A DNA stretch of 64,000 bases from Spirosoma validum (GTDB taxonomy: Bacteria; Bacteroidota; Bacteroidia; Cytophagales; Spirosomataceae), in the NCBI RefSeq assembly GCF_014699035.1, contig NZ_JACXAA010000010.1, positions 1 through 64,000 on the forward strand. Direction: 5' to 3'. Below, piece by piece: positions 1-64,000 of the stretch. The translations under genes were made by a program, and so were the position numbers. The notes below the pieces were generated by a model, which was not told where the DNA came from, did not search any database, and worked only from the letters and a program-made list of their open reading frames with translations. Every line of letters begins with the position of its first letter. Position 1 is the first letter of the stretch.

Positions 1-112
1 TGATGACCTTTGACAAAAGGTAGTCTACCGACGGAGGCACTCAAAAAGGAACGCGCACAAACATAGAATGACAAAAAAACACTATCCACAATTTATATTA
101 AGTTAGTGTTGA

Positions 113-168
113 GCGTAGTTTACAGACTACCGCACCGGCGGAACAGTGCGGTAGTCTGTAAACTACGC
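113..168. repeat. Perfect 23-bp hairpin
   Basis: Two perfect 23-bp inverted arms (113-135 and 146-168) flank a 10-nt loop. It lies just downstream of the stop of the minus-strand hydrolase at 214, so it is likely a transcription terminator or an intergenic palindromic repeat. There is no strong T-run, so the terminator role is uncertain. Bases 1-112 show no gene that I can support. Confidence 0.7.
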
Positions 169-213
169 CAGACGCGATCAAGCGTGCGATTCTTGAAAAA
201 CTTGGAGAGTACG

Positions 214-2241
214 CTATTTCAATACGTTGCTTTCCTGCGCGTTTTTGATGTATTCTTGAGCATCTGCGGCTAACAGGAAGCGCCTTTCTACCAATTCCTG
301 AACAGAACGCCGGACGGCCGCTACGTACCCATCATGAGTTTTGTAGCGTTCCTCCAAAGACAGTCGGGAATCGTTTACGGCCAACCGTTCGGCTTTTGTT
401 GTTTTGAACGGGATGTATTGGCCCGATCCTTCGCAACCTTCATTTTCGCCAAAGTCAGCCCGACGTAACGCCCAGCCTGTCGTGGTAGCCGTTGGGGCTG
501 CAACAGGAGGTAAGCGAATACCCGCTATCTCATTTCCGTCTTTATCAACTTTAGAGACAAAATTTACATAAACGAGTCGCCCATCTATTGTTGGCGGATA
601 CTTCGTCAGGATTCCCTGCCCGACCGAAGTGCCGAAATCAAGCTGGTAGCGCGTTGTAATGAGGCCCATATACGTAACGCCGGGAATAGTCGGCCAACCC
701 AGCGCACTTTGTGGAACCAGGCCAGTTTGAGAGCCAGCTTGCGGAACAGCCACTACGCTCGTTCCGTCTGATTGTCTGGGTACGGCGCTCCTAGGGGGTT
801 CCGTGCCTTTCGTAACCCAATCGTCGAGCGCCATGAAAAGTGCACGTAGCAGCGGTTCTCCGTTCGTTGGATTCTGAAATTGCTGGCACATGCCGCGCGT
901 GGTTGCATTGCCCGCGCCATGCTGAGCACCTGAAACGAGAAAGAAACGAACATTCTCAGGATCAGGCAGATCATTGCCTTTTGTATCGGTATGCAGAAGC
1001 GAAGCCGCTTTTACCCAGTATTCATTGGCCGAATTAATTTCGAATACCTTAGGGCACGTAGTACTAGCCGAACAGGCCGCAATTCGGCCCGCCGTTTTAC
1101 CGGTAAGCGGATCGGTCATTACGGGATAGGCGAACGGGAACAATGCTTCGGGATAAAGGTGATTTTGCCGGTTGCGTTCGGTGCGGGAAGGTTGAGCAAA
1201 GCGTACATTCAGACCGATACCACTGCCGCCACCCAGCCAGTTTTCGATTCCGTCGAGAACGCGTTTGCCTCCCTCATCGGCATTGAAACCGAGTGTTTGA
1301 AAATCGTTCAGGTAGCGGGCGGGTTGCGAAACAGCAAAAGAGTATGTGAATTTGATATCGTTTGCCAATGGATTTGGATTACCAAAGTCATCGGACGTAG
1401 CGTACCGCAAGAACGAAACGAAATCGCGCGTAGCGGCAAATCCGATTCCAGCGACTATCGGATCGCGGGCAGTATAACTGAACTCATAAATGGCACTTTG
1501 CTTGAACGCTGTACCGGCTGGCAATAACCGAATGGTGCGTGCATTTTCGTATTCCCATCCATCCGCCGGAATAGTTTTAGGAGTATCTTGTAGGTGCTCG
1601 CGGACGGTGAGTGTCGCCTGAGTCTTATTCAACGTAGCGGCAGGGTAGGCGAGAGGATAACTTGCCGACGTAGCATTATCATACACAATATACTCGTAAG
1701 AGGGACCGGTAATAGCTGAGCCATCCGCGTTTTTAGCAACCGGCACATTAATAGTCAGATTGTTATTGGTTGGAGCGGCCGACGGGTCCCAGCCGTTCCA
1801 GATGATGGTGTAACCCTGATTCATGAGAAAACCGTCGCCAGCATGGGCCGCTGTAGTGGGGTCGTTGCCACCGCTACTTTTGTTAAATCCGCCGAACAGC
1901 TTTCCGCCCCGGTTGTTGACTTCCAGAAAGAGTTTATGATTGCCTTTGCTCAAATCAAGAGGCTTGAGAATGTAAATATCCATTACGTACTCAACCATGC
2001 CTTTTGCATTACGGGGCGCTAGTGTAAGGTCTGTAATGACTGAATTTTGCGGGCTGTTCGGATCAAGTTCGCCATATGCTTTTCCGCGAAGCTTTTCGTA
2101 AGTACCTACCTGCCCGAACACTTTTCCCTCAAACGTTGGTGACTGTCGGCTGGTGATCTCGATACGAACGATACGTGCCTGTGCCGTTGAGAGTAGGCAA
2201 ATGGAAATACAGGTGAATAGAACAGCCTTCAATCGATTCAT
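214..2241 (-). CDS. Secreted alpha/beta hydrolase domain protein
   Basis: 675-residue exported protein. The first 22 residues form a clear signal peptide (MNRLKAVLFT start, hydrophobic core, cleavage after AQA), so it probably acts in the periplasm or outside the cell. The body matches from memory the 'alpha/beta hydrolase domain-containing' family (Abhydrolase_10 type): conserved features are the early RGGKLF segment near residue 112, the VSQPARYL segment holding the likely nucleophile Ser305, the following GFNADE and RFAQPSR blocks, and a late SGAQHG segment near residue 438 with a likely catalytic His. The usual motif is closer to SQSGRYL, so the P-A after the nucleophile is a small deviation. 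The substrate is unknown; esterase activity is only an inference from the fold. It is transcribed alone, divergently from the aldo/keto reductase. Confidence 0.8.
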   Translation of the reverse strand: MNRLKAVLFTCISICLLSTAQARIVRIEITSRQSPTFEGKVFGQVGTYEKLRGKAYGELDPNSPQNSVITDLTLAPRNAKGMVEYVMDIYILKPLDLSKGNHKLFLEVNNRGGKLFGGFNKSSGGNDPTTAAHAGDGFLMNQGYTIIWNGWDPSAAPTNNNLTINVPVAKNADGSAITGPSYEYIVYDNATSASYPLAYPAATLNKTQATLTVREHLQDTPKTIPADGWEYENARTIRLLPAGTAFKQSAIYEFSYTARDPIVAGIGFAATRDFVSFLRYATSDDFGNPNPLANDIKFTYSFAVSQPARYLNDFQTLGFNADEGGKRVLDGIENWLGGGSGIGLNVRFAQPSRTERNRQNHLYPEALFPFAYPVMTDPLTGKTAGRIAACSASTTCPKVFEINSANEYWVKAASLLHTDTKGNDLPDPENVRFFLVSGAQHGAGNATTRGMCQQFQNPTNGEPLLRALFMALDDWVTKGTEPPRSAVPRQSDGTSVVAVPQAGSQTGLVPQSALGWPTIPGVTYMGLITTRYQLDFGTSVGQGILTKYPPTIDGRLVYVNFVSKVDKDGNEIAGIRLPPVAAPTATTTGWALRRADFGENEGCEGSGQYIPFKTTKAERLAVNDSRLSLEERYKTHDGYVAAVRRSVQELVERRFLLAADAQEYIKNAQESNVLK

Positions 2242-2485
2242 GCAGCTTCTTTTTGCTAATAAACCGTTTTCCGATCGAACCTACTCTGACGTTTCTTAAC
2301 CAAGGGTAGTTTTGCCGAAACGGACGGGCTGCCCAAGCGGATAATTCGTTGTTGCGTCAGTAGTTTAAAAAGCCGTTGCAAGGATAAAGGGCTTTGTGGG
2401 ACGACCGCTATTCAGGCATGAGCAACTTTTGGTTCCCACTAATCTTAATTCTTGTGGTTTTGCCTCACAAAATCATTTCTTTCAT

Positions 2486-2530
2486 GGCTCAACGTTAAAT
2501 GAGCCGTACGGGCAAAATAGTTGAGCCGTA
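2486..2530 (+). promoter_or_regulatory. TGAGCC repeats upstream of aldo/keto reductase
   Basis: An inverted GGCTCAA (2486-2492) and two direct TGAGCCGTA copies (2500-2508 and 2522-2530, 22 bp apart) lie 41-85 bp upstream of the reductase start. Two direct repeats on one helix face are the usual architecture for AraC-type regulators, and an AraC gene is the next gene in the operon, so this is a candidate operator. The rest of 2242-2570 has a TAnnTTTG-like box at 2307-2314 and nothing else recognised. Confidence 0.4.
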
Positions 2531-2570
2531 GAAGAAACTAGTACGTGTTTTGACGGTTGACCTTTGTGAC

Positions 2571-3542
2571 ATGAAAAACAGCACAAAAATTCAGTTGGGT
2601 CAACATGGCCCGTTCGTGTCCAGGCTTGGTTTAGGCTGTATGCGTATGTCGTCTATCTGGGGCGGACCTACACCTGACGAAACAGAAAGTATGGCTACGA
2701 TCCACGAAGCCCTGGATAATGGGATCAATTTTTTGAATACCGGGGACTTTTACGGCGCCGGTCATAATGAACTACTGGTTGGCAAAGCCATTAAAGGAAG
2801 GCGCGACGATGCGTTCATCAGCGTAAAATTCGGTGCCATCTTTCACAACGGTCAGTGGTTGGGAATGGATTTGCGCCCCATCGCTATCAAGAATTTTATC
2901 AATTACTCGCTGACCCGGTTGGGTATTGAAACCATTGACCTCTACCAGCCTAGCCGAATGGATAACAGCGTACCAATAGAAGACATCATTGGCACGGTCG
3001 CCGACCTGATCAAAGAAGGCAAAGTGCGTCACATTGGCGTATCGGAAATTACGGCTGACCAACTTCGTAAAGCCAACGGCGTTCACCCCATAAGCGCGCT
3101 GGAGATTGGCTATTCGCTGGCCGACCGGCAAATAGAAAACGACCTGCTGCCAACAGCCAGGGAATTAGGCATTGCCGTCGTGGCCTTCGCCAATACGGCT
3201 GAAGGGTTATTGACCGGTGAACTGAACGCACCGCTCGCTGAAAACGATTACCGAAACCATTTCTCTCGTTTTCAAGGTGAAAACTTAGTGAGTAACCTGG
3301 AAAAAGTCGACGTCCTGAAGCAAGTAGCTAGCCATAAAGGGTATACGCCAACACAGGTGGCAATCGCCTGGGTAAAAGAGCAAGGCGATCAGATTATGCC
3401 GTTAGTCAGCATGAGTCGTCGGTCGCGCTTGCCCGAAAATATCGCAGCGATGGATATTATGTTTACGCCGGAAGAACTGAACACCCTGAACACTACGTTT
3501 GCCATAGGCGCAATACGTGGCGGCACTTACTTACAACGCTAA
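2571..3542 (+). CDS. Aldo/keto reductase
   Basis: 323-residue cytosolic NADPH-type oxidoreductase of the aldo/keto reductase (TIM-barrel) superfamily. Visible signatures are the N-terminal LGLGCMRMS strand, the catalytic-Tyr segment GDFYGAGHNE, the catalytic-Lys segment ISVKFG, and GVSEI after KVRHIG. The position that normally carries the catalytic His (LYYQHR in relatives) reads LYQPSR here, so the tetrad His is replaced by Ser; some AKR subfamilies share this. The ATG at 2571 is preferred over a TTG at 2550 because the AKR fold begins right after it. The stop codon is immediately followed by the ATG of an AraC regulator with no gap, so the two genes are probably co-transcribed and translationally coupled. 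Substrate unknown. Confidence 0.88.
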   Translation: MKNSTKIQLGQHGPFVSRLGLGCMRMSSIWGGPTPDETESMATIHEALDNGINFLNTGDFYGAGHNELLVGKAIKGRRDDAFISVKFGAIFHNGQWLGMDLRPIAIKNFINYSLTRLGIETIDLYQPSRMDNSVPIEDIIGTVADLIKEGKVRHIGVSEITADQLRKANGVHPISALEIGYSLADRQIENDLLPTARELGIAVVAFANTAEGLLTGELNAPLAENDYRNHFSRFQGENLVSNLEKVDVLKQVASHKGYTPTQVAIAWVKEQGDQIMPLVSMSRRSRLPENIAAMDIMFTPEELNTLNTTFAIGAIRGGTYLQR

Positions 3543-4400
3543 ATGACCAGTCCAGCAGAAATTCTCCCCGGCGTAATCTTCTATTCTTACCTCTCCGCTG
3601 AGCGGAAGGAAAAAGTATGTTTCTGGAATCACCATACTTTAATATTGCAGGTTTCAGGACAGTTTACCCTAGAAACCTCCGGGCAAACCATTTCGATGAC
3701 TGGGGGAGAAATGCTGCTGATCGGCCGAAACCAGGTGGGAACGCTCATCAAAACTCCGCTACCCGGAGCGAACTATGAGACAATCGTGATATCCCTGCAG
3801 GAAGACCTGTTGCGCAAGATCGTATTAGAAGAAAAGCTCGAAGCAGACCGGAAATACATTGGGCCACCAAATATCCTGATTCCTGCCAACGAATTCCTGC
3901 AGGGGTATTTTCAATCGATTGTTCCCTACGCCCGAAGCTCAGGAGCGACCATGACTGACGAAATGGGCATTCTAAAAGTGAAAGAAGGCGTTAAATTACT
4001 ACTCCTTGCTCTACCGGGACTTCGCAACTTCCTGTTCGACTTTTCAGAACCTCATAAGATCGACCTGGAAAAGTTCATGCTCAGTAACTATCATTTCAAC
4101 GTTCCCATTGAAAAATTCGCGCAGCTCACCGGCCGCAGTCTGGCCGCCTTCAAACGCGATTTCCTGAAAACATTCGGTGCTCCGCCCCGTCACTGGCTGC
4201 AGGACAAACGGCTGACCGAAGCCAAACACCTCATCGAAACGAAACATCAAAAACCCTCAGCTATTTACCTCGACCTGGGGTTTGAAAGCCTGTCGCACTT
4301 CTCCTATTCCTTCAAAAAGAAGTTTGGCATGGCGCCTACGGCACTGAATTATGGTCTTTCTCCAAAGAGATCTTTAGAAAATGTAGTAGGCGTCTCGTAA
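3543..4400 (+). CDS. AraC family transcriptional regulator
   Basis: 285 residues. The N-terminal ~150 residues look like a cupin-type sensing domain (ETSGQTISMTGGEMLLIGRN), of the kind seen in ExsA-like AraC proteins. The C-terminal ~100 residues carry two helix-turn-helix motifs: LTGRSLAAFKRDFLKTFG and the second with LGFESLSHFSYSFKKKFG, followed by the conserved PT. It starts directly on the stop of the aldo/keto reductase, so it probably regulates that gene, and the TGAGCC repeats at 2486-2530 are candidate binding sites. The effector cannot be told from sequence. Convergent with the Hsp70-like gene; 4401-4541 shows no further gene. Confidence 0.88.
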   Translation: MTSPAEILPGVIFYSYLSAERKEKVCFWNHHTLILQVSGQFTLETSGQTISMTGGEMLLIGRNQVGTLIKTPLPGANYETIVISLQEDLLRKIVLEEKLEADRKYIGPPNILIPANEFLQGYFQSIVPYARSSGATMTDEMGILKVKEGVKLLLLALPGLRNFLFDFSEPHKIDLEKFMLSNYHFNVPIEKFAQLTGRSLAAFKRDFLKTFGAPPRHWLQDKRLTEAKHLIETKHQKPSAIYLDLGFESLSHFSYSFKKKFGMAPTALNYGLSPKRSLENVVGVS

Positions 4401-4541
4401 AATGCCCCTGTAAACGATGGTCGCTGAACGTCTACTAATTGCGTTAATGCTAGTCCCGTTCTATCCGCTTCGGCGACCGGGTCCGTTTCTGCAAAACCAC
4501 CCATCTAAGACAATCAGATACTTATTTGACTCCGTCAGAAT

Positions 4542-5825
4542 CTAAACCTGACTCACTCGTTTGGTACGTTGTCCGAACTTATAATCGCTGTCGTACGCCA
4601 GACCCAGACCGACGCTGGAGAGCTTATTCTCATCGGCAATAGCGGCATTCGGGAAAAGGTTTTTGAAGGCCGTTTGTATAGACTGAACCTCGGTTGAACC
4701 GCCCGTGAGAATAACCAGATCAATGGCTTCGTTTCTAACCCCGGCTAATTGAAGACACTGTCTGGCCGAGGCTGCTATTTTTTCAACATCGTCTTCAATA
4801 GACTTTTCAAAAAGCTCCCGTTTGACGGGAATGAAAAAGCCATCCTCGATAAAATCAAACGTAGCATTATGCTCCGCCTGACTCGAAAGTGCGATTTTTG
4901 TTCCTTCAGCAGCGGCCAGCAGCGTGTGGCCGGTTTCGTCTTCAAGCACTTTCAACAGCCGACCGTACCGCTTTTTATCGTGCGATTGATGGAGTAATTG
5001 CCGGACCTGCATGATTATTTTGGGCGTATACAGAAAGTTGACTTTACTCCACTCCGCCAGATCGACATACGGTTTCAACGGAACTTCCAGATTTTTAGGG
5101 CCATACGTGCTTCGGAAACCCAGCTCGGGCATGATGGCCGCCAAACTTAACTCTTTATCAAAATCATTACCGCCAACCCGAATACCCGTATTGGCTAAAA
5201 TATCCGACGAACGATCCGGTTTGTGAACGTATTGATTCGATAACTTGATCACCGTAAAGTCGGACGTCCCTCCGCCCAGATCCGCTACAATCGCCAGTTT
5301 TTCGCCACTTATTCGGGCTTCATGCGCAAAGGCAGCCGCAATAGGTTCAAACTGAAACTCGATATGCTTAAATCCAATCCGTTGTGCAATGGCCAGTAAT
5401 TCCGCCTGTGCCCGAACATCAGCCTCCGGGTCGTTATCGACAAAATGAACGGGGCGACCCATAACAACATGGTCAATTTCCTGATTGGCTACCGCATCCG
5501 CTTTATCTTTGATGTGTTTCAGAAAGGAGCTAATGATGGTGGAAAAATTCATGGAAGCCCCGTTGACAAGCGTGCCCTGTTTCATCAGAGAGGTTCCCAG
5601 CACTCGCTTTAAGCTCCGCATAAATCGACCGTCCTGCCGATCGAAGAATAAACTAATGGCCGTTCTGCCGTAAAACGCTTTGTTATCGACACGCCTGAAG
5701 AAAAGAGCACTTGGAATCGTTACGTGCGCAGCTTCAACCGGCACAAGGCTAATCTGGCCATCGTTGGCAATAGCTACGCTTGAATTTGACGTACCAAAAT
5801 CGATTCCGCAGGAAATTAGTGCCAT
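4542..5825 (-). CDS. yegD: YegD-like Hsp70 family protein
   Basis: 427 residues of actin/Hsp70-type ATPase without the C-terminal substrate-binding domain of DnaK, as in Escherichia coli YegD (about 450 residues). Phosphate-1 motif GIDFGTSNSSVA is at the N-terminus, phosphate-2 motif VADLGGGTSDFTV is near residue 183, and the adenosine motif LTGGSTEVQ lies near residue 379. The insertion after FYGRTAISLFFDRQDGRFMR and the SLKRVLGTSLM segment are typical of the YegD branch. It probably is a cytosolic chaperone-like ATPase whose clients are unknown. Monocistronic by position, with a hairpin in its 5' region. Confidence 0.85.
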   Translation of the reverse strand: MALISCGIDFGTSNSSVAIANDGQISLVPVEAAHVTIPSALFFRRVDNKAFYGRTAISLFFDRQDGRFMRSLKRVLGTSLMKQGTLVNGASMNFSTIISSFLKHIKDKADAVANQEIDHVVMGRPVHFVDNDPEADVRAQAELLAIAQRIGFKHIEFQFEPIAAAFAHEARISGEKLAIVADLGGGTSDFTVIKLSNQYVHKPDRSSDILANTGIRVGGNDFDKELSLAAIMPELGFRSTYGPKNLEVPLKPYVDLAEWSKVNFLYTPKIIMQVRQLLHQSHDKKRYGRLLKVLEDETGHTLLAAAEGTKIALSSQAEHNATFDFIEDGFFIPVKRELFEKSIEDDVEKIAASARQCLQLAGVRNEAIDLVILTGGSTEVQSIQTAFKNLFPNAAIADENKLSSVGLGLAYDSDYKFGQRTKRVSQV

Positions 5826-5866
5826 TCTTAACTGTCTTAAAATTTCTCTTACCCGATTTCTTTTGT

Positions 5867-5902
5867 GGCGGAGCTAGGATCAAAAAAGAATCATACTCCG
5901 CC
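5867..5902. repeat. Hairpin in yegD upstream region
   Basis: GGCGGAG (5867-5873) pairs with CTCCGCC (5896-5902). On the plus strand it is followed by a T-run, but no plus-strand gene ends here. It lies 42 bp before the yegD start and could form in the yegD leader or end stray antisense transcription. Confidence 0.45.
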
Positions 5903-5939
5903 GATTTTTTTCCTGGAAAAAGGGCGCAAATTTAACGAA

Positions 5940-5980
5940 AACGCGATAAAGCACAGCGCTATGCTATGGATTATCGCGTT
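5940..5980 (-). terminator. Hairpin downstream of fabF
   Basis: Ten-bp inverted arms AACGCGATAA (5940-5949) and TTATCGCGTT (5971-5980) lie 32 bp past the fabF stop. It is placed as a terminator for the minus-strand fabF transcript, though it lacks a clear U-run. Confidence 0.45.
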
Positions 5981-6011
5981 ACAGTACCCAGATTAAAATG
6001 CAGGTTGAACC

Positions 6012-7256
6012 CTATAGTTTCTGGAAGATGACCGTACCATTATGGCCGCCAAAACCAAACGTATTACTCAAGGTCGTGTTAACTTGTGTAGGTAATGCTT
6101 CGCCTAACACAATCGGCAGGTTTTCTGGAATTGCCGGGTCCAGTTCGGTTGTGTTGATGGTGGCTGGAATAATATTGTCGCGCATCGCGAGCAGGCAAAT
6201 AATCGCTTCGATGGCACCAGCAGCGCCCATCAAATGACCCGTAATTGACTTCGTAGCGCTGATTTTTAGCTTCACTGGCTCATTTCCCGTTAAGGTATGA
6301 ATGGCTTTGATTTCCGATAAATCACCGACGGGTGTAGACGTAGCGTGCGTGTTCAGGTAATCGATATCGACAATTGTCAGATTCGCTTCGTCCAGCGCCA
6401 GTTGCATGGCTTTGGCGGCTCCCAATCCTTCCGGATGCGTAGCGGTCATGTGATATGCGTCGGCAGTCATGGCGGCACCGGTAATCTCGCCGTAAATGGT
6501 GGCTCCCCGCTTAACGGCGTGTTCATATTCTTCCAGCACTAGCGCTCCCGCTCCTTCGCCCATAACGAATCCATCCCGATGAACATCGAAAGGCCGCGAA
6601 GCCGTAGTCGGATCAACGTTACGTGTCGACATCGCTTTCAGGGCACTAAATCCACCGAATGAAGCGGGCGTAATCGTCGCTTCTGAACCGCCGGTGATGA
6701 TGATTTTGGCTTTCCCGAGTCGGATGTACGTAAACGCGTCCATAATGGCCGTGTTCGACGTAGCACAGGCCGAAACCGTAGTGTAGTTAATGCCCATGTA
6801 GCCGTTACGTATTGAAATCATGCCCGATGCCATGTTGATAATGAGTTTGGGGACAAAGAACGGGCTAAAACGGGGCTGGCCATTTCCACGTGCGTATTCC
6901 GTTACCTGCTCTTCGAAGACGTCCATGCCGCCCTGTCCTGATCCCCAGATAACGCCCACATCGTAGGGGTCCATGCTGGAAAAATCGAAACCCGAATCGG
7001 TAATAGCCTGATCAGATGCAATCAACGCGTATTGCGTAAACAGGTCGGTACGTTTGATATCGGCGTGATTTAAATATTGCGAGGCACTGTAATTTTTGAG
7101 TTCAGCGGCAAACTGCGTTCTAAATAACGATGCGTCAAAATGCGTAATAGGAGCGACCCCACTACGTCCGGCGACTACATTCTGCCAGAAGGTTGGAATA
7201 TCATTGCCCACGGGCGTTAACGCCCCTATACCTGTAACAACAACTCGGTGTAACAT
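6012..7256 (-). CDS. fabF: Beta-ketoacyl-ACP synthase II (FabF type)
   Basis: 414 residues, normal length for KAS II, which condenses malonyl-ACP with growing acyl-ACP in type II fatty-acid synthesis in the cytosol. The catalytic triad is complete: Cys164 in SACATSNTA, His304 in NTHATSTPVGD and His341 in TGHLMGAAGAIEA, with the supporting Lys336 in ATKSITGH. The N-terminus VVVTGIGALTPVG is typical. It is not next to acpP, fabD or fabG, so it may be a second, accessory copy used for specialised lipids; that is inference. It is divergent from a TetR gene, and one TetR operator sits in the shared intergenic region, so co-regulation is possible. Confidence 0.93.
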   Translation of the reverse strand: MLHRVVVTGIGALTPVGNDIPTFWQNVVAGRSGVAPITHFDASLFRTQFAAELKNYSASQYLNHADIKRTDLFTQYALIASDQAITDSGFDFSSMDPYDVGVIWGSGQGGMDVFEEQVTEYARGNGQPRFSPFFVPKLIINMASGMISIRNGYMGINYTTVSACATSNTAIMDAFTYIRLGKAKIIITGGSEATITPASFGGFSALKAMSTRNVDPTTASRPFDVHRDGFVMGEGAGALVLEEYEHAVKRGATIYGEITGAAMTADAYHMTATHPEGLGAAKAMQLALDEANLTIVDIDYLNTHATSTPVGDLSEIKAIHTLTGNEPVKLKISATKSITGHLMGAAGAIEAIICLLAMRDNIIPATINTTELDPAIPENLPIVLGEALPTQVNTTLSNTFGFGGHNGTVIFQKL

Positions 7257-7352
7257 TGTCTTTGATTCTTCGTAGTGACTGAACGGATCTATAATTCGCA
7301 GATCAATTCAGTTAGTGGATTGATAAAAAATTGCACGCAAAGGTAGGTAAAT

Positions 7353-7372
7353 AAAATACCATTTGGTATTTT
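7353..7372. promoter_or_regulatory. TetR operator, site 1
   Basis: AAAATACC-ATTT-GGTATTTT has perfect 8-bp arms around a 4-bp centre and ends 6 bp before the tetR start codon. The same arms recur at 7997-8016 before the SDR gene. It overlaps a TATTTTTG sequence (7367-7374) that fits the Bacteroidota -7 box TAnnTTTG, so binding would block tetR transcription. It may also affect the divergent fabF. Confidence 0.8.
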
Positions 7373-7378
7373 TGTAGT

Positions 7379-7981
7379 ATGAAAAACGATTTGTCCAAAG
7401 CTGAACGAACCCGCCAGTACATTATCGAAACAACGGCGGGCATATTCAATACGAAAGGATATGCAGGAACGTCGTTATCTGATTTGACTGAAGCTACCGG
7501 GTTAACGAAGGGTAGTATTTATGGCAACTTTGGAAACAAGGAAGAAGTTGCTTTAGCCTGCTTCGATTACAATCTCTCGAAAATCAATCAGACCGTTCAG
7601 CAGCGTCTTGCCGAGGCAACTACGTATCATCAGAAATTGATGGTGTATGTACAAATCTACCAAGATTTCGCTAAGATGCCTTTTCCGGAAGGCGGTTGCC
7701 CAATTTTAAATACGGCAATTGACGCGGATGATACAAATAACCTGCTGAAAGATAGAGCCGCTAAAGCAATTCAGGCCTGGAAGAAACGTATCGTCGATCT
7801 GATTCGGGGTGGAGTTGAGGCCGGTGAGTTTAAAGCCGACGTGGTACCCGAACAAATAGCGTTGTCGATGATCGCTCTGATCGAGGGCGGAATCATGATT
7901 GCCAAAGTGACGAATAATCCAGCCAGTCTGGCAAAAATCCTAAAGACAGTGGAAATGCTCATCACTCAAATAAAAACATAA
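7379..7981 (+). CDS. TetR/AcrR family transcriptional repressor
   Basis: 200 residues, usual length for the family. The N-terminal DNA-binding domain is clear: TRQYIIETTAGIFNTKGYAG, then LTEATGLTKGSIYGNFGNKE with the recognition helix, residues about 10-57. The C-terminal ligand-binding domain contains FPEGGCPILNTAIDADDTN, the pattern of the TetR_C subgroup that often controls oxidoreductases responding to reactive small molecules. Identical operator half-sites at 7353-7372 and 7997-8016 indicate autorepression and control of the SDR gene 65 bp downstream. The inducer is unknown. Confidence 0.9.
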   Translation: MKNDLSKAERTRQYIIETTAGIFNTKGYAGTSLSDLTEATGLTKGSIYGNFGNKEEVALACFDYNLSKINQTVQQRLAEATTYHQKLMVYVQIYQDFAKMPFPEGGCPILNTAIDADDTNNLLKDRAAKAIQAWKKRIVDLIRGGVEAGEFKADVVPEQIALSMIALIEGGIMIAKVTNNPASLAKILKTVEMLITQIKT

Positions 7982-7996
7982 AAAATTTTGAACTAA

Positions 7997-8016
7997 AAAA
8001 TACCGATCGGTATTTT
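7997..8016. promoter_or_regulatory. TetR operator, site 2
   Basis: AAAATACCGATCGGTATTTT is a perfect 20-bp palindrome located between tetR and the SDR gene, 30 bp before the SDR start. It shares both 8-bp arms with the site at 7353-7372 and differs only in the central four bases. Confidence 0.85.
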
Positions 8017-8046
8017 AATTGAAATTGACAAATAACATTCAATAAA

Positions 8047-8787
8047 ATGAAAACGACTCAGAATACAGTCTTGATTACGGGTGGGAGTGCAGGTATTGGT
8101 TTAGAAATCGCGAAATTGCTTGATCAGAAAGGTAATTATGTCATTATTACCGGTAGGGATCAACAACGGCTCGATAAAGCACTGGGCCAGTTAACGAATG
8201 CGACTGGTATTATCAGCGACGTTAGTAAAAAAGAAGATGCTGAAGCCCTGGCCGCTACGTTGACGCGCGATTTTCCAGCCCTCAATCTGGTGATCAACAA
8301 CGCGGGTCGGGCCATTCTGTACGACATTGCCAATAGCGAAGGCGGTTTTGATAACGCCCAGGATGAAATGCTAACCAATTATCTAGCCGTTATCCGGTTG
8401 AATGAATACCTGTTGCCGTTGCTGAAAGCTCAGCCCGAATCGGCTATTGTCAACGTATCGTCCGTCGTCGCTTTTGTTCCGGGTAATTTACCCACGTATT
8501 CGGCCAGCAAAGCGGCCCTGCATTCCTACACCCAATCGTTACGTATCGCCCTGAGTCGGACCAGCAACGTAAAAGTATTCGAGTTGATGCCCCCGCTGGT
8601 CGATACTGAATTTTCGGCGATCATCAACGGCAAAAGCGGTATTGCGCCATCCGCGGTTGCCGAGTCATTTATCGAAGCGCTTGAAACAGATACCTACGAG
8701 ATCCGCGTGGGCAAAACGCAGTACATCTATGACCTCTATTTGAAATCGCCAGAGGAAGCCTTGAGCGTAATGCAGCCTGCGCATTAA
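8047..8787 (+). CDS. SDR family oxidoreductase, DltE-like
   Basis: 246-residue classical short-chain dehydrogenase, NAD(P)-dependent and cytosolic. The cofactor motif TGGSAGIG is at residues 11-18, NNAG is near residue 85, the catalytic Ser is in VNVSSVVAF and the YSASK pair carries Tyr and Lys. The C-terminal half (VFELMPPLVDTEFS, then DTYEIRVGKTQYIYDLYLKSPEEAL) resembles the DltE group of oxidoreductases of unknown substrate. It is the apparent target of the adjacent TetR repressor through the palindrome at 7997-8016. An inducible detoxifying carbonyl reductase is a reasonable inference. Confidence 0.88.
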   Translation: MKTTQNTVLITGGSAGIGLEIAKLLDQKGNYVIITGRDQQRLDKALGQLTNATGIISDVSKKEDAEALAATLTRDFPALNLVINNAGRAILYDIANSEGGFDNAQDEMLTNYLAVIRLNEYLLPLLKAQPESAIVNVSSVVAFVPGNLPTYSASKAALHSYTQSLRIALSRTSNVKVFELMPPLVDTEFSAIINGKSGIAPSAVAESFIEALETDTYEIRVGKTQYIYDLYLKSPEEALSVMQPAH

Positions 8788-8818
8788 GTTGCGAGTAGAA
8801 TAAATTGATAATCAGACT

Positions 8819-8878
8819 TTCGCCGTAAGTTGTGCCACCGTTCTAAACCGTAGCATAATTTACGGCGAACGCTTTTTT
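8819..8878 (+). terminator. Terminator after SDR gene
   Basis: TTCGCCGTAA (8819-8828) pairs with TTACGGCGAA (8860-8869), and a T-run follows at 8873-8878. It lies 32 bp after the SDR stop. Confidence 0.65.
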
Positions 8879-8900
8879 ATTGGGCTTATACAAGTGTATT

Positions 8901-8985
8901 AACCACAGAGGCACAAAATGCACAGAGGGTTAAATTACGGATAATAAGCATATTTTTTCTCTGTGTTTTCCGTGTCTTTGTGGTT
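8901..8985. repeat. Imperfect intergenic palindrome (AACCACAGAGG type)
   Basis: AACCACAGAGGCAC...CACAGAG (8901-8927) is largely complementary to CTCTGTG...TTTGTGGTT (8959-8985). Intergenic palindromes of the form aaccacagag-gcacagag are familiar to me from many bacterial genomes, so this is probably a member of a dispersed family. It sits between the SDR and GH42 genes. Confidence 0.6.
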
Positions 8986-9032
8986 ACTATCTTTTCTTTT
9001 TATTCAGCTTCTTCTACAGAAAATCCTCCCTG

Positions 9033-11129
9033 ATGACTAAACGATCTTCCCTTCTCTTTATCCTCCTTTTTTGCCTGATCGGATTGGCGCAGGCACAAGG
9101 TCCCAAGTTGGATAAGCTGCTATTTGGCGTAGCGTATTACGACGAATATATGCCCTACGAGCGCCTGGATAAGGACATTGCGATGATGAAAGAAACGGGC
9201 ATCAACGTAGTACGTATTGCCGAATCGACCTGGAGCACGGTTGAGCCGCAGGACGGTACGTTCGATTTTTCGCATATCGACCGCGTACTGAACGCCATGC
9301 AGAAAGCAGGCATTAGCGTTATTGTCGGAACACCGACCTATGCCGTTCCAACCTGGCTAGTAAAAAAATACCCCGATGTACTGGCAACCACTCCGCAGGG
9401 ACAAAATCGTTACGGTCCACGCCAGAACATGGACATTACTAATACACACTTTCGTTTCCATGCCGAGCGTGTTATCCGGAAGATCATGGAACACGTAAAA
9501 GATCATCCGGCCATCATTGGCTATCAGGTCGATAATGAAACGAAGCACTACAACACGACGGGTCCGAACGTTCAGAAGCTCTTTGTGGATTACATGAAAG
9601 CGAAATACAAATCGCTGGATGTGATCAATAAAATCTACGGCCTGGATTACTGGAGCAACCGAATCAATTCGTGGGACGATTTCCCGTCAACAGTCGGGAC
9701 GATCAACGCCAGCCTTAGTTCAGAATTCGCTACGTTCCAGCGTAAACTGGTGACGGATTATCTGGCATGGCAAGCCGCGATGGTGAAGGAGTACAAACGA
9801 CCAGCGCAGTTCGTTACGCAAAACTTTGACTTTGAATGGCGGGGCTATTCGTACGGAATTCAACCCGATGTCGATCATTTTGCGGCTGCCAAAGCGATGG
9901 ACATGGCGGGTGTCGACATTTACCATCCAACGCAGGACCAGCTCACCGGAACGGAAATTTCGTTCGGTGGCGACGTAGCGCGTTCCATGAAACTCGATGC
10001 GTCGAACCGGGGCAAAAATTATCTGGTGCTGGAAACGGAAGCGCAGGGGTTTCCGCAGTGGGTACCGTATCCGGGTCAACTTCGTTTACAAGCGTTTAGC
10101 CACGTAGCGTCGGGGGCCAACATGCTCGAATACTGGCATTGGCATTCCATTCATAACTCCGCAGAAACGTACTGGAAAGGGTTGTTGAGCCATGATTTTG
10201 AGCCAAATCCTACGTATACCGAAGCCAAAACCATCGGGAAGGATTTCGCCCGACTCAGTCCGCATCTGGTTAATCTGAAGAAAACGAATTCGGTGGCTAT
10301 GCTTTTCAGCAATGAAGCGCTAACCGCTTTCAATGCCTTCAGTTTCGGATGGGGCGCTACCGAAAAATACAACGACGTATTACGGCCCATGTACGATGTC
10401 CTGTACCGTATGAACGTGGGCGTTGACTTTGTCGATCCGTCCAGCACCAATTTGGAAAGCTATAAACTGCTGGTTGTTCCAGCTTTGTATGCCGCATCGG
10501 ATTCATTGTTGCAGCGGCTAAATCGGTACGTCCAGAACGGCGGGCACATTGTTTATACCTTTAAAAGTGGCTTTTCGGATGAACACGTAAAAGTGCGAAC
10601 GACGCCCCAGCCGGGCATCATCAGCGAAGCCTGTGGCATTACGTATTCGCAGTTTACGATTCCCCGCGCAGTATCGTTGAAAAATGACCCCTATCAGGCT
10701 GGGAAAGACAACGTAGTGAAAACCTGGATGGAGCTGATCACGCCAACAACGGCGAAGGTTTTGGCTTATTATGATCACCCGGTCTGGGGAAAGTACGCAG
10801 CTGTTACGCAGAATACCTACGGAAAAGGAATGGCTACGTACATTGGCTGTATGACTAGTGAGGCCGTACTGAAGAAAATACTGGAAGATGCCAGTAAGAA
10901 AGCCAACGTTTGGGGATCGGACCAGCAACTGACCTTTCCACTGATTACGAAGTCAGGCGTAAATCAACAGGGGAAAACGATTCATTACTATTTCAACTAT
11001 TCGTCGGTTCCCGGTTCTGTTACGTATCCGCATCAGGATGGCAAAGAATTACTCACGAATGAGTCAGTCTCGAAAAATAAGTCTATGCCGTTGGAAGCCT
11101 GGGGCATGAAAATCGTAGAAGAAAATTAA
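9033..11129 (+). CDS. Secreted GH42 beta-galactosidase
   Basis: 698 residues with an N-terminal signal peptide (hydrophobic LLFILLFCLIGL, cleavage after AQA), so it works in the periplasm or outside. It is a clan GH-A TIM-barrel glycosidase of family 42: GVAYYDEYMPYERLDKDIAM at the start of the barrel, MKETGINVVRIAESTWSTVE, and the acid/base Glu169 in GYQVDNETKH. The nucleophile is probably Glu334 or Glu336 in LVLETEAQG. The second half (residues ~400-600) has the glutamine-amidotransferase-like trimerisation domain (LLVVPALYAASDSLLQRLNRYVQNGGH) of the family. Expected reaction: release of terminal beta-galactose from plant or polysaccharide oligosaccharides. It stands alone, without SusC/D partners nearby. 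Confidence 0.87.
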   Translation: MTKRSSLLFILLFCLIGLAQAQGPKLDKLLFGVAYYDEYMPYERLDKDIAMMKETGINVVRIAESTWSTVEPQDGTFDFSHIDRVLNAMQKAGISVIVGTPTYAVPTWLVKKYPDVLATTPQGQNRYGPRQNMDITNTHFRFHAERVIRKIMEHVKDHPAIIGYQVDNETKHYNTTGPNVQKLFVDYMKAKYKSLDVINKIYGLDYWSNRINSWDDFPSTVGTINASLSSEFATFQRKLVTDYLAWQAAMVKEYKRPAQFVTQNFDFEWRGYSYGIQPDVDHFAAAKAMDMAGVDIYHPTQDQLTGTEISFGGDVARSMKLDASNRGKNYLVLETEAQGFPQWVPYPGQLRLQAFSHVASGANMLEYWHWHSIHNSAETYWKGLLSHDFEPNPTYTEAKTIGKDFARLSPHLVNLKKTNSVAMLFSNEALTAFNAFSFGWGATEKYNDVLRPMYDVLYRMNVGVDFVDPSSTNLESYKLLVVPALYAASDSLLQRLNRYVQNGGHIVYTFKSGFSDEHVKVRTTPQPGIISEACGITYSQFTIPRAVSLKNDPYQAGKDNVVKTWMELITPTTAKVLAYYDHPVWGKYAAVTQNTYGKGMATYIGCMTSEAVLKKILEDASKKANVWGSDQQLTFPLITKSGVNQQGKTIHYYFNYSSVPGSVTYPHQDGKELLTNESVSKNKSMPLEAWGMKIVEEN

Positions 11130-11173
11130 CGTAGTACCTGCTTTCTGTTGCTTCTAGACGTATCAAGTTAATC

Positions 11174-11296
11174 CAGACAGGCACACTGTCTGTAAATTAG
11201 TTAGCTGTATTTTATAAATAGATACTTATAATACAATCTATATACCATTTAGTAGATTCACAAACCACAATTGGCGCTACTTTCTACATTTGGCGC
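11174..11296 (+). promoter_or_regulatory. Hairpin and repeat elements before oxidase operon
   Basis: The 303-bp gap 11130-11432 holds a CAGACAG/CTGTCTG hairpin (11174-11192), probably closing the GH42 transcript, and two TTGGCGC direct repeats (11271-11277 and 11290-11296). The sequence TACATTTG at 11285-11292 fits the Bacteroidota -7 box TAnnTTTG but lacks a well-spaced -33 TTG. It is a weak candidate promoter for the oxidase-decarboxylase pair. Confidence 0.3.
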
Positions 11297-11432
11297 AGTC
11301 TTGGGTCGTCCCATCTTCCTGTTCTTTTTTTCGGGATGACGGATCGATTGACCTGATTCTATGAAATGGCAAAACCGTTTCCTGCCATTTCGATTAGTCT
11401 TATCCATTTATCATCACCTTACCCTTTTAGTT

Positions 11433-13169
11433 ATGAATCTTGATGTTGCCGTAGTAGGCGGAGGTGTCTCCGGAGCCTACAGTGCCTGGCGTCTCCAGCA
11501 GGAAAAAGGAGAAACCGACCGGATTGGTCTGTTCGAATATAGTGACCGTATTGGCGGCCGACTGTACACCATCACAATCCCCGGAATGCCTCATGTAAAG
11601 GCGGAAGTCGGTGGGATGCGCTACATTCCTGACCAGCATATTATGGTCGCTACGCTGGTCGATCATCTGGAAATTCCAACAAAAGATTTTCCGATGGGCG
11701 CCCCCGCCCCAATTGGCGCTAAATGCAATATTTTCTATCTGCGGGGCAAACACCTGCGGCTGCATGAACTGGCTGATCCGGACAAAGTGCCGTACCGACT
11801 GGCCTGGTCGGAGCAAGGACTTGGACCTACGAATCTGCAGGTGCAGGTCATGAACAACGTGTATCCGAACCTGGGTAATCTGAGTCTGTGCGACCAGATG
11901 AAGGTAAAAGTGTTTAACAAACCGCTGTGGAAACACGGATTCTGGGATTTAATGTACCGGACGCTGAGCAATGAAGGGTATCAGTTTATGCGGGATGCCG
12001 GTGGTTACGACGCCAATGTAGCCAACGCCAACGCCGTAACCCAGCTACCGGCTACCGAATACAGCGACGAAACGGAATTTCTTACCCTGCGTGATGGCTA
12101 CGATCAACTGCCGATTACCCTGGTAAAGCAATTCAATGATACGTTGCCGGGGAAAATGCCCAAAGGGAAACGGGTATTTATGAACCATCGATTGGCAGAG
12201 ATCGAAATCGGTTCGGGTGAGTATCCATATACGCTTACCTTCGAACTAACCGAAACGACGGATAATCGGACTTTGGTAAAAGCGACAAAATCGAAGGACG
12301 ATGACAATACGCTGGTCGTAAAAGCGAAAAAAATTATTCTGGCCATGCCACGCCGGTCGCTGGAACTTATTAAAAGCTCATTCTTCGAAAATGAGTGGTT
12401 GAAGAAGAATTTGTCGTCGGTGCTGATTCAGAGTGCATTCAAACTTTTTCTGGCCTACGAGCGTCCGTGGTGGCGGGCCTTGGGTTTGGTGGCCGGTCGT
12501 GCTGTTACGGACTTGCCCGTGCGCCAGGTCTATTACTTCGGTACAGAAGGGGAACAGCAATATGGATTGCCCACTATGAATTCGCTGCTGATGGCGAGCT
12601 ACAATGACATTAGTACCGTACCGTTCTGGAAGGGGCTTGAAGATGGCGAACCGTATCGGGGTTATCGGCCTGCGTGTATGGAAGAGGATGTAACGGATGT
12701 AATACCAAAAACCGAATTTCAGGCTACGGATGAGATGGTACAGGTTGCGAATCGGCAGGTGGCCGAAGTACACGCATTACCCGAAATTCCGATGCCCTAT
12801 TCGGCTGTGTACCATACCTGGAACGAGGACCCATACGGTGGAGGCTGGCACGAATGGAAAGCCAATTATCGGCTGGATGAAGTGATGTGTCGCATGCGCA
12901 AACCTGACGATAAGGAGGACATTCACATTGTGGGTGAAGCGTATTCATACGGGCAGGGCTGGGTTGAAGGCGCGCTCACTACCGCTGAGTCAACACTACA
13001 GGATTTCTTTAAGCTGAAGAGACCTCACTGGCTTCCCGAAACGTATCAGTTATTGCCGAATCCATGTCCTGGCTGTGGTGACCTGACGGGCTGCGTAGAG
13101 TGTCCGGATTGCGTGGAGAACCTGAGTGGGATCACACCGAACTGTGCGAAACCTATCCCCATCAGCTAA
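11433..13169 (+). CDS. Flavin amine/L-amino-acid oxidase with Cys-rich tail
   Basis: 578 residues from the ATG at 11433, chosen because the FAD Rossmann motif follows at once (AVVGGGVSGAYSAWRL) and the 24 residues before it fit no signal peptide. RIGGRLYT near residue 45 and the C-terminal FAD segment HIVGEAYSYGQGWVEGAL are signatures of the flavin monoamine oxidase/L-amino-acid oxidase superfamily. The DPYGGGWHEW segment resembles L-amino-acid oxidases. Expected chemistry is O2-dependent deamination of an amino acid or amine to a keto acid or aldehyde plus H2O2 and ammonia. The last ~35 residues hold six Cys in a zinc-ribbon-like CPGC...CVECPDC array not usual for the family. A keto-acid decarboxylase starts 4 bp after the stop, so the keto acid product is the likely link between the two. 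Confidence 0.85.
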   Translation: MNLDVAVVGGGVSGAYSAWRLQQEKGETDRIGLFEYSDRIGGRLYTITIPGMPHVKAEVGGMRYIPDQHIMVATLVDHLEIPTKDFPMGAPAPIGAKCNIFYLRGKHLRLHELADPDKVPYRLAWSEQGLGPTNLQVQVMNNVYPNLGNLSLCDQMKVKVFNKPLWKHGFWDLMYRTLSNEGYQFMRDAGGYDANVANANAVTQLPATEYSDETEFLTLRDGYDQLPITLVKQFNDTLPGKMPKGKRVFMNHRLAEIEIGSGEYPYTLTFELTETTDNRTLVKATKSKDDDNTLVVKAKKIILAMPRRSLELIKSSFFENEWLKKNLSSVLIQSAFKLFLAYERPWWRALGLVAGRAVTDLPVRQVYYFGTEGEQQYGLPTMNSLLMASYNDISTVPFWKGLEDGEPYRGYRPACMEEDVTDVIPKTEFQATDEMVQVANRQVAEVHALPEIPMPYSAVYHTWNEDPYGGGWHEWKANYRLDEVMCRMRKPDDKEDIHIVGEAYSYGQGWVEGALTTAESTLQDFFKLKRPHWLPETYQLLPNPCPGCGDLTGCVECPDCVENLSGITPNCAKPIPIS

Positions 13170-13173
13170 GCTC

Positions 13174-14889
13174 ATGACGAACACAACCGTTGCCGCCTAT
13201 CTCATCGCCCGGTTGAAGGAGGCTGGCCTGGAACACGTATTCACGGTGCCCGGCGATTATGCCGGGCCTTTTCTGAAAATTCTGGATGATACACCTGGCA
13301 TCACCCGGATTCCCACCATCAACGAACTCGGTGCTGGTTACGCGGCTGATGGCTATGCCCGGTATCGGGGAATTGGCGCGGCCTGTGTGCAATACGGTGT
13401 CGGTACGTTCAGTCTGCTGAACTGCACGGCGGGTTCGTTCGTCGAGCGGGTGCCGGTGGTCGTGATTTCGGCCAGTCCTAAAACATCTGATCGTAAACTA
13501 GAGCGCGAACAGGGGATTCTGTTTCACCACAGTACGGGTAATCTGCGCGCCGATCAGCTTGTTTTTCAGAACGTAACGGTCGCTTCCGAAATTCTCCGCA
13601 ATTCGACGGATGCCCCTGGTCAGATTGACCGGGCCATTACGGCTATGCTCACGCACCGACGTCCGATCTATCTCGAAGGACTGAACGACGTCTGGACGGA
13701 AGTTTGCCCGGCACCCGCCGGTAAATTAATCCCTCAGACTGTTTCGAGCGACCCTGCCTCGCTGGCTGCGGCTCTTGATAGGGCCTGGGAAAAAATTCAG
13801 TCGGCTAAATTGCCTGTGTTGTGGGCAGGTGTTGAAATCCAGCGGTATGGTTTGCAGGATGTACTTCAGAAACTTATCGATGTCAGCGGGCTGTATTTTA
13901 CGACAACCAGTCTCGGCAAAACGATACTGGACGAAAGCCAGCCATCCTTTGTCGGTACGTATGCGGGACCGGCCTCACCCGCGCTCACGCGAGCGGTAAT
14001 GGACCGAACGGATTGTCCGATTGCGCTGGGCGCGATCATTACCGACGATTATCTGGCGATCATGCAATCGGATTTCGGGAAAATGATTGAGGTGACGGAC
14101 GACGAAATGCGCCTTGGCTATCAGTATTACCACCGGGTGACGCTGAGCGATTTTCTGCATGGTTTACTGCACCGGTATCAGACTTCCAAAACTCACAAGA
14201 ACTATAGCCTTCCAACTGTACCACCGGACGTAGCAAAACCAGTCAAAGGACAGGATACGCTCACCTACAATCTGTTCTATGCTGAACTGGCGGAGTTTCT
14301 CCGCGGTGAAAAGCTGACAGACACGACTGCGCTAATCCTGGGGGAAAGTACATCTCTTTACGTATTTGGTAATTTGTTTGGACTACCTCAGAATAGCTTC
14401 GTCGCGCAGGCGGCCTGGGGCTCGTTGGGGCACGAAACGGGCTGTGCTTTAGGCGTCGCCTTGGGTAGCGGGAAACGTCCGTTCGTTGTTGCTGGCGATG
14501 GCGGTTTCATGATGATCTGTCAGGAAATTTCCAGCCTGGTTCGGCAGCAGAGCAACGCTGTCATTTTTGTAATGAGCAATAAAGGCTATGCCATCGAGCA
14601 GGCGTTTGTCGATATTACGGCCTTTGAACCAACGGGTGCCTTTGCCGACTTCGATATTCTACCCGAATGGGATTATCTGGCCCTGGCAACGGCCTTCGGT
14701 GCGCAAGGGTACCGCGTAGAAACGGTCGATGAGCTGCACACTACGTTACATGCGGTTCAGGGATTGACAAACATACCGGCCTTGGTCGAAGTGGTGATTC
14801 CTCAAAAAGACCTGGCTCCTCAACTAAAACGGTTGGCGGCAACGCCCAGCCTAGATGGCTCTCCACTTACAGGCAGGCATCAGTGGTAG
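13174..14889 (+). CDS. ThDP-dependent 2-keto-acid decarboxylase (indolepyruvate/pyruvate type)
   Basis: 571 residues from the ATG at 13174, only 4 bp after the oxidase stop. It has the three-domain architecture of the PDC/IPDC group: Glu51 in NELGAGYAADGYAR activates the thiamine ring, the twin histidines His118-His119 in FHHSTG are characteristic of PDC/IPDC/phenylpyruvate decarboxylases, and GDGGFMM...SNKGYAIEQ near residue 440 is the ThDP/Mg motif. Expected reaction: 2-keto acid to aldehyde plus CO2. Pyruvate, indolepyruvate and phenylpyruvate cannot be told apart from sequence alone, but coupling to an amino-acid oxidase argues for an aromatic keto acid. A strong terminator follows. Confidence 0.88.
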   Translation: MTNTTVAAYLIARLKEAGLEHVFTVPGDYAGPFLKILDDTPGITRIPTINELGAGYAADGYARYRGIGAACVQYGVGTFSLLNCTAGSFVERVPVVVISASPKTSDRKLEREQGILFHHSTGNLRADQLVFQNVTVASEILRNSTDAPGQIDRAITAMLTHRRPIYLEGLNDVWTEVCPAPAGKLIPQTVSSDPASLAAALDRAWEKIQSAKLPVLWAGVEIQRYGLQDVLQKLIDVSGLYFTTTSLGKTILDESQPSFVGTYAGPASPALTRAVMDRTDCPIALGAIITDDYLAIMQSDFGKMIEVTDDEMRLGYQYYHRVTLSDFLHGLLHRYQTSKTHKNYSLPTVPPDVAKPVKGQDTLTYNLFYAELAEFLRGEKLTDTTALILGESTSLYVFGNLFGLPQNSFVAQAAWGSLGHETGCALGVALGSGKRPFVVAGDGGFMMICQEISSLVRQQSNAVIFVMSNKGYAIEQAFVDITAFEPTGAFADFDILPEWDYLALATAFGAQGYRVETVDELHTTLHAVQGLTNIPALVEVVIPQKDLAPQLKRLAATPSLDGSPLTGRHQW

Positions 14890-14933
14890 ATTTAACCAAT
14901 TTATCGATTCCTGACATTCGTTGCTGTTGTTTT

Positions 14934-14990
14934 ACCCTGCTCTTCCGTTAATTTGCTGATCAGCCTGAACGGAAGGGCGGGGTATTTTTT
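14934..14990 (+). terminator. Rho-independent terminator after decarboxylase
   Basis: ACCCTGCTCTTCCGTT (14934-14949) pairs with AACGGAAGGGCGGGGT (14968-14983) with two mismatches and is followed by six T (14985-14990). Confidence 0.75.
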
Positions 14991-15020
14991 GATACAGATA
15001 AATGATAGTCGTGCAAGTCT

Positions 15021-15890
15021 ATGTCGCTCTCGGTTCCTGTTTATAAGATTCAGTCGTTTCCCCGTCATGAACCCGATGCGTTATTTTACATGACGCGGCT
15101 GGAAAAACTGGTGCAGGAGTTTAAAGGGATCGACAAGCCGCATTCGCATACATTTTATCTGGTCATGTGGCTGGCGCAGGGAAGTGGTACGCATACCATC
15201 GACTTTCGAACATATGACATAGCACCCCACCAATTGTATTTTTTAACTCCCGGTCAGGTGCACAGCTGGGAATTATCGCCCGATACCCGGGGCTATAATC
15301 TGTTTATCGACGCTAACTTTTTCCGGGGTCGGTTTGGGAATCGACTACAGCAGTATCCGTTTTTTCATTCGCACCAACATCAACCTTTGTTGGAAATCAC
15401 CGATCAGCAGCCCCTCTTCAGCGATCTGTTTACCTATGCGTATGAGGAGTATGAACATCGCTTGCCGAACCGGGCAGACGTATTTCTGTCGTTTGTGCAC
15501 ATCCTGCTCGAAACCGCTAATCGGCTTTATAATCAGCAATGGGTAGGCACGGATACACATCTTTACGACCGGATTCGCCAGTACGAAGACCTGATCGAGC
15601 AGCAGTTTCTAGCGATTCGGGAAGTGAGTGCTTACGCTGAGAAAATGAACCTGACCCCGAATCATCTCAATCACATCTGCAAAAAAGTTCTGGGTAAAAC
15701 GGCCAGTCAACTGCTGCACGAACGTATCGTTATCGAAGCCCAGCGATTACTGACACATACAGCCCAATCCATCAAAGAAATTGGCTTTCAACTGGGTTTC
15801 GAGGACCCATCTTATTTTGTTCGTTTCTTCCGAAAATATGCCGGGCAAACCCCCGTTGAGTTTCGCCAGTCGTTGGTCGCTAATCGTTGA
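15021..15890 (+). CDS. AraC family transcriptional regulator
   Basis: 289 residues. The N-terminal part is a cupin sensor typical of the family: KPHSHTFYLVMWLAQGSGTH, then APHQLYFLTPGQVHSWELS with metal-ligand-like His residues. The C-terminal HTH pair is clear: MNLTPNHLNHICKKVLGKT and IGFQLGFEDPSYFVRFFRKY followed by GQTPVEFR. It lies between the oxidase-decarboxylase pair and the nitrilase, all on the plus strand, so it is a candidate regulator of that group. The effector is unknown. Confidence 0.88.
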   Translation: MSLSVPVYKIQSFPRHEPDALFYMTRLEKLVQEFKGIDKPHSHTFYLVMWLAQGSGTHTIDFRTYDIAPHQLYFLTPGQVHSWELSPDTRGYNLFIDANFFRGRFGNRLQQYPFFHSHQHQPLLEITDQQPLFSDLFTYAYEEYEHRLPNRADVFLSFVHILLETANRLYNQQWVGTDTHLYDRIRQYEDLIEQQFLAIREVSAYAEKMNLTPNHLNHICKKVLGKTASQLLHERIVIEAQRLLTHTAQSIKEIGFQLGFEDPSYFVRFFRKYAGQTPVEFRQSLVANR

Positions 15891-15982
15891 TTTGTACCAT
15901 ACATGGCCTGGTCTGTATGCTTCGAAAAATGGCTTGGTACGTACCTTTGTTACGTAAAAACTGTCTGAGCAACAGGTCTCAA

Positions 15983-16000
15983 TGAGGTAAGTTTACCTCA
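15983..16000. promoter_or_regulatory. Palindrome before DUF983 gene
   Basis: TGAGGTAA-GT-TTACCTCA, with further outer pairing (GAGCAA/TTGCTC), ends 17 bp before the DUF983 start. It could be an operator or a hairpin ending the AraC transcript. Confidence 0.4.
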
Positions 16001-16017
16001 CTCATTGCTCCCAAGCC

Positions 16018-16410
16018 ATGTCAACCGATAGCCGATTATACAGCGTTGTTTTCAATAAATGTCCTCGTTGCCATCAGGGCGATTTCTTTGTTAAGAATAG
16101 CGCATTCAGCAAAGATTTCGATAAGATGCACGAACATTGCCCGCATTGTGGCGAAAACTTCATGCCTGAGCCTGGCTTTTATTGGGCGTCGATGTTCGTG
16201 AGCTATGCGTTTTACACCATTTATTCACTGCTTACCTTCTTTATTTTCGTGCAGTGGTTACAGATTGATCTGGATTACTACCTGATCGGCCTGATACCCA
16301 CGCTTATTCTCCTGACCCCGTATTTCTTCCGAATGGCCCGTCGTACGTGGTTGACGCTCTTTATTGCGCCGAGACCACATGTTCATGCCGACGTAACCGA
16401 GCAGAAATAA
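16018..16410 (+). CDS. DUF983 zinc-ribbon membrane protein
   Basis: 130 residues of unknown function. An N-terminal zinc ribbon has two Cys pairs (KCPRCHQGDFF and HCPHCGENF), followed by PEPGFYWASMF and two transmembrane segments at about residues 62-83 and 88-105. This is the standard DUF983 layout in Bacteroidota and Alphaproteobacteria. No regulatory or catalytic residues are recognisable beyond the zinc ligands. It is followed by a hairpin terminator and is probably monocistronic. Confidence 0.88.
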   Translation: MSTDSRLYSVVFNKCPRCHQGDFFVKNSAFSKDFDKMHEHCPHCGENFMPEPGFYWASMFVSYAFYTIYSLLTFFIFVQWLQIDLDYYLIGLIPTLILLTPYFFRMARRTWLTLFIAPRPHVHADVTEQK

Positions 16411-16505
16411 TCGATTCGCGAACGGAGAATAGCTTGTCGCCACGAACTGATCAATGCTGTAGGTAGAACCGATCAGTAGCAATGAGCTTACCTGATACGT
16501 ACTAA

Positions 16506-16558
16506 AGCGCCGTCAGTGCGATCTAAAAAGATAGGTCGCACCGACGGCGCTAACTTTT
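16506..16558 (+). terminator. Terminator between DUF983 and nitrilase
   Basis: AGCGCCGTCAGTGCGATCT (16506-16524) pairs with AGGTCGCACCGACGGCGCT (16533-16551) with two mismatches, followed by AACTTTTT. The remainder of 16411-16698 shows no gene. Confidence 0.65.
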
Positions 16559-16698
16559 TGATACAGCTGTTCACTATTTTACAGGTCGCCCGTACCGGGC
16601 TTGAATGCTTTATCTTTGCTCTTTCGTCATAGCCGGGCGATGAATCGCGTTTCCAGGCGCTGTCGTGCTTATAAAAGTTCATCTTTACTAATCATCCA

Positions 16699-17604
16699 AT
16701 GCAGATCAGAGTTGCGGTTATTCAGGCCACGCCCGTGTTCTTCGATATACAGAAAACGCTCGATAAGCTCGAAGCTCTAATAATTGAGTCGGCGCAGAAA
16801 GGGTGTCAGTTTGTACTATTCCCGGAATCATTCATTCCCGGCTATCCGCGAAAATTCACCTTTGGCGCAGCCGTTGGTTTACGTACCGATGCTGGACGCG
16901 AACTCTATAAAACGTACTGGCAAAATAGTCTGCAATTGCCCAGCCCTGAACTGAAACGTATCGAGCAGATTTCCCGCGAGAATAACGTCTACTTAGCCAT
17001 CGGCGTTACGGAACGGGATGCCTTGAACAGTAGTCTGTATTGCACACTGATTTACGTATCGCCAACGCAGGGTTATTTAGGTAAACACCAGAAAGTGAAA
17101 CCAACAGGCGTCGAACGATTGATTTGGGCAGAAGGAACGGGGAAAGATTCATTACGCGTGTTCGACACCGAAATTGGGCGAATGGGCGGACTAATTTGCT
17201 GGGAAAATTACATGCCTCTGGCGCGCATGCGTATTTACCAACAGGCACCCCAACTGTATCTGGCCCCTACCGCCGATGCTCGCCCGACCTGGCCCGCTAC
17301 GTTGCAACACATCGCCTGCGAAGCTCGCTGTTACGTATTGGGCAGTAATCAATTTTTTAGCCGTACCGATTATCCTGAAGCTTATCAGGAATTCCTGGAC
17401 GAAGACGAGACAATTTTATGTCGGGGTGGCAGCGCTATCGTATCGCCACAGGGTGAATTCATTGCGGGACCGCTGTGGGACCAGGAAGGTATACTGATCG
17501 CGGATCTAGATTTGGATGAAGTGTTGAAAAGCAAGCTTGATTTTGACGTGATCGGTCATTACACACGCCCGGACCTGTTCGATTTTAACGTGAACAAGCT
17601 ATGA
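16699..17604 (+). CDS. Nitrilase
   Basis: 301 residues of the carbon-nitrogen hydrolase superfamily. The Glu-Lys-Cys triad is complete: Glu43 in LFPESFIPGYP, Lys132 in GKHQKVKPTGVERL, and Cys167 in GGLICWENYMPLAR. The CWENYMPLAR block and KPT-ERL are hallmarks of true nitrilases (branch 1) rather than amidases. Expected reaction: R-CN plus 2 H2O to R-COOH plus NH3, in the cytosol. Arylacetonitrilases and aliphatic nitrilases share these motifs, so the substrate is uncertain. Being 1.8 kb after an amino-acid oxidase/keto-acid decarboxylase pair makes indole-3-acetonitrile or phenylacetonitrile attractive but unproven substrates. Confidence 0.9.
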   Translation: MQIRVAVIQATPVFFDIQKTLDKLEALIIESAQKGCQFVLFPESFIPGYPRKFTFGAAVGLRTDAGRELYKTYWQNSLQLPSPELKRIEQISRENNVYLAIGVTERDALNSSLYCTLIYVSPTQGYLGKHQKVKPTGVERLIWAEGTGKDSLRVFDTEIGRMGGLICWENYMPLARMRIYQQAPQLYLAPTADARPTWPATLQHIACEARCYVLGSNQFFSRTDYPEAYQEFLDEDETILCRGGSAIVSPQGEFIAGPLWDQEGILIADLDLDEVLKSKLDFDVIGHYTRPDLFDFNVNKL

Positions 17605-17636
17605 CACGGGGCAAGCTAGATTATTGATGTGAACGA

Positions 17637-17674
17637 CAAAAAATAACCGCTCTCTCAAAATGAGAAGAGCGGTT
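17637..17674 (-). terminator. Terminator of the LytTR regulator transcript
   Basis: AACCGCTCT (17645-17653) and AGAGCGGTT (17666-17674) form a stem. On the minus strand it runs straight into ATTTTTTG, a good U-run, so it fits as a rho-independent terminator for the minus-strand regulator. It also sits just after the plus-strand nitrilase. Confidence 0.7.
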
Positions 17675-17781
17675 GAATTGAGTAGTGGATCGAAGAGGTT
17701 CATAACCGCATCAGGATTGTATAGTTCCCTATCGGCTTTGTAAAACTGCACTCCTGTCGCATCAACTATCAGGAAATGTAT

Positions 17782-17844
17782 GTGAACTGATCGATTTGGT
17801 AGGTGAACGACTTGATTTGGTAGGAGAGCGAGCCAATGGTACTA
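17782..17844. repeat. 21-bp tandem repeat
   Basis: About 2.5 copies of a 21-bp unit beginning GTGAAC and ending GATTTGGTAG start at 17782, 17803 and (degenerate) 17824. The array ends 2 bp before the stop codon of the LytTR gene. It may be a minisatellite or a phased binding site. Confidence 0.65.
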
Positions 17845-17846
17845 AC

Positions 17847-18635
17847 CTACCGGAAAGTAAAGCGGCTAATAAACGTATCGCGAAACGAACGACCCATCGG
17901 TATCTGATAGATTCCAATACTTACTTCATGCTCGTTAAAAGCATCTACCCGATCAATATTCACCGCATACGATCGATGAAGTCGCACAAATCGGACGTAG
18001 TTGAGCCGCTCCAGAACCTGTATCAGCGAAAGCCGCAGTGCATATTTCTTCTGAGTTGTAACCAGAGTTGTGTACGTATTGTCGGCTTCGAGATAAAGAA
18101 CTTCTGAAAGATTCACGCGCACAAACTGTTGATTGCTCTTCACAAACACGTAGTCGTCAATTTGCAGAATGGTATCGCGGCTCAGGTCGGTTTCGGGTGC
18201 AGGTTTGGCTGGCGCGTTATCAGCGGCTGGCAATGATGGGGTTGGCGCCAAGGGACTGGCGAAATTACTGATGGCCAATTCGATCGCAATGCGAAGCTGG
18301 GCGATGTTGACGGGTTTGACCAGATAGGCAGCCGGAGCGGTTTGCTTGGCCCGGTTGAGGGTGGCTGAGTCGGAGAAGGCTGTGAGGTAAATCAGGGGTA
18401 CGGCCCGTTCGGCCAGCAGTCGGCGGCTGGTTTCAATCCCATCCCAGTCTCCTTTGATATTAATATCACACAGTACCAGGTCAACCCGCTGCTGTCCACC
18501 AAAGAGTTCCAACGCCCGAACACCTGTCGAAGCGACACCTATTACTACGTAGCCTTCGCGATGAAGTTTGGCTTTAAGATCAAGGGCCAGAATGGCTTCG
18601 TCCTCAATAATCAGAATGTGTAGCTGTTCAGACAT
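17847..18635 (-). CDS. LytTR family response regulator
   Basis: 262 residues from the ATG at 18635, chosen because the receiver domain starts there (LHILIIEDEAILALDL); longer starts add non-homologous sequence. Receiver domain residues ~5-125 have the acidic pair ED, phosphoacceptor Asp57 in VLCDINIKG, Thr in YLTAFS and Lys in YLVKPV. A Pro/Ala-rich linker follows, then a LytTR DNA-binding domain, residues ~160-262 (VFVKSNQQFVRVNLSEVLYLEADNTY..., FVRLHRSYAVNIDRVDAF). It lies 70 bp downstream of a histidine kinase on the same strand and forms a two-component system with it. LytTR proteins bind direct repeats spaced about 21 bp. Confidence 0.9.
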   Translation of the reverse strand: MSEQLHILIIEDEAILALDLKAKLHREGYVVIGVASTGVRALELFGGQQRVDLVLCDINIKGDWDGIETSRRLLAERAVPLIYLTAFSDSATLNRAKQTAPAAYLVKPVNIAQLRIAIELAISNFASPLAPTPSLPAADNAPAKPAPETDLSRDTILQIDDYVFVKSNQQFVRVNLSEVLYLEADNTYTTLVTTQKKYALRLSLIQVLERLNYVRFVRLHRSYAVNIDRVDAFNEHEVSIGIYQIPMGRSFRDTFISRFTFR

Positions 18636-18705
18636 TGACAAGGAATAGGGAAGAGGTGGCAGTAAACAAGAACTCCTTATTGCTGCCGACTGTTCACCAA
18701 TTCTA

Positions 18706-20784
18706 TCAGGCCGCCTGTGGTATGGTGAGTTGAAAATACGCCCCATCGCGATTATCGACAGTAATTTTACCACCTACCTGCTCACTTAATGACCAGATCA
18801 ATTGGCGGCCAAACGAGTCAGTGTCAATGTCCAGGTTACGCCACTGGTTCAGATCCAGTCCCGGGCCGTTATCCTGCACTTCAAGCGTCAGGCCATTTTG
18901 CTGATGCAGATCTATTCGCAGCGAAGGCTGGTTCCGTCGACCGATTCGATGTCGGTTGTTTCCATAGGCGTACTTGAACGAATTGGTTAGTAATTCGTTC
19001 AGAATCAGTCCTAACGGTATGGCTGAGTCCACATCCAACTCCGGTTGGTTAACGCTGACCGACAAATCGAACGTATCGGGACCGTAGCCATAAGCGGCCA
19101 TCAGACTCTCGGCCAGATCGGTAATGTAATCAGCCATATTGATGGTCGTTACGGCATCGGTGCGGTACAGTCGCTGGTGAATCAGCGACATAGCTTCGAC
19201 TCGTCGTTGACTTTCCTGTACGGCTTCGATGGCTCCGGTATCGGTCAGTCGATACGTTTGCAGGTTGAGCAGGCTCGATACGATGGCAAGGTTGTTTTTA
19301 ACGCGGTGGTGTAATTCCCGCATCAATGTCCGTAATTGACTGGATTGTTCCGTAAGTCGATCACTCGTTTCGGCGATAACCCGATTCTGTTCCGACAGTT
19401 GAGCGTTAGCACGTCGGATAGCCCAATACTGTACGAAACTGATTCCCAGTAGCAACAAGACGAGCCCTAATCCACCAACCAAATAAGCCATCTGACGCGC
19501 CTTGAGGGTATTTTGCTCAGAAAGCTCCGAAATCTGTTGCGTTTTTTTTGCCGTTTCGTAGCGGGTTTGAACTTCGGTCACCGCCCGGGTCTTAGCCACT
19601 TCTGCTTGGGCCTCAATCTGCGCAATCCGATGTTTCTTTTCCGCTTCGATGGTCGCTACTTCGCGGGCAGTTTTGGCTTCAACGCTGGCGACTTCTTTCG
19701 TTTTTTCGAGTTCCAGATTCGCCCGTATGGTTGCTAATTCAGCCGCTTTCTGCTGTTCATATTTCCCCTGGAGATTCGCGATAATCCGGGTTTTCTGAAT
19801 GTTCATCAAGGAATCTTCGATGGTTTTTTCACGTAACAGGAACTGATAAGCTTCTGCATGCTGACCATTCGCGGCATAAGCGATTCGCAGTACCCGATAC
19901 ACTGAACGGGCCAGGGAAGCGTCATTAACTTCGGCTAAAAAAGCCAATGCCTGTTTAGCGTGATGAAGTGCCTGCGGAGTTTTTTTTAATTCGTAATACG
20001 CTGTCGATAAGTTCCGATGATTGTGTACCAGACTTGATTTACGGCCAAGTTTCTGATTGATCGCTATGGCGCGTTCCAGAAACGGAATGGCTGAATCATT
20101 TTGTTGCTGTTTCTGGAATAAATTACCAATATCGTTGTAAATAACCCCCAGGCTTTCATTCGCCGGGTTTTGTTTCCTTGCTAATTGCTCGGCCATCTGA
20201 TAATACCGTAGCGCTGTAGTAAACTCTTTCAGGTCTTCGTAGCAAATCCCCAGATTAATGTAATTGTCGATAAGTCCTGTCGTTTTACCAGCAGCCTGAT
20301 TAAGCACGACCGCTCTCTGGATATAGTCAATACCCTGGTTCGTTAGGGCGGCAATATCTCCATTGTTACCCATATGTTTATACAGGTAGCCCATGTTATT
20401 GTAGACGGTAGCAACGGTATGGGGACGATTACTTTTCTGGAAATACGTAGCGGCCTGCTGCAACTGGACCAGGGCCGTTTCGAACATGCCTCGATTTCTG
20501 GCAATGTTGCCACTTAACTGGTAATAAGAGCCTAGGCCGTACCAGAACCGGGTTCGCTGACAAACCGGGAGCATCTGAGTCAGGTAAACCTGAGCCGAGT
20601 CGAACTGGTTACGTCTGTAAAAATCTCTCGCAATGGCGTGATACGTAAGCGCACGGGATGTATCGGGCAGAAACTTGACTAACTTATTTTTCAGGCTATC
20701 GATTAGTGGTTTTTGCGCCACGGCCGTCAGCGAAAACGATAGGCAAAGCCCCGATAAAATCCATCGTTTCAGCGCACAGTTCAT
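18706..20784 (-). CDS. TPR-containing sensor histidine kinase (HisKA_2)
   Basis: 692 residues. A signal peptide (LSGLCLSFSLTAVAQ) is followed by a periplasmic array of TPR repeats, about residues 40-310 (for example GVIYNDIGNLFQKQQQNDSA). Next is a long Ala/Glu/Lys-rich coiled coil at ~325-425, one transmembrane helix (LVGGLGLVLLLLGISFVQYW, ~440-460), and a cytoplasmic kinase. The phosphoacceptor is in MRELHHRVKNNLAIVSSLLN near residue 492, the HisKA_2 form, and the ATPase has LNELLTNSFKYAYG and DNGPGLDL. It is the likely partner of the LytTR regulator downstream. The signal is unknown; TPRs suggest protein or peptide sensing. Confidence 0.9.
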   Translation of the reverse strand: MNCALKRWILSGLCLSFSLTAVAQKPLIDSLKNKLVKFLPDTSRALTYHAIARDFYRRNQFDSAQVYLTQMLPVCQRTRFWYGLGSYYQLSGNIARNRGMFETALVQLQQAATYFQKSNRPHTVATVYNNMGYLYKHMGNNGDIAALTNQGIDYIQRAVVLNQAAGKTTGLIDNYINLGICYEDLKEFTTALRYYQMAEQLARKQNPANESLGVIYNDIGNLFQKQQQNDSAIPFLERAIAINQKLGRKSSLVHNHRNLSTAYYELKKTPQALHHAKQALAFLAEVNDASLARSVYRVLRIAYAANGQHAEAYQFLLREKTIEDSLMNIQKTRIIANLQGKYEQQKAAELATIRANLELEKTKEVASVEAKTAREVATIEAEKKHRIAQIEAQAEVAKTRAVTEVQTRYETAKKTQQISELSEQNTLKARQMAYLVGGLGLVLLLLGISFVQYWAIRRANAQLSEQNRVIAETSDRLTEQSSQLRTLMRELHHRVKNNLAIVSSLLNLQTYRLTDTGAIEAVQESQRRVEAMSLIHQRLYRTDAVTTINMADYITDLAESLMAAYGYGPDTFDLSVSVNQPELDVDSAIPLGLILNELLTNSFKYAYGNNRHRIGRRNQPSLRIDLHQQNGLTLEVQDNGPGLDLNQWRNLDIDTDSFGRQLIWSLSEQVGGKITVDNRDGAYFQLTIPQAA

Positions 20785-20866
20785 AGATAGAGGATAAGCT
20801 CATAGAGAGTTACGCAATTTACTAACGAAACCTAATAAACTGGCTAAATGTATCTGAATAAACCGC

Positions 20867-21985
20867 TTAACGTAACCCTCCTGTCATTTCCTTTAACAAA
20901 TCGAAGAATGCTTTCTTCCGAGGTGAGCTGATCTGCCAGTTCACTGGTACGGACTGATAGCCATCATTGAATCCGTCGTCTTTCAGCCGATAATCGAAGA
21001 ATCCCCAGGAAGCATAGGCGCTGATAGCTGCCTGGAAATTATTGGACGGTTTGTCGAAATCGAAGTGATCATCCTCGTTGAAAACGATGGGCATCGGCCG
21101 GTAGCCAGCCACAGCGCGGGTTTGTTTCACCAGGTCAGTAATCCGGTTTGGGTCTTTTACGCCGTTGCCGTGCAAAATCAGAAAGTCCGCTTCCCGAACA
21201 ACGTTCTCCTTCGGAATAGCACCACCCCCGTAACTCGTGCTGACTAAAAACCGATGCCCGTTCGCTTTTTTAGCTTTTACCCGCAGGATGAGTTCATGAA
21301 CGCGCTCGGGTTGCAGAATGACATGGTCGTAGCGGATGTTACACTCGTTGTTAATCTCGATCAGTACGTTCCGGTAACCTCCCTCGGCAAGCCAGTCGAT
21401 CGTATTGTCCACAGCCCGAATGACGGCGGCTTCATCAGTCAGATATTGATCCTGTCCAAAGTAAAAGAGGCCAATAATAGCCACCATACCCAGTTCGTCG
21501 GCTTTGTTCAGAATACGTCTCAGGCGATTCCAGTAATCCGGATTCCAGCTTCCGTTGGGATTAAATGCTGAATTGATCCACGGCTGATTCTGCGAGTACC
21601 CTTCCGGACTGCCACCCTGTAAATTGAGCGTAAAGGCCAATAATCCATGCGCTTTCCAGACAGGCATGGCCGCTATGAATTCGTCGGTGTTGCGGTTCGG
21701 GTCCCATGTTTTCGTATCCGGGTAAACCCATTTTGAGCGCGTTTCCGGATTCAGATCGTCGAAAATTCCCTGCACCATTCGGGAATTAGGCAGTAGTCCT
21801 TCGATACGATTTCCATTCCAGCTACGGCCTTTAAACGTTGGCTGGTCGTTTATGTAAAACCGCTCGCCTACGATGGATACGTTCGTTTTCCGCTTTGGTG
21901 GTTTGGGAGATTCTGCTGGTGCTGGATTGAACAAACAAGAGCCGAAAACCAACGCCAGAACAAGGGCGAATCGGTACGTTTTCAT
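20867..21985 (-). CDS. Secreted clan GH-A glycoside hydrolase (cellulase-like)
   Basis: 372 residues. The N-terminus is an export signal with a possible lipobox (LVFGSC, Cys17), so it may be a lipoprotein. The body is a TIM-barrel glycosidase resembling GH5-like enzymes: acid/base Glu214 in LIEINNECN, and the likely nucleophile Glu304 in PIVFNEDDHFD. Supporting features are GLLAFTLNLQGG, the LNKADELGMVAIIGLFYFGQ strand and ILHGNGVKDP. The exact CAZy family and substrate cannot be fixed by eye. It is divergent from the two-secreted-protein operon, sharing a 107-bp intergenic region with four TTTAC boxes, so both may respond to the same regulator. Confidence 0.75.
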   Translation of the reverse strand: MKTYRFALVLALVFGSCLFNPAPAESPKPPKRKTNVSIVGERFYINDQPTFKGRSWNGNRIEGLLPNSRMVQGIFDDLNPETRSKWVYPDTKTWDPNRNTDEFIAAMPVWKAHGLLAFTLNLQGGSPEGYSQNQPWINSAFNPNGSWNPDYWNRLRRILNKADELGMVAIIGLFYFGQDQYLTDEAAVIRAVDNTIDWLAEGGYRNVLIEINNECNIRYDHVILQPERVHELILRVKAKKANGHRFLVSTSYGGGAIPKENVVREADFLILHGNGVKDPNRITDLVKQTRAVAGYRPMPIVFNEDDHFDFDKPSNNFQAAISAYASWGFFDYRLKDDGFNDGYQSVPVNWQISSPRKKAFFDLLKEMTGGLR

Positions 21986-21999
21986 AGGAAAGAAAAGGT

Positions 22000-22065
22000 T
22001 TTACAATTCCTTTACAAGGTTTTACAGGTCTTTACCTACTCTCGCTGAGGGCAATTATACATTTG
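22000..22065 (+). promoter_or_regulatory. Four phased TTTAC boxes and -7 promoter box
   Basis: TTTACA at 22000, 22011 and 22021 and TTTACC at 22031 lie 11, 10 and 10 bp apart, one helical turn each. A TACATTTG at 22058-22065 fits the Bacteroidota -7 box and predicts a transcript start near 22072, 21 bp before the first gene. OmpR/PhoB-type winged-helix regulators bind such 10-11-bp direct repeats, and one is encoded as the third gene of this operon. The boxes are also 15-51 bp from the divergent glycosidase start. Confidence 0.6.
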
Positions 22066-22092
22066 CTTCTGTATCACAAAAGAATCGAGACC

Positions 22093-22503
22093 ATGAAAAA
22101 CGTACTTCAATTAAGTGTCCTGTTTTTTTGCTGTGCCCTGTCAAACCTGTGCGCGGGTCAACATACGTTTACTACGTGCTCGGCGGCTTTTCTGAGGAAT
22201 AAAATGATCGTGAATGAGTACACCACAAAAGGTAAGTGCAGCGTAGCGACCAATGCTACCGGTAAATTGACGGTAAACATCGTCGAGTTGTCACCTGGCG
22301 AAAGTAAGGTAACAACTCGACTGCCCTTTACCGTGGCTATCCGGGATAAGAACACGAAAACGCTGACGATGTATTCCACGCAGTCCTGTAAGCAGCTACC
22401 GGTTCAGAACGTACTGTCGAGATGCCGGAAAGGGGATCATATTGTGCTGATCACAACGGATAATCAATATGCTTTACCACATAATGAAATTTTGGTACGT
22501 TGA
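22093..22503 (+). CDS. Small secreted protein, unknown function (paralogue A)
   Basis: 136 residues from the ATG at 22093, which opens a good signal peptide (MKNVLQLSVLFFCCALSNL, cleavage near AGQ). The mature protein is a small beta-rich domain with LPFTVAIRDKNTKTLTMYS, then VQNVLSRCRKGDHIVLITTDNQYALPHNEI. The product of the next gene shows the same order of motifs (PF-IYLRRSG...ATVLAQAQHGDELVI), so the two appear to be diverged paralogues. It begins an operon with paralogue B and a membrane-bound winged-helix regulator. I do not recognise the family with certainty; the pattern VLxxCxxGDxIVL is reminiscent of Ig-like domains in GldM-related proteins, but that is weak. Confidence 0.75.
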   Translation: MKNVLQLSVLFFCCALSNLCAGQHTFTTCSAAFLRNKMIVNEYTTKGKCSVATNATGKLTVNIVELSPGESKVTTRLPFTVAIRDKNTKTLTMYSTQSCKQLPVQNVLSRCRKGDHIVLITTDNQYALPHNEILVR

Positions 22504-22544
22504 GTCTGTTTCTGAATATTACCTGTCCTTAACACTCATCTCCT

Positions 22545-23015
22545 ATGCATAAGTACATAACCCGAACGTTGCTTGTTCTGCTGGCGACGTTATTGGCCAC
22601 CCAAGTGCTGTTGGCGCAAACGGTGCAGTTCGCTAGTTATCGTTTAGAAAATGAACCAGCTCGAGAACGTAATTTCTCACATAATCCATTAGTTTTAGAC
22701 GGTAATTCATTGGATTATACCTTTTTCTCTATCTTTAGTAAAGGTAGACTGGCGGTTGTTTCTGGAGAACCTGCATCAAAAGACGCCGTTAAAATCCCGT
22801 TTCGGATTTACCTTCGACGTAGTGGAATGATCATTCAGAAAGGAGCCTCCGACAATGGCCGACAGTACTATGATGTTGACATTGCTACGGTGTTGGCGCA
22901 GGCGCAGCATGGCGATGAATTAGTGATCGATCCGGTTTACAAAACCGACTGGGTAGCCCGGCGGATTCTGAGAGTGAGAAGCATGTTCTGGCTTTTTCCA
23001 CTTCCAGGGTGCTAG
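22545..23015 (+). CDS. Small secreted protein, unknown function (paralogue B)
   Basis: 156 residues with a signal peptide (TRTLLVLLATLLATQVLLAQ). The mature domain contains VKIPFRIYLRRSGMIIQKG and DIATVLAQAQHGDELVIDPVY, aligning in motif order with the gene 41 bp upstream. Unlike paralogue A it lacks the three Cys in the second half. It is followed after 21 bp by the regulator gene. A periplasmic ligand or partner of that regulator is a possible role, by inference only. Confidence 0.75.
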   Translation: MHKYITRTLLVLLATLLATQVLLAQTVQFASYRLENEPARERNFSHNPLVLDGNSLDYTFFSIFSKGRLAVVSGEPASKDAVKIPFRIYLRRSGMIIQKGASDNGRQYYDVDIATVLAQAQHGDELVIDPVYKTDWVARRILRVRSMFWLFPLPGC

Positions 23016-23036
23016 CCGGTAAAACGAACAATACGT

Positions 23037-23933
23037 ATGAGCAAATTGGCAAGAATATTCGGTATCACCGTGCTTGTATTAACCGGCATATTGTTCGCGC
23101 AGTTTGCTCCATTGCCGTTTGCTCATTCCACAACGGACACAACTCAGTTTTCCCGCAAAGTCAATCTGGCGCTCCGGCGAACGGCGCATCATCTACTACG
23201 TAATGCGGGTGATGATACGTCTCGAATTGCGCCTGTAAACCAACAGAATGCCTATACCTTCAGTGTGCAGTTGGATCGCCCGTTCGATTATAGTCAGTTG
23301 CCAGCCCTGCTTCAGGAATCGTTTCGGATTCATGAAATCAGGGCGAATTACGATGTTGCCGTGCTGGATTGCGCACATGGTGAATTGCAGTTAGGCTACA
23401 ATTTTCGGGATCTGACAGAAAACAAAGAGGTGCCCTGCGAGGGTCGAAAACAAGTCAACGGCTGCTACAAGCTGCAAGTCACCTTCGCTACGTCCGAAAC
23501 GGCTTCTCAACCACCCGTATTGGGATGGATACTGGCGCTGGGCGTGGTGATGACCGGATTTGGGTATGTTGTATGGCGTAAATCAGCTTCCACAAGCGCA
23601 TTAGGCAGTACGTCCGAATCAAATCAACAGGAATCCAGGCTGGTACGCTTTGGCGAGTCTAGCCTGGATTGTACAACACAAACATTGATATCGGGCGCGG
23701 CCCGCCATAACCTGACCTATCGGGAAGCGAAGTTGCTCCGGTATCTTATTGACCACGCCAACCAGGTTATTGAACGCGATCGCATTCTCAAATCCGTTTG
23801 GGAAGACGAGGGAATCTTCGTCGGCCGTAGCGTGGATGTGTTCGTGTCACGTCTGCGTAAACTGCTTCAGGCTGACCCAACAGTCCGCATTGTAGCGGTA
23901 CATGGCGTGGGCTACCGGCTGGAAGTTCAGTGA
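23037..23933 (+). CDS. Membrane-spanning one-component regulator with C-terminal winged helix
   Basis: 298 residues. An N-terminal hydrophobic segment (ARIFGITVLVLTGILFAQF) is followed by a periplasmic domain, about residues 30-165, with three Cys (LDCAHGEL, VPCEGRK, NGCYKL). A transmembrane helix at ~167-187 (LGWILALGVVMTGFGYVVW) leads to a cytoplasmic OmpR-type winged helix, residues ~210-298: LTYREAKLLRYLIDHANQVI, RDRILKSVWEDEG, GRSVDVFVSRLRKLL and VHGVGYRLE. The topology is the reverse of ToxR, whose winged helix is N-terminal. It is the third gene of an operon with two small secreted paralogues and probably controls the TTTAC-box promoter at 22000-22065. Its stop overlaps the convergent cytochrome gene by 7 bp. 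Confidence 0.85.
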   Translation: MSKLARIFGITVLVLTGILFAQFAPLPFAHSTTDTTQFSRKVNLALRRTAHHLLRNAGDDTSRIAPVNQQNAYTFSVQLDRPFDYSQLPALLQESFRIHEIRANYDVAVLDCAHGELQLGYNFRDLTENKEVPCEGRKQVNGCYKLQVTFATSETASQPPVLGWILALGVVMTGFGYVVWRKSASTSALGSTSESNQQESRLVRFGESSLDCTTQTLISGAARHNLTYREAKLLRYLIDHANQVIERDRILKSVWEDEGIFVGRSVDVFVSRLRKLLQADPTVRIVAVHGVGYRLEVQ

Positions 23934-24505
23934 CTGGGCGGAATGGGCGCCGGCACTACGTTGGCCACGGGTTTCGTCGATTTAAGATAGGCGAAAACCG
24001 CTTTGATATCCTCATCTTTCATAGTACGGTAGTTAGGCCACGGCATGGGCGGAAGTAACGACCGATTGGTGGCTATGCCTTTGTATTTGCCCTGCGTTAG
24101 CGCCCGCTTGAACTGATCTTCAGACCAGTTGCCAATACCCGTTGCGTCGGAGGTAAGATTAGCCGCGAAAGAAACGCCCCATGGACCTGCTGCGGCTGTA
24201 TTGTCGCCATTGAACAGCACCCAGTCTTTTAGCGCGTCTGCATTCCGGGCGGCTACGGGCCGGTCGGCAGGGTAGCCCGACAATAATCGACTGGCAACAG
24301 GCTCGGGCCCCTGCGGCCCCATCATTTTAGGCGAGTGGCAATCGCCACAACCCATGATGGCGACTAGATATTCTCCTTTTTTGATGAGCGCCTGATCGGG
24401 CGGCAGGCTGGTTTTTTGGGTCTGGTACGTAGCGGGTGGAGACGAAAAGCCAGCCACTAGCACTACACTAAACAGCGCAGCAACAACGAAATGTAGTGAG
24501 TTCAT
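23927..24505 (-). CDS. Secreted monohaem cytochrome c
   Basis: 192 residues with an N-terminal signal peptide (VVAALFSVVLVAGFSS). One haem-binding motif CGDCH is present in LVAIMGCGDCHSPKM near residue 53, and the distal ligand is probably the Met in LLPPMPWPNYRTM. NLTSDATGIGNWSEDQFKRAL is typical of the cytochromes that accompany dehydrogenases in Bacteroidota, and the same pattern recurs in the dihaem cytochrome at 40771-41649. Role: periplasmic electron carrier. No dehydrogenase gene is adjacent. Convergent with and overlapping the 3' end of the membrane regulator gene by 7 bp. Confidence 0.87.
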   Translation of the reverse strand: MNSLHFVVAALFSVVLVAGFSSPPATYQTQKTSLPPDQALIKKGEYLVAIMGCGDCHSPKMMGPQGPEPVASRLLSGYPADRPVAARNADALKDWVLFNGDNTAAAGPWGVSFAANLTSDATGIGNWSEDQFKRALTQGKYKGIATNRSLLPPMPWPNYRTMKDEDIKAVFAYLKSTKPVANVVPAPIPPSH

Positions 24506-24590
24506 GGTAAATTGAGGTTAGTGGCTGGTAAGCTACTGACCTGGAGAGTCTTGGGCAAAAAAATCTATTTACAGGCAGACAAACCAATCC

Positions 24591-27128
24591 TTACTCAGCA
24601 GGTAAGTAGACACTAAAGGTTGATCCCTGATTTAGCTGACTAATGGCCGTGATATCGCCCCCATGATTCGTTGCCACTTTCTTGCAGATAGCCAGGCCGA
24701 TACCGGTCCCGGCAAATTCGCTCTTGCCATGCAGCCGCTGAAAAACCTGAAAAATGCGGTCCAGGTATTTTTCATCGAAGCCCACGCCGTTATCCACTAC
24801 GTCGATGCGATGATACCGATTTGCCAATCGGGTAGGCTTGATGGTAGATGGTAACTCTGTCGTCTCGATCAGGCGGGTCGTAACATCAATGTGGGGCGCT
24901 ATACCAGGTTTGTGAAACTTCAGCGCGTTACTTAGCAGATTCTGGAACAGTTGACCTAACTGGATAGAATCGCCGTAGATGGTCGGCAACGTATCGACTT
25001 TTATCTGCGCCCCGCTATCCTGAATGGTCAGTTCCAAATCGGCCAGTACGGTTTGCAGAACCGTAGTCAGGGATACAGCCGTACTTGTATCGCGCTGGGT
25101 CGAAATACGCGAGAAGTTCAACAAATCCCGAATCAGCGTCGACATGCGGCTGGCGGCCGACTGCATGCGCTCCAGATACACCAACTCCTCGCTGGACGAC
25201 GGCGCGAAGCGTGTTCGGAGCAGATCGCCGAACTGCTGAATTTTACGCAGAGGCTCCTGCAGATCGTGGCTGGCTATGTAGGCAAATTGCTGTAAATTTT
25301 CGTTCGATCGTTTTAATAAGTCATTCGCTTCTTCCAGGTCTTCATTGACAGAAGCGTATTCGGTATTACTGTCTAGCAGCTCTACGTTCGTGGCCGCCAG
25401 CGTTGCATTCGCGACTGCCAGTTCTTCGGTACGCTGGTAGACTAACTGCTCCAGCGCCAGCTGAAGTTGCCGATGCTGCGTAACATCCTGAGCGGTTCCG
25501 TTTAGTGTAACAGGTTTTCCACTTTCGTCGTAAACGACCTGGCCCTGCACGTGAATGATACGTTCCTGACCCGTAAGCCGATTGATAATCGGGTGTTCGT
25601 TCTCGTAAAGCCCGGACGAACCTGGTTGAATGGTGGCCGCTATCGCGTTAACAACCATCGGCCGATACGCGTCGGGCAAGGGATTATAAGCTTCATCCAG
25701 ATTTTTCGTCTCTTCGGATAAACCCAGCCAGTTCATAAATCGCGCTGAATACCAGTAGGTGCCTTTTTCGATGTCGAGACTCCACATGGCCAGTTCCGCC
25801 AGTTCAATGGCACCGTGCAACGACTCTTTCGCTTCTTCCAGCGCCTTTTTCGCTTTTATTACGTCCGTAACATCGGTTGCAATACTCAGAATAGCATACA
25901 CCTGCCCATCGGCATTGAAGAGGGGCGTATAGATCAGATTGAAGAAATTATGGGTCACTGAGCCATCCTGCTGCACAATATCGACCTGCGTGCCGAAGTC
26001 GTTGTACGGCTGGCCTGAGGTATAGACGTTATCTAAAATGTCCAGGAATAATTGGCTTTCCAGTTCGGGCATCAACGCGCGCAGGGGTTTCCCCGTAACA
26101 TCTGGGCCCCGGTCGATAATGTCGATGAAATTCTGGCTGGGCATCTCCACAACAAGCTCACGCCCAACGAACAGAACCATAGCTGCGGGAACGGCGGCAA
26201 TAATGGCGCGCTGTTTGGCTTCACTTTCTTCTATCTTTTTTCGAGTCTGTACCTGCTGCGTTACGTCGATAACGACCACCAGCACCCCCGAAATTCGCCC
26301 GGAATTAGCTTCTCGCTGCGGTTGATAAGTTAGGTCAACATAAAGGGTTTCCAGCTGATTGTTACGGACCATATCCACGGCTACCTCGTTGGCAATATAC
26401 GGCGTGCCGGTAGCCATTACCGACCGCATCAGGTCGTCGAACCCCTGTCCGACCAGTTCGGGCATGGCTTCCAAAAGTGGCTTTCCAACAATGTCCTCAG
26501 GCTTCCGGCCCACCAGATATCCGTAAAACGGATTCGCCATTTTCAGAATCAGATCATCCTCACTGATAATGGCAATACCAATCGGCGACTGTTCGAACGA
26601 AGCCAGTACCTGCCGCTGACTTTCTTCAAGTTCCTGGCGGCCTTTTACAGACTTCGTGGTTTCGGTACACGTAACAAAAACGCCCTTTATCTGGCTGGTA
26701 TCGTCGTAGGCAGGACTATAGCTAAAGGTCCAGTAAATGTCTTCAATATGACCATTGCGGTAGAACGGAACGAGCTGGTCTTCGAAGAAAACCGGTTTTC
26801 CACTACGTATCACCTGCTGGATCATTGGCCCGATAAAGTCCCAGATTTCAGCCCATACCTCCGGGCCTTGTTTTCCCAGCGCCGGATGCTTGCCATCAAC
26901 GCCCAGACTTGGCCGGAAAGCATCGTTGTAGAAGCAGACTAAATCGTTTCCCCAGAAGAGAAACATAGGGAAGGCTGAGTGCAACACAATACCTAACGTA
27001 GTGCGCAGGCTGATAGGCCACTGATCGGGTGCGCCCAGGGAGGTCTTCGACCAGTCGAAGTTTCGGGTGAGTTCACCCATCTCTCCGCCACCCGACAAAA
27101 AGGGATAGTTATTGGTAGCCGTTTCCAA
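24591..27128 (-). CDS. Multi-PAS sensor histidine kinase (orphan)
   Basis: 845 residues without an obvious membrane segment, so probably a cytosolic sensor. The N-terminal module (FDWSKTSLGAPDQWPISLRT, FPMFLFWGND) is the PAS-like input common in such kinases. At least three further PAS/PAC units follow (SFEQSPIGIAIISEDDLIL, AAVPAAMVLFVGRELVVEM, AELAMWSLDIEKGTYWYS). After a coiled coil (TLAATNVELLDSNTEYASVN) come the H-box SHDLQEPLRKIQQFGDLLR and the HATPase boxes NALKFHK, DNGVGFDEKY and GTGIGLAICKKV. There is no receiver domain and no adjacent response regulator. It is divergent from the fructan locus. Confidence 0.9.
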   Translation of the reverse strand: METATNNYPFLSGGGEMGELTRNFDWSKTSLGAPDQWPISLRTTLGIVLHSAFPMFLFWGNDLVCFYNDAFRPSLGVDGKHPALGKQGPEVWAEIWDFIGPMIQQVIRSGKPVFFEDQLVPFYRNGHIEDIYWTFSYSPAYDDTSQIKGVFVTCTETTKSVKGRQELEESQRQVLASFEQSPIGIAIISEDDLILKMANPFYGYLVGRKPEDIVGKPLLEAMPELVGQGFDDLMRSVMATGTPYIANEVAVDMVRNNQLETLYVDLTYQPQREANSGRISGVLVVVIDVTQQVQTRKKIEESEAKQRAIIAAVPAAMVLFVGRELVVEMPSQNFIDIIDRGPDVTGKPLRALMPELESQLFLDILDNVYTSGQPYNDFGTQVDIVQQDGSVTHNFFNLIYTPLFNADGQVYAILSIATDVTDVIKAKKALEEAKESLHGAIELAELAMWSLDIEKGTYWYSARFMNWLGLSEETKNLDEAYNPLPDAYRPMVVNAIAATIQPGSSGLYENEHPIINRLTGQERIIHVQGQVVYDESGKPVTLNGTAQDVTQHRQLQLALEQLVYQRTEELAVANATLAATNVELLDSNTEYASVNEDLEEANDLLKRSNENLQQFAYIASHDLQEPLRKIQQFGDLLRTRFAPSSSEELVYLERMQSAASRMSTLIRDLLNFSRISTQRDTSTAVSLTTVLQTVLADLELTIQDSGAQIKVDTLPTIYGDSIQLGQLFQNLLSNALKFHKPGIAPHIDVTTRLIETTELPSTIKPTRLANRYHRIDVVDNGVGFDEKYLDRIFQVFQRLHGKSEFAGTGIGLAICKKVATNHGGDITAISQLNQGSTFSVYLPAE

Positions 27129-27280
27129 TGCAGTTCGGTATCATTCGATGGCAAGATAACCAGATGAATCCAATAGAATAAGTTTACAAAAACTGTTTTT
27201 GCGTCAGTCGATTCGGGACATCTGGGTTGCTTTCTTTTTTATCGGCTGAACGATACCGGTTTTAGCCTGCTGACGATGAA

Positions 27281-27314
27281 ACAAAACCGAAAATCAACGT
27301 AACAAAACTGAAAA
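27281..27314. repeat. 21-bp-spaced direct repeats upstream of fructan locus
   Basis: ACAAAACCGAAAA (27281-27293) and ACAAAACTGAAAA (27302-27314) lie 21 bp apart in the 343-bp gap 27129-27471 between the PAS kinase and the sugar porter. The gap is AT-rich, with TTAATTGATTATCAGTCAATTG-like symmetry near 27340-27360 and a TAAGTTTG (-7-like) box at 27423-27430. A regulator binding site for the sugar locus is plausible. Confidence 0.45.
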
Positions 27315-27471
27315 CTGAATTATAAATATTTCAATAATTAATTGATTATCAGTCAATTGTAAAATGGCTTTTATTTGTAATTAATTGAACAATTCCCGAA
27401 AGCCTGCTCCTGATACGTAGCGTAAGTTTGACCTATGAATCGTGCGTATCCCGATTCATTTTTGTCAACCT

Positions 27472-28797
27472 ATGAATCAGAAACAGCGTATTTTCTTTTG
27501 GTCCATCACGGCCGCTCTGGGTGGATTCCTCTTCGGCTTCGACACGGCTGTTATTTCCGGCGTAGAGCAATCCCTACAATCGCTCTGGAAATTGGACGTG
27601 TGGGAACACGGCTTAACGGTTTCGATCGCGTTGATCGGTACCGTACTGGGTTCCATGTCGGGAGGAATTCCAGCCGAGCGGTTGGGCCGAAAGAAAACGC
27701 TGTTTTGGATCGCCATTCTGTATTTAGCGGCTTCCATTGGAACGGCGCTGGCTCCCACCTGGGGCGTCTTCCTGGTCTTCCGGTTTCTGGGCGGTCTGGG
27801 CGTAGGCGCGTCGTCGGTGGCGGCACCGATGTACATCACTGAAATTTCGCCCGCTAAATCGCGCGGAAAACTGGTGGGTCTGTTTCAGTTCAATGTCGTA
27901 TTTGGTATTCTGATTGCCTATCTGTCTAATTTTCTCCTGGCCGACGTGGGGGCCGAGCCGTGGCGCTGGATGCTGGGCGTACAGGCGTTACCATCACTGA
28001 TTTTCCTCATTGCCGTTCTCAATATCCCCGAAAGCCCACGCTGGTTGTTGCTCAAAAAAGGCGATACAACGCAAGCGCTGGACGTGTTGAATATGATCGA
28101 TCCTGAAACGGCCGAGCAGACGCTGGTCGCTATTCAGCAGAGTGATCATCACACAACAGCGTCGACGCGACTGTTTTCGGGAGAATACAAAACGCCCATT
28201 ATGCTGGCGGTTCTGTTTGCCGTCTTCAATCAGGTATCGGGCATCAACGCCATCATTTATTATGCGCCCCGCATTTTTGAAATGACAGGCCTGGGTAAAA
28301 GCTCGTCACTGCTGTCATCGGCGGGAATTGGTCTGATAAACCTCGTCTTTACGCTGATTTCAATGAACCTGATTGACCGCTACGGTCGTCGGACGCTGAT
28401 GAAAATCGGGTCGGTGGGGCTGATCGTTACGTTAGGACTGGTCGCACGGGCTTTTTACGTAGAGGATTTTAGCGGGATGACCGTACCGTTTTTGCTGTTC
28501 GGCTACATCGCCTTCTTTGGTTTCTCGCAGGGGGCAGTCATCTGGGTATTCATTTCCGAGATTTTTCCGAATGAGGTCCGGGCCAGCGGACAGGCACTTG
28601 GCAGCTTCACGCACTGGTTCATGGCCGCCATCATTACGTTCACGTTCCCGTATCTGGCCGAGCATTTCGGTGGAGGAAATACCTTCCTCTTTTTCACCAT
28701 CATGATGGTGCTGCAACTCCTGTTTGTCGTACGACTCATGCCCGAAACCAAAGGCACCAGCTTAGAGCAAATCGAACGGACATTCGTCGTTCACTGA
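27472..28797 (+). CDS. MFS sugar porter
   Basis: 441 residues from the ATG at 27472, which precedes the first transmembrane helix. This is a sugar porter family (SP) proton symporter of the inner membrane with twelve predicted helices. Signatures: GGFLFGFDTAVISG in helix 1, PAERLGRKK in loop 2-3, NIPESPRWLL after helix 6, NQVSGINAIIYYAP in helix 7, DRYGRR in loop 8-9 and PETKGTSLEQIE at the C-terminus. As the first gene of the fructan locus, before a fructokinase, it probably imports fructose released by the GH32 enzyme. Confidence 0.92.
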   Translation: MNQKQRIFFWSITAALGGFLFGFDTAVISGVEQSLQSLWKLDVWEHGLTVSIALIGTVLGSMSGGIPAERLGRKKTLFWIAILYLAASIGTALAPTWGVFLVFRFLGGLGVGASSVAAPMYITEISPAKSRGKLVGLFQFNVVFGILIAYLSNFLLADVGAEPWRWMLGVQALPSLIFLIAVLNIPESPRWLLLKKGDTTQALDVLNMIDPETAEQTLVAIQQSDHHTTASTRLFSGEYKTPIMLAVLFAVFNQVSGINAIIYYAPRIFEMTGLGKSSSLLSSAGIGLINLVFTLISMNLIDRYGRRTLMKIGSVGLIVTLGLVARAFYVEDFSGMTVPFLLFGYIAFFGFSQGAVIWVFISEIFPNEVRASGQALGSFTHWFMAAIITFTFPYLAEHFGGGNTFLFFTIMMVLQLLFVVRLMPETKGTSLEQIERTFVVH

Positions 28798-28800
28798 TAA

Positions 28801-28906
28801 TTAGTCATTGGTGGTCATGAGTTGTCATTGATTGCTGAACAATACATGGCTACGAATAGCGATCAATGACAACTAATGCCGCGAAGCGAATGACCACATA
28901 ATGACA
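28801..28906. repeat. Imperfect intergenic inverted repeat
   Basis: TGGTGGTCAT and AGTTGTCATTGATTG on the left pair with GATCAATGACAACT and AATGACCACA on the right. This fills the gap between sugar porter and fructokinase, so a structured intercistronic RNA or a dispersed palindrome is likely. Confidence 0.45.
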
Positions 28907-28917
28907 ATCCAAAGATT

Positions 28918-29811
28918 ATGACACAAACCATCACCTGTTTCGGCGAAATTCTCTGGGACGTACTGCCAACCAGCAAACAAGCCGGTGGCGCTCCCATGAA
29001 CGTAGCGGCTGACCTTCGCAATTTCGGCATCAACGCCCAGATGATCAGCCGCGTGGGTACCGATGACCTGGGCCGTGAACTAATCCAGTTTCTGGAACAA
29101 AAAGGGCTCCCGCTCGATCTGGTTCAGATTGGTCAGAGCCATTTAACGGGCGTTGCCAAAGCCAATGTCTCGGATACGAATGAGGTCACGTACAAGATTG
29201 TTCAGCCCGTTGCCTGGGATTACATTCACCTCGAACCGAATCTAATCGATGCCGTACAAAATAGCGATCTGTTTGTTTACGGCAGCTTAGCCGCACGTAG
29301 CCAGATGACGCACGAAACGCTGACGGCACTGCTGGCCGTGGCTCGTCGGAAAGTATTCGATGTGAACCTTCGGGCTCCGCATTATGAGCGTACTACGGTC
29401 GAAGAACTGCTGCACCAGGCCGACATTGCCAAGTTGAACGAACACGAACTGGTTGAATTGTCAGACTGGTATGGCCATGAAAACGAGCTACGTCAGGCGA
29501 TGGAGAAATTGCGGGAACGCTATAGTCTGGAAACGCTCTGCGTAACACTGGGCGAAAAAGGCGCGGCCTTGCTGGACAAAACCGGCTTCGTGCAACAGGC
29601 GGGTTTCCCGGTCGACGTTGAAGATACCATCGGCAGTGGCGATGCGTTTCTGGCGGCTTTTCTCTACAAAACCTTACAGGGGGCAACCCCACAGAATACC
29701 CTCGAATTTGCCTGTGCGACCGGCGCGTATGTCGCTACGCAACGGGGCGCAACCCCTACGTTCACGGCGGAAACGATTGTGGAGAAAATCCTGCGTACCG
29801 AAGTGATCTGA
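28918..29811 (+). CDS. Fructokinase (PfkB family carbohydrate kinase)
   Basis: 297 residues, standard for PfkB-family kinases. The N-terminal CFGEILWDVLP and GGAPMNVAADL segments, with the sugar-binding region, are those of fructokinases. The C-terminal signature DTIGSGDAFLAAF contains the catalytic base Asp242. Expected reaction: fructose plus ATP to fructose-6-phosphate (or a related ketose phosphate) in the cytosol. It lies between the sugar porter and the SusC gene of the fructan locus, which supports fructose as substrate. Confidence 0.9.
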   Translation: MTQTITCFGEILWDVLPTSKQAGGAPMNVAADLRNFGINAQMISRVGTDDLGRELIQFLEQKGLPLDLVQIGQSHLTGVAKANVSDTNEVTYKIVQPVAWDYIHLEPNLIDAVQNSDLFVYGSLAARSQMTHETLTALLAVARRKVFDVNLRAPHYERTTVEELLHQADIAKLNEHELVELSDWYGHENELRQAMEKLRERYSLETLCVTLGEKGAALLDKTGFVQQAGFPVDVEDTIGSGDAFLAAFLYKTLQGATPQNTLEFACATGAYVATQRGATPTFTAETIVEKILRTEVI

Positions 29812-29863
29812 TTGATGCATGACCGCTCTTTCAACCTATGTACCTCTTAAATCCAACAACAAA

Positions 29864-32800
29864 ATGCGTAAGAAAAATTACCTGTTTACGCTGGTCGCTC
29901 TGTTGCTAACCGCTACGTTAGCACTCGCCCAGCAACGCACAATTACGGGGAGCGTTCTCGATTCGAAAACGAAGGACGCCCTCCCCGGAGCCAGCATTAT
30001 CATTCCGGGAACGACGACGGGTACTGTAGCCGATGCTACGGGGAAGTTTACCATATCGGTGCCGCAAAGCGCTACGGGCGTTACGGTATCGTTTATTGGC
30101 TACGCGACACAGGACGTATCAGTGGCTAATACGAACAACATAACGGTTTTACTGGCCGAAGGTGGTCAACTGGCCGAAGTCGTTGTGCTGGGTTACACGA
30201 CGGCCCGCCGTCAGGACTTAACGGGAGCGGTAGCCATTGTGGACGTAGCGGCTACGAAAGCGACTAGTTCGGGTAACCCCATGCAGGCATTGCAGGGGCG
30301 GGTACCGGGTTTGTACGTCGAGAAATCGGGTACGCCTTCTGGTGAATCCAGTCGGGTTCTGATCCGGGGCGCTAATACGTTGGGGAACAACGATCCGCTG
30401 TACATTATTGACGGGGTGCCGACCAAGCGGCCATTCGTATTTCAAAGTTTGAATTCAACGGCCATTCAATCCATTCAGGTGCTGAAAGATGCGTCGTCGG
30501 CCTCTATTTACGGAGCGCGGGCGTCGAACGGGGTGATTATCGTCACGACCAAAAACGGCTACAATACGGATGGAAAGCTGAATGTTCAGTTCAACACCAG
30601 TATTTCATCCCAGTCAGAAAAACCCGAGCGGTTCAAAATGCTGAACGCCGTTGATCGGGGGCGGGCGCTCTGGCAGGCATCGGTCAATGATGGTGCTGAT
30701 CCGGCTTCGGCCTACGGCGAAATCTACAACTTCGACTGGAATAAAAATTTCAGCAATCCGGTACTCAACAACGTAACGGTGCAGCCCTTCGTTGGCGGCA
30801 ATCAGAACGTACCGGCTGGTGACACAGACTGGCAGAAAGAGCTGTACCAGACTGGCTACGTAACAAACAACGACCTAACCATTTCGGGCGGCACCAAAAG
30901 CTCGTCGATTCTGGTCAACCTGAGTTATCTCAATACCAAAGGCATGGTCCGGTTCACCGACTACAACCGGATTACGGGTCGCGTGAATGGGCTAACGAGC
31001 CTGGCTGATAACCGGGTAAAATTCGGGGTTAATTTGCAAATGACAGCTTCCCGCGAAACCCCCGTTACAACTGACCTTGGGGGAGCGCCTACGCCGGGCC
31101 TGGCCGTTACGTTAGCGCCAACCATTCCGGTCTACACTAAAACGGGTGATTATGCCGGACCTATTGGATCAGGTTACTCGGACCGAAACAACCCAGTGTT
31201 TATGCAGTACATCAACCGCTGGGATAAAATCCGCCGGACATTTGTGTTCGGAAATGTCTTCACGGAGATCGAACCAATTCGGGGTCTGATTTTCCGGTCG
31301 TCGCTGGGGATGGACAACGCTGGTTTTTCTAACAAAAATATTGAGCAGTCGTTCCAAAACGGGTTTATTGCCCGTTCGCTGAATAGTCTGACACTCAATA
31401 CCAACCAATTCCTTAGTCTGACCTGGACCAATACGTTACGGTACAATTTCGAACTGGGGCAGCACCGATTCAATGTGCTGGCGGGGGTTGAATCCATCAA
31501 AGATAACCTGGATAACGTCGTGTCGTACCGCGAAAATTTCGCCGTACAGACCGAAGATTACTTTGTGCTGAGTGCTGCTTCGGGCAATGCCAGCAGTACG
31601 GGTACATCGACCGGAAGCCGGTTGCTATCGCAGTTTGCCCGAATCGATTACGGCTTTGGCGACCGCTATCTGGCCGCACTAACGCTACGTCGGGATGGTT
31701 CCTCGCGATTCGGTACCGATAACCGGTATGGCTTCTTCCCGGCGGCTTCCGTCGGCTGGCGGATTGATAAGGAAGCGTTCATGCAGAACGTGAAGGCCAT
31801 CAGCAACCTGAAACTGCGGGCGGGTGTCGGTCGGATTGGTAACCAGGATATTGGTGATCTGGCCCGGTTTGGTCTGTTCGAGCCCCGCTACGGTACGCTT
31901 GCATCGCAGGTGCCTAACGGACACAACAGCTTCTTTGATCAGTACTGGAATGTAGGAACGGCTTACGACTTAAACGGGACCAACAGCGGTACGTTGCCAT
32001 CCGGCTTCGTGCAAACCCAGGGTGCAAACGCGGCCCTGAAATGGGAGACGACCGACGAACTGAACGTCGGGCTTGATTTTGGTTTCCTGAACGGCAGTCT
32101 CGTAGGTTCGTTCGATTATTTCACCCGTACAACGAAAGATATTCTTATTCAGCCACCCGTTGCGGCAGCGGTGGGTGAGGGTCAGTTGCGGTTTGTGAAC
32201 GGCGCGACGAAAACTAACAAAGGCTTCGAATTGCTCCTGACGTACTACGGCAAACCTAAAGGCGACTTCCGGTATAACGTCTCGGCCAACTTTGCCCGCT
32301 TCCGGGATAAAATAACCGTACTGCCCGAAGAAGTGCGGTCGGCCTTTGCCGGTAACGCCGTAACGACGATCATTGGTCATTCGCAATTTGACCTGTTCGG
32401 TTATCGGACCGATGGCCTTTTTCAGAGCCAGGAAGAGGTGACGAAACACGCAGCACAGGTGGGCGCAGCGCCGGGCCGGATTCGGTACCGTGACCTGAAT
32501 GGCGATGGTAAAATCGACGCGCTCGATCAGGAGTTTTTCGGAACAACATTACCGGGTCTTGAATACGGTGTTCGTGCCGAATTTGGCTATAAAAATTTCG
32601 ACCTTTCGATCTTCGGTTCGGGCATAGCCAGCCGGACGGGCTTTGATCCGTATACGTTCTACAACAATTTCATCCGTGGTCGCGAAAACGTAGGACCGGG
32701 CGTATTTGGGGCCTGGACACCGCAGAACACGTCATCCCGTATTCCGGCGCTTACGCTGGCTGATGGAAACAACGAAACCCGTTCGTCGGATTATTTCAAC

Positions 32801-33025
32801 GTCAGTACGGCCTATTTCAAGCTTCGGAACGTCCAGTTAGGCTATACGTTCCCACGGGATATGGTTGGTAAAATCGGCATGACGAGCCTGCGTCTGTATC
32901 TAATGGCAGAGAACGTATTCTGGCTGAAAAACAAGAATTTCCTGGGACCCGATCCTGAGCGGATTGATGTCAATACGGTTCCGGTGCCACGCACGATCAC
33001 GTTCGGTTTAAATGTTTCCTTCTAA
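29864..33025 (+). CDS. SusC/RagA family TonB-dependent outer membrane transporter
   Basis: 1053 residues from the ATG at 29864, which opens a signal peptide (LFTLVALLLTATLALAQ). An N-terminal carboxypeptidase-regulatory-like domain (GSVLDSKTKDALPGASIIIP) is followed by the plug (TTARRQDLTGAVAIVD..., VLIRGANTLGNNDPLYIIDGV and DASSASIYGARASNGVI, all SusC hallmarks) and a 22-strand barrel ending in a C-terminal aromatic (NVSF). Transports large oligosaccharides across the outer membrane with TonB energy, here probably fructan pieces. It starts 52 bp after the fructokinase stop and is followed after 17 bp by SusD. Confidence 0.95.
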   Translation: MRKKNYLFTLVALLLTATLALAQQRTITGSVLDSKTKDALPGASIIIPGTTTGTVADATGKFTISVPQSATGVTVSFIGYATQDVSVANTNNITVLLAEGGQLAEVVVLGYTTARRQDLTGAVAIVDVAATKATSSGNPMQALQGRVPGLYVEKSGTPSGESSRVLIRGANTLGNNDPLYIIDGVPTKRPFVFQSLNSTAIQSIQVLKDASSASIYGARASNGVIIVTTKNGYNTDGKLNVQFNTSISSQSEKPERFKMLNAVDRGRALWQASVNDGADPASAYGEIYNFDWNKNFSNPVLNNVTVQPFVGGNQNVPAGDTDWQKELYQTGYVTNNDLTISGGTKSSSILVNLSYLNTKGMVRFTDYNRITGRVNGLTSLADNRVKFGVNLQMTASRETPVTTDLGGAPTPGLAVTLAPTIPVYTKTGDYAGPIGSGYSDRNNPVFMQYINRWDKIRRTFVFGNVFTEIEPIRGLIFRSSLGMDNAGFSNKNIEQSFQNGFIARSLNSLTLNTNQFLSLTWTNTLRYNFELGQHRFNVLAGVESIKDNLDNVVSYRENFAVQTEDYFVLSAASGNASSTGTSTGSRLLSQFARIDYGFGDRYLAALTLRRDGSSRFGTDNRYGFFPAASVGWRIDKEAFMQNVKAISNLKLRAGVGRIGNQDIGDLARFGLFEPRYGTLASQVPNGHNSFFDQYWNVGTAYDLNGTNSGTLPSGFVQTQGANAALKWETTDELNVGLDFGFLNGSLVGSFDYFTRTTKDILIQPPVAAAVGEGQLRFVNGATKTNKGFELLLTYYGKPKGDFRYNVSANFARFRDKITVLPEEVRSAFAGNAVTTIIGHSQFDLFGYRTDGLFQSQEEVTKHAAQVGAAPGRIRYRDLNGDGKIDALDQEFFGTTLPGLEYGVRAEFGYKNFDLSIFGSGIASRTGFDPYTFYNNFIRGRENVGPGVFGAWTPQNTSSRIPALTLADGNNETRSSDYFNVSTAYFKLRNVQLGYTFPRDMVGKIGMTSLRLYLMAENVFWLKNKNFLGPDPERIDVNTVPVPRTITFGLNVSF

Positions 33026-33042
33026 GACCAAGACTTACGATC

Positions 33043-34761
33043 ATGAAAAATAAAATTCTGGTTTCATTGCTTCTGATAGCAGGTGGCGGTTTACTCACAT
33101 CCTGCAAAGAGTTTCTGGATTATCAGCCGCAGGGAACACTCTCGGCCGATAATATAAAGAGTGCCGATAATGCCGATGCGCTGGTAACAGCCGCCTACGC
33201 GTCGCTGGGGAACGGCGAAATGATTGGGCCAATTGCCAGTATGTGGGTGTACGGCAGTGTCCGGTCCGACGATGCCTACAAAGGTGGGGGCGGAGTTTCC
33301 GATCTGGAAGATATCAACTTCTATGAGCAGCATAACCTGACGCAGCCGCAGCAGGGCGGTGGTTTCTACCATCCCTATACCTGGGAAAATTATTACAAAG
33401 CCATCTCCCGGGCGAACGTAGCGTTACGTTCGATCAATGATCTGACCGATGCAGCTTTTCCGTTAAAGAAAACCCGTCAGGCTGAGTTACGTTTCCTCCG
33501 GGGGCATGCGCACTTTATGCTGAAAATGCTGTTCAAGTTTGTTCCCTACATCGATGAAACGCTGACAAATGAACAGATCCTGACAAAGTCGAACCGGGAG
33601 TTTACGAATGATCAGTTGTGGGATAAAATCGCTACGGACTTTCAGTTTGCGGTCGATAATCTACCCGTTTCGCAGTCACAGGTTGGCCGGGCCAATAAAC
33701 TGTCGGCGTCTGCCTATCTGGCTAAACTTCGGCTGTATCAGGCGTATGAGCAGGACGATAATAACAAGGTTACGACCATCAATAAAGACAAACTGCAGCA
33801 GGTTGTTACGTTGACTCAGGCAGTTATCAGTTCAGGAAAATATAGTCTGCAACCCGATTTCGCTGAGAACTTCCTGCCGGAATATGACAACGGCGTTGAA
33901 TCGGTCTTCGCGGTTCAATACTCGATCAATGATGGAACAACTGTAGGCCGACTCAATTTTGAAGATGGGTTGAATTACCCGCACGGCGCTCCACAATACG
34001 GTTGCTGCGGCTTCCACCAGCCCAGCCAGAATCTGGCCAACGCATTCGGAACAGACGCGAACGGATTACCCAAATTTGATACGTTCAACGATGCTGTTAT
34101 CGACTTCAAAACCGCTACGGTCGATCCGCGCGTTGATCATACCATCGGCATTGATGGTCACCCCTACAAATACAATGCGGCATCGCCGTTCAGCAGTAGC
34201 TGGGTACGTGATCCGGGCGTTTATGGGAATTTCCAGGCAATGAAATCGCAGCAGCTGGCGACCAGTTCATCCTACAAAAAGCAAGGACCGTTTATGGGTG
34301 TTTCGAAGAATATCGACATCATCCGGTATGCCGACGTATTGCTTTTCCAGGCTGAAGCCTATATCGAATTGGGCCAGCAGGCATTGGCGTTGCCACTCAT
34401 CAACCAGATCCGGGCCAGAGCCGCCGTGAGTACGGGTCGCACGAAAAAGGCCGATGGTACTGCGGCCTCTAACTACCTAATCAAGCCGTATACGGCTGCC
34501 AACTGGACACAGGCTTACGCCCGGAAAGCGCTGCAATTCGAACGTCGCCTGGAGTTCGCTACCGAAAGTCCGCGCTTCTTCGATCTGGTTCGCTGGGGCA
34601 TTGCGGCCGAAACGCTGAACGCATACATAACCAAAGAGAAAACCAGACGTTCTCATCTGAGTGGGGCTAAGTTCACCGCTGCCCGCGACGAATATTTGCC
34701 CATCCCGCAGCGGGAAATCAACTTTACGAAAGGACTTTACAAGCAAAATGTCGGCTTTTAA
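33043..34761 (+). CDS. SusD/RagB family outer membrane lipoprotein
   Basis: 572 residues. The lipoprotein signal ends at LLTSCKEFLDYQPQG, with acylated Cys21, so it is anchored at the outer membrane surface. The TPR-rich SusD core shows YYKAISRANVALRSIND, LRGHAHFMLKMLF and DIIRYADVLLFQAEAYIELG, and the C-terminal YLPIPQREI segment is diagnostic. It caps the adjacent SusC barrel and binds glycan, here presumably levan or inulin oligomers. Confidence 0.95.
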   Translation: MKNKILVSLLLIAGGGLLTSCKEFLDYQPQGTLSADNIKSADNADALVTAAYASLGNGEMIGPIASMWVYGSVRSDDAYKGGGGVSDLEDINFYEQHNLTQPQQGGGFYHPYTWENYYKAISRANVALRSINDLTDAAFPLKKTRQAELRFLRGHAHFMLKMLFKFVPYIDETLTNEQILTKSNREFTNDQLWDKIATDFQFAVDNLPVSQSQVGRANKLSASAYLAKLRLYQAYEQDDNNKVTTINKDKLQQVVTLTQAVISSGKYSLQPDFAENFLPEYDNGVESVFAVQYSINDGTTVGRLNFEDGLNYPHGAPQYGCCGFHQPSQNLANAFGTDANGLPKFDTFNDAVIDFKTATVDPRVDHTIGIDGHPYKYNAASPFSSSWVRDPGVYGNFQAMKSQQLATSSSYKKQGPFMGVSKNIDIIRYADVLLFQAEAYIELGQQALALPLINQIRARAAVSTGRTKKADGTAASNYLIKPYTAANWTQAYARKALQFERRLEFATESPRFFDLVRWGIAAETLNAYITKEKTRRSHLSGAKFTAARDEYLPIPQREINFTKGLYKQNVGF

Positions 34762-34814
34762 TTGAATTTGTCCAACTATTAGAAAGTACCTATTAGGTTG
34801 GTAGTACAGTTTAG

Positions 34815-34851
34815 AGTAGGGGGCGACTAGTCATAGTAACGATCCCCTACT
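34815..34851 (+). terminator. Hairpin after susD
   Basis: AGTAGGGG (34815-34822) pairs with CCCCTACT (34844-34851) and is followed by TTATCTTTC. It lies 53 bp after the SusD stop and 38 bp before GH32, so it may attenuate transcription into the enzyme gene rather than end the operon. Confidence 0.5.
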
Positions 34852-34889
34852 TTATCTTTCTAATCCCTGAATTTCTTACGCTACGTCTT

Positions 34890-36413
34890 ATGAAAAAATT
34901 ACGCTTATCGATTATCCTGCTGGCTTTTGTTGTGCAGTATTCATTCGGGCAGGCCAGTCAGGCCGATGCACAGTCGGAACGATACCGGCCTCAGTTTCAC
35001 TTTTCGCCCAAAGCCCACTGGATCAACGACCCGAACGGGATGGTCTATTACAAAGGGACGTATCATTTGTTCTGTCAGTACCACCCGGAGAGTTCGGTCT
35101 GGGGACCTATGCACTGGATTCACGCAACCAGCAAGGATATGGTGCATTGGCAGGAGCAACCCATTGCGTTGTATCCCGATAGTTTGGGGTATATTTTCTC
35201 GGGTAGTGCGGTTGTCGATGTAAATAATACGTCGGGTTTTGGCAAAAACGGCCAGGTTCCGTTGGTCGCCATTTTCACGCACCATAATTCTAAACTAGAG
35301 AAAACCCAGCCGGAACAGGTTCAGTATCAAAGTCTGGCATATAGCCTTGATGAGGGAAAAACGTGGACTAAATACGCTGGAAACCCAGTGCTAAAGAATC
35401 CGGGTATCACTGATTTTCGCGATCCGAAAGTGCGCTGGTATGAGCCTCAGAAAAAATGGATCATGACCCTGGCAACGAAAGATCGCGTTACGTTCTACTC
35501 CTCGCCCGATCTGAAAAAATGGGCTAGGGAAAGCGATTTCGGCAGCGACGCGGGTGCTCACGGGGGCGTTTGGGAGTGCCCGGATCTGTTTCCGCTGAAA
35601 CACAATGGGAAAGACGTATGGGTGTTAATCGTGAACATCAATCCTGGCGGACCGAATAAAGGATCAGCTGCGCAGTATTTCCTGGGCGATTTCGATGGAA
35701 AAAACTTCAACGCGTATTCCAAACAAACCAAATGGATGGACTACGGGACAGACAACTACGCGGGCGTTACGTTCTCGAACACCGGTAATCGGGTCGTTCT
35801 AATGGGCTGGATGAATAACTGGCAGTACGCTCGTGATGTTCCTACGCCGAAGTGGCGCGGAGCTACAACCATACCACGTGAACTTGGTCTGAAAGAAGCG
35901 AACAAAGAGTTGTACTTAACGTCAACGCCGATAAAAGAACTGGACGTACTGGACGGCAAAATAACGTCGCTGACGAATGTAGACGTAAAAGGCAGTTCTG
36001 ATCTAACGGCCAAAACCGGCGGAAAGTACGACACGTTTAAGCTGACCCTGTCGGCACCGGCCACCAATGATTTCTCCGTGGTACTTGCCAATGAGCAGGG
36101 TAACGAACTGGTTATCGGCTACGACAAAAGCGCCAATACGTATTACATTGACCGGACGAAATCGGGGAAAACGGATTTTGAGAAAGATTTCGGGAAACGA
36201 ATGACAGCGCCACGTTTATCGACCGACAAAACCATTTCGCTAACGCTGTTTATCGATGTGGCATCCGCCGAGCTATTTGCCGACGACGGACTCAGCGTCA
36301 TGACGGGCATCTTTTTTCCGAATCAGCCTTTGACGAAACTGTCCATCAAATCAGCGACTGGTACGTCAATCAGTAAGTTAACGTATACAAAGCTGTCGCC
36401 TTCGGTGCAGTAA
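34890..36413 (+). CDS. Secreted GH32 fructan beta-fructosidase (levanase/inulinase)
   Basis: 507 residues with a signal peptide (LSIILLAFVVQYSFGQ). All three GH32 catalytic carboxylates are visible: nucleophile Asp47 in HWINDPNG, transition-state Asp178 in FRDPK, and acid/base Glu229 in VWECPDLF. The five-bladed propeller is followed by the C-terminal beta-sandwich (residues ~360-507). Expected reaction: release of fructose from beta-2,1- or beta-2,6-fructans or sucrose outside the cytoplasm. With SusC/SusD, porter and fructokinase it completes a fructan utilisation locus. Levan and inulin preference cannot be told from these motifs. Confidence 0.93.
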   Translation: MKKLRLSIILLAFVVQYSFGQASQADAQSERYRPQFHFSPKAHWINDPNGMVYYKGTYHLFCQYHPESSVWGPMHWIHATSKDMVHWQEQPIALYPDSLGYIFSGSAVVDVNNTSGFGKNGQVPLVAIFTHHNSKLEKTQPEQVQYQSLAYSLDEGKTWTKYAGNPVLKNPGITDFRDPKVRWYEPQKKWIMTLATKDRVTFYSSPDLKKWARESDFGSDAGAHGGVWECPDLFPLKHNGKDVWVLIVNINPGGPNKGSAAQYFLGDFDGKNFNAYSKQTKWMDYGTDNYAGVTFSNTGNRVVLMGWMNNWQYARDVPTPKWRGATTIPRELGLKEANKELYLTSTPIKELDVLDGKITSLTNVDVKGSSDLTAKTGGKYDTFKLTLSAPATNDFSVVLANEQGNELVIGYDKSANTYYIDRTKSGKTDFEKDFGKRMTAPRLSTDKTISLTLFIDVASAELFADDGLSVMTGIFFPNQPLTKLSIKSATGTSISKLTYTKLSPSVQ

Positions 36414-36436
36414 ATTTTATCTATAATTGAGACAGC

Positions 36437-36478
36437 CGCCCCACTACGTATCAAAACAGGTTGATACGTAGTGGGGCG
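36437..36478 (+). terminator. Perfect 18-bp hairpin after GH32 (family B repeat)
   Basis: Perfect 18-bp arms at 36437-36454 and 36461-36478 flank a 6-nt loop. It lies 24 bp past the GH32 stop, the expected position for the end of the fructan operon. Its core CCCACTACGTATCA recurs in the hairpin at 38735-38789. Confidence 0.65.
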
Positions 36479-36526
36479 ATTGCGTTATTAACAAGCTAAA
36501 TGCTGGGTGCTTGAGTCATGAGGAAA

Positions 36527-36616
36527 CCATTTTTGTCATTCCGACGCAGGAGGAATCTCAAAGCCGCCTATTATGGAAGTTTGAGATTCCTCCTGCGTCG
36601 GAATGACAAAAAATGG
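36527..36616. repeat. Dispersed palindromic repeat, family A, copy 1
   Basis: Left arm 36527-36562 and right arm 36580-36616 are complementary apart from one extra A. The 28-bp core at 36531-36558 (beginning TTTTGTCATTCCGACG) is identical to that at 49331-49358. It lies between GH32 and a decayed cupin. I recall similar GTCATTCCGACG-AGGAGGAAT repeats in other Bacteroidota, not checked here. Confidence 0.85.
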
Positions 36617-36679
36617 CTTTTAAACCTATTTTACACCCAGAGCATTTATGGCCTCGGAAAAGGTAGCTACCCAACAGGC

Positions 36680-36976
36680 TTACCATTTCTTGAAATTTTT
36701 GATTGGCGGGACTACCCGTTTGAAGCCGTGTTCTTCCCTGATTTTATCCTGCTCGGCTTCCGACATGTTTTTAGCCACCCCTTCGCTAAGCTTCTTAAAA
36801 AACTCTTCCATTTTACCCGCCGGTTGAAAGAACATTAACAGTCGACCTTCTCCTTTGCCCACTTTCGCAAAACTGTGCGGCACCTTCCCTGGACCGAAAA
36901 CACTGTCACCCGCTTTGGCCTGGTGAATTTCGTCACCTACTTTAATCAGAAATTGCCCCTGAAGAACGTACCACCA
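36680..36976 (-). pseudogene. 5'-truncated cupin gene remnant
   Basis: The minus-strand frame reads YVLQGQFLIKVGDEI, then GDSVFGPGKVPHSFAKVGKG and LLMFFQPAGKMEEFFKKLSE, ending at 36680. This matches the C-terminal two thirds of the intact cupin just upstream (37070-37633: YVLEGAYYFQVGDEK, VPHAWTQV, VLQPAGKLEYFF). A stop codon at 36977-36979 interrupts the frame right before WWYVLQG and no N-terminal half is found. It is therefore the decayed copy of a tandem cupin pair. A short product from an internal GTG at 36883 is possible but would lack half the fold. Confidence 0.75.
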
Positions 36977-37069
36977 TTATGCAAAACAGCTAATCGGTTT
37001 TAACGTACTTTATTGCTGCGCTGTCCGTAGTCCACTTTGTTAAAAGCAGGCAGGTACTTCCTAAATCGC

Positions 37070-37633
37070 CTATTCAATTTTTAGTGGCGGACCCACTACC
37101 TGCATCTCGTTATCACTGAATACTTTGGCCAGTTCTTCTTTCGTGGGCTCATGATCCATACCCGCCATGGTGACAAAGAAATACTCCAGCTTACCAGCCG
37201 GTTGCAAAACGACCATCATTTTACCTTTTTCAGCCACCTGGGTCCAGGCATGAGGTACTTTGCGGGGCAGAAAAATACTGTCTCCTGTTTTCAAGTGGTA
37301 TTTTTCGTCACCCACCTGAAAATAATAAGCTCCTTCCAGTACGTAAAAAACTTCATCCTGCGAGGGGTGCACGTGCAACGGCGTCCCTCGTCCCGGCGAG
37401 AGCGAGGTCTGTTCAAAAATTGCTAAACCGCCATCGGTATCCGTACCCGAAATTTTCACATCCAGTACGTTTGCGTTAACTCCTTTGAGTTTGATGTGGC
37501 CGTGTTTGCGGCCTTCTCCCGCATTAATTTTAAATCCTTTGCTCATTTGAAACGTTTTTTTTAACCCGGAAAAGGCCAGGGAAGGTGCAGCTGCCAGCGT
37601 GGAGAGGGCAGCTATAAATCGGTTTCTATTCAT
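37070..37633 (-). CDS. Exported cupin domain protein
   Basis: 187 residues from the ATG at 37633, which begins a signal-like N-terminus (RFIAALSTLAAAPSLAFSGL); longer starts add unrelated sequence. The cupin core shows motif 1 GRGTPLHVHPSQDEVFYVLEG with two His and a Glu as metal ligands, and motif 2 PRKVPHAWTQV with the final His. Small single-domain cupins of this kind are often metal-binding oxygenase- or isomerase-like; the reaction is unknown. It lies 100 bp downstream of an AraC gene on the same strand, with a decayed cupin copy after it. Confidence 0.85.
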   Translation of the reverse strand: MNRNRFIAALSTLAAAPSLAFSGLKKTFQMSKGFKINAGEGRKHGHIKLKGVNANVLDVKISGTDTDGGLAIFEQTSLSPGRGTPLHVHPSQDEVFYVLEGAYYFQVGDEKYHLKTGDSIFLPRKVPHAWTQVAEKGKMMVVLQPAGKLEYFFVTMAGMDHEPTKEELAKVFSDNEMQVVGPPLKIE

Positions 37634-37733
37634 GATTTTAGCAGATTGGTGAAGGTGAATTGATTGCTTTCCTGGACCGAAATTGCCACCATCACGAACT
37701 GAAAATAGAACAGAATTAAGGGGGTAGCCTCTT

Positions 37734-38573
37734 TTACTGAACCAGTTTGCGAAAAGCCAGTGGGATGAGTCCGGTATGTTTTTTGAAAAGACGGATAAAA
37801 TGACTCTGATCCGAAAAACCACAAGCGTAGGCCAGCGAGGTAAGCGAAATCGGATCACGGTTCATTAGTCGTTCGGTTGCCTTTTCAATCCTGATTTTAC
37901 GCACGTACTCACTCAACGTACACTGGAATAGCTTTGGAAACTGCTGACAGAGGTAAACCGGATGAAGCTGAAGTTCGCTGGCAATGCTGGTCAGGCTGAG
38001 GGTTTCATCGTAATGAGCATAGAGAAGCTCTTTAATTTTTTCCTGCCAGGCTGGCTTATGATCCGAAAACTCACGCAGTTGTAGCATCTTACTGAAAGCC
38101 GTCAATACCAGGCTTTCCGTACCGATACCTTGCTCGGTTCCACCCTGCTTAGCCTCGGCCAGTAAGCGCGCAAAGATGATTTTCAGATCAGGCGATTGCA
38201 GTTCCCATAAGCCTTCGGGTCGGGTATGACGAAGGTCGCAGCGGTCAAACCAGCGTTCATCGATATCAACATGAAGGGCTGATACGTAGGGGGAATACCG
38301 GCTATTGCAATGTGGTTCCTGGCTATAATGATACGTTAGCGAGCCAGCGCTGAGTGCAATATCTTTTCGTTTATAGGTCTCGAGCAAATGGCCGCTGGTG
38401 GTAAAGGCGAAATACGCATTTTCGTGGTAATGCCAGGGGCAACTAGTCAGGTTATGATACGCGGACTGCACCACGGTTAGTCCATTAACGACCATCTCAT
38501 TTCTAGAATGGCCAAAAAACTGCCCTTTTGCCAGATTATCCATAACCGAGTTTCGATGATAGATAAGATACAT
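37734..38573 (-). CDS. AraC family transcriptional regulator
   Basis: 279 residues. The N-terminal domain carries TSCPWHYHENAYFAFTTSGHL, a cupin-type arm with His residues. The C-terminal HTH pair is LQLHPVYLCQQFPKLFQCTL and YACGFSDQSHFIRLFKKHTG followed by LIPLAFR. The first motif (SIASELQLHPVYL) is typical of regulators near cupin or cephalosporin-type enzymes. It is transcribed toward the cupin gene 37070-37633, which it may control. Confidence 0.88.
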   Translation of the reverse strand: MYLIYHRNSVMDNLAKGQFFGHSRNEMVVNGLTVVQSAYHNLTSCPWHYHENAYFAFTTSGHLLETYKRKDIALSAGSLTYHYSQEPHCNSRYSPYVSALHVDIDERWFDRCDLRHTRPEGLWELQSPDLKIIFARLLAEAKQGGTEQGIGTESLVLTAFSKMLQLREFSDHKPAWQEKIKELLYAHYDETLSLTSIASELQLHPVYLCQQFPKLFQCTLSEYVRKIRIEKATERLMNRDPISLTSLAYACGFSDQSHFIRLFKKHTGLIPLAFRKLVQ

Positions 38574-38734
38574 TCTCAGCGGATGCCGCAGGGAAGATTT
38601 TTATTCTTCGGTTAGTTTATTTCGGTGTGTGGTGACTTAGTAAACAAAGTACAGCTGACTTGTAAACCTATTTCATTACGTTTCGTATGTCTATTTAGGC
38701 CAGTTTCTGTTTCGACCGTACCAGTTCGTTGTTA

Positions 38735-38789
38735 ACCGGGCAGGCCCACTACGTATCATTTGATTTGATACGTAGTGGGCCTGCCCGGT
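38735..38789. repeat. Perfect 24-bp hairpin (family B repeat)
   Basis: Perfect arms at 38735-38758 and 38766-38789 flank a 7-nt loop. Its core CCCACTACGTATCA also occurs at 36437-36478. It lies 65 bp after the stop of the minus-strand DoxX-like gene, where a terminator would be expected. The rest of 38574-38853 holds nothing recognised. Confidence 0.75.
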
Positions 38790-38853
38790 CACTAATTCTC
38801 GAAAAATTTGGCTTGTCTGTGAACTGAGCTTTATGAAAATAGTCGACTATGGT

Positions 38854-39417
38854 CTAAGCCGTTGCTGGAGTCTGTGGCTGTACACTACGATGAACTTTAG
38901 CAATCCGCTTACGTAACGAGACTCGGAAACTCTCTGGTTCAGCCACGATGCGTGCGCCCGTCCAGGTTGAGGCAATAACCATGCCTGCAGCTACCAGGAT
39001 AATGTCCTTAATAATGTACTGAGCTGCTAACGTAGGGGCAAAGTACGGTTTAATGAAAAGCTCGCCGGGATAGATCAATAGGGGAGACATGGCACCGATC
39101 ATCTGAGCCGCCATGAGCCAGACACCTACGCGCAGAAAGCGGCCCGTGAGGAAACAAATTCCAATAATGCACTCCAGACCCGCGACAAAATCCATTGCGT
39201 CGTGTCCTGACAATACTCCCAGCGTGAGTACATGCGTGGTGCGGGTCGCCAGGTCCTCAATTGGGCTAATTCCCGGAAAAAATTTCAATACACCGAAACC
39301 TAAAAAAACGATGCCCATGCCGATACGTAACAGCGCAATACTGTGAGCAACCAGCCAGCGGTTCATACTTGTATCAAGATGGTCAAAACGATCAAAAAGA
39401 GTGGTTAGCGTCTTCAT
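38854..39417 (-). CDS. DoxX/DUF417-like inner membrane protein
   Basis: 187 residues with four hydrophobic helices at about 25-45 (ALLRIGMGIVFLGFGVLKFF), 75-95, 98-115 and 132-150. The LRIGMGIVFLGFGVLKFFPG opening and GLECIIGICFLTGRFLRVG segment are the pattern of the DoxX superfamily (DUF417/YkgB type), membrane proteins of uncertain function linked to oxidative stress or chlorine-compound resistance in some bacteria. It is preceded on the minus strand by a 15-bp tandem duplication and an AraC gene, which may control it. Confidence 0.75.
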   Translation of the reverse strand: MKTLTTLFDRFDHLDTSMNRWLVAHSIALLRIGMGIVFLGFGVLKFFPGISPIEDLATRTTHVLTLGVLSGHDAMDFVAGLECIIGICFLTGRFLRVGVWLMAAQMIGAMSPLLIYPGELFIKPYFAPTLAAQYIIKDIILVAAGMVIASTWTGARIVAEPESFRVSLRKRIAKVHRSVQPQTPATA

Positions 39418-39558
39418 AAGAGTAGAAGTTATATACTATCTACGTAATAAAGAGCATAGAAAGATTTAAAGAATTCTTATAACGCTATTAAAAAAGCAGG
39501 TTGCTTAACGGGAGGGCAATGTAAGAAGGTGTCGAAAGAAATGAAGGAGCTAAAATCG

Positions 39559-39588
39559 TTACTTAGCGTACTATTACTTAGCGTACTA
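39559..39588. repeat. Perfect 15-bp tandem duplication
   Basis: TTACTTAGCGTACTA occurs twice without a gap (39559-39573, 39574-39588), between the AraC stop at 39614 and the DoxX-like gene start at 39417. Confidence 0.8.
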
Positions 39589-39613
39589 TTCAGATTATAG
39601 CGAATGAAAATTG

Positions 39614-40630
39614 CTAGTGTAGTGCCGAGTTTAAAACCTTGTTCCGCTGATACTGCGATGGCGTTACGCCCGTATATTTCTTGAACGCAATGGAAAAATG
39701 TTGTGCGTATTCATAGCCAAGAACATCCGCTACGTCATCAATGGATACGGCGCAATTACGTAACAACCGACCGGCATGTTCCATCCGCAGTTTCCGGATG
39801 TGATTGAATACGGTTGTTCCAAAGAGTTGCTTAAACCCTTTCTTGACCTTAAACTCATTCAACAAGCATACCCGGCTCAGTTGGGCAAGCGATAGTTCTG
39901 AGAGAAAATTAGCCTCTAAATAGGCCTTCAACTGATGCAGTTTTTCGACTTCATCCGGACGTAGCGTTTCGTCAGTGACGGGTGCCGTACTGAACTGTTC
40001 AATTTCCAGCGCCAACAGTTCCAGTATCCTCGACTGAATCAATAAATTCCGCATGGGCCCCTGGACTTTACAATGCCGAATATCCTCGATCAGATAAAGC
40101 ATTTGGGGGGTAATAATTTGCGTACCCGTTACGGCCGAAAAGGAGCGTTGATTGTGCAGATCCGTGACAAGACGCTCGCTCCAATGGTCATTCTGCCCGA
40201 TAAGCGACGCGAAGAAATCCTTATCTAAGCTGATCAGGAACAACTCCATCGACTGGTTGCCTTTTAGCTGATTAACATGGCCTATCTCTGGTGTGTGGAT
40301 CAGGTTATGTCGGTTAGGGCGCATGTCGAGATCATGGGTCAACCCCTGAAACCGGGAATACATAAATCCCTTCAGCTGAAAATTGATGTGAATGTTATCG
40401 GAAGGCGTCGAATCAAAAATTTCGATGTCATCGGCGGTATTCCAGCGCATATCCATTACGTGCATATGCGGAAAGAACGTACTGTTGAATTTGAACTGTC
40501 CCGCTTTGGGATGATGGAAATAAGTGAACGTATCGGTTGGCGTACGAGAGGCTGGTGGTCCTAGTTGGTGAGGGTGGGGGAGTGATACAAAATCCGTCAG
40601 CTCACATGAGTTTACAACCGTGGTCGCCAT
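39614..40630 (-). CDS. AraC family transcriptional regulator
   Basis: 338 residues from the ATG at 40630. The N-terminal half is a PchR-like sensing domain (FNSTFFPHMHVMDMRWNTAD, INFQLKGFMYSRFQGL). The C-terminal HTH motifs are LAQLSRVCLLNEFKVKKGFK and LGYEYAQHFSIAFKKYTG followed by TPSQYQR, the PchR/AraC form. It is divergent from a dihaem cytochrome gene (140-bp gap) and upstream of the DoxX-like gene on the same strand; either may be its target. Confidence 0.88.
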   Translation of the reverse strand: MATTVVNSCELTDFVSLPHPHQLGPPASRTPTDTFTYFHHPKAGQFKFNSTFFPHMHVMDMRWNTADDIEIFDSTPSDNIHINFQLKGFMYSRFQGLTHDLDMRPNRHNLIHTPEIGHVNQLKGNQSMELFLISLDKDFFASLIGQNDHWSERLVTDLHNQRSFSAVTGTQIITPQMLYLIEDIRHCKVQGPMRNLLIQSRILELLALEIEQFSTAPVTDETLRPDEVEKLHQLKAYLEANFLSELSLAQLSRVCLLNEFKVKKGFKQLFGTTVFNHIRKLRMEHAGRLLRNCAVSIDDVADVLGYEYAQHFSIAFKKYTGVTPSQYQRNKVLNSALH

Positions 40631-40770
40631 ATTCCGTTTTGCGTAGATTTTTATCCGTTTTGCGTAGGTACTCCCTGCGCTTGGGTGTGGACTTTTGTAC
40701 AAAATTATAGGCCGTGTTCTGGGATCTCCCTACCGGTCAGTAAGTCACCACACTAAACAACAAAAAAGTC

Positions 40771-41649
40771 ATGCTACGTAAACTAGCCAAATGGACGGGT
40801 ATTGTACTGGGAACGCTCGTGCTCCTGCTACTGGCCGGGTACTTTCTCATTGCCCGGAGTATTGCCCAACGTATTGACAAAACCTATTCGTTTACTAATG
40901 AAACCCTGACTATTCCGAATGATAGCGCTACGGTAAGTCGTGGAGAACATCTGGCTGTGATCAAGGGCTGTACGGATTGTCATGGTACCAATCTGAGTGG
41001 AAAAATCATGATCGAAGATGATGCCCTGGGGCGGCTTTCTTCATCTAATCTGACGAAAGGAAAGGGCGGCCTTCCTGCTGATTATAGTACAACTGATTGG
41101 GTACGTGCATTACGTCATGGGGTAAGTCGGGCAGGTAAGCCGCTGTTGTTCATGCCTTCCCACGAAACAACGATGCTTTCGGAGCAGGACATGGCCGCTG
41201 TCATCGCTTACTGCCATAGAATCCCTTCGGTCGATCATGAATTGCCAGCTAATAAAATTGGGCCCGTGGTTAACGTAATGGCTTATCTCGATAAAATGCC
41301 GCTGTTGTCAGTTGAGAAGATTGACCACAACCGCTCGATGGTCGCCAAAGTAGATACAGTGGAAGGAGTCGCTATGGGTAAGTACTTGGCGGTATCGTGC
41401 AGTGGCTGTCATCAACCCACGTTTAAAGGTGGCGAGCCGGCAGCGCCCGGATTTCCGCCTTCGGCTGACCTGACTCGTACAGGCAACGTAGGAAAGTGGA
41501 CGCAGGCGCAATTCATTGCCACACTACGTACCGGCAAGACGCCCAGCGGCCACCAGCTTAATAATGAATACATGCCCTGGAAAATGACCGCTCAATACGA
41601 CCAGAAAGAACTGGCCTCGCTCTATCAGTATTTTCGGTCGCTTAAATAG
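40771..41649 (+). CDS. Membrane-anchored dihaem cytochrome c
   Basis: 292 residues. An N-terminal anchor (GIVLGTLVLLLLAGYFLIA) is followed by two cytochrome c domains, with CTDCH in KGCTDCHGTNLSG (residue ~70) and CSGCH in AVSCSGCHQPTFKGG (~210). Each has its own distal Met region (LFMPSHETTMLSEQD; NEYMPWKMTAQYD). NLTKGKGGLPADYSTTDWVRAL and DLTRTGNVGKWTQAQFIATL resemble the cytochrome subunits of periplasmic dehydrogenases. Likely an electron-transfer protein on the periplasmic face; no dehydrogenase is next to it. Confidence 0.9.
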   Translation: MLRKLAKWTGIVLGTLVLLLLAGYFLIARSIAQRIDKTYSFTNETLTIPNDSATVSRGEHLAVIKGCTDCHGTNLSGKIMIEDDALGRLSSSNLTKGKGGLPADYSTTDWVRALRHGVSRAGKPLLFMPSHETTMLSEQDMAAVIAYCHRIPSVDHELPANKIGPVVNVMAYLDKMPLLSVEKIDHNRSMVAKVDTVEGVAMGKYLAVSCSGCHQPTFKGGEPAAPGFPPSADLTRTGNVGKWTQAQFIATLRTGKTPSGHQLNNEYMPWKMTAQYDQKELASLYQYFRSLK

Positions 41650-41792
41650 ACCTGGAAACGCCACCTGATGTTTGAGTCAACAACTGATCATCACTTTTGA
41701 CTAATTCATACACCAAGTTTACCGGTTTATAAGTATCCGATAGAACCAATCTGGAATTGATACGACCTTTACCAGCGTAAACACAAAGTATC

Positions 41793-42449
41793 ATGAAAAC
41801 AGGCCTATCCCTTTTCCTACTGCTGGCTGTCACGACAGCGTTCGGGCAGATTGTTAATGAAAATACGTTTAACGCGAAGATTGACGGTAAGGATTATACG
41901 ACACAACCCCGCCGTGTTCGTTTCGGTCACTACTGGTACGTTACCGCTAACGCCATCAAGCCCGACAAGTCGATGCGTCTTTGGCTGGCCAGTTATGATA
42001 ATAAAGACAATGTAGAACCGGGGACGTACCTGATTGTGGACGCTGACAAGCCCGATACCAAAGAAAACTGGAAACGAATTCAGGAATTGGGTAAATACAA
42101 AGGTCTGGCAGCTGTCAAGTACGTCGAAGAAACAAGAGAGCCACGTATGGAGTACCACGTCGGTATGTCGCAGAACAACAACGAAACCATTACGGTAACG
42201 AAAGCTGCCGACGGGTCGTTAGAAGCTACGTTCAATTCAACACTGGCGGGAACGTACTGGAAAGAAAAAGGAACGGCTACCGTTTTTGGGGGTATGGGAC
42301 GGTTAATGTCGAAAATGGAAGATAAAGTCATTACCAAAACAACCGGCTACGATTCGGATATCGACCCGGAGGGCAACGGCTATAAAAAGCAAGCCAAAAC
42401 CGACGCCATAACCGTGTCAGACGCCAGGTTTAAGCTTAAAATGAATTGA
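41793..42449 (+). CDS. Secreted protein of unknown function
   Basis: 218 residues with a clean signal peptide (GLSLFLLLAVTTAFGQ). The mature part is a predicted beta-rich domain without catalytic motifs known to me: NTFNAKIDGKDYTTQPRRVR near the start, GTYLIVDADKPDT, and an extended C-terminus ITVSDARFKLKMN. It is alone between the cytochrome gene and a terminator shared with the next, convergent gene. No function is proposed. Confidence 0.7.
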   Translation: MKTGLSLFLLLAVTTAFGQIVNENTFNAKIDGKDYTTQPRRVRFGHYWYVTANAIKPDKSMRLWLASYDNKDNVEPGTYLIVDADKPDTKENWKRIQELGKYKGLAAVKYVEETREPRMEYHVGMSQNNNETITVTKAADGSLEATFNSTLAGTYWKEKGTATVFGGMGRLMSKMEDKVITKTTGYDSDIDPEGNGYKKQAKTDAITVSDARFKLKMN

Positions 42450-42466
42450 TTCCGGGCTTGCTTTTG

Positions 42467-42498
42467 ATCCTGTATGACCCACCGGGGTCATACAGGAT
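42467..42498. terminator. Bidirectional terminator hairpin
   Basis: ATCCTGTATGACCC (42467-42480) and GGGTCATACAGGAT (42485-42498) form a perfect 14-bp stem with a 4-nt loop. It lies between the convergent genes ending at 42449 and 42508 and is followed by TCGCTTTTC on the plus strand. Confidence 0.75.
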
Positions 42499-42507
42499 TC
42501 GCTTTTC

Positions 42508-43122
42508 TTACGACGTAGCACGCATATCCATTCGGTGATATGCCATTTGCTTCAGCAGAACCATAATACCCAACTGCGCGATCTGCGCCCTGTATGATTT
42601 ATACAGCGTAACGAAATACGAAAACGTTTGTAAACGTGCCGAAGCCAGTGGCGAAATACTCAATAAAGAAACAACATCGGTGCTGTTGATCTTGGACCAA
42701 TCATCCTGATGTAGATTGGGGTCATTTATTTCGTACGTAACGCCATTATCGTCAGTGGTTGTCGATAAATAATGGCCATAGGCGGCCAGTAAAAAGGCAA
42801 TACGGCGAACATCCCGGTTTTCTTCCAGCAGTTCGCGTAACGTTGGGAGCACAAAAGCCGATAGCTTAGACGCTCCATCGCAACACAATTGATCGAGCGA
42901 GTCGCTGATCGCCAGTGAAGAAAAGAGACTGGCCAACTGATTCTCGTAGTCGTCTGAATCAGACGTAGTGAGGGCAACGTCCTGATCCAGAAAAGCACTT
43001 ATATAATTACTGAACAAGCGATCATTCAGCGCTTCATCTACCGTGCGGTAGCCAGCCAGAAAGGCCGGATACGCCAGCATGGTATGCGATGCGTTTAGAA
43101 TGTCCTGATTATAAGTTTGCAT
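42508..43122 (-). pseudogene. C-terminal remnant of mannitol-dehydrogenase/tagaturonate-reductase-type enzyme
   Basis: About 204 residues matching only the C-terminal domain of polyol-specific long-chain dehydrogenases (UxaB/UxuB/MtlD-like): ILNASHTMLAYPAFLAGYRT and KLSAFVLPTLRELLEENRD, then IAFLLAAYGHYL. In intact enzymes the catalytic pattern is K-x4-N-x2-H; here the Asn and His are kept (LNASH) but the Lys position is Asn. The entire N-terminal Rossmann domain is absent, and the ~180 bp upstream contains no piece of it. It is probably a decayed gene, though a residual short product cannot be excluded. Confidence 0.65.
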
Positions 43123-43301
43123 GATGATCGAGGTTGTATAGATTTGATTAATAGACACTTCGTACGCTAATTGACGTAGCAACATCTAATATAGCATAAT
43201 GATGTCTATTTCTGTAGCTCTTTAGACTCAATAGACTTTTGAAATGTCACGTCTAGTCCACAGAATCTAAAAAAATTTACTTTATGGTCTCCCCAGAAAG
43301 A

Positions 43302-43613
43302 TTAGGCAAAGTAGCTCAGGCGATTTGGCGAACCAGCTCGTTGCCATTCACTATCCCGGTAACGTAATGCCTGAGCAATGCTGATAATTTGGTTGCCCAA
43401 CTTGCCTTGTTCTTCAATATCAGCATGATCGTATTGATCTTGCCGCCTGGGTTCCCAGGAGAAAAGCTCGGTTTTGGCGTCGTAAATGCCAATGGGAACA
43501 CGGTCTTTTCTGCCCGTGATTTGTTGTAGAACAGTTTTGGCCTCTTCGAGAGTGGCACAATAAATCTGATAATATTGCTTCTTAAGAGTGTATACTACTG
43601 AAAAACGTTTCAT
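43302..43613 (-). CDS. Small hypothetical protein
   Basis: 103 residues, no signal or membrane segment. The sequence is charged and plausibly folded (RFSVVYTLKKQYYQIYCATL, EEAKTVLQQITGRKDRVPIG, then IYDAKTELFSWEP), resembling short stress-type or modulator proteins only in general character. No family is recognised. It stands alone, between the dehydrogenase remnant and a 908-bp non-coding stretch. Confidence 0.5.
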   Translation of the reverse strand: MKRFSVVYTLKKQYYQIYCATLEEAKTVLQQITGRKDRVPIGIYDAKTELFSWEPRRQDQYDHADIEEQGKLGNQIISIAQALRYRDSEWQRAGSPNRLSYFA

Positions 43614-44521
43614 CGTGATGGTTAGTAGCGAACGCCCTGCATCAGTTTGGTAACTGCTGAAGAGTATTCTGGTGAAAGTCTCGGGCCTTAAGCCAGCGAG
43701 GTTTGTTGAAAGTGTATGTAAGTGTTGCTCCTGATCCTGGAAGACGGACTAAAAACAATAGTGTCACTGTCAGCGTAAACAGGTTTCCAGTAATCGTAAT
43801 TAATCCCGAATCTGTTACGTACCCTTAGGCGACTATTGGTTTACCGGTTATCCGTCAGTAGAAAATAAGCGAAAATGGTTGTCGTGATGGTTTGAAGCGA
43901 GGTTACTGGCTATCTCTTTTGGCTAGTAAGCTACCGCCGAATGGCGTTGCTGTGCGAGCCAGGCTCTCGAAAACCAGCGCATTTCGACTAATAAAGCTAA
44001 GAATAGATAAACGCGAAAAAGTGCAAATACGAATCCATATATTCTGAGCCTTATTTTCTATTTTTAGACCGTATGATGAGTTCATGATTTCTATAATTTA
44101 TTTATAATCAATATAAAAAGATAGGGTATGACTCCCTTGTCTCCTCAGCAAATAAACGGGATGTACCAATAAAACGTTTCGCTCATATTGAAAAAGTGCA
44201 AAAACTGCCTTTGATTTTTCATCGAAAAGGTGAATTGTACAAGCGATTCTTTGTCAAGTAATATGATTTTACCGGGAAAACAGATGGTCTGTAGTCGTCA
44301 TTACCTAAACAGAACACATAACCGTTGGCTGATTTTCCCGATTGATGACTACGTATCAAACCGTTTCGCCCGTCAGGTGCAAACGGGATGAAGTAGGTCG
44401 GAGCGGGTTTGAAAAATCATTCGTGACAATACGCTCAACAACGTTTCTGATACCGCTTAAACACTGCCCGTAAACTATCTGGAGTAGACATCGTTAGCTC
44501 TTAAATGCATTATACGTCTGG
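43614..44521. other. 908-bp stretch without a convincing gene
   Basis: No long or family-matching frame. It contains two AAAAAGTGCAAA copies (near 44018 and 44190), an AT-rich block (44090-44130), and a 42-codon frame at 44263-44391. It may include the promoter region of the DUF2071 gene and decayed sequence. Confidence 0.5.
44263..44391 (+). CDS. Possible small protein (42 aa)
   Basis: A 42-codon frame, MILPGKQMVCSRHYLNRTHN and onward to VSNRFARQVQTG, with a protein-like composition (HNRWLIFPIDDYV). No ribosome-binding site, promoter or homologue is recognised; it may be chance. Confidence 0.2.
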   Translation: MILPGKQMVCSRHYLNRTHNRWLIFPIDDYVSNRFARQVQTG

Positions 44522-45241
44522 ATGGCCACTACGTTTCTGACCGCTGAATGGCGAAACCTGATCTTCGCGAATTATGCCCTGGATCGGCAGTTGCTGGAAC
44601 CGTTAACGCCGTACGGTACCGAACTGGACGAATTCGATGGTGTCTGTTACGGCAGTCTGGTTGGCTTTTATTTCCAACGCGTCAAGATGTTCGGGCGGCT
44701 ATCCGTGCCGTTCCACCGCGAATTCGAAGAGTTCAATCTCCGGTTCTACGTACGGCGCAAAACGCAAACCGGGTGGAAACGCGGGGTCGTTTTTGTTAAA
44801 GAACTGGTTCCCAAACTCGCCATTACGCTTGTTGCCAATACGTTGTATGGAGAACCCTATGCTACGTGTCCAATGCGTCATACCTGGAACGTAGAGGAAC
44901 AAACGCAGCATATCGCTTATGAGTGGAAAGTTGGTTCAGACTGGAACCACATCCGTGTGAGCGCCGACCGGACCGGACATGCGTTGGTGCCTGAGAGTGA
45001 AGAAGCATTCATTACGGAACACTACTGGGGTTATACGCGTCGTGGTGAAACCCGGACGTCGGAATATGAAGTAGTCCATCCCCATTGGACAATTTATCCC
45101 GTCAACACGTATGACGTACTATGCAACGTAGAAAAACTATACGGAGCTGCATTTGTGCCGTTTTTTGATCAACCTCCGCATTCGGTATTTCTGGCAGACG
45201 GCTCGGCAGTAGCCATAAAGTCGGGAGCAGCCATCCGATAG
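44522..45241 (+). CDS. DUF2071 family protein (YqjF-like)
   Basis: 239 residues, cytosolic. The opening AEWRNLIFANYALDRQLLEP and the central YGSLVGFYFQRVKMFG, followed by EEFNLRFYVRR and RGVVFVKELVPK, are typical of DUF2071, a family related in fold to acetoacetate decarboxylase. The catalytic function is unknown. The conserved HPHWTIYPV segment is near residue 190. It is convergent with the sialidase-like gene (28-bp gap). Confidence 0.85.
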   Translation: MATTFLTAEWRNLIFANYALDRQLLEPLTPYGTELDEFDGVCYGSLVGFYFQRVKMFGRLSVPFHREFEEFNLRFYVRRKTQTGWKRGVVFVKELVPKLAITLVANTLYGEPYATCPMRHTWNVEEQTQHIAYEWKVGSDWNHIRVSADRTGHALVPESEEAFITEHYWGYTRRGETRTSEYEVVHPHWTIYPVNTYDVLCNVEKLYGAAFVPFFDQPPHSVFLADGSAVAIKSGAAIR

Positions 45242-45269
45242 CTGTTTATTCATCGAACAAGAACTGGTG

Positions 45270-46451
45270 CTACAACTTCCTGAAATTCCTGATTCGGTGG
45301 AATGTCAGGAAATTGGCATCGTGGTTGTTGTGGGCGCCCCCTTCTTCATCGTCGAAGGCGGTACGTGATAAGAAAATCATATCCCGACCGTCGAATTGCC
45401 AGTCAACGTACTGAAAACCGTGTTTCGCTACGTCCGGATGCGTTAGAATAACCTGCCTGACATCCCAGTGCCGCAAATCCTTCGAACGGCACAGCGCCTG
45501 CGTGTTCCGGATACTCGCGGGGTTTTTTCCTGAATTCAACGCCTGTACGTCTGAGGGTATGACGTTTGCCAGCGTCCAGTAGGATTCCGTCTTGGGATCA
45601 TAGCGAACGCAGAACTTTTTGCTCCCGCCCGGAAAGAAAATAAAGCCGGTTGCCGGATCGAACGTAGCAGTTTTGCCGTCGGGACTGATGGTTACCAACG
45701 CGGCTTTTTCATTCAGCGTCGATTTGTCATCAACCCGCAGAACGTCCAGCAATTGACCGGTGGGCGTTACAACCGCGTTCCCTTCCAGCCATCCCCCAAA
45801 ATGGTTATTCAGATAGGTCGAATCATACCGCATTACGTTCGTTCGGGACCAGCTGCGGGCGTCCATCAGATCGGCATAAATCGGGATCGACATCAGAAAA
45901 GCACCGTACCGCTTCCCCCATTGTTTAACGGGCCCCATCGCATCTTCCATCGCCCGCCAGAGTCGGCCCTTGTATTCAACCAGGGGCATTGGGCCACAAT
46001 GATATTCGCCTTTCAGTAACAGCCCGTTCTCGGAATTGCCTGGATCAGACCAACTTAATCCACCATCGATAGACGTACGGATAATCAGATTACCGTGGTG
46101 TTTATCGGTTCCCATGAAATAAAGCCTGCCGCGATGAACGAACAACTTCGACCAGAACTGGCCAATAATATCGGCAATGGGTGTCCACGTTTTCCCTTGA
46201 TCGCGTGATCGGTAAATACGGGAAACGGGCCGCTCAAACTCTTCTGATTTTGGGCCAAACAGATCATGGGAGGCCAAATATTCGCCGTTGGGCAATACGC
46301 AAAGACTGGGTGAGCCGATATACAATCCCGATGAAGCCGGACTATGGGCCACAACCGTTCCGGGCACCTGCGGTATGTCGGATGATTGAGCGAACGAAAC
46401 GCTCGACAGGAAAAAGAAGTAGAATAGAAAGAGGTGGATAGGTTGCTTCAT
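45270..46451 (-). CDS. Secreted sialidase-like six-bladed propeller protein
   Basis: 393 residues from the ATG at 46451, which begins a signal peptide (FLFYFFFLSSVSFAQ). Asp-box motifs SRDQGKTW and SIDGGLSW place it in the sialidase/BNR propeller superfamily, and VSRIYRS precedes the first box. HGNLIIRTSIDGG and DWQFDGRDMIFLSR fit the exo-alpha-sialidase-like family annotated in many Bacteroidota. The Arg triad of true sialidases is not evident by eye, so it may act on another glycan. Possibly co-regulated with nothing nearby. Confidence 0.75.
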   Translation of the reverse strand: MKQPIHLFLFYFFFLSSVSFAQSSDIPQVPGTVVAHSPASSGLYIGSPSLCVLPNGEYLASHDLFGPKSEEFERPVSRIYRSRDQGKTWTPIADIIGQFWSKLFVHRGRLYFMGTDKHHGNLIIRTSIDGGLSWSDPGNSENGLLLKGEYHCGPMPLVEYKGRLWRAMEDAMGPVKQWGKRYGAFLMSIPIYADLMDARSWSRTNVMRYDSTYLNNHFGGWLEGNAVVTPTGQLLDVLRVDDKSTLNEKAALVTISPDGKTATFDPATGFIFFPGGSKKFCVRYDPKTESYWTLANVIPSDVQALNSGKNPASIRNTQALCRSKDLRHWDVRQVILTHPDVAKHGFQYVDWQFDGRDMIFLSRTAFDDEEGGAHNNHDANFLTFHRIRNFRKL

Positions 46452-46596
46452 AGTCCGGTCAGAAGGTATACGGCTCAAGTTTACTAAGAAACTTTCTGAA
46501 AATTACATCTTCATCGAACCTTACCTACACCTAACTCCGAGGCAAAGGCTTTAGTCAATAGCGTGAAATCCCTTCCGCAGATAAATAAACGGGTCG

Positions 46597-49011
46597 TTAA
46601 AACTCACCTTCGCTGCCTTCTTTCACTTTTTTCTTGGCCTGCCGTAACCGATAACTGAACGTTAAATTGATCTGCCGCAGCCGCCCCTGTGAATTGCTTT
46701 CTGTATAGAAATTAGGCCCTTCGGTGATGGATCGGTAACGACGCGAATTGAATACGTCGAGCACGTTGAGGGTTAACGTAGCGTTGTTGTTGAGCATATC
46801 CTTACTCACGGATACGTCCAGCGTAGCGAGCGATTTCCGGCGGCCCTGGGGCGTTTGCTGAGGAGCTTCGTAGTTACCCCGCAGTTGAATATCCGTTGAT
46901 TTTGGGAGACTAAACCGGGAAATCATCCGCGTGAACCAGCTATACGTATCGCTCTGGTAATTGACGTCCAGGTTGCTTCCGTTTGTGACGGCTCGAAAAA
47001 AGTTAAAGCTACCATCAAGTTTCCACCAGGTATAGGGTGAATACGAACCGGCAAATTCAGCACCAAATGAATTTTCACTCGCCAGATTTTCGGGGCGGGT
47101 TGTCGCAAATCCCTGCTCATTTACCCGCCGGATCGACAGAATTTTGTTGTCCGTATGTCGATAATACGCCGACGAGCTAATCGACCCTTTGCTGAAATAT
47201 TTGATGTGCCCCAGTTCAAATGCATTTGTGAATTCGGGATTCAGATTCGGGTTGCCGCTCCAGAAATTTCGATTGTCGCTAAACGTCGAGAACGGGCTCA
47301 GGTCGTTATAGGTAGGTCGGCGTATTCGACGGCTGTAGCTGAGTTGCAGGGCATGCTGGCGGGGCAGGTCATACGTAGCATGTACGCTCGGGAACAGATT
47401 CGAATAATGACGCGGATTCACATCGTTGGTACGTCTCAACGTAGTCGTTACGTCGGTTTTTTCGGCGCGGAGGCCTGCCTGATACGAGAATTTACGCACT
47501 TTGTTGCCCACCATGCCATACAGGGCGTTGATCCGTTCCTGATACAGAAAATCGTTGACTAGGCCGGGTAAGGGTACCCAGCTACCATCGCCCCCCTGCT
47601 GCGTAACCGAAAAATCGTTGGTCATGTCGCGTGTGCTGCTGCGTAATCCAGCTTCCAGCTTACCGTTCTTGCTGAAGGGGCGGACGTAATCGGCCTGAAC
47701 TAGAAATTGCTTTTCGGTTTCGTCGTTGAGTGAGCGCTGTAAGATGGATGGTGCCGTCAACGTCCGACCGTCGGGTTGATACGTCTGCTGGGTAAAATAC
47801 TGATCGGAGCTTTCCCAGTTGTCGAGGTAGCGCAGGTCGGCGGTGAATTCGTGTCCTTCCCGGGCGAACGTTCGTTTGTAAGTGAGCGCATACTCCGAAT
47901 TCGGCTCGGTTTCGGTTTCGTCCTGCGTGCGGGTCGTAATGCCTCTTGGGTTGTTTACCGAAAACTGATAGTCACGATACGTAATGTCGGCGAACCGTTT
48001 GCCCTTGCTCAGTCGCCAGGTGTACGAAGCCGTCAGAATGCTTTTCGGACTGAAGAAGTAGTCGAGGCCAGCGCGGGCGCTGTTATTGATCCCTTTCAGG
48101 CTACTGTTCGAATTTTGCTGCGTAAGAAAAGTAGTGTCATTCCGGTATACCTCCTGATAGAGCGAACTTCGGCCCGGTGTATTCCGAAACGAGTTTGTAT
48201 AGTTGATAAAGAAGTTCAGATTTTTTCGGCGGTAGTTCACGTTGGCGGCCAGACCAAAGTTGGTCGGATAACCCGTAATGACGTCGAACGAGCCATTGAT
48301 GCCTTCTTTGTGTTCTTTTTTCAGAACGATGTTGATGATGCCGCCCATACCCTCGGCTTCGTAACGGGCGGACGGGTTGGTGATGACCTCAACGCGTTCG
48401 ATGGCGCTCCCCTGTAACTGTTGTAAACCGGCCCCACCTTTAAAACTGACTAGCCCCGATGGCTTTCCATCGATCAGAATCCGGACGCTATTACTACCGC
48501 GAAGACTGACATTCCCTTCGGCATCGACCGCCACTGACGGTACGTTGCTCAGAATGTCGGAAGCGGTTCCGCCAGCATTGGCCAGGTCTTTCCCGACGTT
48601 GAATATTTTTTTATCCAGCGCCAGTTCCATCTGACTCCGTTCGCCTTTCACGACGACTTCTTCCAACCGCTTCGAACTGGCTTTGAGCACTAACTTCCCC
48701 AGATCGAGAGGCTGGTCAGCCACGCGGACGGTAGCCACGCGTCTCTCCTGATAGCCCAAAACGCTGATTTTTAAGAAGAAAAGACCAGATTTGCTACGTA
48801 TCTCAAACGTACCGGTTTCATCGGAAATCGCTCCCGTTACCAAAACTGAATCCGATTTCTGGTACAACGCTACGTTCCCGAAAGGTATAGGCTTGTTCTG
48901 TTCATCGGCCAGCACGCCTTTGATGGAAAACGGCTGATCGGGTTTGGTTTGGGCCAGGGTTAATAGAGGCAAGAAAAAAAGAACGAGTAGTTGAATCCTT
49001 TTACGGGTCAT
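46597..49011 (-). CDS. TonB-dependent receptor (outer membrane beta-barrel family)
   Basis: 804 residues. Signal peptide (RIQLLVLFFLPLLTLAQ), an N-terminal carboxypeptidase-regulatory-like domain (FSIKGVLADEQNKPIPFGNV), then a plug (DILSNVPSVAVDAEGNVSLR, GSNSVRILIDGKPSG, IERVEVITNPSARYEAEGMG) and a barrel with FLQADYVRPF and IRRPTYNDLSPF. This is the CarboxypepD-reg plus OMP_b-brl_3 architecture, distinct from SusC. Ligand unknown. It has no SusD partner, so siderophores, peptides or glycans remain possible. Confidence 0.9.
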   Translation of the reverse strand: MTRKRIQLLVLFFLPLLTLAQTKPDQPFSIKGVLADEQNKPIPFGNVALYQKSDSVLVTGAISDETGTFEIRSKSGLFFLKISVLGYQERRVATVRVADQPLDLGKLVLKASSKRLEEVVVKGERSQMELALDKKIFNVGKDLANAGGTASDILSNVPSVAVDAEGNVSLRGSNSVRILIDGKPSGLVSFKGGAGLQQLQGSAIERVEVITNPSARYEAEGMGGIINIVLKKEHKEGINGSFDVITGYPTNFGLAANVNYRRKNLNFFINYTNSFRNTPGRSSLYQEVYRNDTTFLTQQNSNSSLKGINNSARAGLDYFFSPKSILTASYTWRLSKGKRFADITYRDYQFSVNNPRGITTRTQDETETEPNSEYALTYKRTFAREGHEFTADLRYLDNWESSDQYFTQQTYQPDGRTLTAPSILQRSLNDETEKQFLVQADYVRPFSKNGKLEAGLRSSTRDMTNDFSVTQQGGDGSWVPLPGLVNDFLYQERINALYGMVGNKVRKFSYQAGLRAEKTDVTTTLRRTNDVNPRHYSNLFPSVHATYDLPRQHALQLSYSRRIRRPTYNDLSPFSTFSDNRNFWSGNPNLNPEFTNAFELGHIKYFSKGSISSSAYYRHTDNKILSIRRVNEQGFATTRPENLASENSFGAEFAGSYSPYTWWKLDGSFNFFRAVTNGSNLDVNYQSDTYSWFTRMISRFSLPKSTDIQLRGNYEAPQQTPQGRRKSLATLDVSVSKDMLNNNATLTLNVLDVFNSRRYRSITEGPNFYTESNSQGRLRQINLTFSYRLRQAKKKVKEGSEGEF

Positions 49012-49326
49012 GGTTGAGCGTCAGCGAGAGCATAATCGACTGCTGGTTAGCAAAGGCAGGCTTTCCGGAATTCTCCTTTGTTAAATACGCTCAAGTAGGG
49101 CAAAGCCCAGCTTGTTTTTTGTCAAGTATTTAAATAAATACGATTTTAAGGCAGTACCGAACGGCGAGTTGCCAGCGGAGTAAGTCTGGTTTTTCTTAGT
49201 GAAACCTGAAGTAAACGTTTCGACTCCTGCTGGTGAATGTTAAAGCTTGGCCGGATGACCGGTGCCACAGTTCAATTGTCGATTGTATCCCGTTTATATG
49301 AACCTGTTTAGGATTTTTCTTTTGAC

Positions 49327-49422
49327 GGGGTTTTGTCATTCCGACGCAGGAGGAATCTTCGGTAGCAAAGCCAGATTTACGCTTTACCGAAGATTCCTCC
49401 TACGTCGGAATGACAAAACCCC
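49327..49422. repeat. Dispersed palindromic repeat, family A, copy 2
   Basis: Left arm 49327-49370 and right arm 49381-49422 are nearly fully complementary. The 28-bp core 49331-49358 equals that at 36531-36558. It lies in the 815-bp gap 49012-49826, which otherwise holds the transposase fragment and the hairpin listed separately; 49012-49326 shows nothing recognised. Confidence 0.85.
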
Positions 49423-49483
49423 ACCCACTTCTTGACTTTTTTGTAAATCATAAACAGCCTATATAATAAGAGTTTAAAATTTC

Positions 49484-49603
49484 ATGGTGTCATTTCCCTT
49501 TAATCAATGCCTGGGTTCTGAAACCCACATCGGAATTGATCTTGCCAAAGGTAGTCTGTCAGTAGCTGTACCGACAGCCTTTGTTTGTAATACGAATTTG
49601 TAA
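49484..49603 (+). mobile_element. IS110-like transposase N-terminal fragment
   Basis: A 39-codon frame contains THIGIDLAKGSLSVAVPTAF and then stops. GID-x2-K-x2-L-x-VAV is the first conserved block of IS110-family (DEDD) transposases, including the first catalytic Asp. Nothing else of the transposase follows, so this is a truncated insertion-sequence relic. The match is short and rests on recognition alone. Confidence 0.42.
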
Positions 49604-49712
49604 TTATTTCTTACTTGAGAAACGTTACTTGACGAATCATTACACTAAGGGATAGCAGCAACCAATCGTAAAAGAAATTCTATTTTAGCTTTACCCGAGG
49701 ATGGAGGCAAAT

Positions 49713-49787
49713 GGGCTTACTAGTACGTCTGGACAAATCAGTATCCTACTACCTATCCAGACGTACTAGTAAGCCCTCGATCGAGGG
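49713..49787 (-). terminator. 21-bp inverted repeat and palindrome after giant gene
   Basis: Perfect 21-bp arms at 49713-49733 and 49756-49776, with an adjoining palindrome CCCTCGATCGAGGG (49774-49787). They lie 40-114 bp past the stop of the minus-strand beta-helix gene and probably terminate its transcript. Confidence 0.65.
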
Positions 49788-49826
49788 TATACTAGGGAGG
49801 GGCCACTGTGACGACTAGGCCAGGGC

Positions 49827-52800
49827 TCACTGCTGGAAATACTCGACCTTATCGGCGTCAGTGTTGTTGTTGGTACGCGTCTCACCCCCACCCAACACCG
49901 TCGCACTGCAGTTGACCATGCCCGTGGTGCTGCCCGCCCTGAGCTGACCCGTTAAGCCAATGCTCAGCCTGTCGCCACCTCCAATCGACTGAGTAGTGGT
50001 GAGGATGTAGTAAGCCGCATCGCTACTCAACGTCCAGCTCCCATTCTGCACACTACGTCCCTCTACGCTGGTTAAGGCCTCATTCAGACTCAGGCTTATG
50101 CGGGCATCTTTGGTAATTTTGACCGTAATGAGGCCACTACTGACCACCCCATTGGTTTCCACCACATCCACCACCACGCTGAAGGGAGCGGAGCCGTAAA
50201 CCAGGGTCGGTCGGGCATAGAGCAACAGGGTCAGATCGGGGGGCAGCGCCCGTTCATAGGCCCCCATATCAATGATACCATTCTGAATCCGCACATTGCC
50301 TGCCAGATCAGTAGGAGGGCCACTGACAGCGGTGTAAGCGGTCGTGCTGCCCTTGTTAATGGCCTGGGAACCGGCCGCTAACTGGGTATCGGTAGCACTC
50401 ACAAAAGGGGAGGTGCTCGCCGTGAGGTTGGTAGGATCAGACGTGTAGCCCGTTACCGTGTTGTCGAACAAACTGTAGGTCGTTGTGACGGACGCGACCG
50501 TTGGGCTGCTCACGTTGTAGAATGTATTGCTCCCGCCGTTGCCAAACAGCACACAATTGGTGAGTTGCGCGATACTGGTGTTGTTGGCGATCGCTCCACC
50601 CTGGTTGGTCGTAGTCCCTCCCGAAACCGAATTATTCAGAAAACTACAGTTAATCAATTGCGGGTTGCTGGCGCCGTTATTGATGGCTCCGCCCCGGGTG
50701 TTGGTGCCGCCCATAGCCGAGTTCGTAACAAAACTACAGTTAATCAACTGCGGGTTGCTGTTGACGTTATTGGCCATCGCTCCACCGAAGTTACTGGAAC
50801 TTCCTGAAACTGAGTTAGCCAGGAAATTGCAGTTGATCAGAAGCGGGCTACTGTTGGTGAAATTACTGATCGCCCCACCGTAGCTGAATTGGCCATTTGC
50901 CCCCGAAACCGAATTGCCCTCAAACTGACAGTTGGTCAGCTGTGGGCTGCTGCCATTGCCGTTGTAGATGGCCCCGCCCCGGCTGGTGGAGGTGCTGGTC
51001 ACCGATACGGCATTCGACACAAAGCTACAGTTGCGCAGAGTGGGGCTGCTGCCCTCGTTGAACATTCCGCCCCCCAGACTGCCACCGGCCCCGCCAGTAA
51101 TCACAAACCCATCCAGTACCGCCGTTGTGGTCAGGCTCAAGCTCGCCGGATTGCTGATGACCCGAAAACTGTTGTCGCTGGTATTGCCCACCGTACCGAT
51201 ATCCCCACTGAGCGTTGTGATGGCGGGTTGGCCTGTCACGGGATTGAGGGCTGGACGATCGGTCAGGGCCGTTTCATTGCCCGCAAAACCGCCGTAAATA
51301 GTTACCCCATTTCTCAGGGCAAAGCTGGCATTGCGGTCACTCCCGGTAGTTGGTTTATACGTCCCGGCAGCCACCCAAACCTGCCCGCTATTCCCGCAAC
51401 TGGCGGCCGCGTTGATCCCAAACTGAAGTTGACTGCTTCCGAGCGCATTGGCCCAACTGCTGCCGTCGCGTTGCCCGCTCCCGGTTTGAGTCACATAAAT
51501 AACCGGGCCGCAACTAATGGGCGTAACGGTGATGGCCAGACTCGCCACGGTTGAACAGTTGGCTCCGTTCCTGGCCGTTACCGAGTAGGTAACGCTGGTG
51601 GTGGGGTTGATCACGATTGAGCTACTGGTGCTGCCCGTCACCCAGTTGAACGAAGTGGCTCCCGTGCCCGATGCCATGAGGGTAATGGCAGCCCCCTGTG
51701 TGACGGTAGCCGATGGGCTGGCCGTGATGGTGACGCTCGGTCTGGTATCCGTTACGATAGCCGTGGCGGAGTTGAAGCAGCCATTAGTCGCCACGCCCGT
51801 CACTGAGTACGTACCGGGCGTAGTGGCAGTCAGCGTATTGCCCGTGGTATTGTCGCTCCAGGTGTATGCGCTGGCTCCGCTGGCGGTCAGTAAAACCGAT
51901 GAAGCCTGACAGATGCTGGCTGGGTTGGGACTGATGCTAACAGTCGGTTTATTTTCCGTTATAATGGCCGTGGCAGTGTTGGTGCAGCCGTTGCCATCCA
52001 CACCCGTCACCGAGTACGTACCGGCCGTGGTGGCAGTCAGTGTATTATCCGTGGTATTGTTGCTCCAGGTGTATGTGCCGGCTCCGCTGGCGGTCAGCAA
52101 GATCGATTTACCCTGACAGATAGTAGCCGATCCGGGACTGATGCTGATGGTCGGTTTGTTTTCCGTTACGACAGCCGTGGTGGAGTTGGTACAACCATTG
52201 CCATCCACGCCCGTCACCGAATACGTACCGGCCGTAGTGGCGGTTAGTGTATTACCCGTCGTACTGTTGCTCCAGGTGTAGGAGCTGGCTCCGCTGGCGG
52301 TCAGTAGCACGGACTTACCCTGACAGATGGTGGCCGAGCCGGGACTGACGCTGACGGTCGGTTGATTCACCGTCAGGTTGAAGGCCGTTGAGGTGAGTGA
52401 ATTGCAGCTCCCCGTCACCACCAGCGAATAACTGCCGGCATCGGCCGGTTGTACATTGATCAGGCTAAGGGTAGCCGATGTCTGGCCCGTAACGGGGTTG
52501 GCAAAGCTGTCTTTGTACCATTGGTAGGTCAGGTATGTACCGCTCACGCTGACTGGTACCGACACGGATGCCCTCCCGCACACCACTGAGCTGGCAGCCG
52601 GTTGAGCGGTGATGGCTACGGTGGGATCATACTGAAGCTCATAGGCACCCATATCGATCCGGCAGCCAACAATACGGGGGTTGCCCGCTACGTCCGTCCC
52701 CTGAACACTGCTGTAGCCCGCGTTGACGGCGGGGGAGTTGGCCGCTAATGCAGGGCTGTTGGGGCTGGCAAACGGGGAGGTACTGGTTGTGATGGTGTTT

Positions 52801-55550
52801 AATGTACCTTCTACACCTTCGGGATAGTAGTTCGTTGCGGAGGACTCAATCAGGCTGTTACGGACCCGGATAATGTCGAAAACATATTGCCCTCCTGTAC
52901 TCCCGGCGGCAAACGTTTTGGCTCCCCCATTACCAAACACGACACAACTAAGCAGGGTTACGTCGCAGAAGCTATACAGAAAACCTTGTCTTGCCTGACT
53001 ATAGGCGTATATCGCTCCACCCAGGTTTGCCGCCGTATTCGCCTGAAAAGAGCAGTTGGTCAACTTAGCGTTGATTGACCCTCCTGACGCTGATAAATAA
53101 ATAGCCCCGCCAAGCCTGCCAAGGTCACGCGTGTCCTGCTTAATTGAGTTTCCCTGAAAGGAACAGTTGATCAGCTCTGGATAAGAATACCCTCCCGCAT
53201 CTGCACTGTGGTTGATGGCCCCGCCCGCTATGTCAGCCGTGTTGTCCTGAAACAGGCAGTTGGTTAGCCTGAAGTGGGACGCGCCACTATTATTGCTGTA
53301 GTTTTCCATGGCTCCCCCATTAACAGCCGTGTTGTTGATGAAGTGGCAATTGTCGAACTGAGGACTGCAAAAAAACGCACTGCCACTGGCATTGTTGCTG
53401 ACCGCCCCGCCCGCTCGCGCTGAATTATCCCGAAAAACGCAGTTGATCAGGATAGGGCTGCAGTTCTGTGGATCACTACTAGATCCCCCCGGCGATGCAT
53501 CGTTATAGATGGCCCCTCCATGGGAAGCCGCATTGCCCTGAAACAAGCAGTTACGCACCGTGGGGCTCATGACGCCTGCCGGGCGTCGGCATATGTTTGC
53601 CATGCCTCCTCCCCCCTCAGAAGAATAGACATCATTGGCATTACCGCCCGTAATGACAAAACCATCCAGAATATCGGTTGAGCCCAGTCCATCGCGATTC
53701 AGGATGACGTGGTAGCTGTTGTCTGAGTTGTTACCCACCACACCAATGTCGCCGGAGAGGATTGTCGCGCTGGGGTTACCCTTGACGGGGTTGATGGCCG
53801 GTCGGGCACCCAGGGACGTTTCATTGCCCACAAACCCCCCGTAGATTTCCACTCCGGGTCGCATGGCAAAACTGATGGTGCGGTCAGTACCGGTAGTCGG
53901 TTTATACGTACCGGCCGCCACCCAGACTTTCTCGGTTCCGAGAAGGTCGATCTGGCTTTGCAGGTCACCGCTGGCATTGGCCCAGCTATCGCCGTTACCC
54001 GTACCACCCGCTTTAACGTAGCGGATGGGTTTGTCGGACCTCACCCATAGGGTGCAACTACCCTCGCCCCAACAGCCGGTGACCTGGTCCATAACCCGCA
54101 CCGTGAAGGAAAATCTGCCCACCTGGGTGGGGGTACCACTCAGTACGCCCGACGTAGACAGCGATATGCCCGGGGGGAGGCTGCCGCTGAGCAGCGAATA
54201 GGAACTACTGCCGCCCGAAGGAGAAAACGTCTGGTTATAGGCGGTGCCCACCGTTACAGTGCTCGGGCTGGGTGGACTAACCGTGATCGTGCTGGGAGCC
54301 CCCTGAAACTCAACCGCACCCATGTCGATGCGGCCACCGTAGAAGCGATTATTACCCGCCAGATCGGTACTGGGACCATTGATATTATTGTATGAAAAGT
54401 CATAGCCTCTGTCGATAGCCGGAGCGCAGGCATTGAGGGCTACCGAACTGGTACTAACAAAGGGATTGACCGTTACGCCACCCACATTATAATAAGCATT
54501 AGTGGTGAAAGCAGGAGTAAACGCGGCACCGGTCTCGAATAACGAGCATGTGGCCTCCACGTAGGAGTTCGCGGAATTACGAATGGCATTGCTCTCTCCA
54601 TTGCCGAACAGTACGCAGTTATTCGGTTTCGGCTGACTATTGCCCCCAACACCGGTACCGTCATTGTAGACGGCCCCGCCCTGGGAAGCCGAATTGTTCT
54701 GAAACGAGCAATTCGTCAGCACCGGCCTGGCGGTGAAAGTCTCACCAACGTTGAAGATAGCCCCGCCCGCTGTGGCAGCCGAATTGCCCTGAAACGAACA
54801 GTTGGTCAGCATCACCTGATTGCTCCCCGAATATTTATAATTAAAGACGGCCCCGCCCGATATGGTAGCCGAATTACCCCGAAATGAACAGTTGGTGAGC
54901 ATCGAATTACCGCTGCTACCCACATTATAAATGTAGAAGGCCCCGCCGATACTCGCCGAGTTGCCCTGAAACGAGCAGTTACGCACTGTGGGGCTCGCCC
55001 CCGGTCCACTCGCAGTACCCGGGTTGAACATCCCGCCCCCCGCCGAGCTACCACCATTGGCATTACCCCCTGTGATGATAAAGCCGTCGAGCACCGCCGT
55101 ATTGATTAGGGTTATCGGGTTGCTGATGACGTGGTAACTGTTGTCGGCGATGATGCCTGGGGTACCCAGGTCGCCACTGAGTATACTACTGCTGGGCGTG
55201 GTCAGGTTGATGGCCGGACGCTGGCTCAGGGCAGTCTCGGTACCTGCGAAGCCTCCATAGATAGCGACCCCGTCCTTCATCGAAAAGCTGATGGCGCGGT
55301 CGGTGCTGGTGGTAGGCTTATACGTACCGGCCGCTACCCAGACCTGATCAGTGGCCGCACTGGCATTGATTATTGCCTGCAGGTTGCCGCTGGCGTTGGC
55401 CCAACTGCTGCCGTCGCCGGTGCCCGTGGCAGCTGGCTTAACATAGCGAATGGTCTGGGCCTGAGCCAGCAGGTCCATGCCGAGCAGTAGTACGAGCAGA
55501 CTCAAGGCTCCCGTTCTAAAGTGGGTAAAGAAAGGTAAAGAAAGCGTCAT
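49827..55550 (-). CDS. Giant secreted beta-helix and Ig-repeat protein
   Basis: 1907 residues from the ATG at 55550, which opens a signal peptide (GALSLLVLLLGMDLLAQAQ). Three homologous parallel beta-helix modules begin near residues 32, 510 and 1350, each with VWVAAGTYKPTTGTDR, then IYGGFAGNETAL and VLDGFVITGG, a ladder of NCSFQGNSA coils, and a closing RIDMGAYE ('choice-of-anchor Q' pattern). Between them are a putative-Ig domain (~420-505), an Ig-like domain (~975-1058), three near-identical 69-residue repeats (~1063-1270) and one more (~1270-1337). The C-terminal ~130 residues are a beta-sandwich of DUF11-like character. No standard type IX sorting tail is obvious. Probably a surface adhesin, or a polysaccharide-binding or -cleaving protein; no catalytic residues were identified. 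Confidence 0.87.
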   Translation of the reverse strand: MTLSLPFFTHFRTGALSLLVLLLGMDLLAQAQTIRYVKPAATGTGDGSSWANASGNLQAIINASAATDQVWVAAGTYKPTTSTDRAISFSMKDGVAIYGGFAGTETALSQRPAINLTTPSSSILSGDLGTPGIIADNSYHVISNPITLINTAVLDGFIITGGNANGGSSAGGGMFNPGTASGPGASPTVRNCSFQGNSASIGGAFYIYNVGSSGNSMLTNCSFRGNSATISGGAVFNYKYSGSNQVMLTNCSFQGNSAATAGGAIFNVGETFTARPVLTNCSFQNNSASQGGAVYNDGTGVGGNSQPKPNNCVLFGNGESNAIRNSANSYVEATCSLFETGAAFTPAFTTNAYYNVGGVTVNPFVSTSSVALNACAPAIDRGYDFSYNNINGPSTDLAGNNRFYGGRIDMGAVEFQGAPSTITVSPPSPSTVTVGTAYNQTFSPSGGSSSYSLLSGSLPPGISLSTSGVLSGTPTQVGRFSFTVRVMDQVTGCWGEGSCTLWVRSDKPIRYVKAGGTGNGDSWANASGDLQSQIDLLGTEKVWVAAGTYKPTTGTDRTISFAMRPGVEIYGGFVGNETSLGARPAINPVKGNPSATILSGDIGVVGNNSDNSYHVILNRDGLGSTDILDGFVITGGNANDVYSSEGGGGMANICRRPAGVMSPTVRNCLFQGNAASHGGAIYNDASPGGSSSDPQNCSPILINCVFRDNSARAGGAVSNNASGSAFFCSPQFDNCHFINNTAVNGGAMENYSNNSGASHFRLTNCLFQDNTADIAGGAINHSADAGGYSYPELINCSFQGNSIKQDTRDLGRLGGAIYLSASGGSINAKLTNCSFQANTAANLGGAIYAYSQARQGFLYSFCDVTLLSCVVFGNGGAKTFAAGSTGGQYVFDIIRVRNSLIESSATNYYPEGVEGTLNTITTSTSPFASPNSPALAANSPAVNAGYSSVQGTDVAGNPRIVGCRIDMGAYELQYDPTVAITAQPAASSVVCGRASVSVPVSVSGTYLTYQWYKDSFANPVTGQTSATLSLINVQPADAGSYSLVVTGSCNSLTSTAFNLTVNQPTVSVSPGSATICQGKSVLLTASGASSYTWSNSTTGNTLTATTAGTYSVTGVDGNGCTNSTTAVVTENKPTISISPGSATICQGKSILLTASGAGTYTWSNNTTDNTLTATTAGTYSVTGVDGNGCTNTATAIITENKPTVSISPNPASICQASSVLLTASGASAYTWSDNTTGNTLTATTPGTYSVTGVATNGCFNSATAIVTDTRPSVTITASPSATVTQGAAITLMASGTGATSFNWVTGSTSSSIVINPTTSVTYSVTARNGANCSTVASLAITVTPISCGPVIYVTQTGSGQRDGSSWANALGSSQLQFGINAAASCGNSGQVWVAAGTYKPTTGSDRNASFALRNGVTIYGGFAGNETALTDRPALNPVTGQPAITTLSGDIGTVGNTSDNSFRVISNPASLSLTTTAVLDGFVITGGAGGSLGGGMFNEGSSPTLRNCSFVSNAVSVTSTSTSRGGAIYNGNGSSPQLTNCQFEGNSVSGANGQFSYGGAISNFTNSSPLLINCNFLANSVSGSSSNFGGAMANNVNSNPQLINCSFVTNSAMGGTNTRGGAINNGASNPQLINCSFLNNSVSGGTTTNQGGAIANNTSIAQLTNCVLFGNGGSNTFYNVSSPTVASVTTTYSLFDNTVTGYTSDPTNLTASTSPFVSATDTQLAAGSQAINKGSTTAYTAVSGPPTDLAGNVRIQNGIIDMGAYERALPPDLTLLLYARPTLVYGSAPFSVVVDVVETNGVVSSGLITVKITKDARISLSLNEALTSVEGRSVQNGSWTLSSDAAYYILTTTQSIGGGDRLSIGLTGQLRAGSTTGMVNCSATVLGGGETRTNNNTDADKVEYFQQ
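51741..52361 (-). repeat. Three 207-bp tandem repeats inside the giant gene
   Basis: Units 52155-52361, 51948-52154 and 51741-51947 each encode 69 residues starting PTVSVSPGSATICQGKS or close variants and including TLTATTAGTYSVTGV. The first two are the most alike, the third is more diverged. In-frame unit length allows copy-number change by recombination. Confidence 0.9.
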
Positions 55551-55860
55551 AAGAGGATTAGTTGGCAGATGATTACGGGGAAAGAAAGCAAACAAAATGG
55601 GTAGCGGGTAGGCCTATCCGCCACATAGCCTACTTCCCTTGTCGCTCTTTGGAAGAGACCGATGGGTCGGCAGGATACGCTAGAGCCGCCATACGGGCAG
55701 TGGACAAAACCAGTTGGTTCAACCAGGTGAAGCAGGCACAAAGAGATTGATCAGAGTTAAAAAGAGGAAGATTCAAAGGCCTTTAACACGGGGGTGAAAA
55801 AAAGATGATTTTTCGGTGCTGAACGCTGGTGCAAGTTTAGCCCAATGCCCTCGTATGTAT

Positions 55861-55919
55861 GTGCATTTTTCACCCAAATAGGTGCATTTTTCACCCAAAC
55901 CGATGCATTTTTGTCACAC
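55861..55919. repeat. Three 21-bp direct repeats upstream of giant gene
   Basis: TGCATTTTT(C/G)(A/T)C-type units start at 55861, 55882 and 55903, spacing exactly 21 bp, the first two sharing GTGCATTTTTCACCCAAA. They lie about 310-370 bp upstream of the beta-helix gene start. A phased regulator-binding array is plausible. Confidence 0.7.
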
Positions 55920-56218
55920 CTTAGCCAAAAAATGAAACAGAAGCAGTCGATTTGTTTCACTCATTGGGGAAAATAAAACCGATAACCCAGTGACGAGTTC
56001 ACAAGCGAAATTAGTTGCGTCAGCCCCAGGGCAGACAAGCAAAGGGGACCTGAGTAAATCGGATACGGGATCAATGACAAGCCAACCCTGACCGACATCA
56101 CCCCGTCGACAGGGTACCGGCGACGGGGTCATGAGCTGGGGGGCTGCCCGTTCTTGGTGCTCGAGCCATCTGCCGCGGGCGTTAAGAAGCCCTATCTTTT
56201 TACACCCGTGCACGAGGC

Positions 56219-56407
56219 ATGACGGCGTCAGTAATTCCTTACCTGAGGACGCTTCGCCTACAGAAAGCCGGAGCGCTGCTGAAACAGTCATCATTGAGTG
56301 TTGCCGAAGTTGCCTATGCGGTGGGCTTCGACAATCCCCGGTACTTCAGCCGGGTTTTTTCGGAAGAAAAAGGGGGCTCCCCCAGCAGCTTTAGAGACAT
56401 GGACTAG
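56219..56407 (+). pseudogene. AraC-type HTH remnant
   Basis: The frame reads GMTASVIPYLRTLRLQKAGA, then SVAEVAYAVGFDNPRYFSRV and FSEEKGGSPSSFRDMD. This is the second half of an AraC HTH pair, as found at the end of hybrid two-component sensors (GMTAS-x-FIRTIRL-x-A). No N-terminal partner precedes it in frame; an upstream in-frame stop lies at 56183-56185, and KKPYLFTPVHEA in another frame could be a frameshifted continuation. A relic of a larger regulator is the best explanation. 55551-56218 otherwise holds no supported gene. Confidence 0.6.
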
Positions 56408-56458
56408 CTCACATATTTCGGACAGTTTTGCTCCAGCAGACCAGCTGCTTCGGTAAAG

Positions 56459-56760
56459 TCACCTTAAGGGTATTATATTCGCCATCACCACAATTGCGAT
56501 GAGTAACATGATTTTCCCGTCGTTTTTGAAGTGTAGATCTTCAACTACGGTCGTCTGTGCGGTTGAACCCCTGGGTTTTGAGATGCTTGAAGCATGTTTT
56601 AATCCGCCAACGAGAGTAGCTCAGCAGAGTCATTTTTTTGCTCTTGAGCATAACGATTGATAAAGTTCCTCCGTTGTGTGCGAACCCTTTGATAACGCTC
56701 CGGTTGCGTTGATAAGCCTGACGAGTTAGTTTCGAACAGCTGTGACCAGGTGCTTAGTCA
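56459..56760 (-). mobile_element. Decayed IS4-like transposase remnant
   Basis: One minus-strand frame reads TRQAYQRNRSVIKGFAHNGG, then YSRWRIKTCFKHLKTQGFNR before a stop at 56541-56543. The neighbouring frame continues EDLHFKNDGKIMLLIAIVVM to a stop at 56459-56461. Together they match the C-terminal end of IS4-type DDE transposases (YRxRWxIETxFKxLKxxGFN, then THLxxPEKI). The catalytic Glu position is Lys and a frameshift splits the gene, so it is inactive. The upstream part is not recognisable. The 56408-57000 gap holds nothing else supported. Confidence 0.6.
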
Positions 56761-57000
56761 ATGGGACGTTTGGAACAGCCTTCGTTGAATCATATCGTTG
56801 CGCGCTGCTTTTCGTCATCTGTCCATTTTACCGCTCAGATGGAATTTATAAACCTAGGATAGGACGTAACATATTCGTGAATAACTTGCTTATAGCACGA
56901 GCTGGTGAATCAACATTTTGTAGTTACACTTAACTCTCAGCACAGTGCATTTAAAATACCTTACATATCATGAGGGGGTATGTAGACGTGTTCAGGCCGA

Positions 57001-57315
57001 TTAGTCCGCCGGGGTGATCTTGCTGAGTATCGTTTTGTCGATGTAGAACGTACCGAAGGGAACCATACAGGCCAGTAAGACTTTCCAGGTTGTGGTTTTA
57101 AACTTCCAGTTATACTCTACGCCAACGCTTATCGTATTGAAAACGAATAGCAGAAATAAGATACCATGAACGGGCCCAATGGACCTGACCAGGACCGGAT
57201 TATCGAATAGATGTTTGGCGGGAACGGCAATGCCAATTAACAGGATCAGCGAAATACCTTCCAGTAAACCGAGTAAGCGCAGGCGTCCGATGTTTGTGAC
57301 GAAGTAATTTTTCAT
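57001..57315 (-). CDS. DUF3817 family membrane protein
   Basis: 104 residues from the ATG at 57315. Three transmembrane helices at about 12-32 (LRLLGLLEGISLILLIGIAV), 45-68 and 75-95 have the DUF3817 pattern: GLLEGIS, then GPVHGILFLLFV and the closing KVLLACMVPFGTFYIDKTIL. Function unknown. It starts 2 bp after the stop of the next gene upstream, so the two are certainly co-transcribed. Confidence 0.85.
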   Translation of the reverse strand: MKNYFVTNIGRLRLLGLLEGISLILLIGIAVPAKHLFDNPVLVRSIGPVHGILFLLFVFNTISVGVEYNWKFKTTTWKVLLACMVPFGTFYIDKTILSKITPAD

Positions 57316-57317
57316 GA

Positions 57318-57782
57318 TTAGTACGGTCTGAAATACGGTCTGTTTGCAAGTGGTGAAAACGGCCACAGAATGGCCAGGAAAATAAGCCCAAGGGCAATGG
57401 AAAACCAAACCAGCATCGTTCTGAATTTCTCTTTATCGGTCGGTTTCCGTTTTGCCAGCGCTGAGCCAATCGTAATGACAACAATGGCCGTCAGCATGAG
57501 CAGGAAGTGGATAATGCCAAAAAAGGCCAGGTCGATCCGTTGACTTTCCTGTTTAAAATTAGCAAAGAAATACTTGATAATCGGACTGGTGAAGTATAAC
57601 GTAAAGCCGATCACCAGCTGACTATGCGCAATGGTTGCTGTCCAATGCCGGGCGGAATTATCCGTTTTGGTGAATACACCATCAGAAGTGTAACCTCGAT
57701 ACGCTCTGCCGATAGCGTACAATAAACTCACTAAGACAAGCCAGCGGAAAAGTGAATGAAAAAACAGCAGTGACGAATACAT
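57318..57782 (-). CDS. Small four-helix membrane protein
   Basis: 154 residues from the ATG at 57782, which begins SSLLFFHSLFRWLVLVSLLY. Four transmembrane helices are visible: residues ~10-25, 50-70 (ATIAHSQLVIGFTLYF), 88-108 (IIHFLLMLTAIVVITIGSAL) and 122-140. Relatives in Bacteroidota are often loosely annotated as cytochrome B, and the paired His in HSLFRW, TIAHSQ and IIHFLL could bind haem, but this is unproven. Operonic with the DUF3817 gene. Confidence 0.75.
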   Translation of the reverse strand: MYSSLLFFHSLFRWLVLVSLLYAIGRAYRGYTSDGVFTKTDNSARHWTATIAHSQLVIGFTLYFTSPIIKYFFANFKQESQRIDLAFFGIIHFLLMLTAIVVITIGSALAKRKPTDKEKFRTMLVWFSIALGLIFLAILWPFSPLANRPYFRPY

Positions 57783-57856
57783 GTTCGTTACGTTGTTTAC
57801 GCCCTGCAAAGGTCAACGTAACGAACGATTTTTGAGTAGGATGGACGAAGCTGATT

Positions 57857-58771
57857 TTAGGATTTTTCAATCATCTGGCGGAAAGCCAGTGGCGTAACAC
57901 CTTCGTATTTTTTGAATAGACGGCTAAAATAAGACGCATCGAAAATACCGACTTCAGCTGCTACGTCACTGATTGATAAAGCGCTCTGGTGAAGGAGCAC
58001 CTTTGCTTCCAGCACAATGGCTTCGTCAATCCATTTGGTCGGCGATTTGCCGATAATGGTCCTGACGGATTTGTTTAGATGGTTGGGCGTAATGTTCAGT
58101 AAAGTTGCGTAATCAGTGACGCGGTGGTTGGTTTTAAGGGTTGAAAACAGCAGTTCCTTAAATCGATTGGTAATGGTAACCGCATTCGTTTGCGTACTGG
58201 ACGACATTGGTTTATAAACCCGGTTGATCTCGCAGAGAAGCGCCACGAAATACGATTGAATAATGTCCAGGTCCGTCAATCCATTTTCTGAATAAGCAAG
58301 TAGTATTCGCCGGAAAAGATGCGCGACAAAGTCGGACGTTTGGCCGTCCAGACTAATACGGGGGTTGCCCCATACGCGCAAAAAGTCAAAATCCTTCAGC
58401 AGCTCTGCCTTTCCAAATTTACCGATGATCATGTCGTTGTGGAAGTTGCATAGATAGCCCTGATTGAGATCGAGATTGGCGAACGAAAAAACCTGCCCTG
58501 CCGGAACCACCAGACACTCGTCTTTGACAATTTTGTGGGTCTCACTGCCAACGGTCATGATTGCTTCGCCATCGGTGAGGTAAATCAATGTGTGGTTGGT
58601 GCTGCGAACGGGTGGAACCGGCAGTTTGATCAGGCGAATCAGTTCGTCGACCTTAACAACGAAAAACTTACCAAAATCCAGCTTCAGCAACGTATCGATA
58701 CGTGGTTCGGTCTGAATATAACTTTCCCGAAACGATTCAACGCTGTAGGTTTTTATCTTGCTTTTGGTCAC
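57857..58771 (-). CDS. AraC family transcriptional regulator
   Basis: About 304 residues from a GTG at 58771 (VTKSKIKTYSVESFRESYIQ), the usual AraC opening; an ATG at 58864 would add 31 residues that look non-homologous and leave only 35 bp before the divergent cupin gene, so I prefer the GTG but am unsure. The C-terminal HTH pair is clear: LLNITPNHLNKSVRTIIGKS and VGIFDASYFSRLFKKYEG followed by VTPLAFR. It is divergent from a cupin/aldo-keto reductase pair and is their likely regulator. Confidence 0.8.
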   Translation of the reverse strand: MTKSKIKTYSVESFRESYIQTEPRIDTLLKLDFGKFFVVKVDELIRLIKLPVPPVRSTNHTLIYLTDGEAIMTVGSETHKIVKDECLVVPAGQVFSFANLDLNQGYLCNFHNDMIIGKFGKAELLKDFDFLRVWGNPRISLDGQTSDFVAHLFRRILLAYSENGLTDLDIIQSYFVALLCEINRVYKPMSSSTQTNAVTITNRFKELLFSTLKTNHRVTDYATLLNITPNHLNKSVRTIIGKSPTKWIDEAIVLEAKVLLHQSALSISDVAAEVGIFDASYFSRLFKKYEGVTPLAFRQMIEKS

Positions 58772-58899
58772 CTTTTTTCTGCTTTCGATGAACTCAAAAC
58801 TACAGGAAATTCCAATCGAAGACACTGGCCGTTTTGGGAAGACAAGTATCTTTGAGAAACCCAACGATACATCCGATCTGGATTTGAAATCATAACCTT

Positions 58900-59475
58900 A
58901 TGAACCGAACCGAATTTCTTTCGCTCGGCGGCCTTCCAGTTCTGTTAGCGCTTACAGCCATGACCCAAAACGACACCGAACCCGAAACGTTTTTATTCAA
59001 AGACGACGGTAAAATTCCCAACAACAAATACCCGCTACTGCTCTACAAAAAAGCGTTTCAGGCAACGGGTTCAGCAGGTGCATTAGGGATGGAAGAGCAT
59101 TTTGCGGCTAACAACTGGACTAATTCCTGGCGGAATGGCGTCTTTTCGTATCATCATTATCATAGCACAACGCACGAAGTTCTGGGGATTTACAGCGGTT
59201 CGGCACTCCTGCAATTAGGTGGAGAAAAGGGACAGAGAGTTCGGGTTCAGGCCGGTGATATTATTGTAATTCCCGCTGGCGTCGGCCATAAAAAACTCGA
59301 ATCATCGGCTGATTTTGGGGTGGTAGGCGCTTATCCCGACGGGCGGAGTTATGATACGTTACGGGGTGAGCCCGGCGAGCGCCCGCAGGCCGACAAGAAC
59401 ATAGCCGCTGTGCCCATCCCAACCACCGATCCATTTTTGGGTAAAGACGGTGGAGTGGGCGATTTTTGGAAATAG
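58900..59475 (+). CDS. Cupin domain protein (YjlB-like)
   Basis: 191 residues. The cupin fold shows FSYHHYHSTTHEVLGIYSGS with His and Glu ligands and AGDIIVIPAGVGHKKLE with the final His. The opening PETFLFKDDGKIPNNKYPLL and the closing GDFWK place it near Bacillus YjlB, an uncharacterised cupin. The first ~20 residues are hydrophobic but weak as a signal. It is followed after 105 bp by an aldo/keto reductase on the same strand and is divergent from an AraC gene, forming a small regulated group. Confidence 0.85.
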   Translation: MNRTEFLSLGGLPVLLALTAMTQNDTEPETFLFKDDGKIPNNKYPLLLYKKAFQATGSAGALGMEEHFAANNWTNSWRNGVFSYHHYHSTTHEVLGIYSGSALLQLGGEKGQRVRVQAGDIIVIPAGVGHKKLESSADFGVVGAYPDGRSYDTLRGEPGERPQADKNIAAVPIPTTDPFLGKDGGVGDFWK

Positions 59476-59580
59476 CAGGACGTAGCATTGGTTTTAACGT
59501 TCTTTTTGAACTTAGCACCCATTGAACGTTTTTAAACTTTGTCGGAGAAAGCTTTCCGGGCAGAATCAACGTAAAGAACT

Positions 59581-60618
59581 ATGGAATACAGACAATTGGG
59601 TGCGTCAGGACTATTTGTTCCGGTACTGAGTTTTGGGACCGCTACGTTTGGCGGACAAGGCGATTTTTTTAAAGCCTGGGGTAATACGCAGGTAGACGAA
59701 GCGACCCGCTTGGTCGATCTCTGTCTGGATGCGGGCGTCAATCTGTTCGACACGGCCGACATTTATTCGGATGGGGCTTCGGAGGAAATTCTGGGTAAAG
59801 CCATTCAGGGTAAGCGCGACAACGTGCTCATTTCGACTAAAGCCACGTTTACATTTGGCCAGGGACCTAATAATCAGGGCTCATCGCGGTTTCATTTGCT
59901 CAAACAATGTGAAGCCAGCCTGAAACGCCTGAACACAGATCATATTGACATTTATCATATGCACGGCTTCGATGGAAACACGCCGGTTGAAGAAACGCTG
60001 CGTACGCTGGACGATCTGGTACAGAGCGGCAAGGTGCGCTACATTGCCTGTTCTAATTTCTCGGGCTGGCATCTGATGAAATCGCTGGCTGTCTCGGAAA
60101 AATACGGCTGGAATCGCTACGTTGCTCATCAGGTCTACTACTCGCTGGTAAACCGGGAATATGAGTGGGAGCTGATGCCGCTCGGGATCGATCAGAACGT
60201 AGGCGCGTTTATCTGGAGTCCGCTGGCCGGTGGTCGGTTAGGGGGCAAATACGGACGTAATAAACCGAAACCAACCGAAGGTCGTGTTGTGGAAGGCGGC
60301 AGCCCGGTTCCGCAGGCTGTGGTCCCTGAAGAAACGTTCTATACTATTACTGATGCGCTGGATGAAGTCGCTGAAGAAACGGGGAAATCCGTTGCGCAGG
60401 TATCGCTTAACTGGCTCTTGCATCGGCCAACGGTGTCGAGCATCGTGATTGGCGCACGTAATGAAGAACAACTTAAACAGAACCTGGAATCTGTCGGCTG
60501 GAATCTGACCACTGACCAGATTAAGAAATTAGATGCCGCCAGCGACGTACCAACCATTTATCCGTATTGGCACCAACGTCAGAATCTGACGCTAAATCCG
60601 CTGCCGAAGTTTTACTAG
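59581..60618 (+). CDS. Aldo/keto reductase (YajO-like)
   Basis: 345 residues. Catalytic tetrad: Asp and Tyr in NLFDTADIYSDG, Lys in ISTKATF, and His in DIYHMHGFDG, all present, unlike the reductase at 2571-3542. Other signatures are the opening YRQLGASGLFVPVLSFGTAT, ACSNFSGWHL and RPTVSSIVIGARNEEQLKQN. Expected NADPH-dependent carbonyl reduction in the cytosol; substrate unknown. It follows a cupin gene and a perfect terminator hairpin separates it from the convergent peptidase. Confidence 0.92.
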   Translation: MEYRQLGASGLFVPVLSFGTATFGGQGDFFKAWGNTQVDEATRLVDLCLDAGVNLFDTADIYSDGASEEILGKAIQGKRDNVLISTKATFTFGQGPNNQGSSRFHLLKQCEASLKRLNTDHIDIYHMHGFDGNTPVEETLRTLDDLVQSGKVRYIACSNFSGWHLMKSLAVSEKYGWNRYVAHQVYYSLVNREYEWELMPLGIDQNVGAFIWSPLAGGRLGGKYGRNKPKPTEGRVVEGGSPVPQAVVPEETFYTITDALDEVAEETGKSVAQVSLNWLLHRPTVSSIVIGARNEEQLKQNLESVGWNLTTDQIKKLDAASDVPTIYPYWHQRQNLTLNPLPKFY

Positions 60619-60631
60619 GAGCCATCTGTAC

Positions 60632-60686
60632 AAACAGAACGCAGATTTTTATGATCCTGGTAATCATAAAAATCTGCGTTCTGTTT
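60632..60686. terminator. Bidirectional terminator hairpin
   Basis: Perfect 24-bp arms at 60632-60655 and 60663-60686 with a 7-nt loop, between the convergent reductase (ends 60618) and peptidase (ends 60704). Confidence 0.8.
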
Positions 60687-60703
60687 CTTATTGATAGTTG
60701 CTG

Positions 60704-63055
60704 TTATTGATTTACTCGATTTCGCGGGTCAGGCTTTAGTTCGATCTGATATTCTTTTGGCGGCTCGGCACCTAACAGATTTTTGACGAAATAATCCCAG
60801 CGACGACGCATCATGTAGGAACTGTAGCTGCCAAACGCGTGGGCACTGTTGGGGAATATCACCAGATCATAATCTTTATTGGCTTTTTCCAGGGCCTCAA
60901 CGACCAGCAACGTATTGTAAGGCGGTACGTTATTGTCCATCATGCCGTGCGCCAGCATTAGCTTGCCTTTCAGGTTTTTGGCGTAGTTCTGGTTAGCCTG
61001 CGCTTCATAGTCGGAATTAGCCGCCAGGCCATTATAGCGTTCGCCCCAGTCGTCCTCATAATTGCGGTTGTCGTGGTTGCCCGACTCAGAAATACCTACT
61101 TTGAAGAAATCAGGATGACGGAACATAGCCGTTGCCGTAGCAAATCCACCACCCGAATGCCCCCAGATACCTACGCGACTCGTATCCATATACGTATATT
61201 TCTGAGCCAGTTGCCGGATGCCGCCAATCTGATCAGGAAGCGTATTTTCGGCCATATTCCCGTAACTCATATCGTGGAAACTCTTGGAACGTAGCGGATT
61301 GCTCGTTCCTTCAATTTCAACCACGATGAATCCCAATTCAGCCAACGCCTGATTATCGCGTCTGGCCGCCGAAAACGACCAGTTGCCAACGCTACCCCCC
61401 TGCGGACCCGGATAAATGTAATTCACAATCGGGTACTCCTTACTCGGATCGAGCTGAGTCGGCTTATACATCAATCCATAGATGTCGGTTTTGCCGTCGT
61501 GCGCTTTTACCGTGATTGGAGTAGGCGGCTGCCAGCCGGTCGCTGTCAATCTGGAAATATCCATTTTTTCGAGCGTGGTAATGATCTTACCGTCTTTGTT
61601 ACGTAGTACGATAACGGGTGGAACATCCGGTTTTGAATACGTATCAACAAAATAGGCTCCTGATGGGGAAATGGATACCTGATGATTCCCTTCTTCGGGC
61701 GTTAACACCGTCAAGTTTTTACCATCGAAGCCAACTTTGCAAAACTGACTAAAATACGGATTAACAGCCTGTCGCCCATTGGCCATGAAGTAGAGTACGC
61801 GGTTTTTCTCGTCCACTTTCAGGAGTCGGGTAACCAGCCAGTCGCCTTTCGTAATCTGGTTTTTTACTTTCCCGGTCGAGGCATCGTACAGATAAAGATG
61901 TCCCCAGTTGTCGCGCTCCGAGAACCAGATAAACTCGTTTGTTTTGTCCAGATACCGCCAGTTGATGGCTCCCCAGCCGGATTCATATTGCGTCGGTACG
62001 GTCTCTTCAAAAACTTCACGTACCGTTCCCGTTGCGGCATCGGCCAGGCGAATTTTTTCCTGTTTATGATCGCGGGAGGTTGAAACGAAAGCCAGTTTTG
62101 ATCCGTCGTCGTTCCAGTTTACATCGTCGAACGTACCGCTGCTGGCTATGTCATCACTTAGGGTAGCCCGGTGTGGATCGGGGGGAATCTGTAACTGGAT
62201 AACTTTCGGATTATCGACCTCAATAATAACCCGCTGGATGGTTGCTACGTCCTTGTCACCCGGCAGCGGATACTTCCATTGTTTCAGGGTTGGCTTGCCC
62301 ACGTTCGTCGTAACCAGGTACATATCACTCACGTTACGCTGATCCTGCCTGAACGTAGCAATCTTTTTCGAATCCGGCGACCACGTCAGAATGGCCCTGT
62401 CGCTCGATTTCCAGCCAGCGTTATCCGTCGCGTAGCCAAAATCCTTTATGCCATCGGTGGTAAGCTGCGTTTGCTTGCCGGTTGGCACGTCACGAACCCA
62501 TAAATTATAGTCTTTGATGTAAGCCGCTTTCTTTTTATCGGGAGAAAGTACCTCAAGACCAGCCGCTTCTCCTCTGGGTGGACGGCCACCATCGCCAGCT
62601 TCCTGTACGGGTTGCTTAGGAGCTGTACCGGCTGTGATTTGATTGCTCTGTAAATCATAATTCCACCATTTTCCGCCTGTTTGAAAGGAAATCGATTTAG
62701 CATCGGGCGAAAAACTAAAGCTTTGAAACGGCAGCATCGATGCGTCGTATGTTTTGCCGGTTGCCGCCGACAGCGCACTGGTCAGTTTCTGGTGGTCAAA
62801 AGCCGCCGAGCGCGTGCCTTTCGCTGGATCGACCAGGATAAATTCGCTTCCCTTCGCGGTTAAATCCCGATACCAGAATCGTTCACTGGGTAGCCAGTTG
62901 GGACGCACACTGCCATGATCGACAAGTTGTTCGGCATTGGTCGAAACAAACCGTTGGGCCTGATCATAGTCTTTAGTCGTTAACGTGTTACGTTGTTGAG
63001 CCTGAGCGGATACGATTAACGCAAACCCAATGCCCGCAAAGAAAAGTTTATGCAT
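60704..63055 (-). CDS. S9 family peptidase, DPP-IV type
   Basis: 783 residues with a signal peptide (LFFAGIGFALIVSAQAQ), so periplasmic. The N-terminal half is the DPP-IV beta-propeller (LSPDKKKAAYIKDYNLWVRD, LTWSPDSKKIATFRQDQR, FVSTSRDHKQEKIRLAD). The C-terminal alpha/beta hydrolase domain carries Ser634 in GHSGGGFA, Asp706 in MMDNNVPP and His739 in NSAHAFG. Expected to release N-terminal dipeptides with Pro or Ala at position 2. The nucleophile elbow reads GHSGGG rather than GWSYGG of classical DPP-IV. Confidence 0.92.
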   Translation of the reverse strand: MHKLFFAGIGFALIVSAQAQQRNTLTTKDYDQAQRFVSTNAEQLVDHGSVRPNWLPSERFWYRDLTAKGSEFILVDPAKGTRSAAFDHQKLTSALSAATGKTYDASMLPFQSFSFSPDAKSISFQTGGKWWNYDLQSNQITAGTAPKQPVQEAGDGGRPPRGEAAGLEVLSPDKKKAAYIKDYNLWVRDVPTGKQTQLTTDGIKDFGYATDNAGWKSSDRAILTWSPDSKKIATFRQDQRNVSDMYLVTTNVGKPTLKQWKYPLPGDKDVATIQRVIIEVDNPKVIQLQIPPDPHRATLSDDIASSGTFDDVNWNDDGSKLAFVSTSRDHKQEKIRLADAATGTVREVFEETVPTQYESGWGAINWRYLDKTNEFIWFSERDNWGHLYLYDASTGKVKNQITKGDWLVTRLLKVDEKNRVLYFMANGRQAVNPYFSQFCKVGFDGKNLTVLTPEEGNHQVSISPSGAYFVDTYSKPDVPPVIVLRNKDGKIITTLEKMDISRLTATGWQPPTPITVKAHDGKTDIYGLMYKPTQLDPSKEYPIVNYIYPGPQGGSVGNWSFSAARRDNQALAELGFIVVEIEGTSNPLRSKSFHDMSYGNMAENTLPDQIGGIRQLAQKYTYMDTSRVGIWGHSGGGFATATAMFRHPDFFKVGISESGNHDNRNYEDDWGERYNGLAANSDYEAQANQNYAKNLKGKLMLAHGMMDNNVPPYNTLLVVEALEKANKDYDLVIFPNSAHAFGSYSSYMMRRRWDYFVKNLLGAEPPKEYQIELKPDPRNRVNQ

Positions 63056-63252
63056 TTGTTGATTGAATTTGACGAAATATACTACGTAGAAATGTCAAAT
63101 TCACAGTTTGTGCTTATAGCAAAATCACGACGCTTGAGCCTTATATTCGCCTAACGGATGTTAGCTACTGCCAATGTGGTATTATCACCAGATTCTCTTA
63201 GGATATTTCTATACAATCGACAACCTGAATAATTCCGATAAACTAAGTTCTT

Positions 63253-64000
63253 ATGACATTTACTACGCAACGTTTAACAAGTAGCTGGTACAAGCTCTGC
63301 TACGTTACTCTATGTTTTCTTTTCTCGGTATTGACACACGAATCGGCTGCTCAAAGTCCTGTCAATAAACAGGATTCGATTTACGTCCGCGAGAACTATA
63401 CAAAACTCGAACGGATGATCCCCATGCGTGATGGCGTGAAGCTGTTTACGTCGATTTACGTGCCGAAACGTACCGATCAGAAATATCCCATTATGCTGGG
63501 ACGTACGCCGTACAGCGTAGCGCCTTATGGGGAAGACAAATACAAAACATCGCTGGGACCGTCCATGATCTTTGCGCGGGATGGCTACATCATTGTTTAT
63601 CAGGACGTAAGAGGTCGGTATATGTCGGAAGGCGATTTCGTAGCGGTACGTCCTTACATGCCCAATAAGAAAAAGAAAACCGATGTTGATGAGACTACCG
63701 ATACGTATGACACCATCGACTGGCTACTCAAAAATGTGCCGAACAACAACGGTCGGGTTGGTACCTGGGGCATATCGGCGCCGGGATTTTACACCACAAT
63801 GACGGCTATCGATGCACATCCAGCGTTAAAGGCCGTTTCGCCACAGGCGCCAGTGACGGACTGGTTCATGGGTGATGATCGTCATCATAACGGCGCGTTT
63901 TTTCTGATGGGTACCTTCGCTTTTCTTTTCTCCTATGGGCAGCCTCGCCCGACGCCAACGCCGAAAAATAGCCCTGCTTTTTCGGCTTACGGTACGCCAA
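63253..64000 (+). CDS. CocE/NonD family hydrolase, partial (5' part)
   Basis: The first ~249 residues of an exported enzyme that runs past the window end. It has a signal peptide (YKLCYVTLCFLFSVLTHE). The family is shown by RDGVKLFTSIYVPKR, GRTPYSVAPYG, YQDVRGRYMSEGDF and TWGISAPGFYTT with the likely nucleophile Ser175, the GxSxxG form of X-Pro dipeptidyl peptidase S15/alpha-amino-acid ester hydrolases. The usual motif is GISYPG; here Tyr is Ala. It is divergent from the DPP-IV-type peptidase with a 197-bp gap. Confidence 0.85.
   Translation, partial: MTFTTQRLTSSWYKLCYVTLCFLFSVLTHESAAQSPVNKQDSIYVRENYTKLERMIPMRDGVKLFTSIYVPKRTDQKYPIMLGRTPYSVAPYGEDKYKTSLGPSMIFARDGYIIVYQDVRGRYMSEGDFVAVRPYMPNKKKKTDVDETTDTYDTIDWLLKNVPNNNGRVGTWGISAPGFYTTMTAIDAHPALKAVSPQAPVTDWFMGDDRHHNGAFFLMGTFAFLFSYGQPRPTPTPKNSPAFSAYGTP

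Follow-up and report, generated by a model that had tools for sequence, protein, structure and literature searches.

The window analysed here, a stretch of 64,000 nucleotides of Spirosoma validum DNA, contains an operon of three genes, A, B and R, which lie on the same strand with 41 bases between A and B and 21 bases between B and R, and are preceded by an array of short direct repeats and a promoter element. The features are as follows.

22000..22035, + strand: likely operator, four phased TTTAC direct repeats starting at 22000, 22011, 22021 and 22031 (spacing 11, 10 and 10)
22058..22065, + strand: -7 promoter element TACATTTG (TAnnTTTG), 58 bases from the first TTTAC
22093..22503, + strand: gene A, 136 aa, with a signal peptide by eye and a predicted beta-rich fold
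22545..23015, + strand: gene B, 156 aa, with a signal peptide by eye, a distant homologue of A
23007..23012, + strand: codons for the Gly-Cys with which B ends; nearly all B proteins keep this last Cys
23037..23933, + strand: regulator R, 298 aa, with a helix (3-23), a sensor (32-150), a second helix (162-184) and a winged helix (202-297)
23640..23927, + strand: codons of the R winged-helix DNA-binding domain (residues 202-297)

A sequence-only reading of this DNA had placed the four TTTAC boxes and TACATTTG, and each is present exactly where that reading put it. The element TAnnTTTG, here TACATTTG, is known as the "-7 element"; it lies 27 bases after the last TTTAC (22031), which would put that box at about the position of a -33 element.

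The same reading had noticed common motifs in the two exported proteins, and these are indeed present (PFTVAIR...VLSRCRKGDHIV in A and PFRIYLR...VLAQAQHGDELV in B); the paralogy proposed from them is borne out by alignment of the two profiles (hhalign probability 96.9, E 1.9e-10), and 77 ORFs are matched by both. No Pfam or NCBIfam family was found for either, in scans of the proteins themselves and of members of their alignments, and the beta-rich model of A (pLDDT 85.7) has no match in the PDB at E 0.001 or better. Both are confined to the window's family in a phylum-wide sample of 296 genomes, where A is found in three and B in two (three family genomes among the matches listed). A GldM-like fold, suspected from the GD-I/V motif of A and B, is unsupported by Pfam, by PDB sequences and by the 50 fold matches listed for A. 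We also note that one locus (L248) encodes a BlaR1/M56-type receptor with a B-like C-terminal domain (2375-5071, - strand), adjoined by a gene for a BlaI-type repressor (5131-5523, - strand).

The model of R has a mean pLDDT of 86.4 and a pTM of 0.49, and the placing of its parts relative to one another is therefore uncertain. Pfam identifies Trans_reg_C alone (residues 225-295, E 4.2e-19), with neither a histidine kinase nor a receiver domain found, and the winged helix matches OmpR/PhoB-family DNA-binding domains with a Foldseek probability of 1.00. The topology first proposed for R stands as to its periplasmic sensor and its C-terminal OmpR-type winged helix, but not as to a single membrane helix, as there are two hydrophobic helices, the first of which (3-23) is an N-terminal anchor or signal peptide. 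A histidine kinase that aligns with R shows the same two-helix arrangement.

The relationship to a two-component pair is seen within the genome of the window itself. The N-terminal part of R matches one of its kinases (28% identity, E 5e-5), and the best match there to the winged helix, besides R, is the response regulator beside that kinase (45% identity, E 5e-19). A profile of R, built from 130 R ORFs with one locus entered twice, aligns at positions 5-180 to kinase residues 9-182, with both helices included (41.9 bits), and at positions 204-293 to residues 132-221 of the response regulator, the two being encoded by neighbouring genes. The best NCBIfam model for this response regulator is RprY, with a score below the cut-off, and we call the kinase "RprX-like" as a label by partnership with the RprY-like regulator. 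As read from these alignments, R is the input half of the kinase and the output half of the response regulator in one chain. It thus resembles the RprX/RprY systems of the Bacteroidota, in that its sensor and both helices are like the kinase, and its winged helix like the response regulator, of the neighbouring gene pair just described, but differs in having neither kinase nor receiver, one protein doing both jobs.

In a phylum-wide sample of 282 genomes, 21 have R at E 1e-38 or better, 18 of them outside the window's family, and R is therefore either old or widely passed on. Three cysteines of the sensor are well conserved among 142 aligned proteins, Cys134 in all 142, Cys112 in 132 and Cys143 in 126; the kinase position that corresponds to Cys134 is a lysine. 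Two loci (L246 and L247) have R split over two reading frames, which is either a decaying gene or an assembly error, and the operator has an exact match in both of these genomes.

Comparison with other membrane regulators reveals partial similarities. R is like ToxR/CadC and VtrA/VtrC in being a membrane protein with an OmpR-type winged helix, a periplasmic sensor and small exported proteins encoded alongside (PMC9214523); however, ToxR/CadC-like proteins have an N-terminal cytoplasmic winged helix, one membrane helix and then a periplasmic domain, and both the model and the kinase alignment give R the reverse order. SusR of Bacteroides is described as a membrane protein with maltose as its periplasmic ligand and, like R, a DNA-binding domain at the C-terminus (PMC3878776); the repeats predicted as its sites are separated by 67 or 77 bp, whereas those of R are 10-11 bp apart and the R domain is of the OmpR type. 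PhoB has a winged-helix fold like that of R, its chains 1gxq and 1gxp being among the structural matches. In the pho box, direct repeats of about 11 bp stand in tandem and take the place of the upstream promoter element, and the R array likewise consists of such repeats in tandem; R differs from PhoB in being membrane-bound and without a receiver domain, and in having TTTAC(A) as its repeat. In the part of the literature searched we found no description of regulator R, of the TTTAC box or of the C-terminal tail discussed below.

We assembled 130 distinct R loci (from 131 rows, L015 and L187 being the same); six genomes with R lie outside this set (G077, G104, G110, G117, G163 and G194). By score and identity the R proteins were divided into a close group (about 46% identity or more) and a distant group (about 31-40%). 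The trio is conserved, as had been expected of it: A, B and R follow one another on one strand in 55 of the 130 loci, with variants containing both genes in three, A then R in two, B then R in 29, A divergent from R in 13, and R alone in 28. A or B, some of them as fragments, thus accompany R in 102 loci, and in at least seven (L107, L109, L110, L114, L115, L119 and L123) other genes intervene between B and R. Single-sequence searches of whole genomes show that A occurs without R in one of 80 genomes and B without R in two of 95, whereas 25 of the 133 genomes with R have neither A nor B; seven of these 25 are in the close group, one of which (G151) keeps a B-like fragment that is recognised by profile (L169). 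A and B depend on R, and not the reverse.

The box array is specific to this promoter within its own genome. The pattern TTTAC-N5/6-TTTAC-N5/6-TTTAC has two overlapping matches in the 8.2 Mb (39 contigs), both at the trio promoter, against one for the reversed control, and the consensus TTTTACAWTTCNTTTACAWNNTTTTAC at up to three mismatches matches the trio promoter and, apart from it, C34:317853 alone, the control giving none; that second site has TAGCTTTG at +58 and is followed by gene C. Chains of three or more TTTAC are present in 88 of the 130 R loci, with a mean of 0.0 in shuffled sequences (20 rounds, two-base blocks). Among the 96 close-R loci, TTTTACAWTTCNTTTACAWNNTTTTAC is found at up to three mismatches in 90, and exactly in 66 of these, counts that are not independent events because the genomes are related, and in which the consensus was itself derived from upstream regions of these same genomes; the independent part of the evidence lies in the -7 spacing, the controls and the genomes without R. 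Five of the six close-R loci that are without a site are cut loci, four of them having the site further upstream and the fifth having R at a contig end, leaving L154 (seven mismatches) as the sole genuine close-R locus with no recognisable site. The mean information content across 89 sequences is 1.66 bits in the box and 0.16 bits upstream of it.

The distance from the first TTTAC to the -7 box is almost fixed, the offset being +58 in 76 of the 90 close-R loci and +59 in a further 12, where mononucleotide shuffling predicts about 2.4 loci holding a -7 box at all. A fourth TTTA, at +31/32, occurs in no more than 29 of these 90 loci, so the last box corresponds only partly to a -33 position. Among 17 further arrays of at least three TTTAC from 16 loci (14 distant-R arrays within the family and three beyond it), the -7 box lies 26-27 bases after the last box in eight, and in another four when an additional, degenerate box is included; in the other five (L015, one of two in L204, L264, L268 and L269) the -7 box is not at that distance. 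A fixed distance from array to -7 box is as needed by an activator that contacts polymerase, and this spacing is the one basis on which we suggest that R activates rather than represses. The converse, a repressor R whose array acts as a roadblock across the promoter, seems unlikely to us; it gains something from P. gingivalis, where RprY is a repressor in its authors' working model, with nqrA and rprY among its promoter targets (PMC6032018), but the rigid spacing in 88 of 90 loci is unnecessary for a roadblock. The proposal that the divergent glycosidase is controlled jointly with the trio finds no support: the glycosidase family is not among the neighbour families that recur in at least four of the 130 R loci, and the -7 box at its fixed distance from the array sits on the side of the operon.

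The boxes go with R across the family. The consensus at up to two mismatches occurs in 115 of 200 family genomes (the reversed control gives one match), and these comprise 98 of the 100 genomes with a close R, 15 of the 33 with a distant R, and two of the 67 with no full R (Fisher p 2.5e-41 for close R versus no R). The two close-R genomes without a box are G029 and G145; of the two R-less genomes with one, the first has a contig ending inside the operon and the second a two-mismatch box before a lone B. This distribution agrees with the suggestion of the sequence-only reading that the boxes are the likely operator of the OmpR/PhoB-type winged helix of R. It could be supposed that the protein at the boxes is instead the RprY-like response regulator, or some other one of OmpR type, and that their link with R is indirect, as the DNA-binding domains of R and of the RprY-like regulator share 45% identity and the two may have similar sites. 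We consider this very improbable, since 12 genomes have no better match to R than E 1e-22 to 1e-25 (in G125 and G148, the two rows listed, covering the DNA-binding domain only), and 11 of these are without the box, while in the twelfth, G119, the end of a contig cuts the operon short.

The boxes are also found away from R, A and B. There are at least 68 such distant sites, and we analysed all 68 among the matches listed, taking the longest suitable ORF as the gene behind each and grouping the genes by single linkage; 62 of the 68 precede seven recurrent gene groups. Among these matches the largest groups are Reg_prop/YceI (23 sites, of which 20 have a profile match, L301, L317 and L325 being joined by linkage only), BNR-repeat 'DGGQTW' proteins (17) and gene C (seven), followed by beta-lactamase-fold serine hydrolases (five), MacB/FtsX permeases (four), FKBP (three) and trypsin-like proteins (three). 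A perfect TAnnTTTG stands at +58/59 in 44 of the 68 sites and at another offset in none, and is absent at that offset in the remaining 24. Five of the seven groups, Reg_prop/YceI, gene C, permease, trypsin-like and BNR (L262), are also beside R in other genomes, and the trio operons of L107, L119 and L132 include relatives of gene C; in one genome B is remote from R and is preceded by a box of its own.

Similar associations are seen beyond the family, where we inspected 12 of 20 R matches. R adjoins gene C in two of these, YceI in one, Reg_prop/YceI in one and a BNR-type gene in one (five of the 12), and four phased TTTAC are present in three of the 12 loci. Two loci outside the family (L264 and L268) have genes that by eye resemble beta-lactamase-fold serine hydrolases adjoining R, one of those in L268 being divergent and behind four phased TTTAC; genes of this type are also behind five distant boxes in the family, among the matches listed. 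The protease, FKBP and exporter families under the boxes suggest an envelope response, and the trio looks like the local face of an apparent membrane one-component regulon.

These data bear on the role of A and B. Because R occurs without either in 25 of 133 genomes, A and B are rarely found without R, and many other genes are preceded by this box, A and B look like outputs rather than obligatory ligands. The idea of a self-contained sensing module is thus not supported, and the module reading of the trio is correct only in part. A co-component arrangement like that of ToxR/ToxS, in which A, B or both bind the sensor of R and are needed for signalling or dampen it, would be compatible with a regulon, and there is some reason to entertain it, as one or other gene accompanies R in 102 of 130 loci, they hardly occur apart from R, and in one genome a B-like domain forms the C-terminus of the BlaR1/M56-type receptor beside a BlaI-type repressor. 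We nonetheless think it improbable: VtrA/VtrC and ToxR/ToxS have an obligate small partner encoded with the regulator, whereas for R, unless some other partner has gone unrecognised, no such requirement is seen: the 25 genomes with R and neither gene include seven in the close group, even though G151 keeps its B-like fragment, and the box stands before many unrelated genes.

We therefore favor the explanation, which we regard as probable, that R acts from the inner membrane as a one-component activator, that it governs an envelope regulon, and that A and B are among the outputs. By sequence, R is the input and membrane portion of a kinase of RprX type linked directly to an RprY-like DNA-binding domain, with neither kinase nor receiver. 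By the mechanism that we envisage, an extracytoplasmic condition, probably envelope or redox stress, would alter the sensor of R. Several winged helices would then line up head to tail, in the manner of PhoB, on TTTAC boxes 10 or 11 bp apart, and the array, at its fixed distance from the TAnnTTTG -7 box, would activate transcription. R would turn on its own operon, giving positive feedback, and the distant sites suggest that in many genomes it may also turn on scattered envelope and secreted proteins; A and B, judging from their distribution, would be products of the regulon and not required signalling partners. If this is correct, the same parts serve both a two-component system and a membrane receptor of the one-component kind; the DNA code (box, spacing and target groups) is readable from sequence in about a hundred genomes; the Bacteroidota gain an envelope regulon open to immediate testing; and a regulator is assigned to several families of unknown role, namely A, B, gene C, Reg_prop, BNR and the MacB-type permeases. 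The original observation at this locus is real, widely conserved and larger than was described.

Unexpectedly, many of the presumed products, above all three families unrelated to one another (B, gene C and the BNR proteins), share a C-terminal cysteine. All 81 complete B proteins beside R end in Cys, and 61 of the 78 with their last three residues listed end in Gly-Cys; gene C proteins are Cys-terminal in 12 of 12 cases beside R and seven of seven at distant sites, and BNR proteins in 17 of 17 at distant sites, the distant sites being those among the matches listed. In contrast, a terminal Cys is seen in none of 67 A, 127 R, 23 permease, eight trypsin-like and 12 YceI proteins, and in five of 34 Reg_prop proteins. 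B-type ORFs have it in 92 of 94 cases, the exceptions being the B domain fused to the BlaR1-type receptor and one ORF that runs past its Gly-Cys. Of 786 distinct ORFs of at least 150 aa in the fetched loci, a mechanical set that is by design rich in neighbours of R, 124 are Cys-terminal, 110 of them with Gly-Cys; 117 of the 124 belong to named families (B 69, gene C 23, BNR 19, Reg_prop five and YceI one), and of the remaining seven, six are beside R or behind a box and one (L100) is neither. Among the 45 window ORFs of at least 150 aa, B alone is Cys-terminal.

The likeliest explanation of the terminal Gly-Cys is a shared tether or recognition tag, and its common occurrence points to a tag or coupling chemistry that the searches made do not name: scans of six proteins (B, gene C, a BNR protein, two of TonB_C type and L271) with the NCBIfam models gave no C-terminal sorting domain at E 0.1. 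We propose tentatively, giving it somewhat less than even weight, that in B, gene C, BNR, some Reg_prop and TonB_C-type proteins Gly-Cys is an undescribed extracytoplasmic tag that couples to a common partner or machinery. That this partner is R itself, through the invariant Cys134, so that the products would dock by disulphide and shut the activator down, is a quite unlikely extension. The Gly-Cys Reg_prop proteins (L196, L199, L203, L205 and L249) are without an N-terminal lipobox, which is present in 29 of the 52 tail-less ones, a count on which we do not lean as the lipobox pattern is crude and also fires on A and R. Examples of the terminal Cys are found at 23007-23012 of the window, at 2418-3065 in L256 and 1057-2160 in L302, and in L199, L202, L231 and L313.
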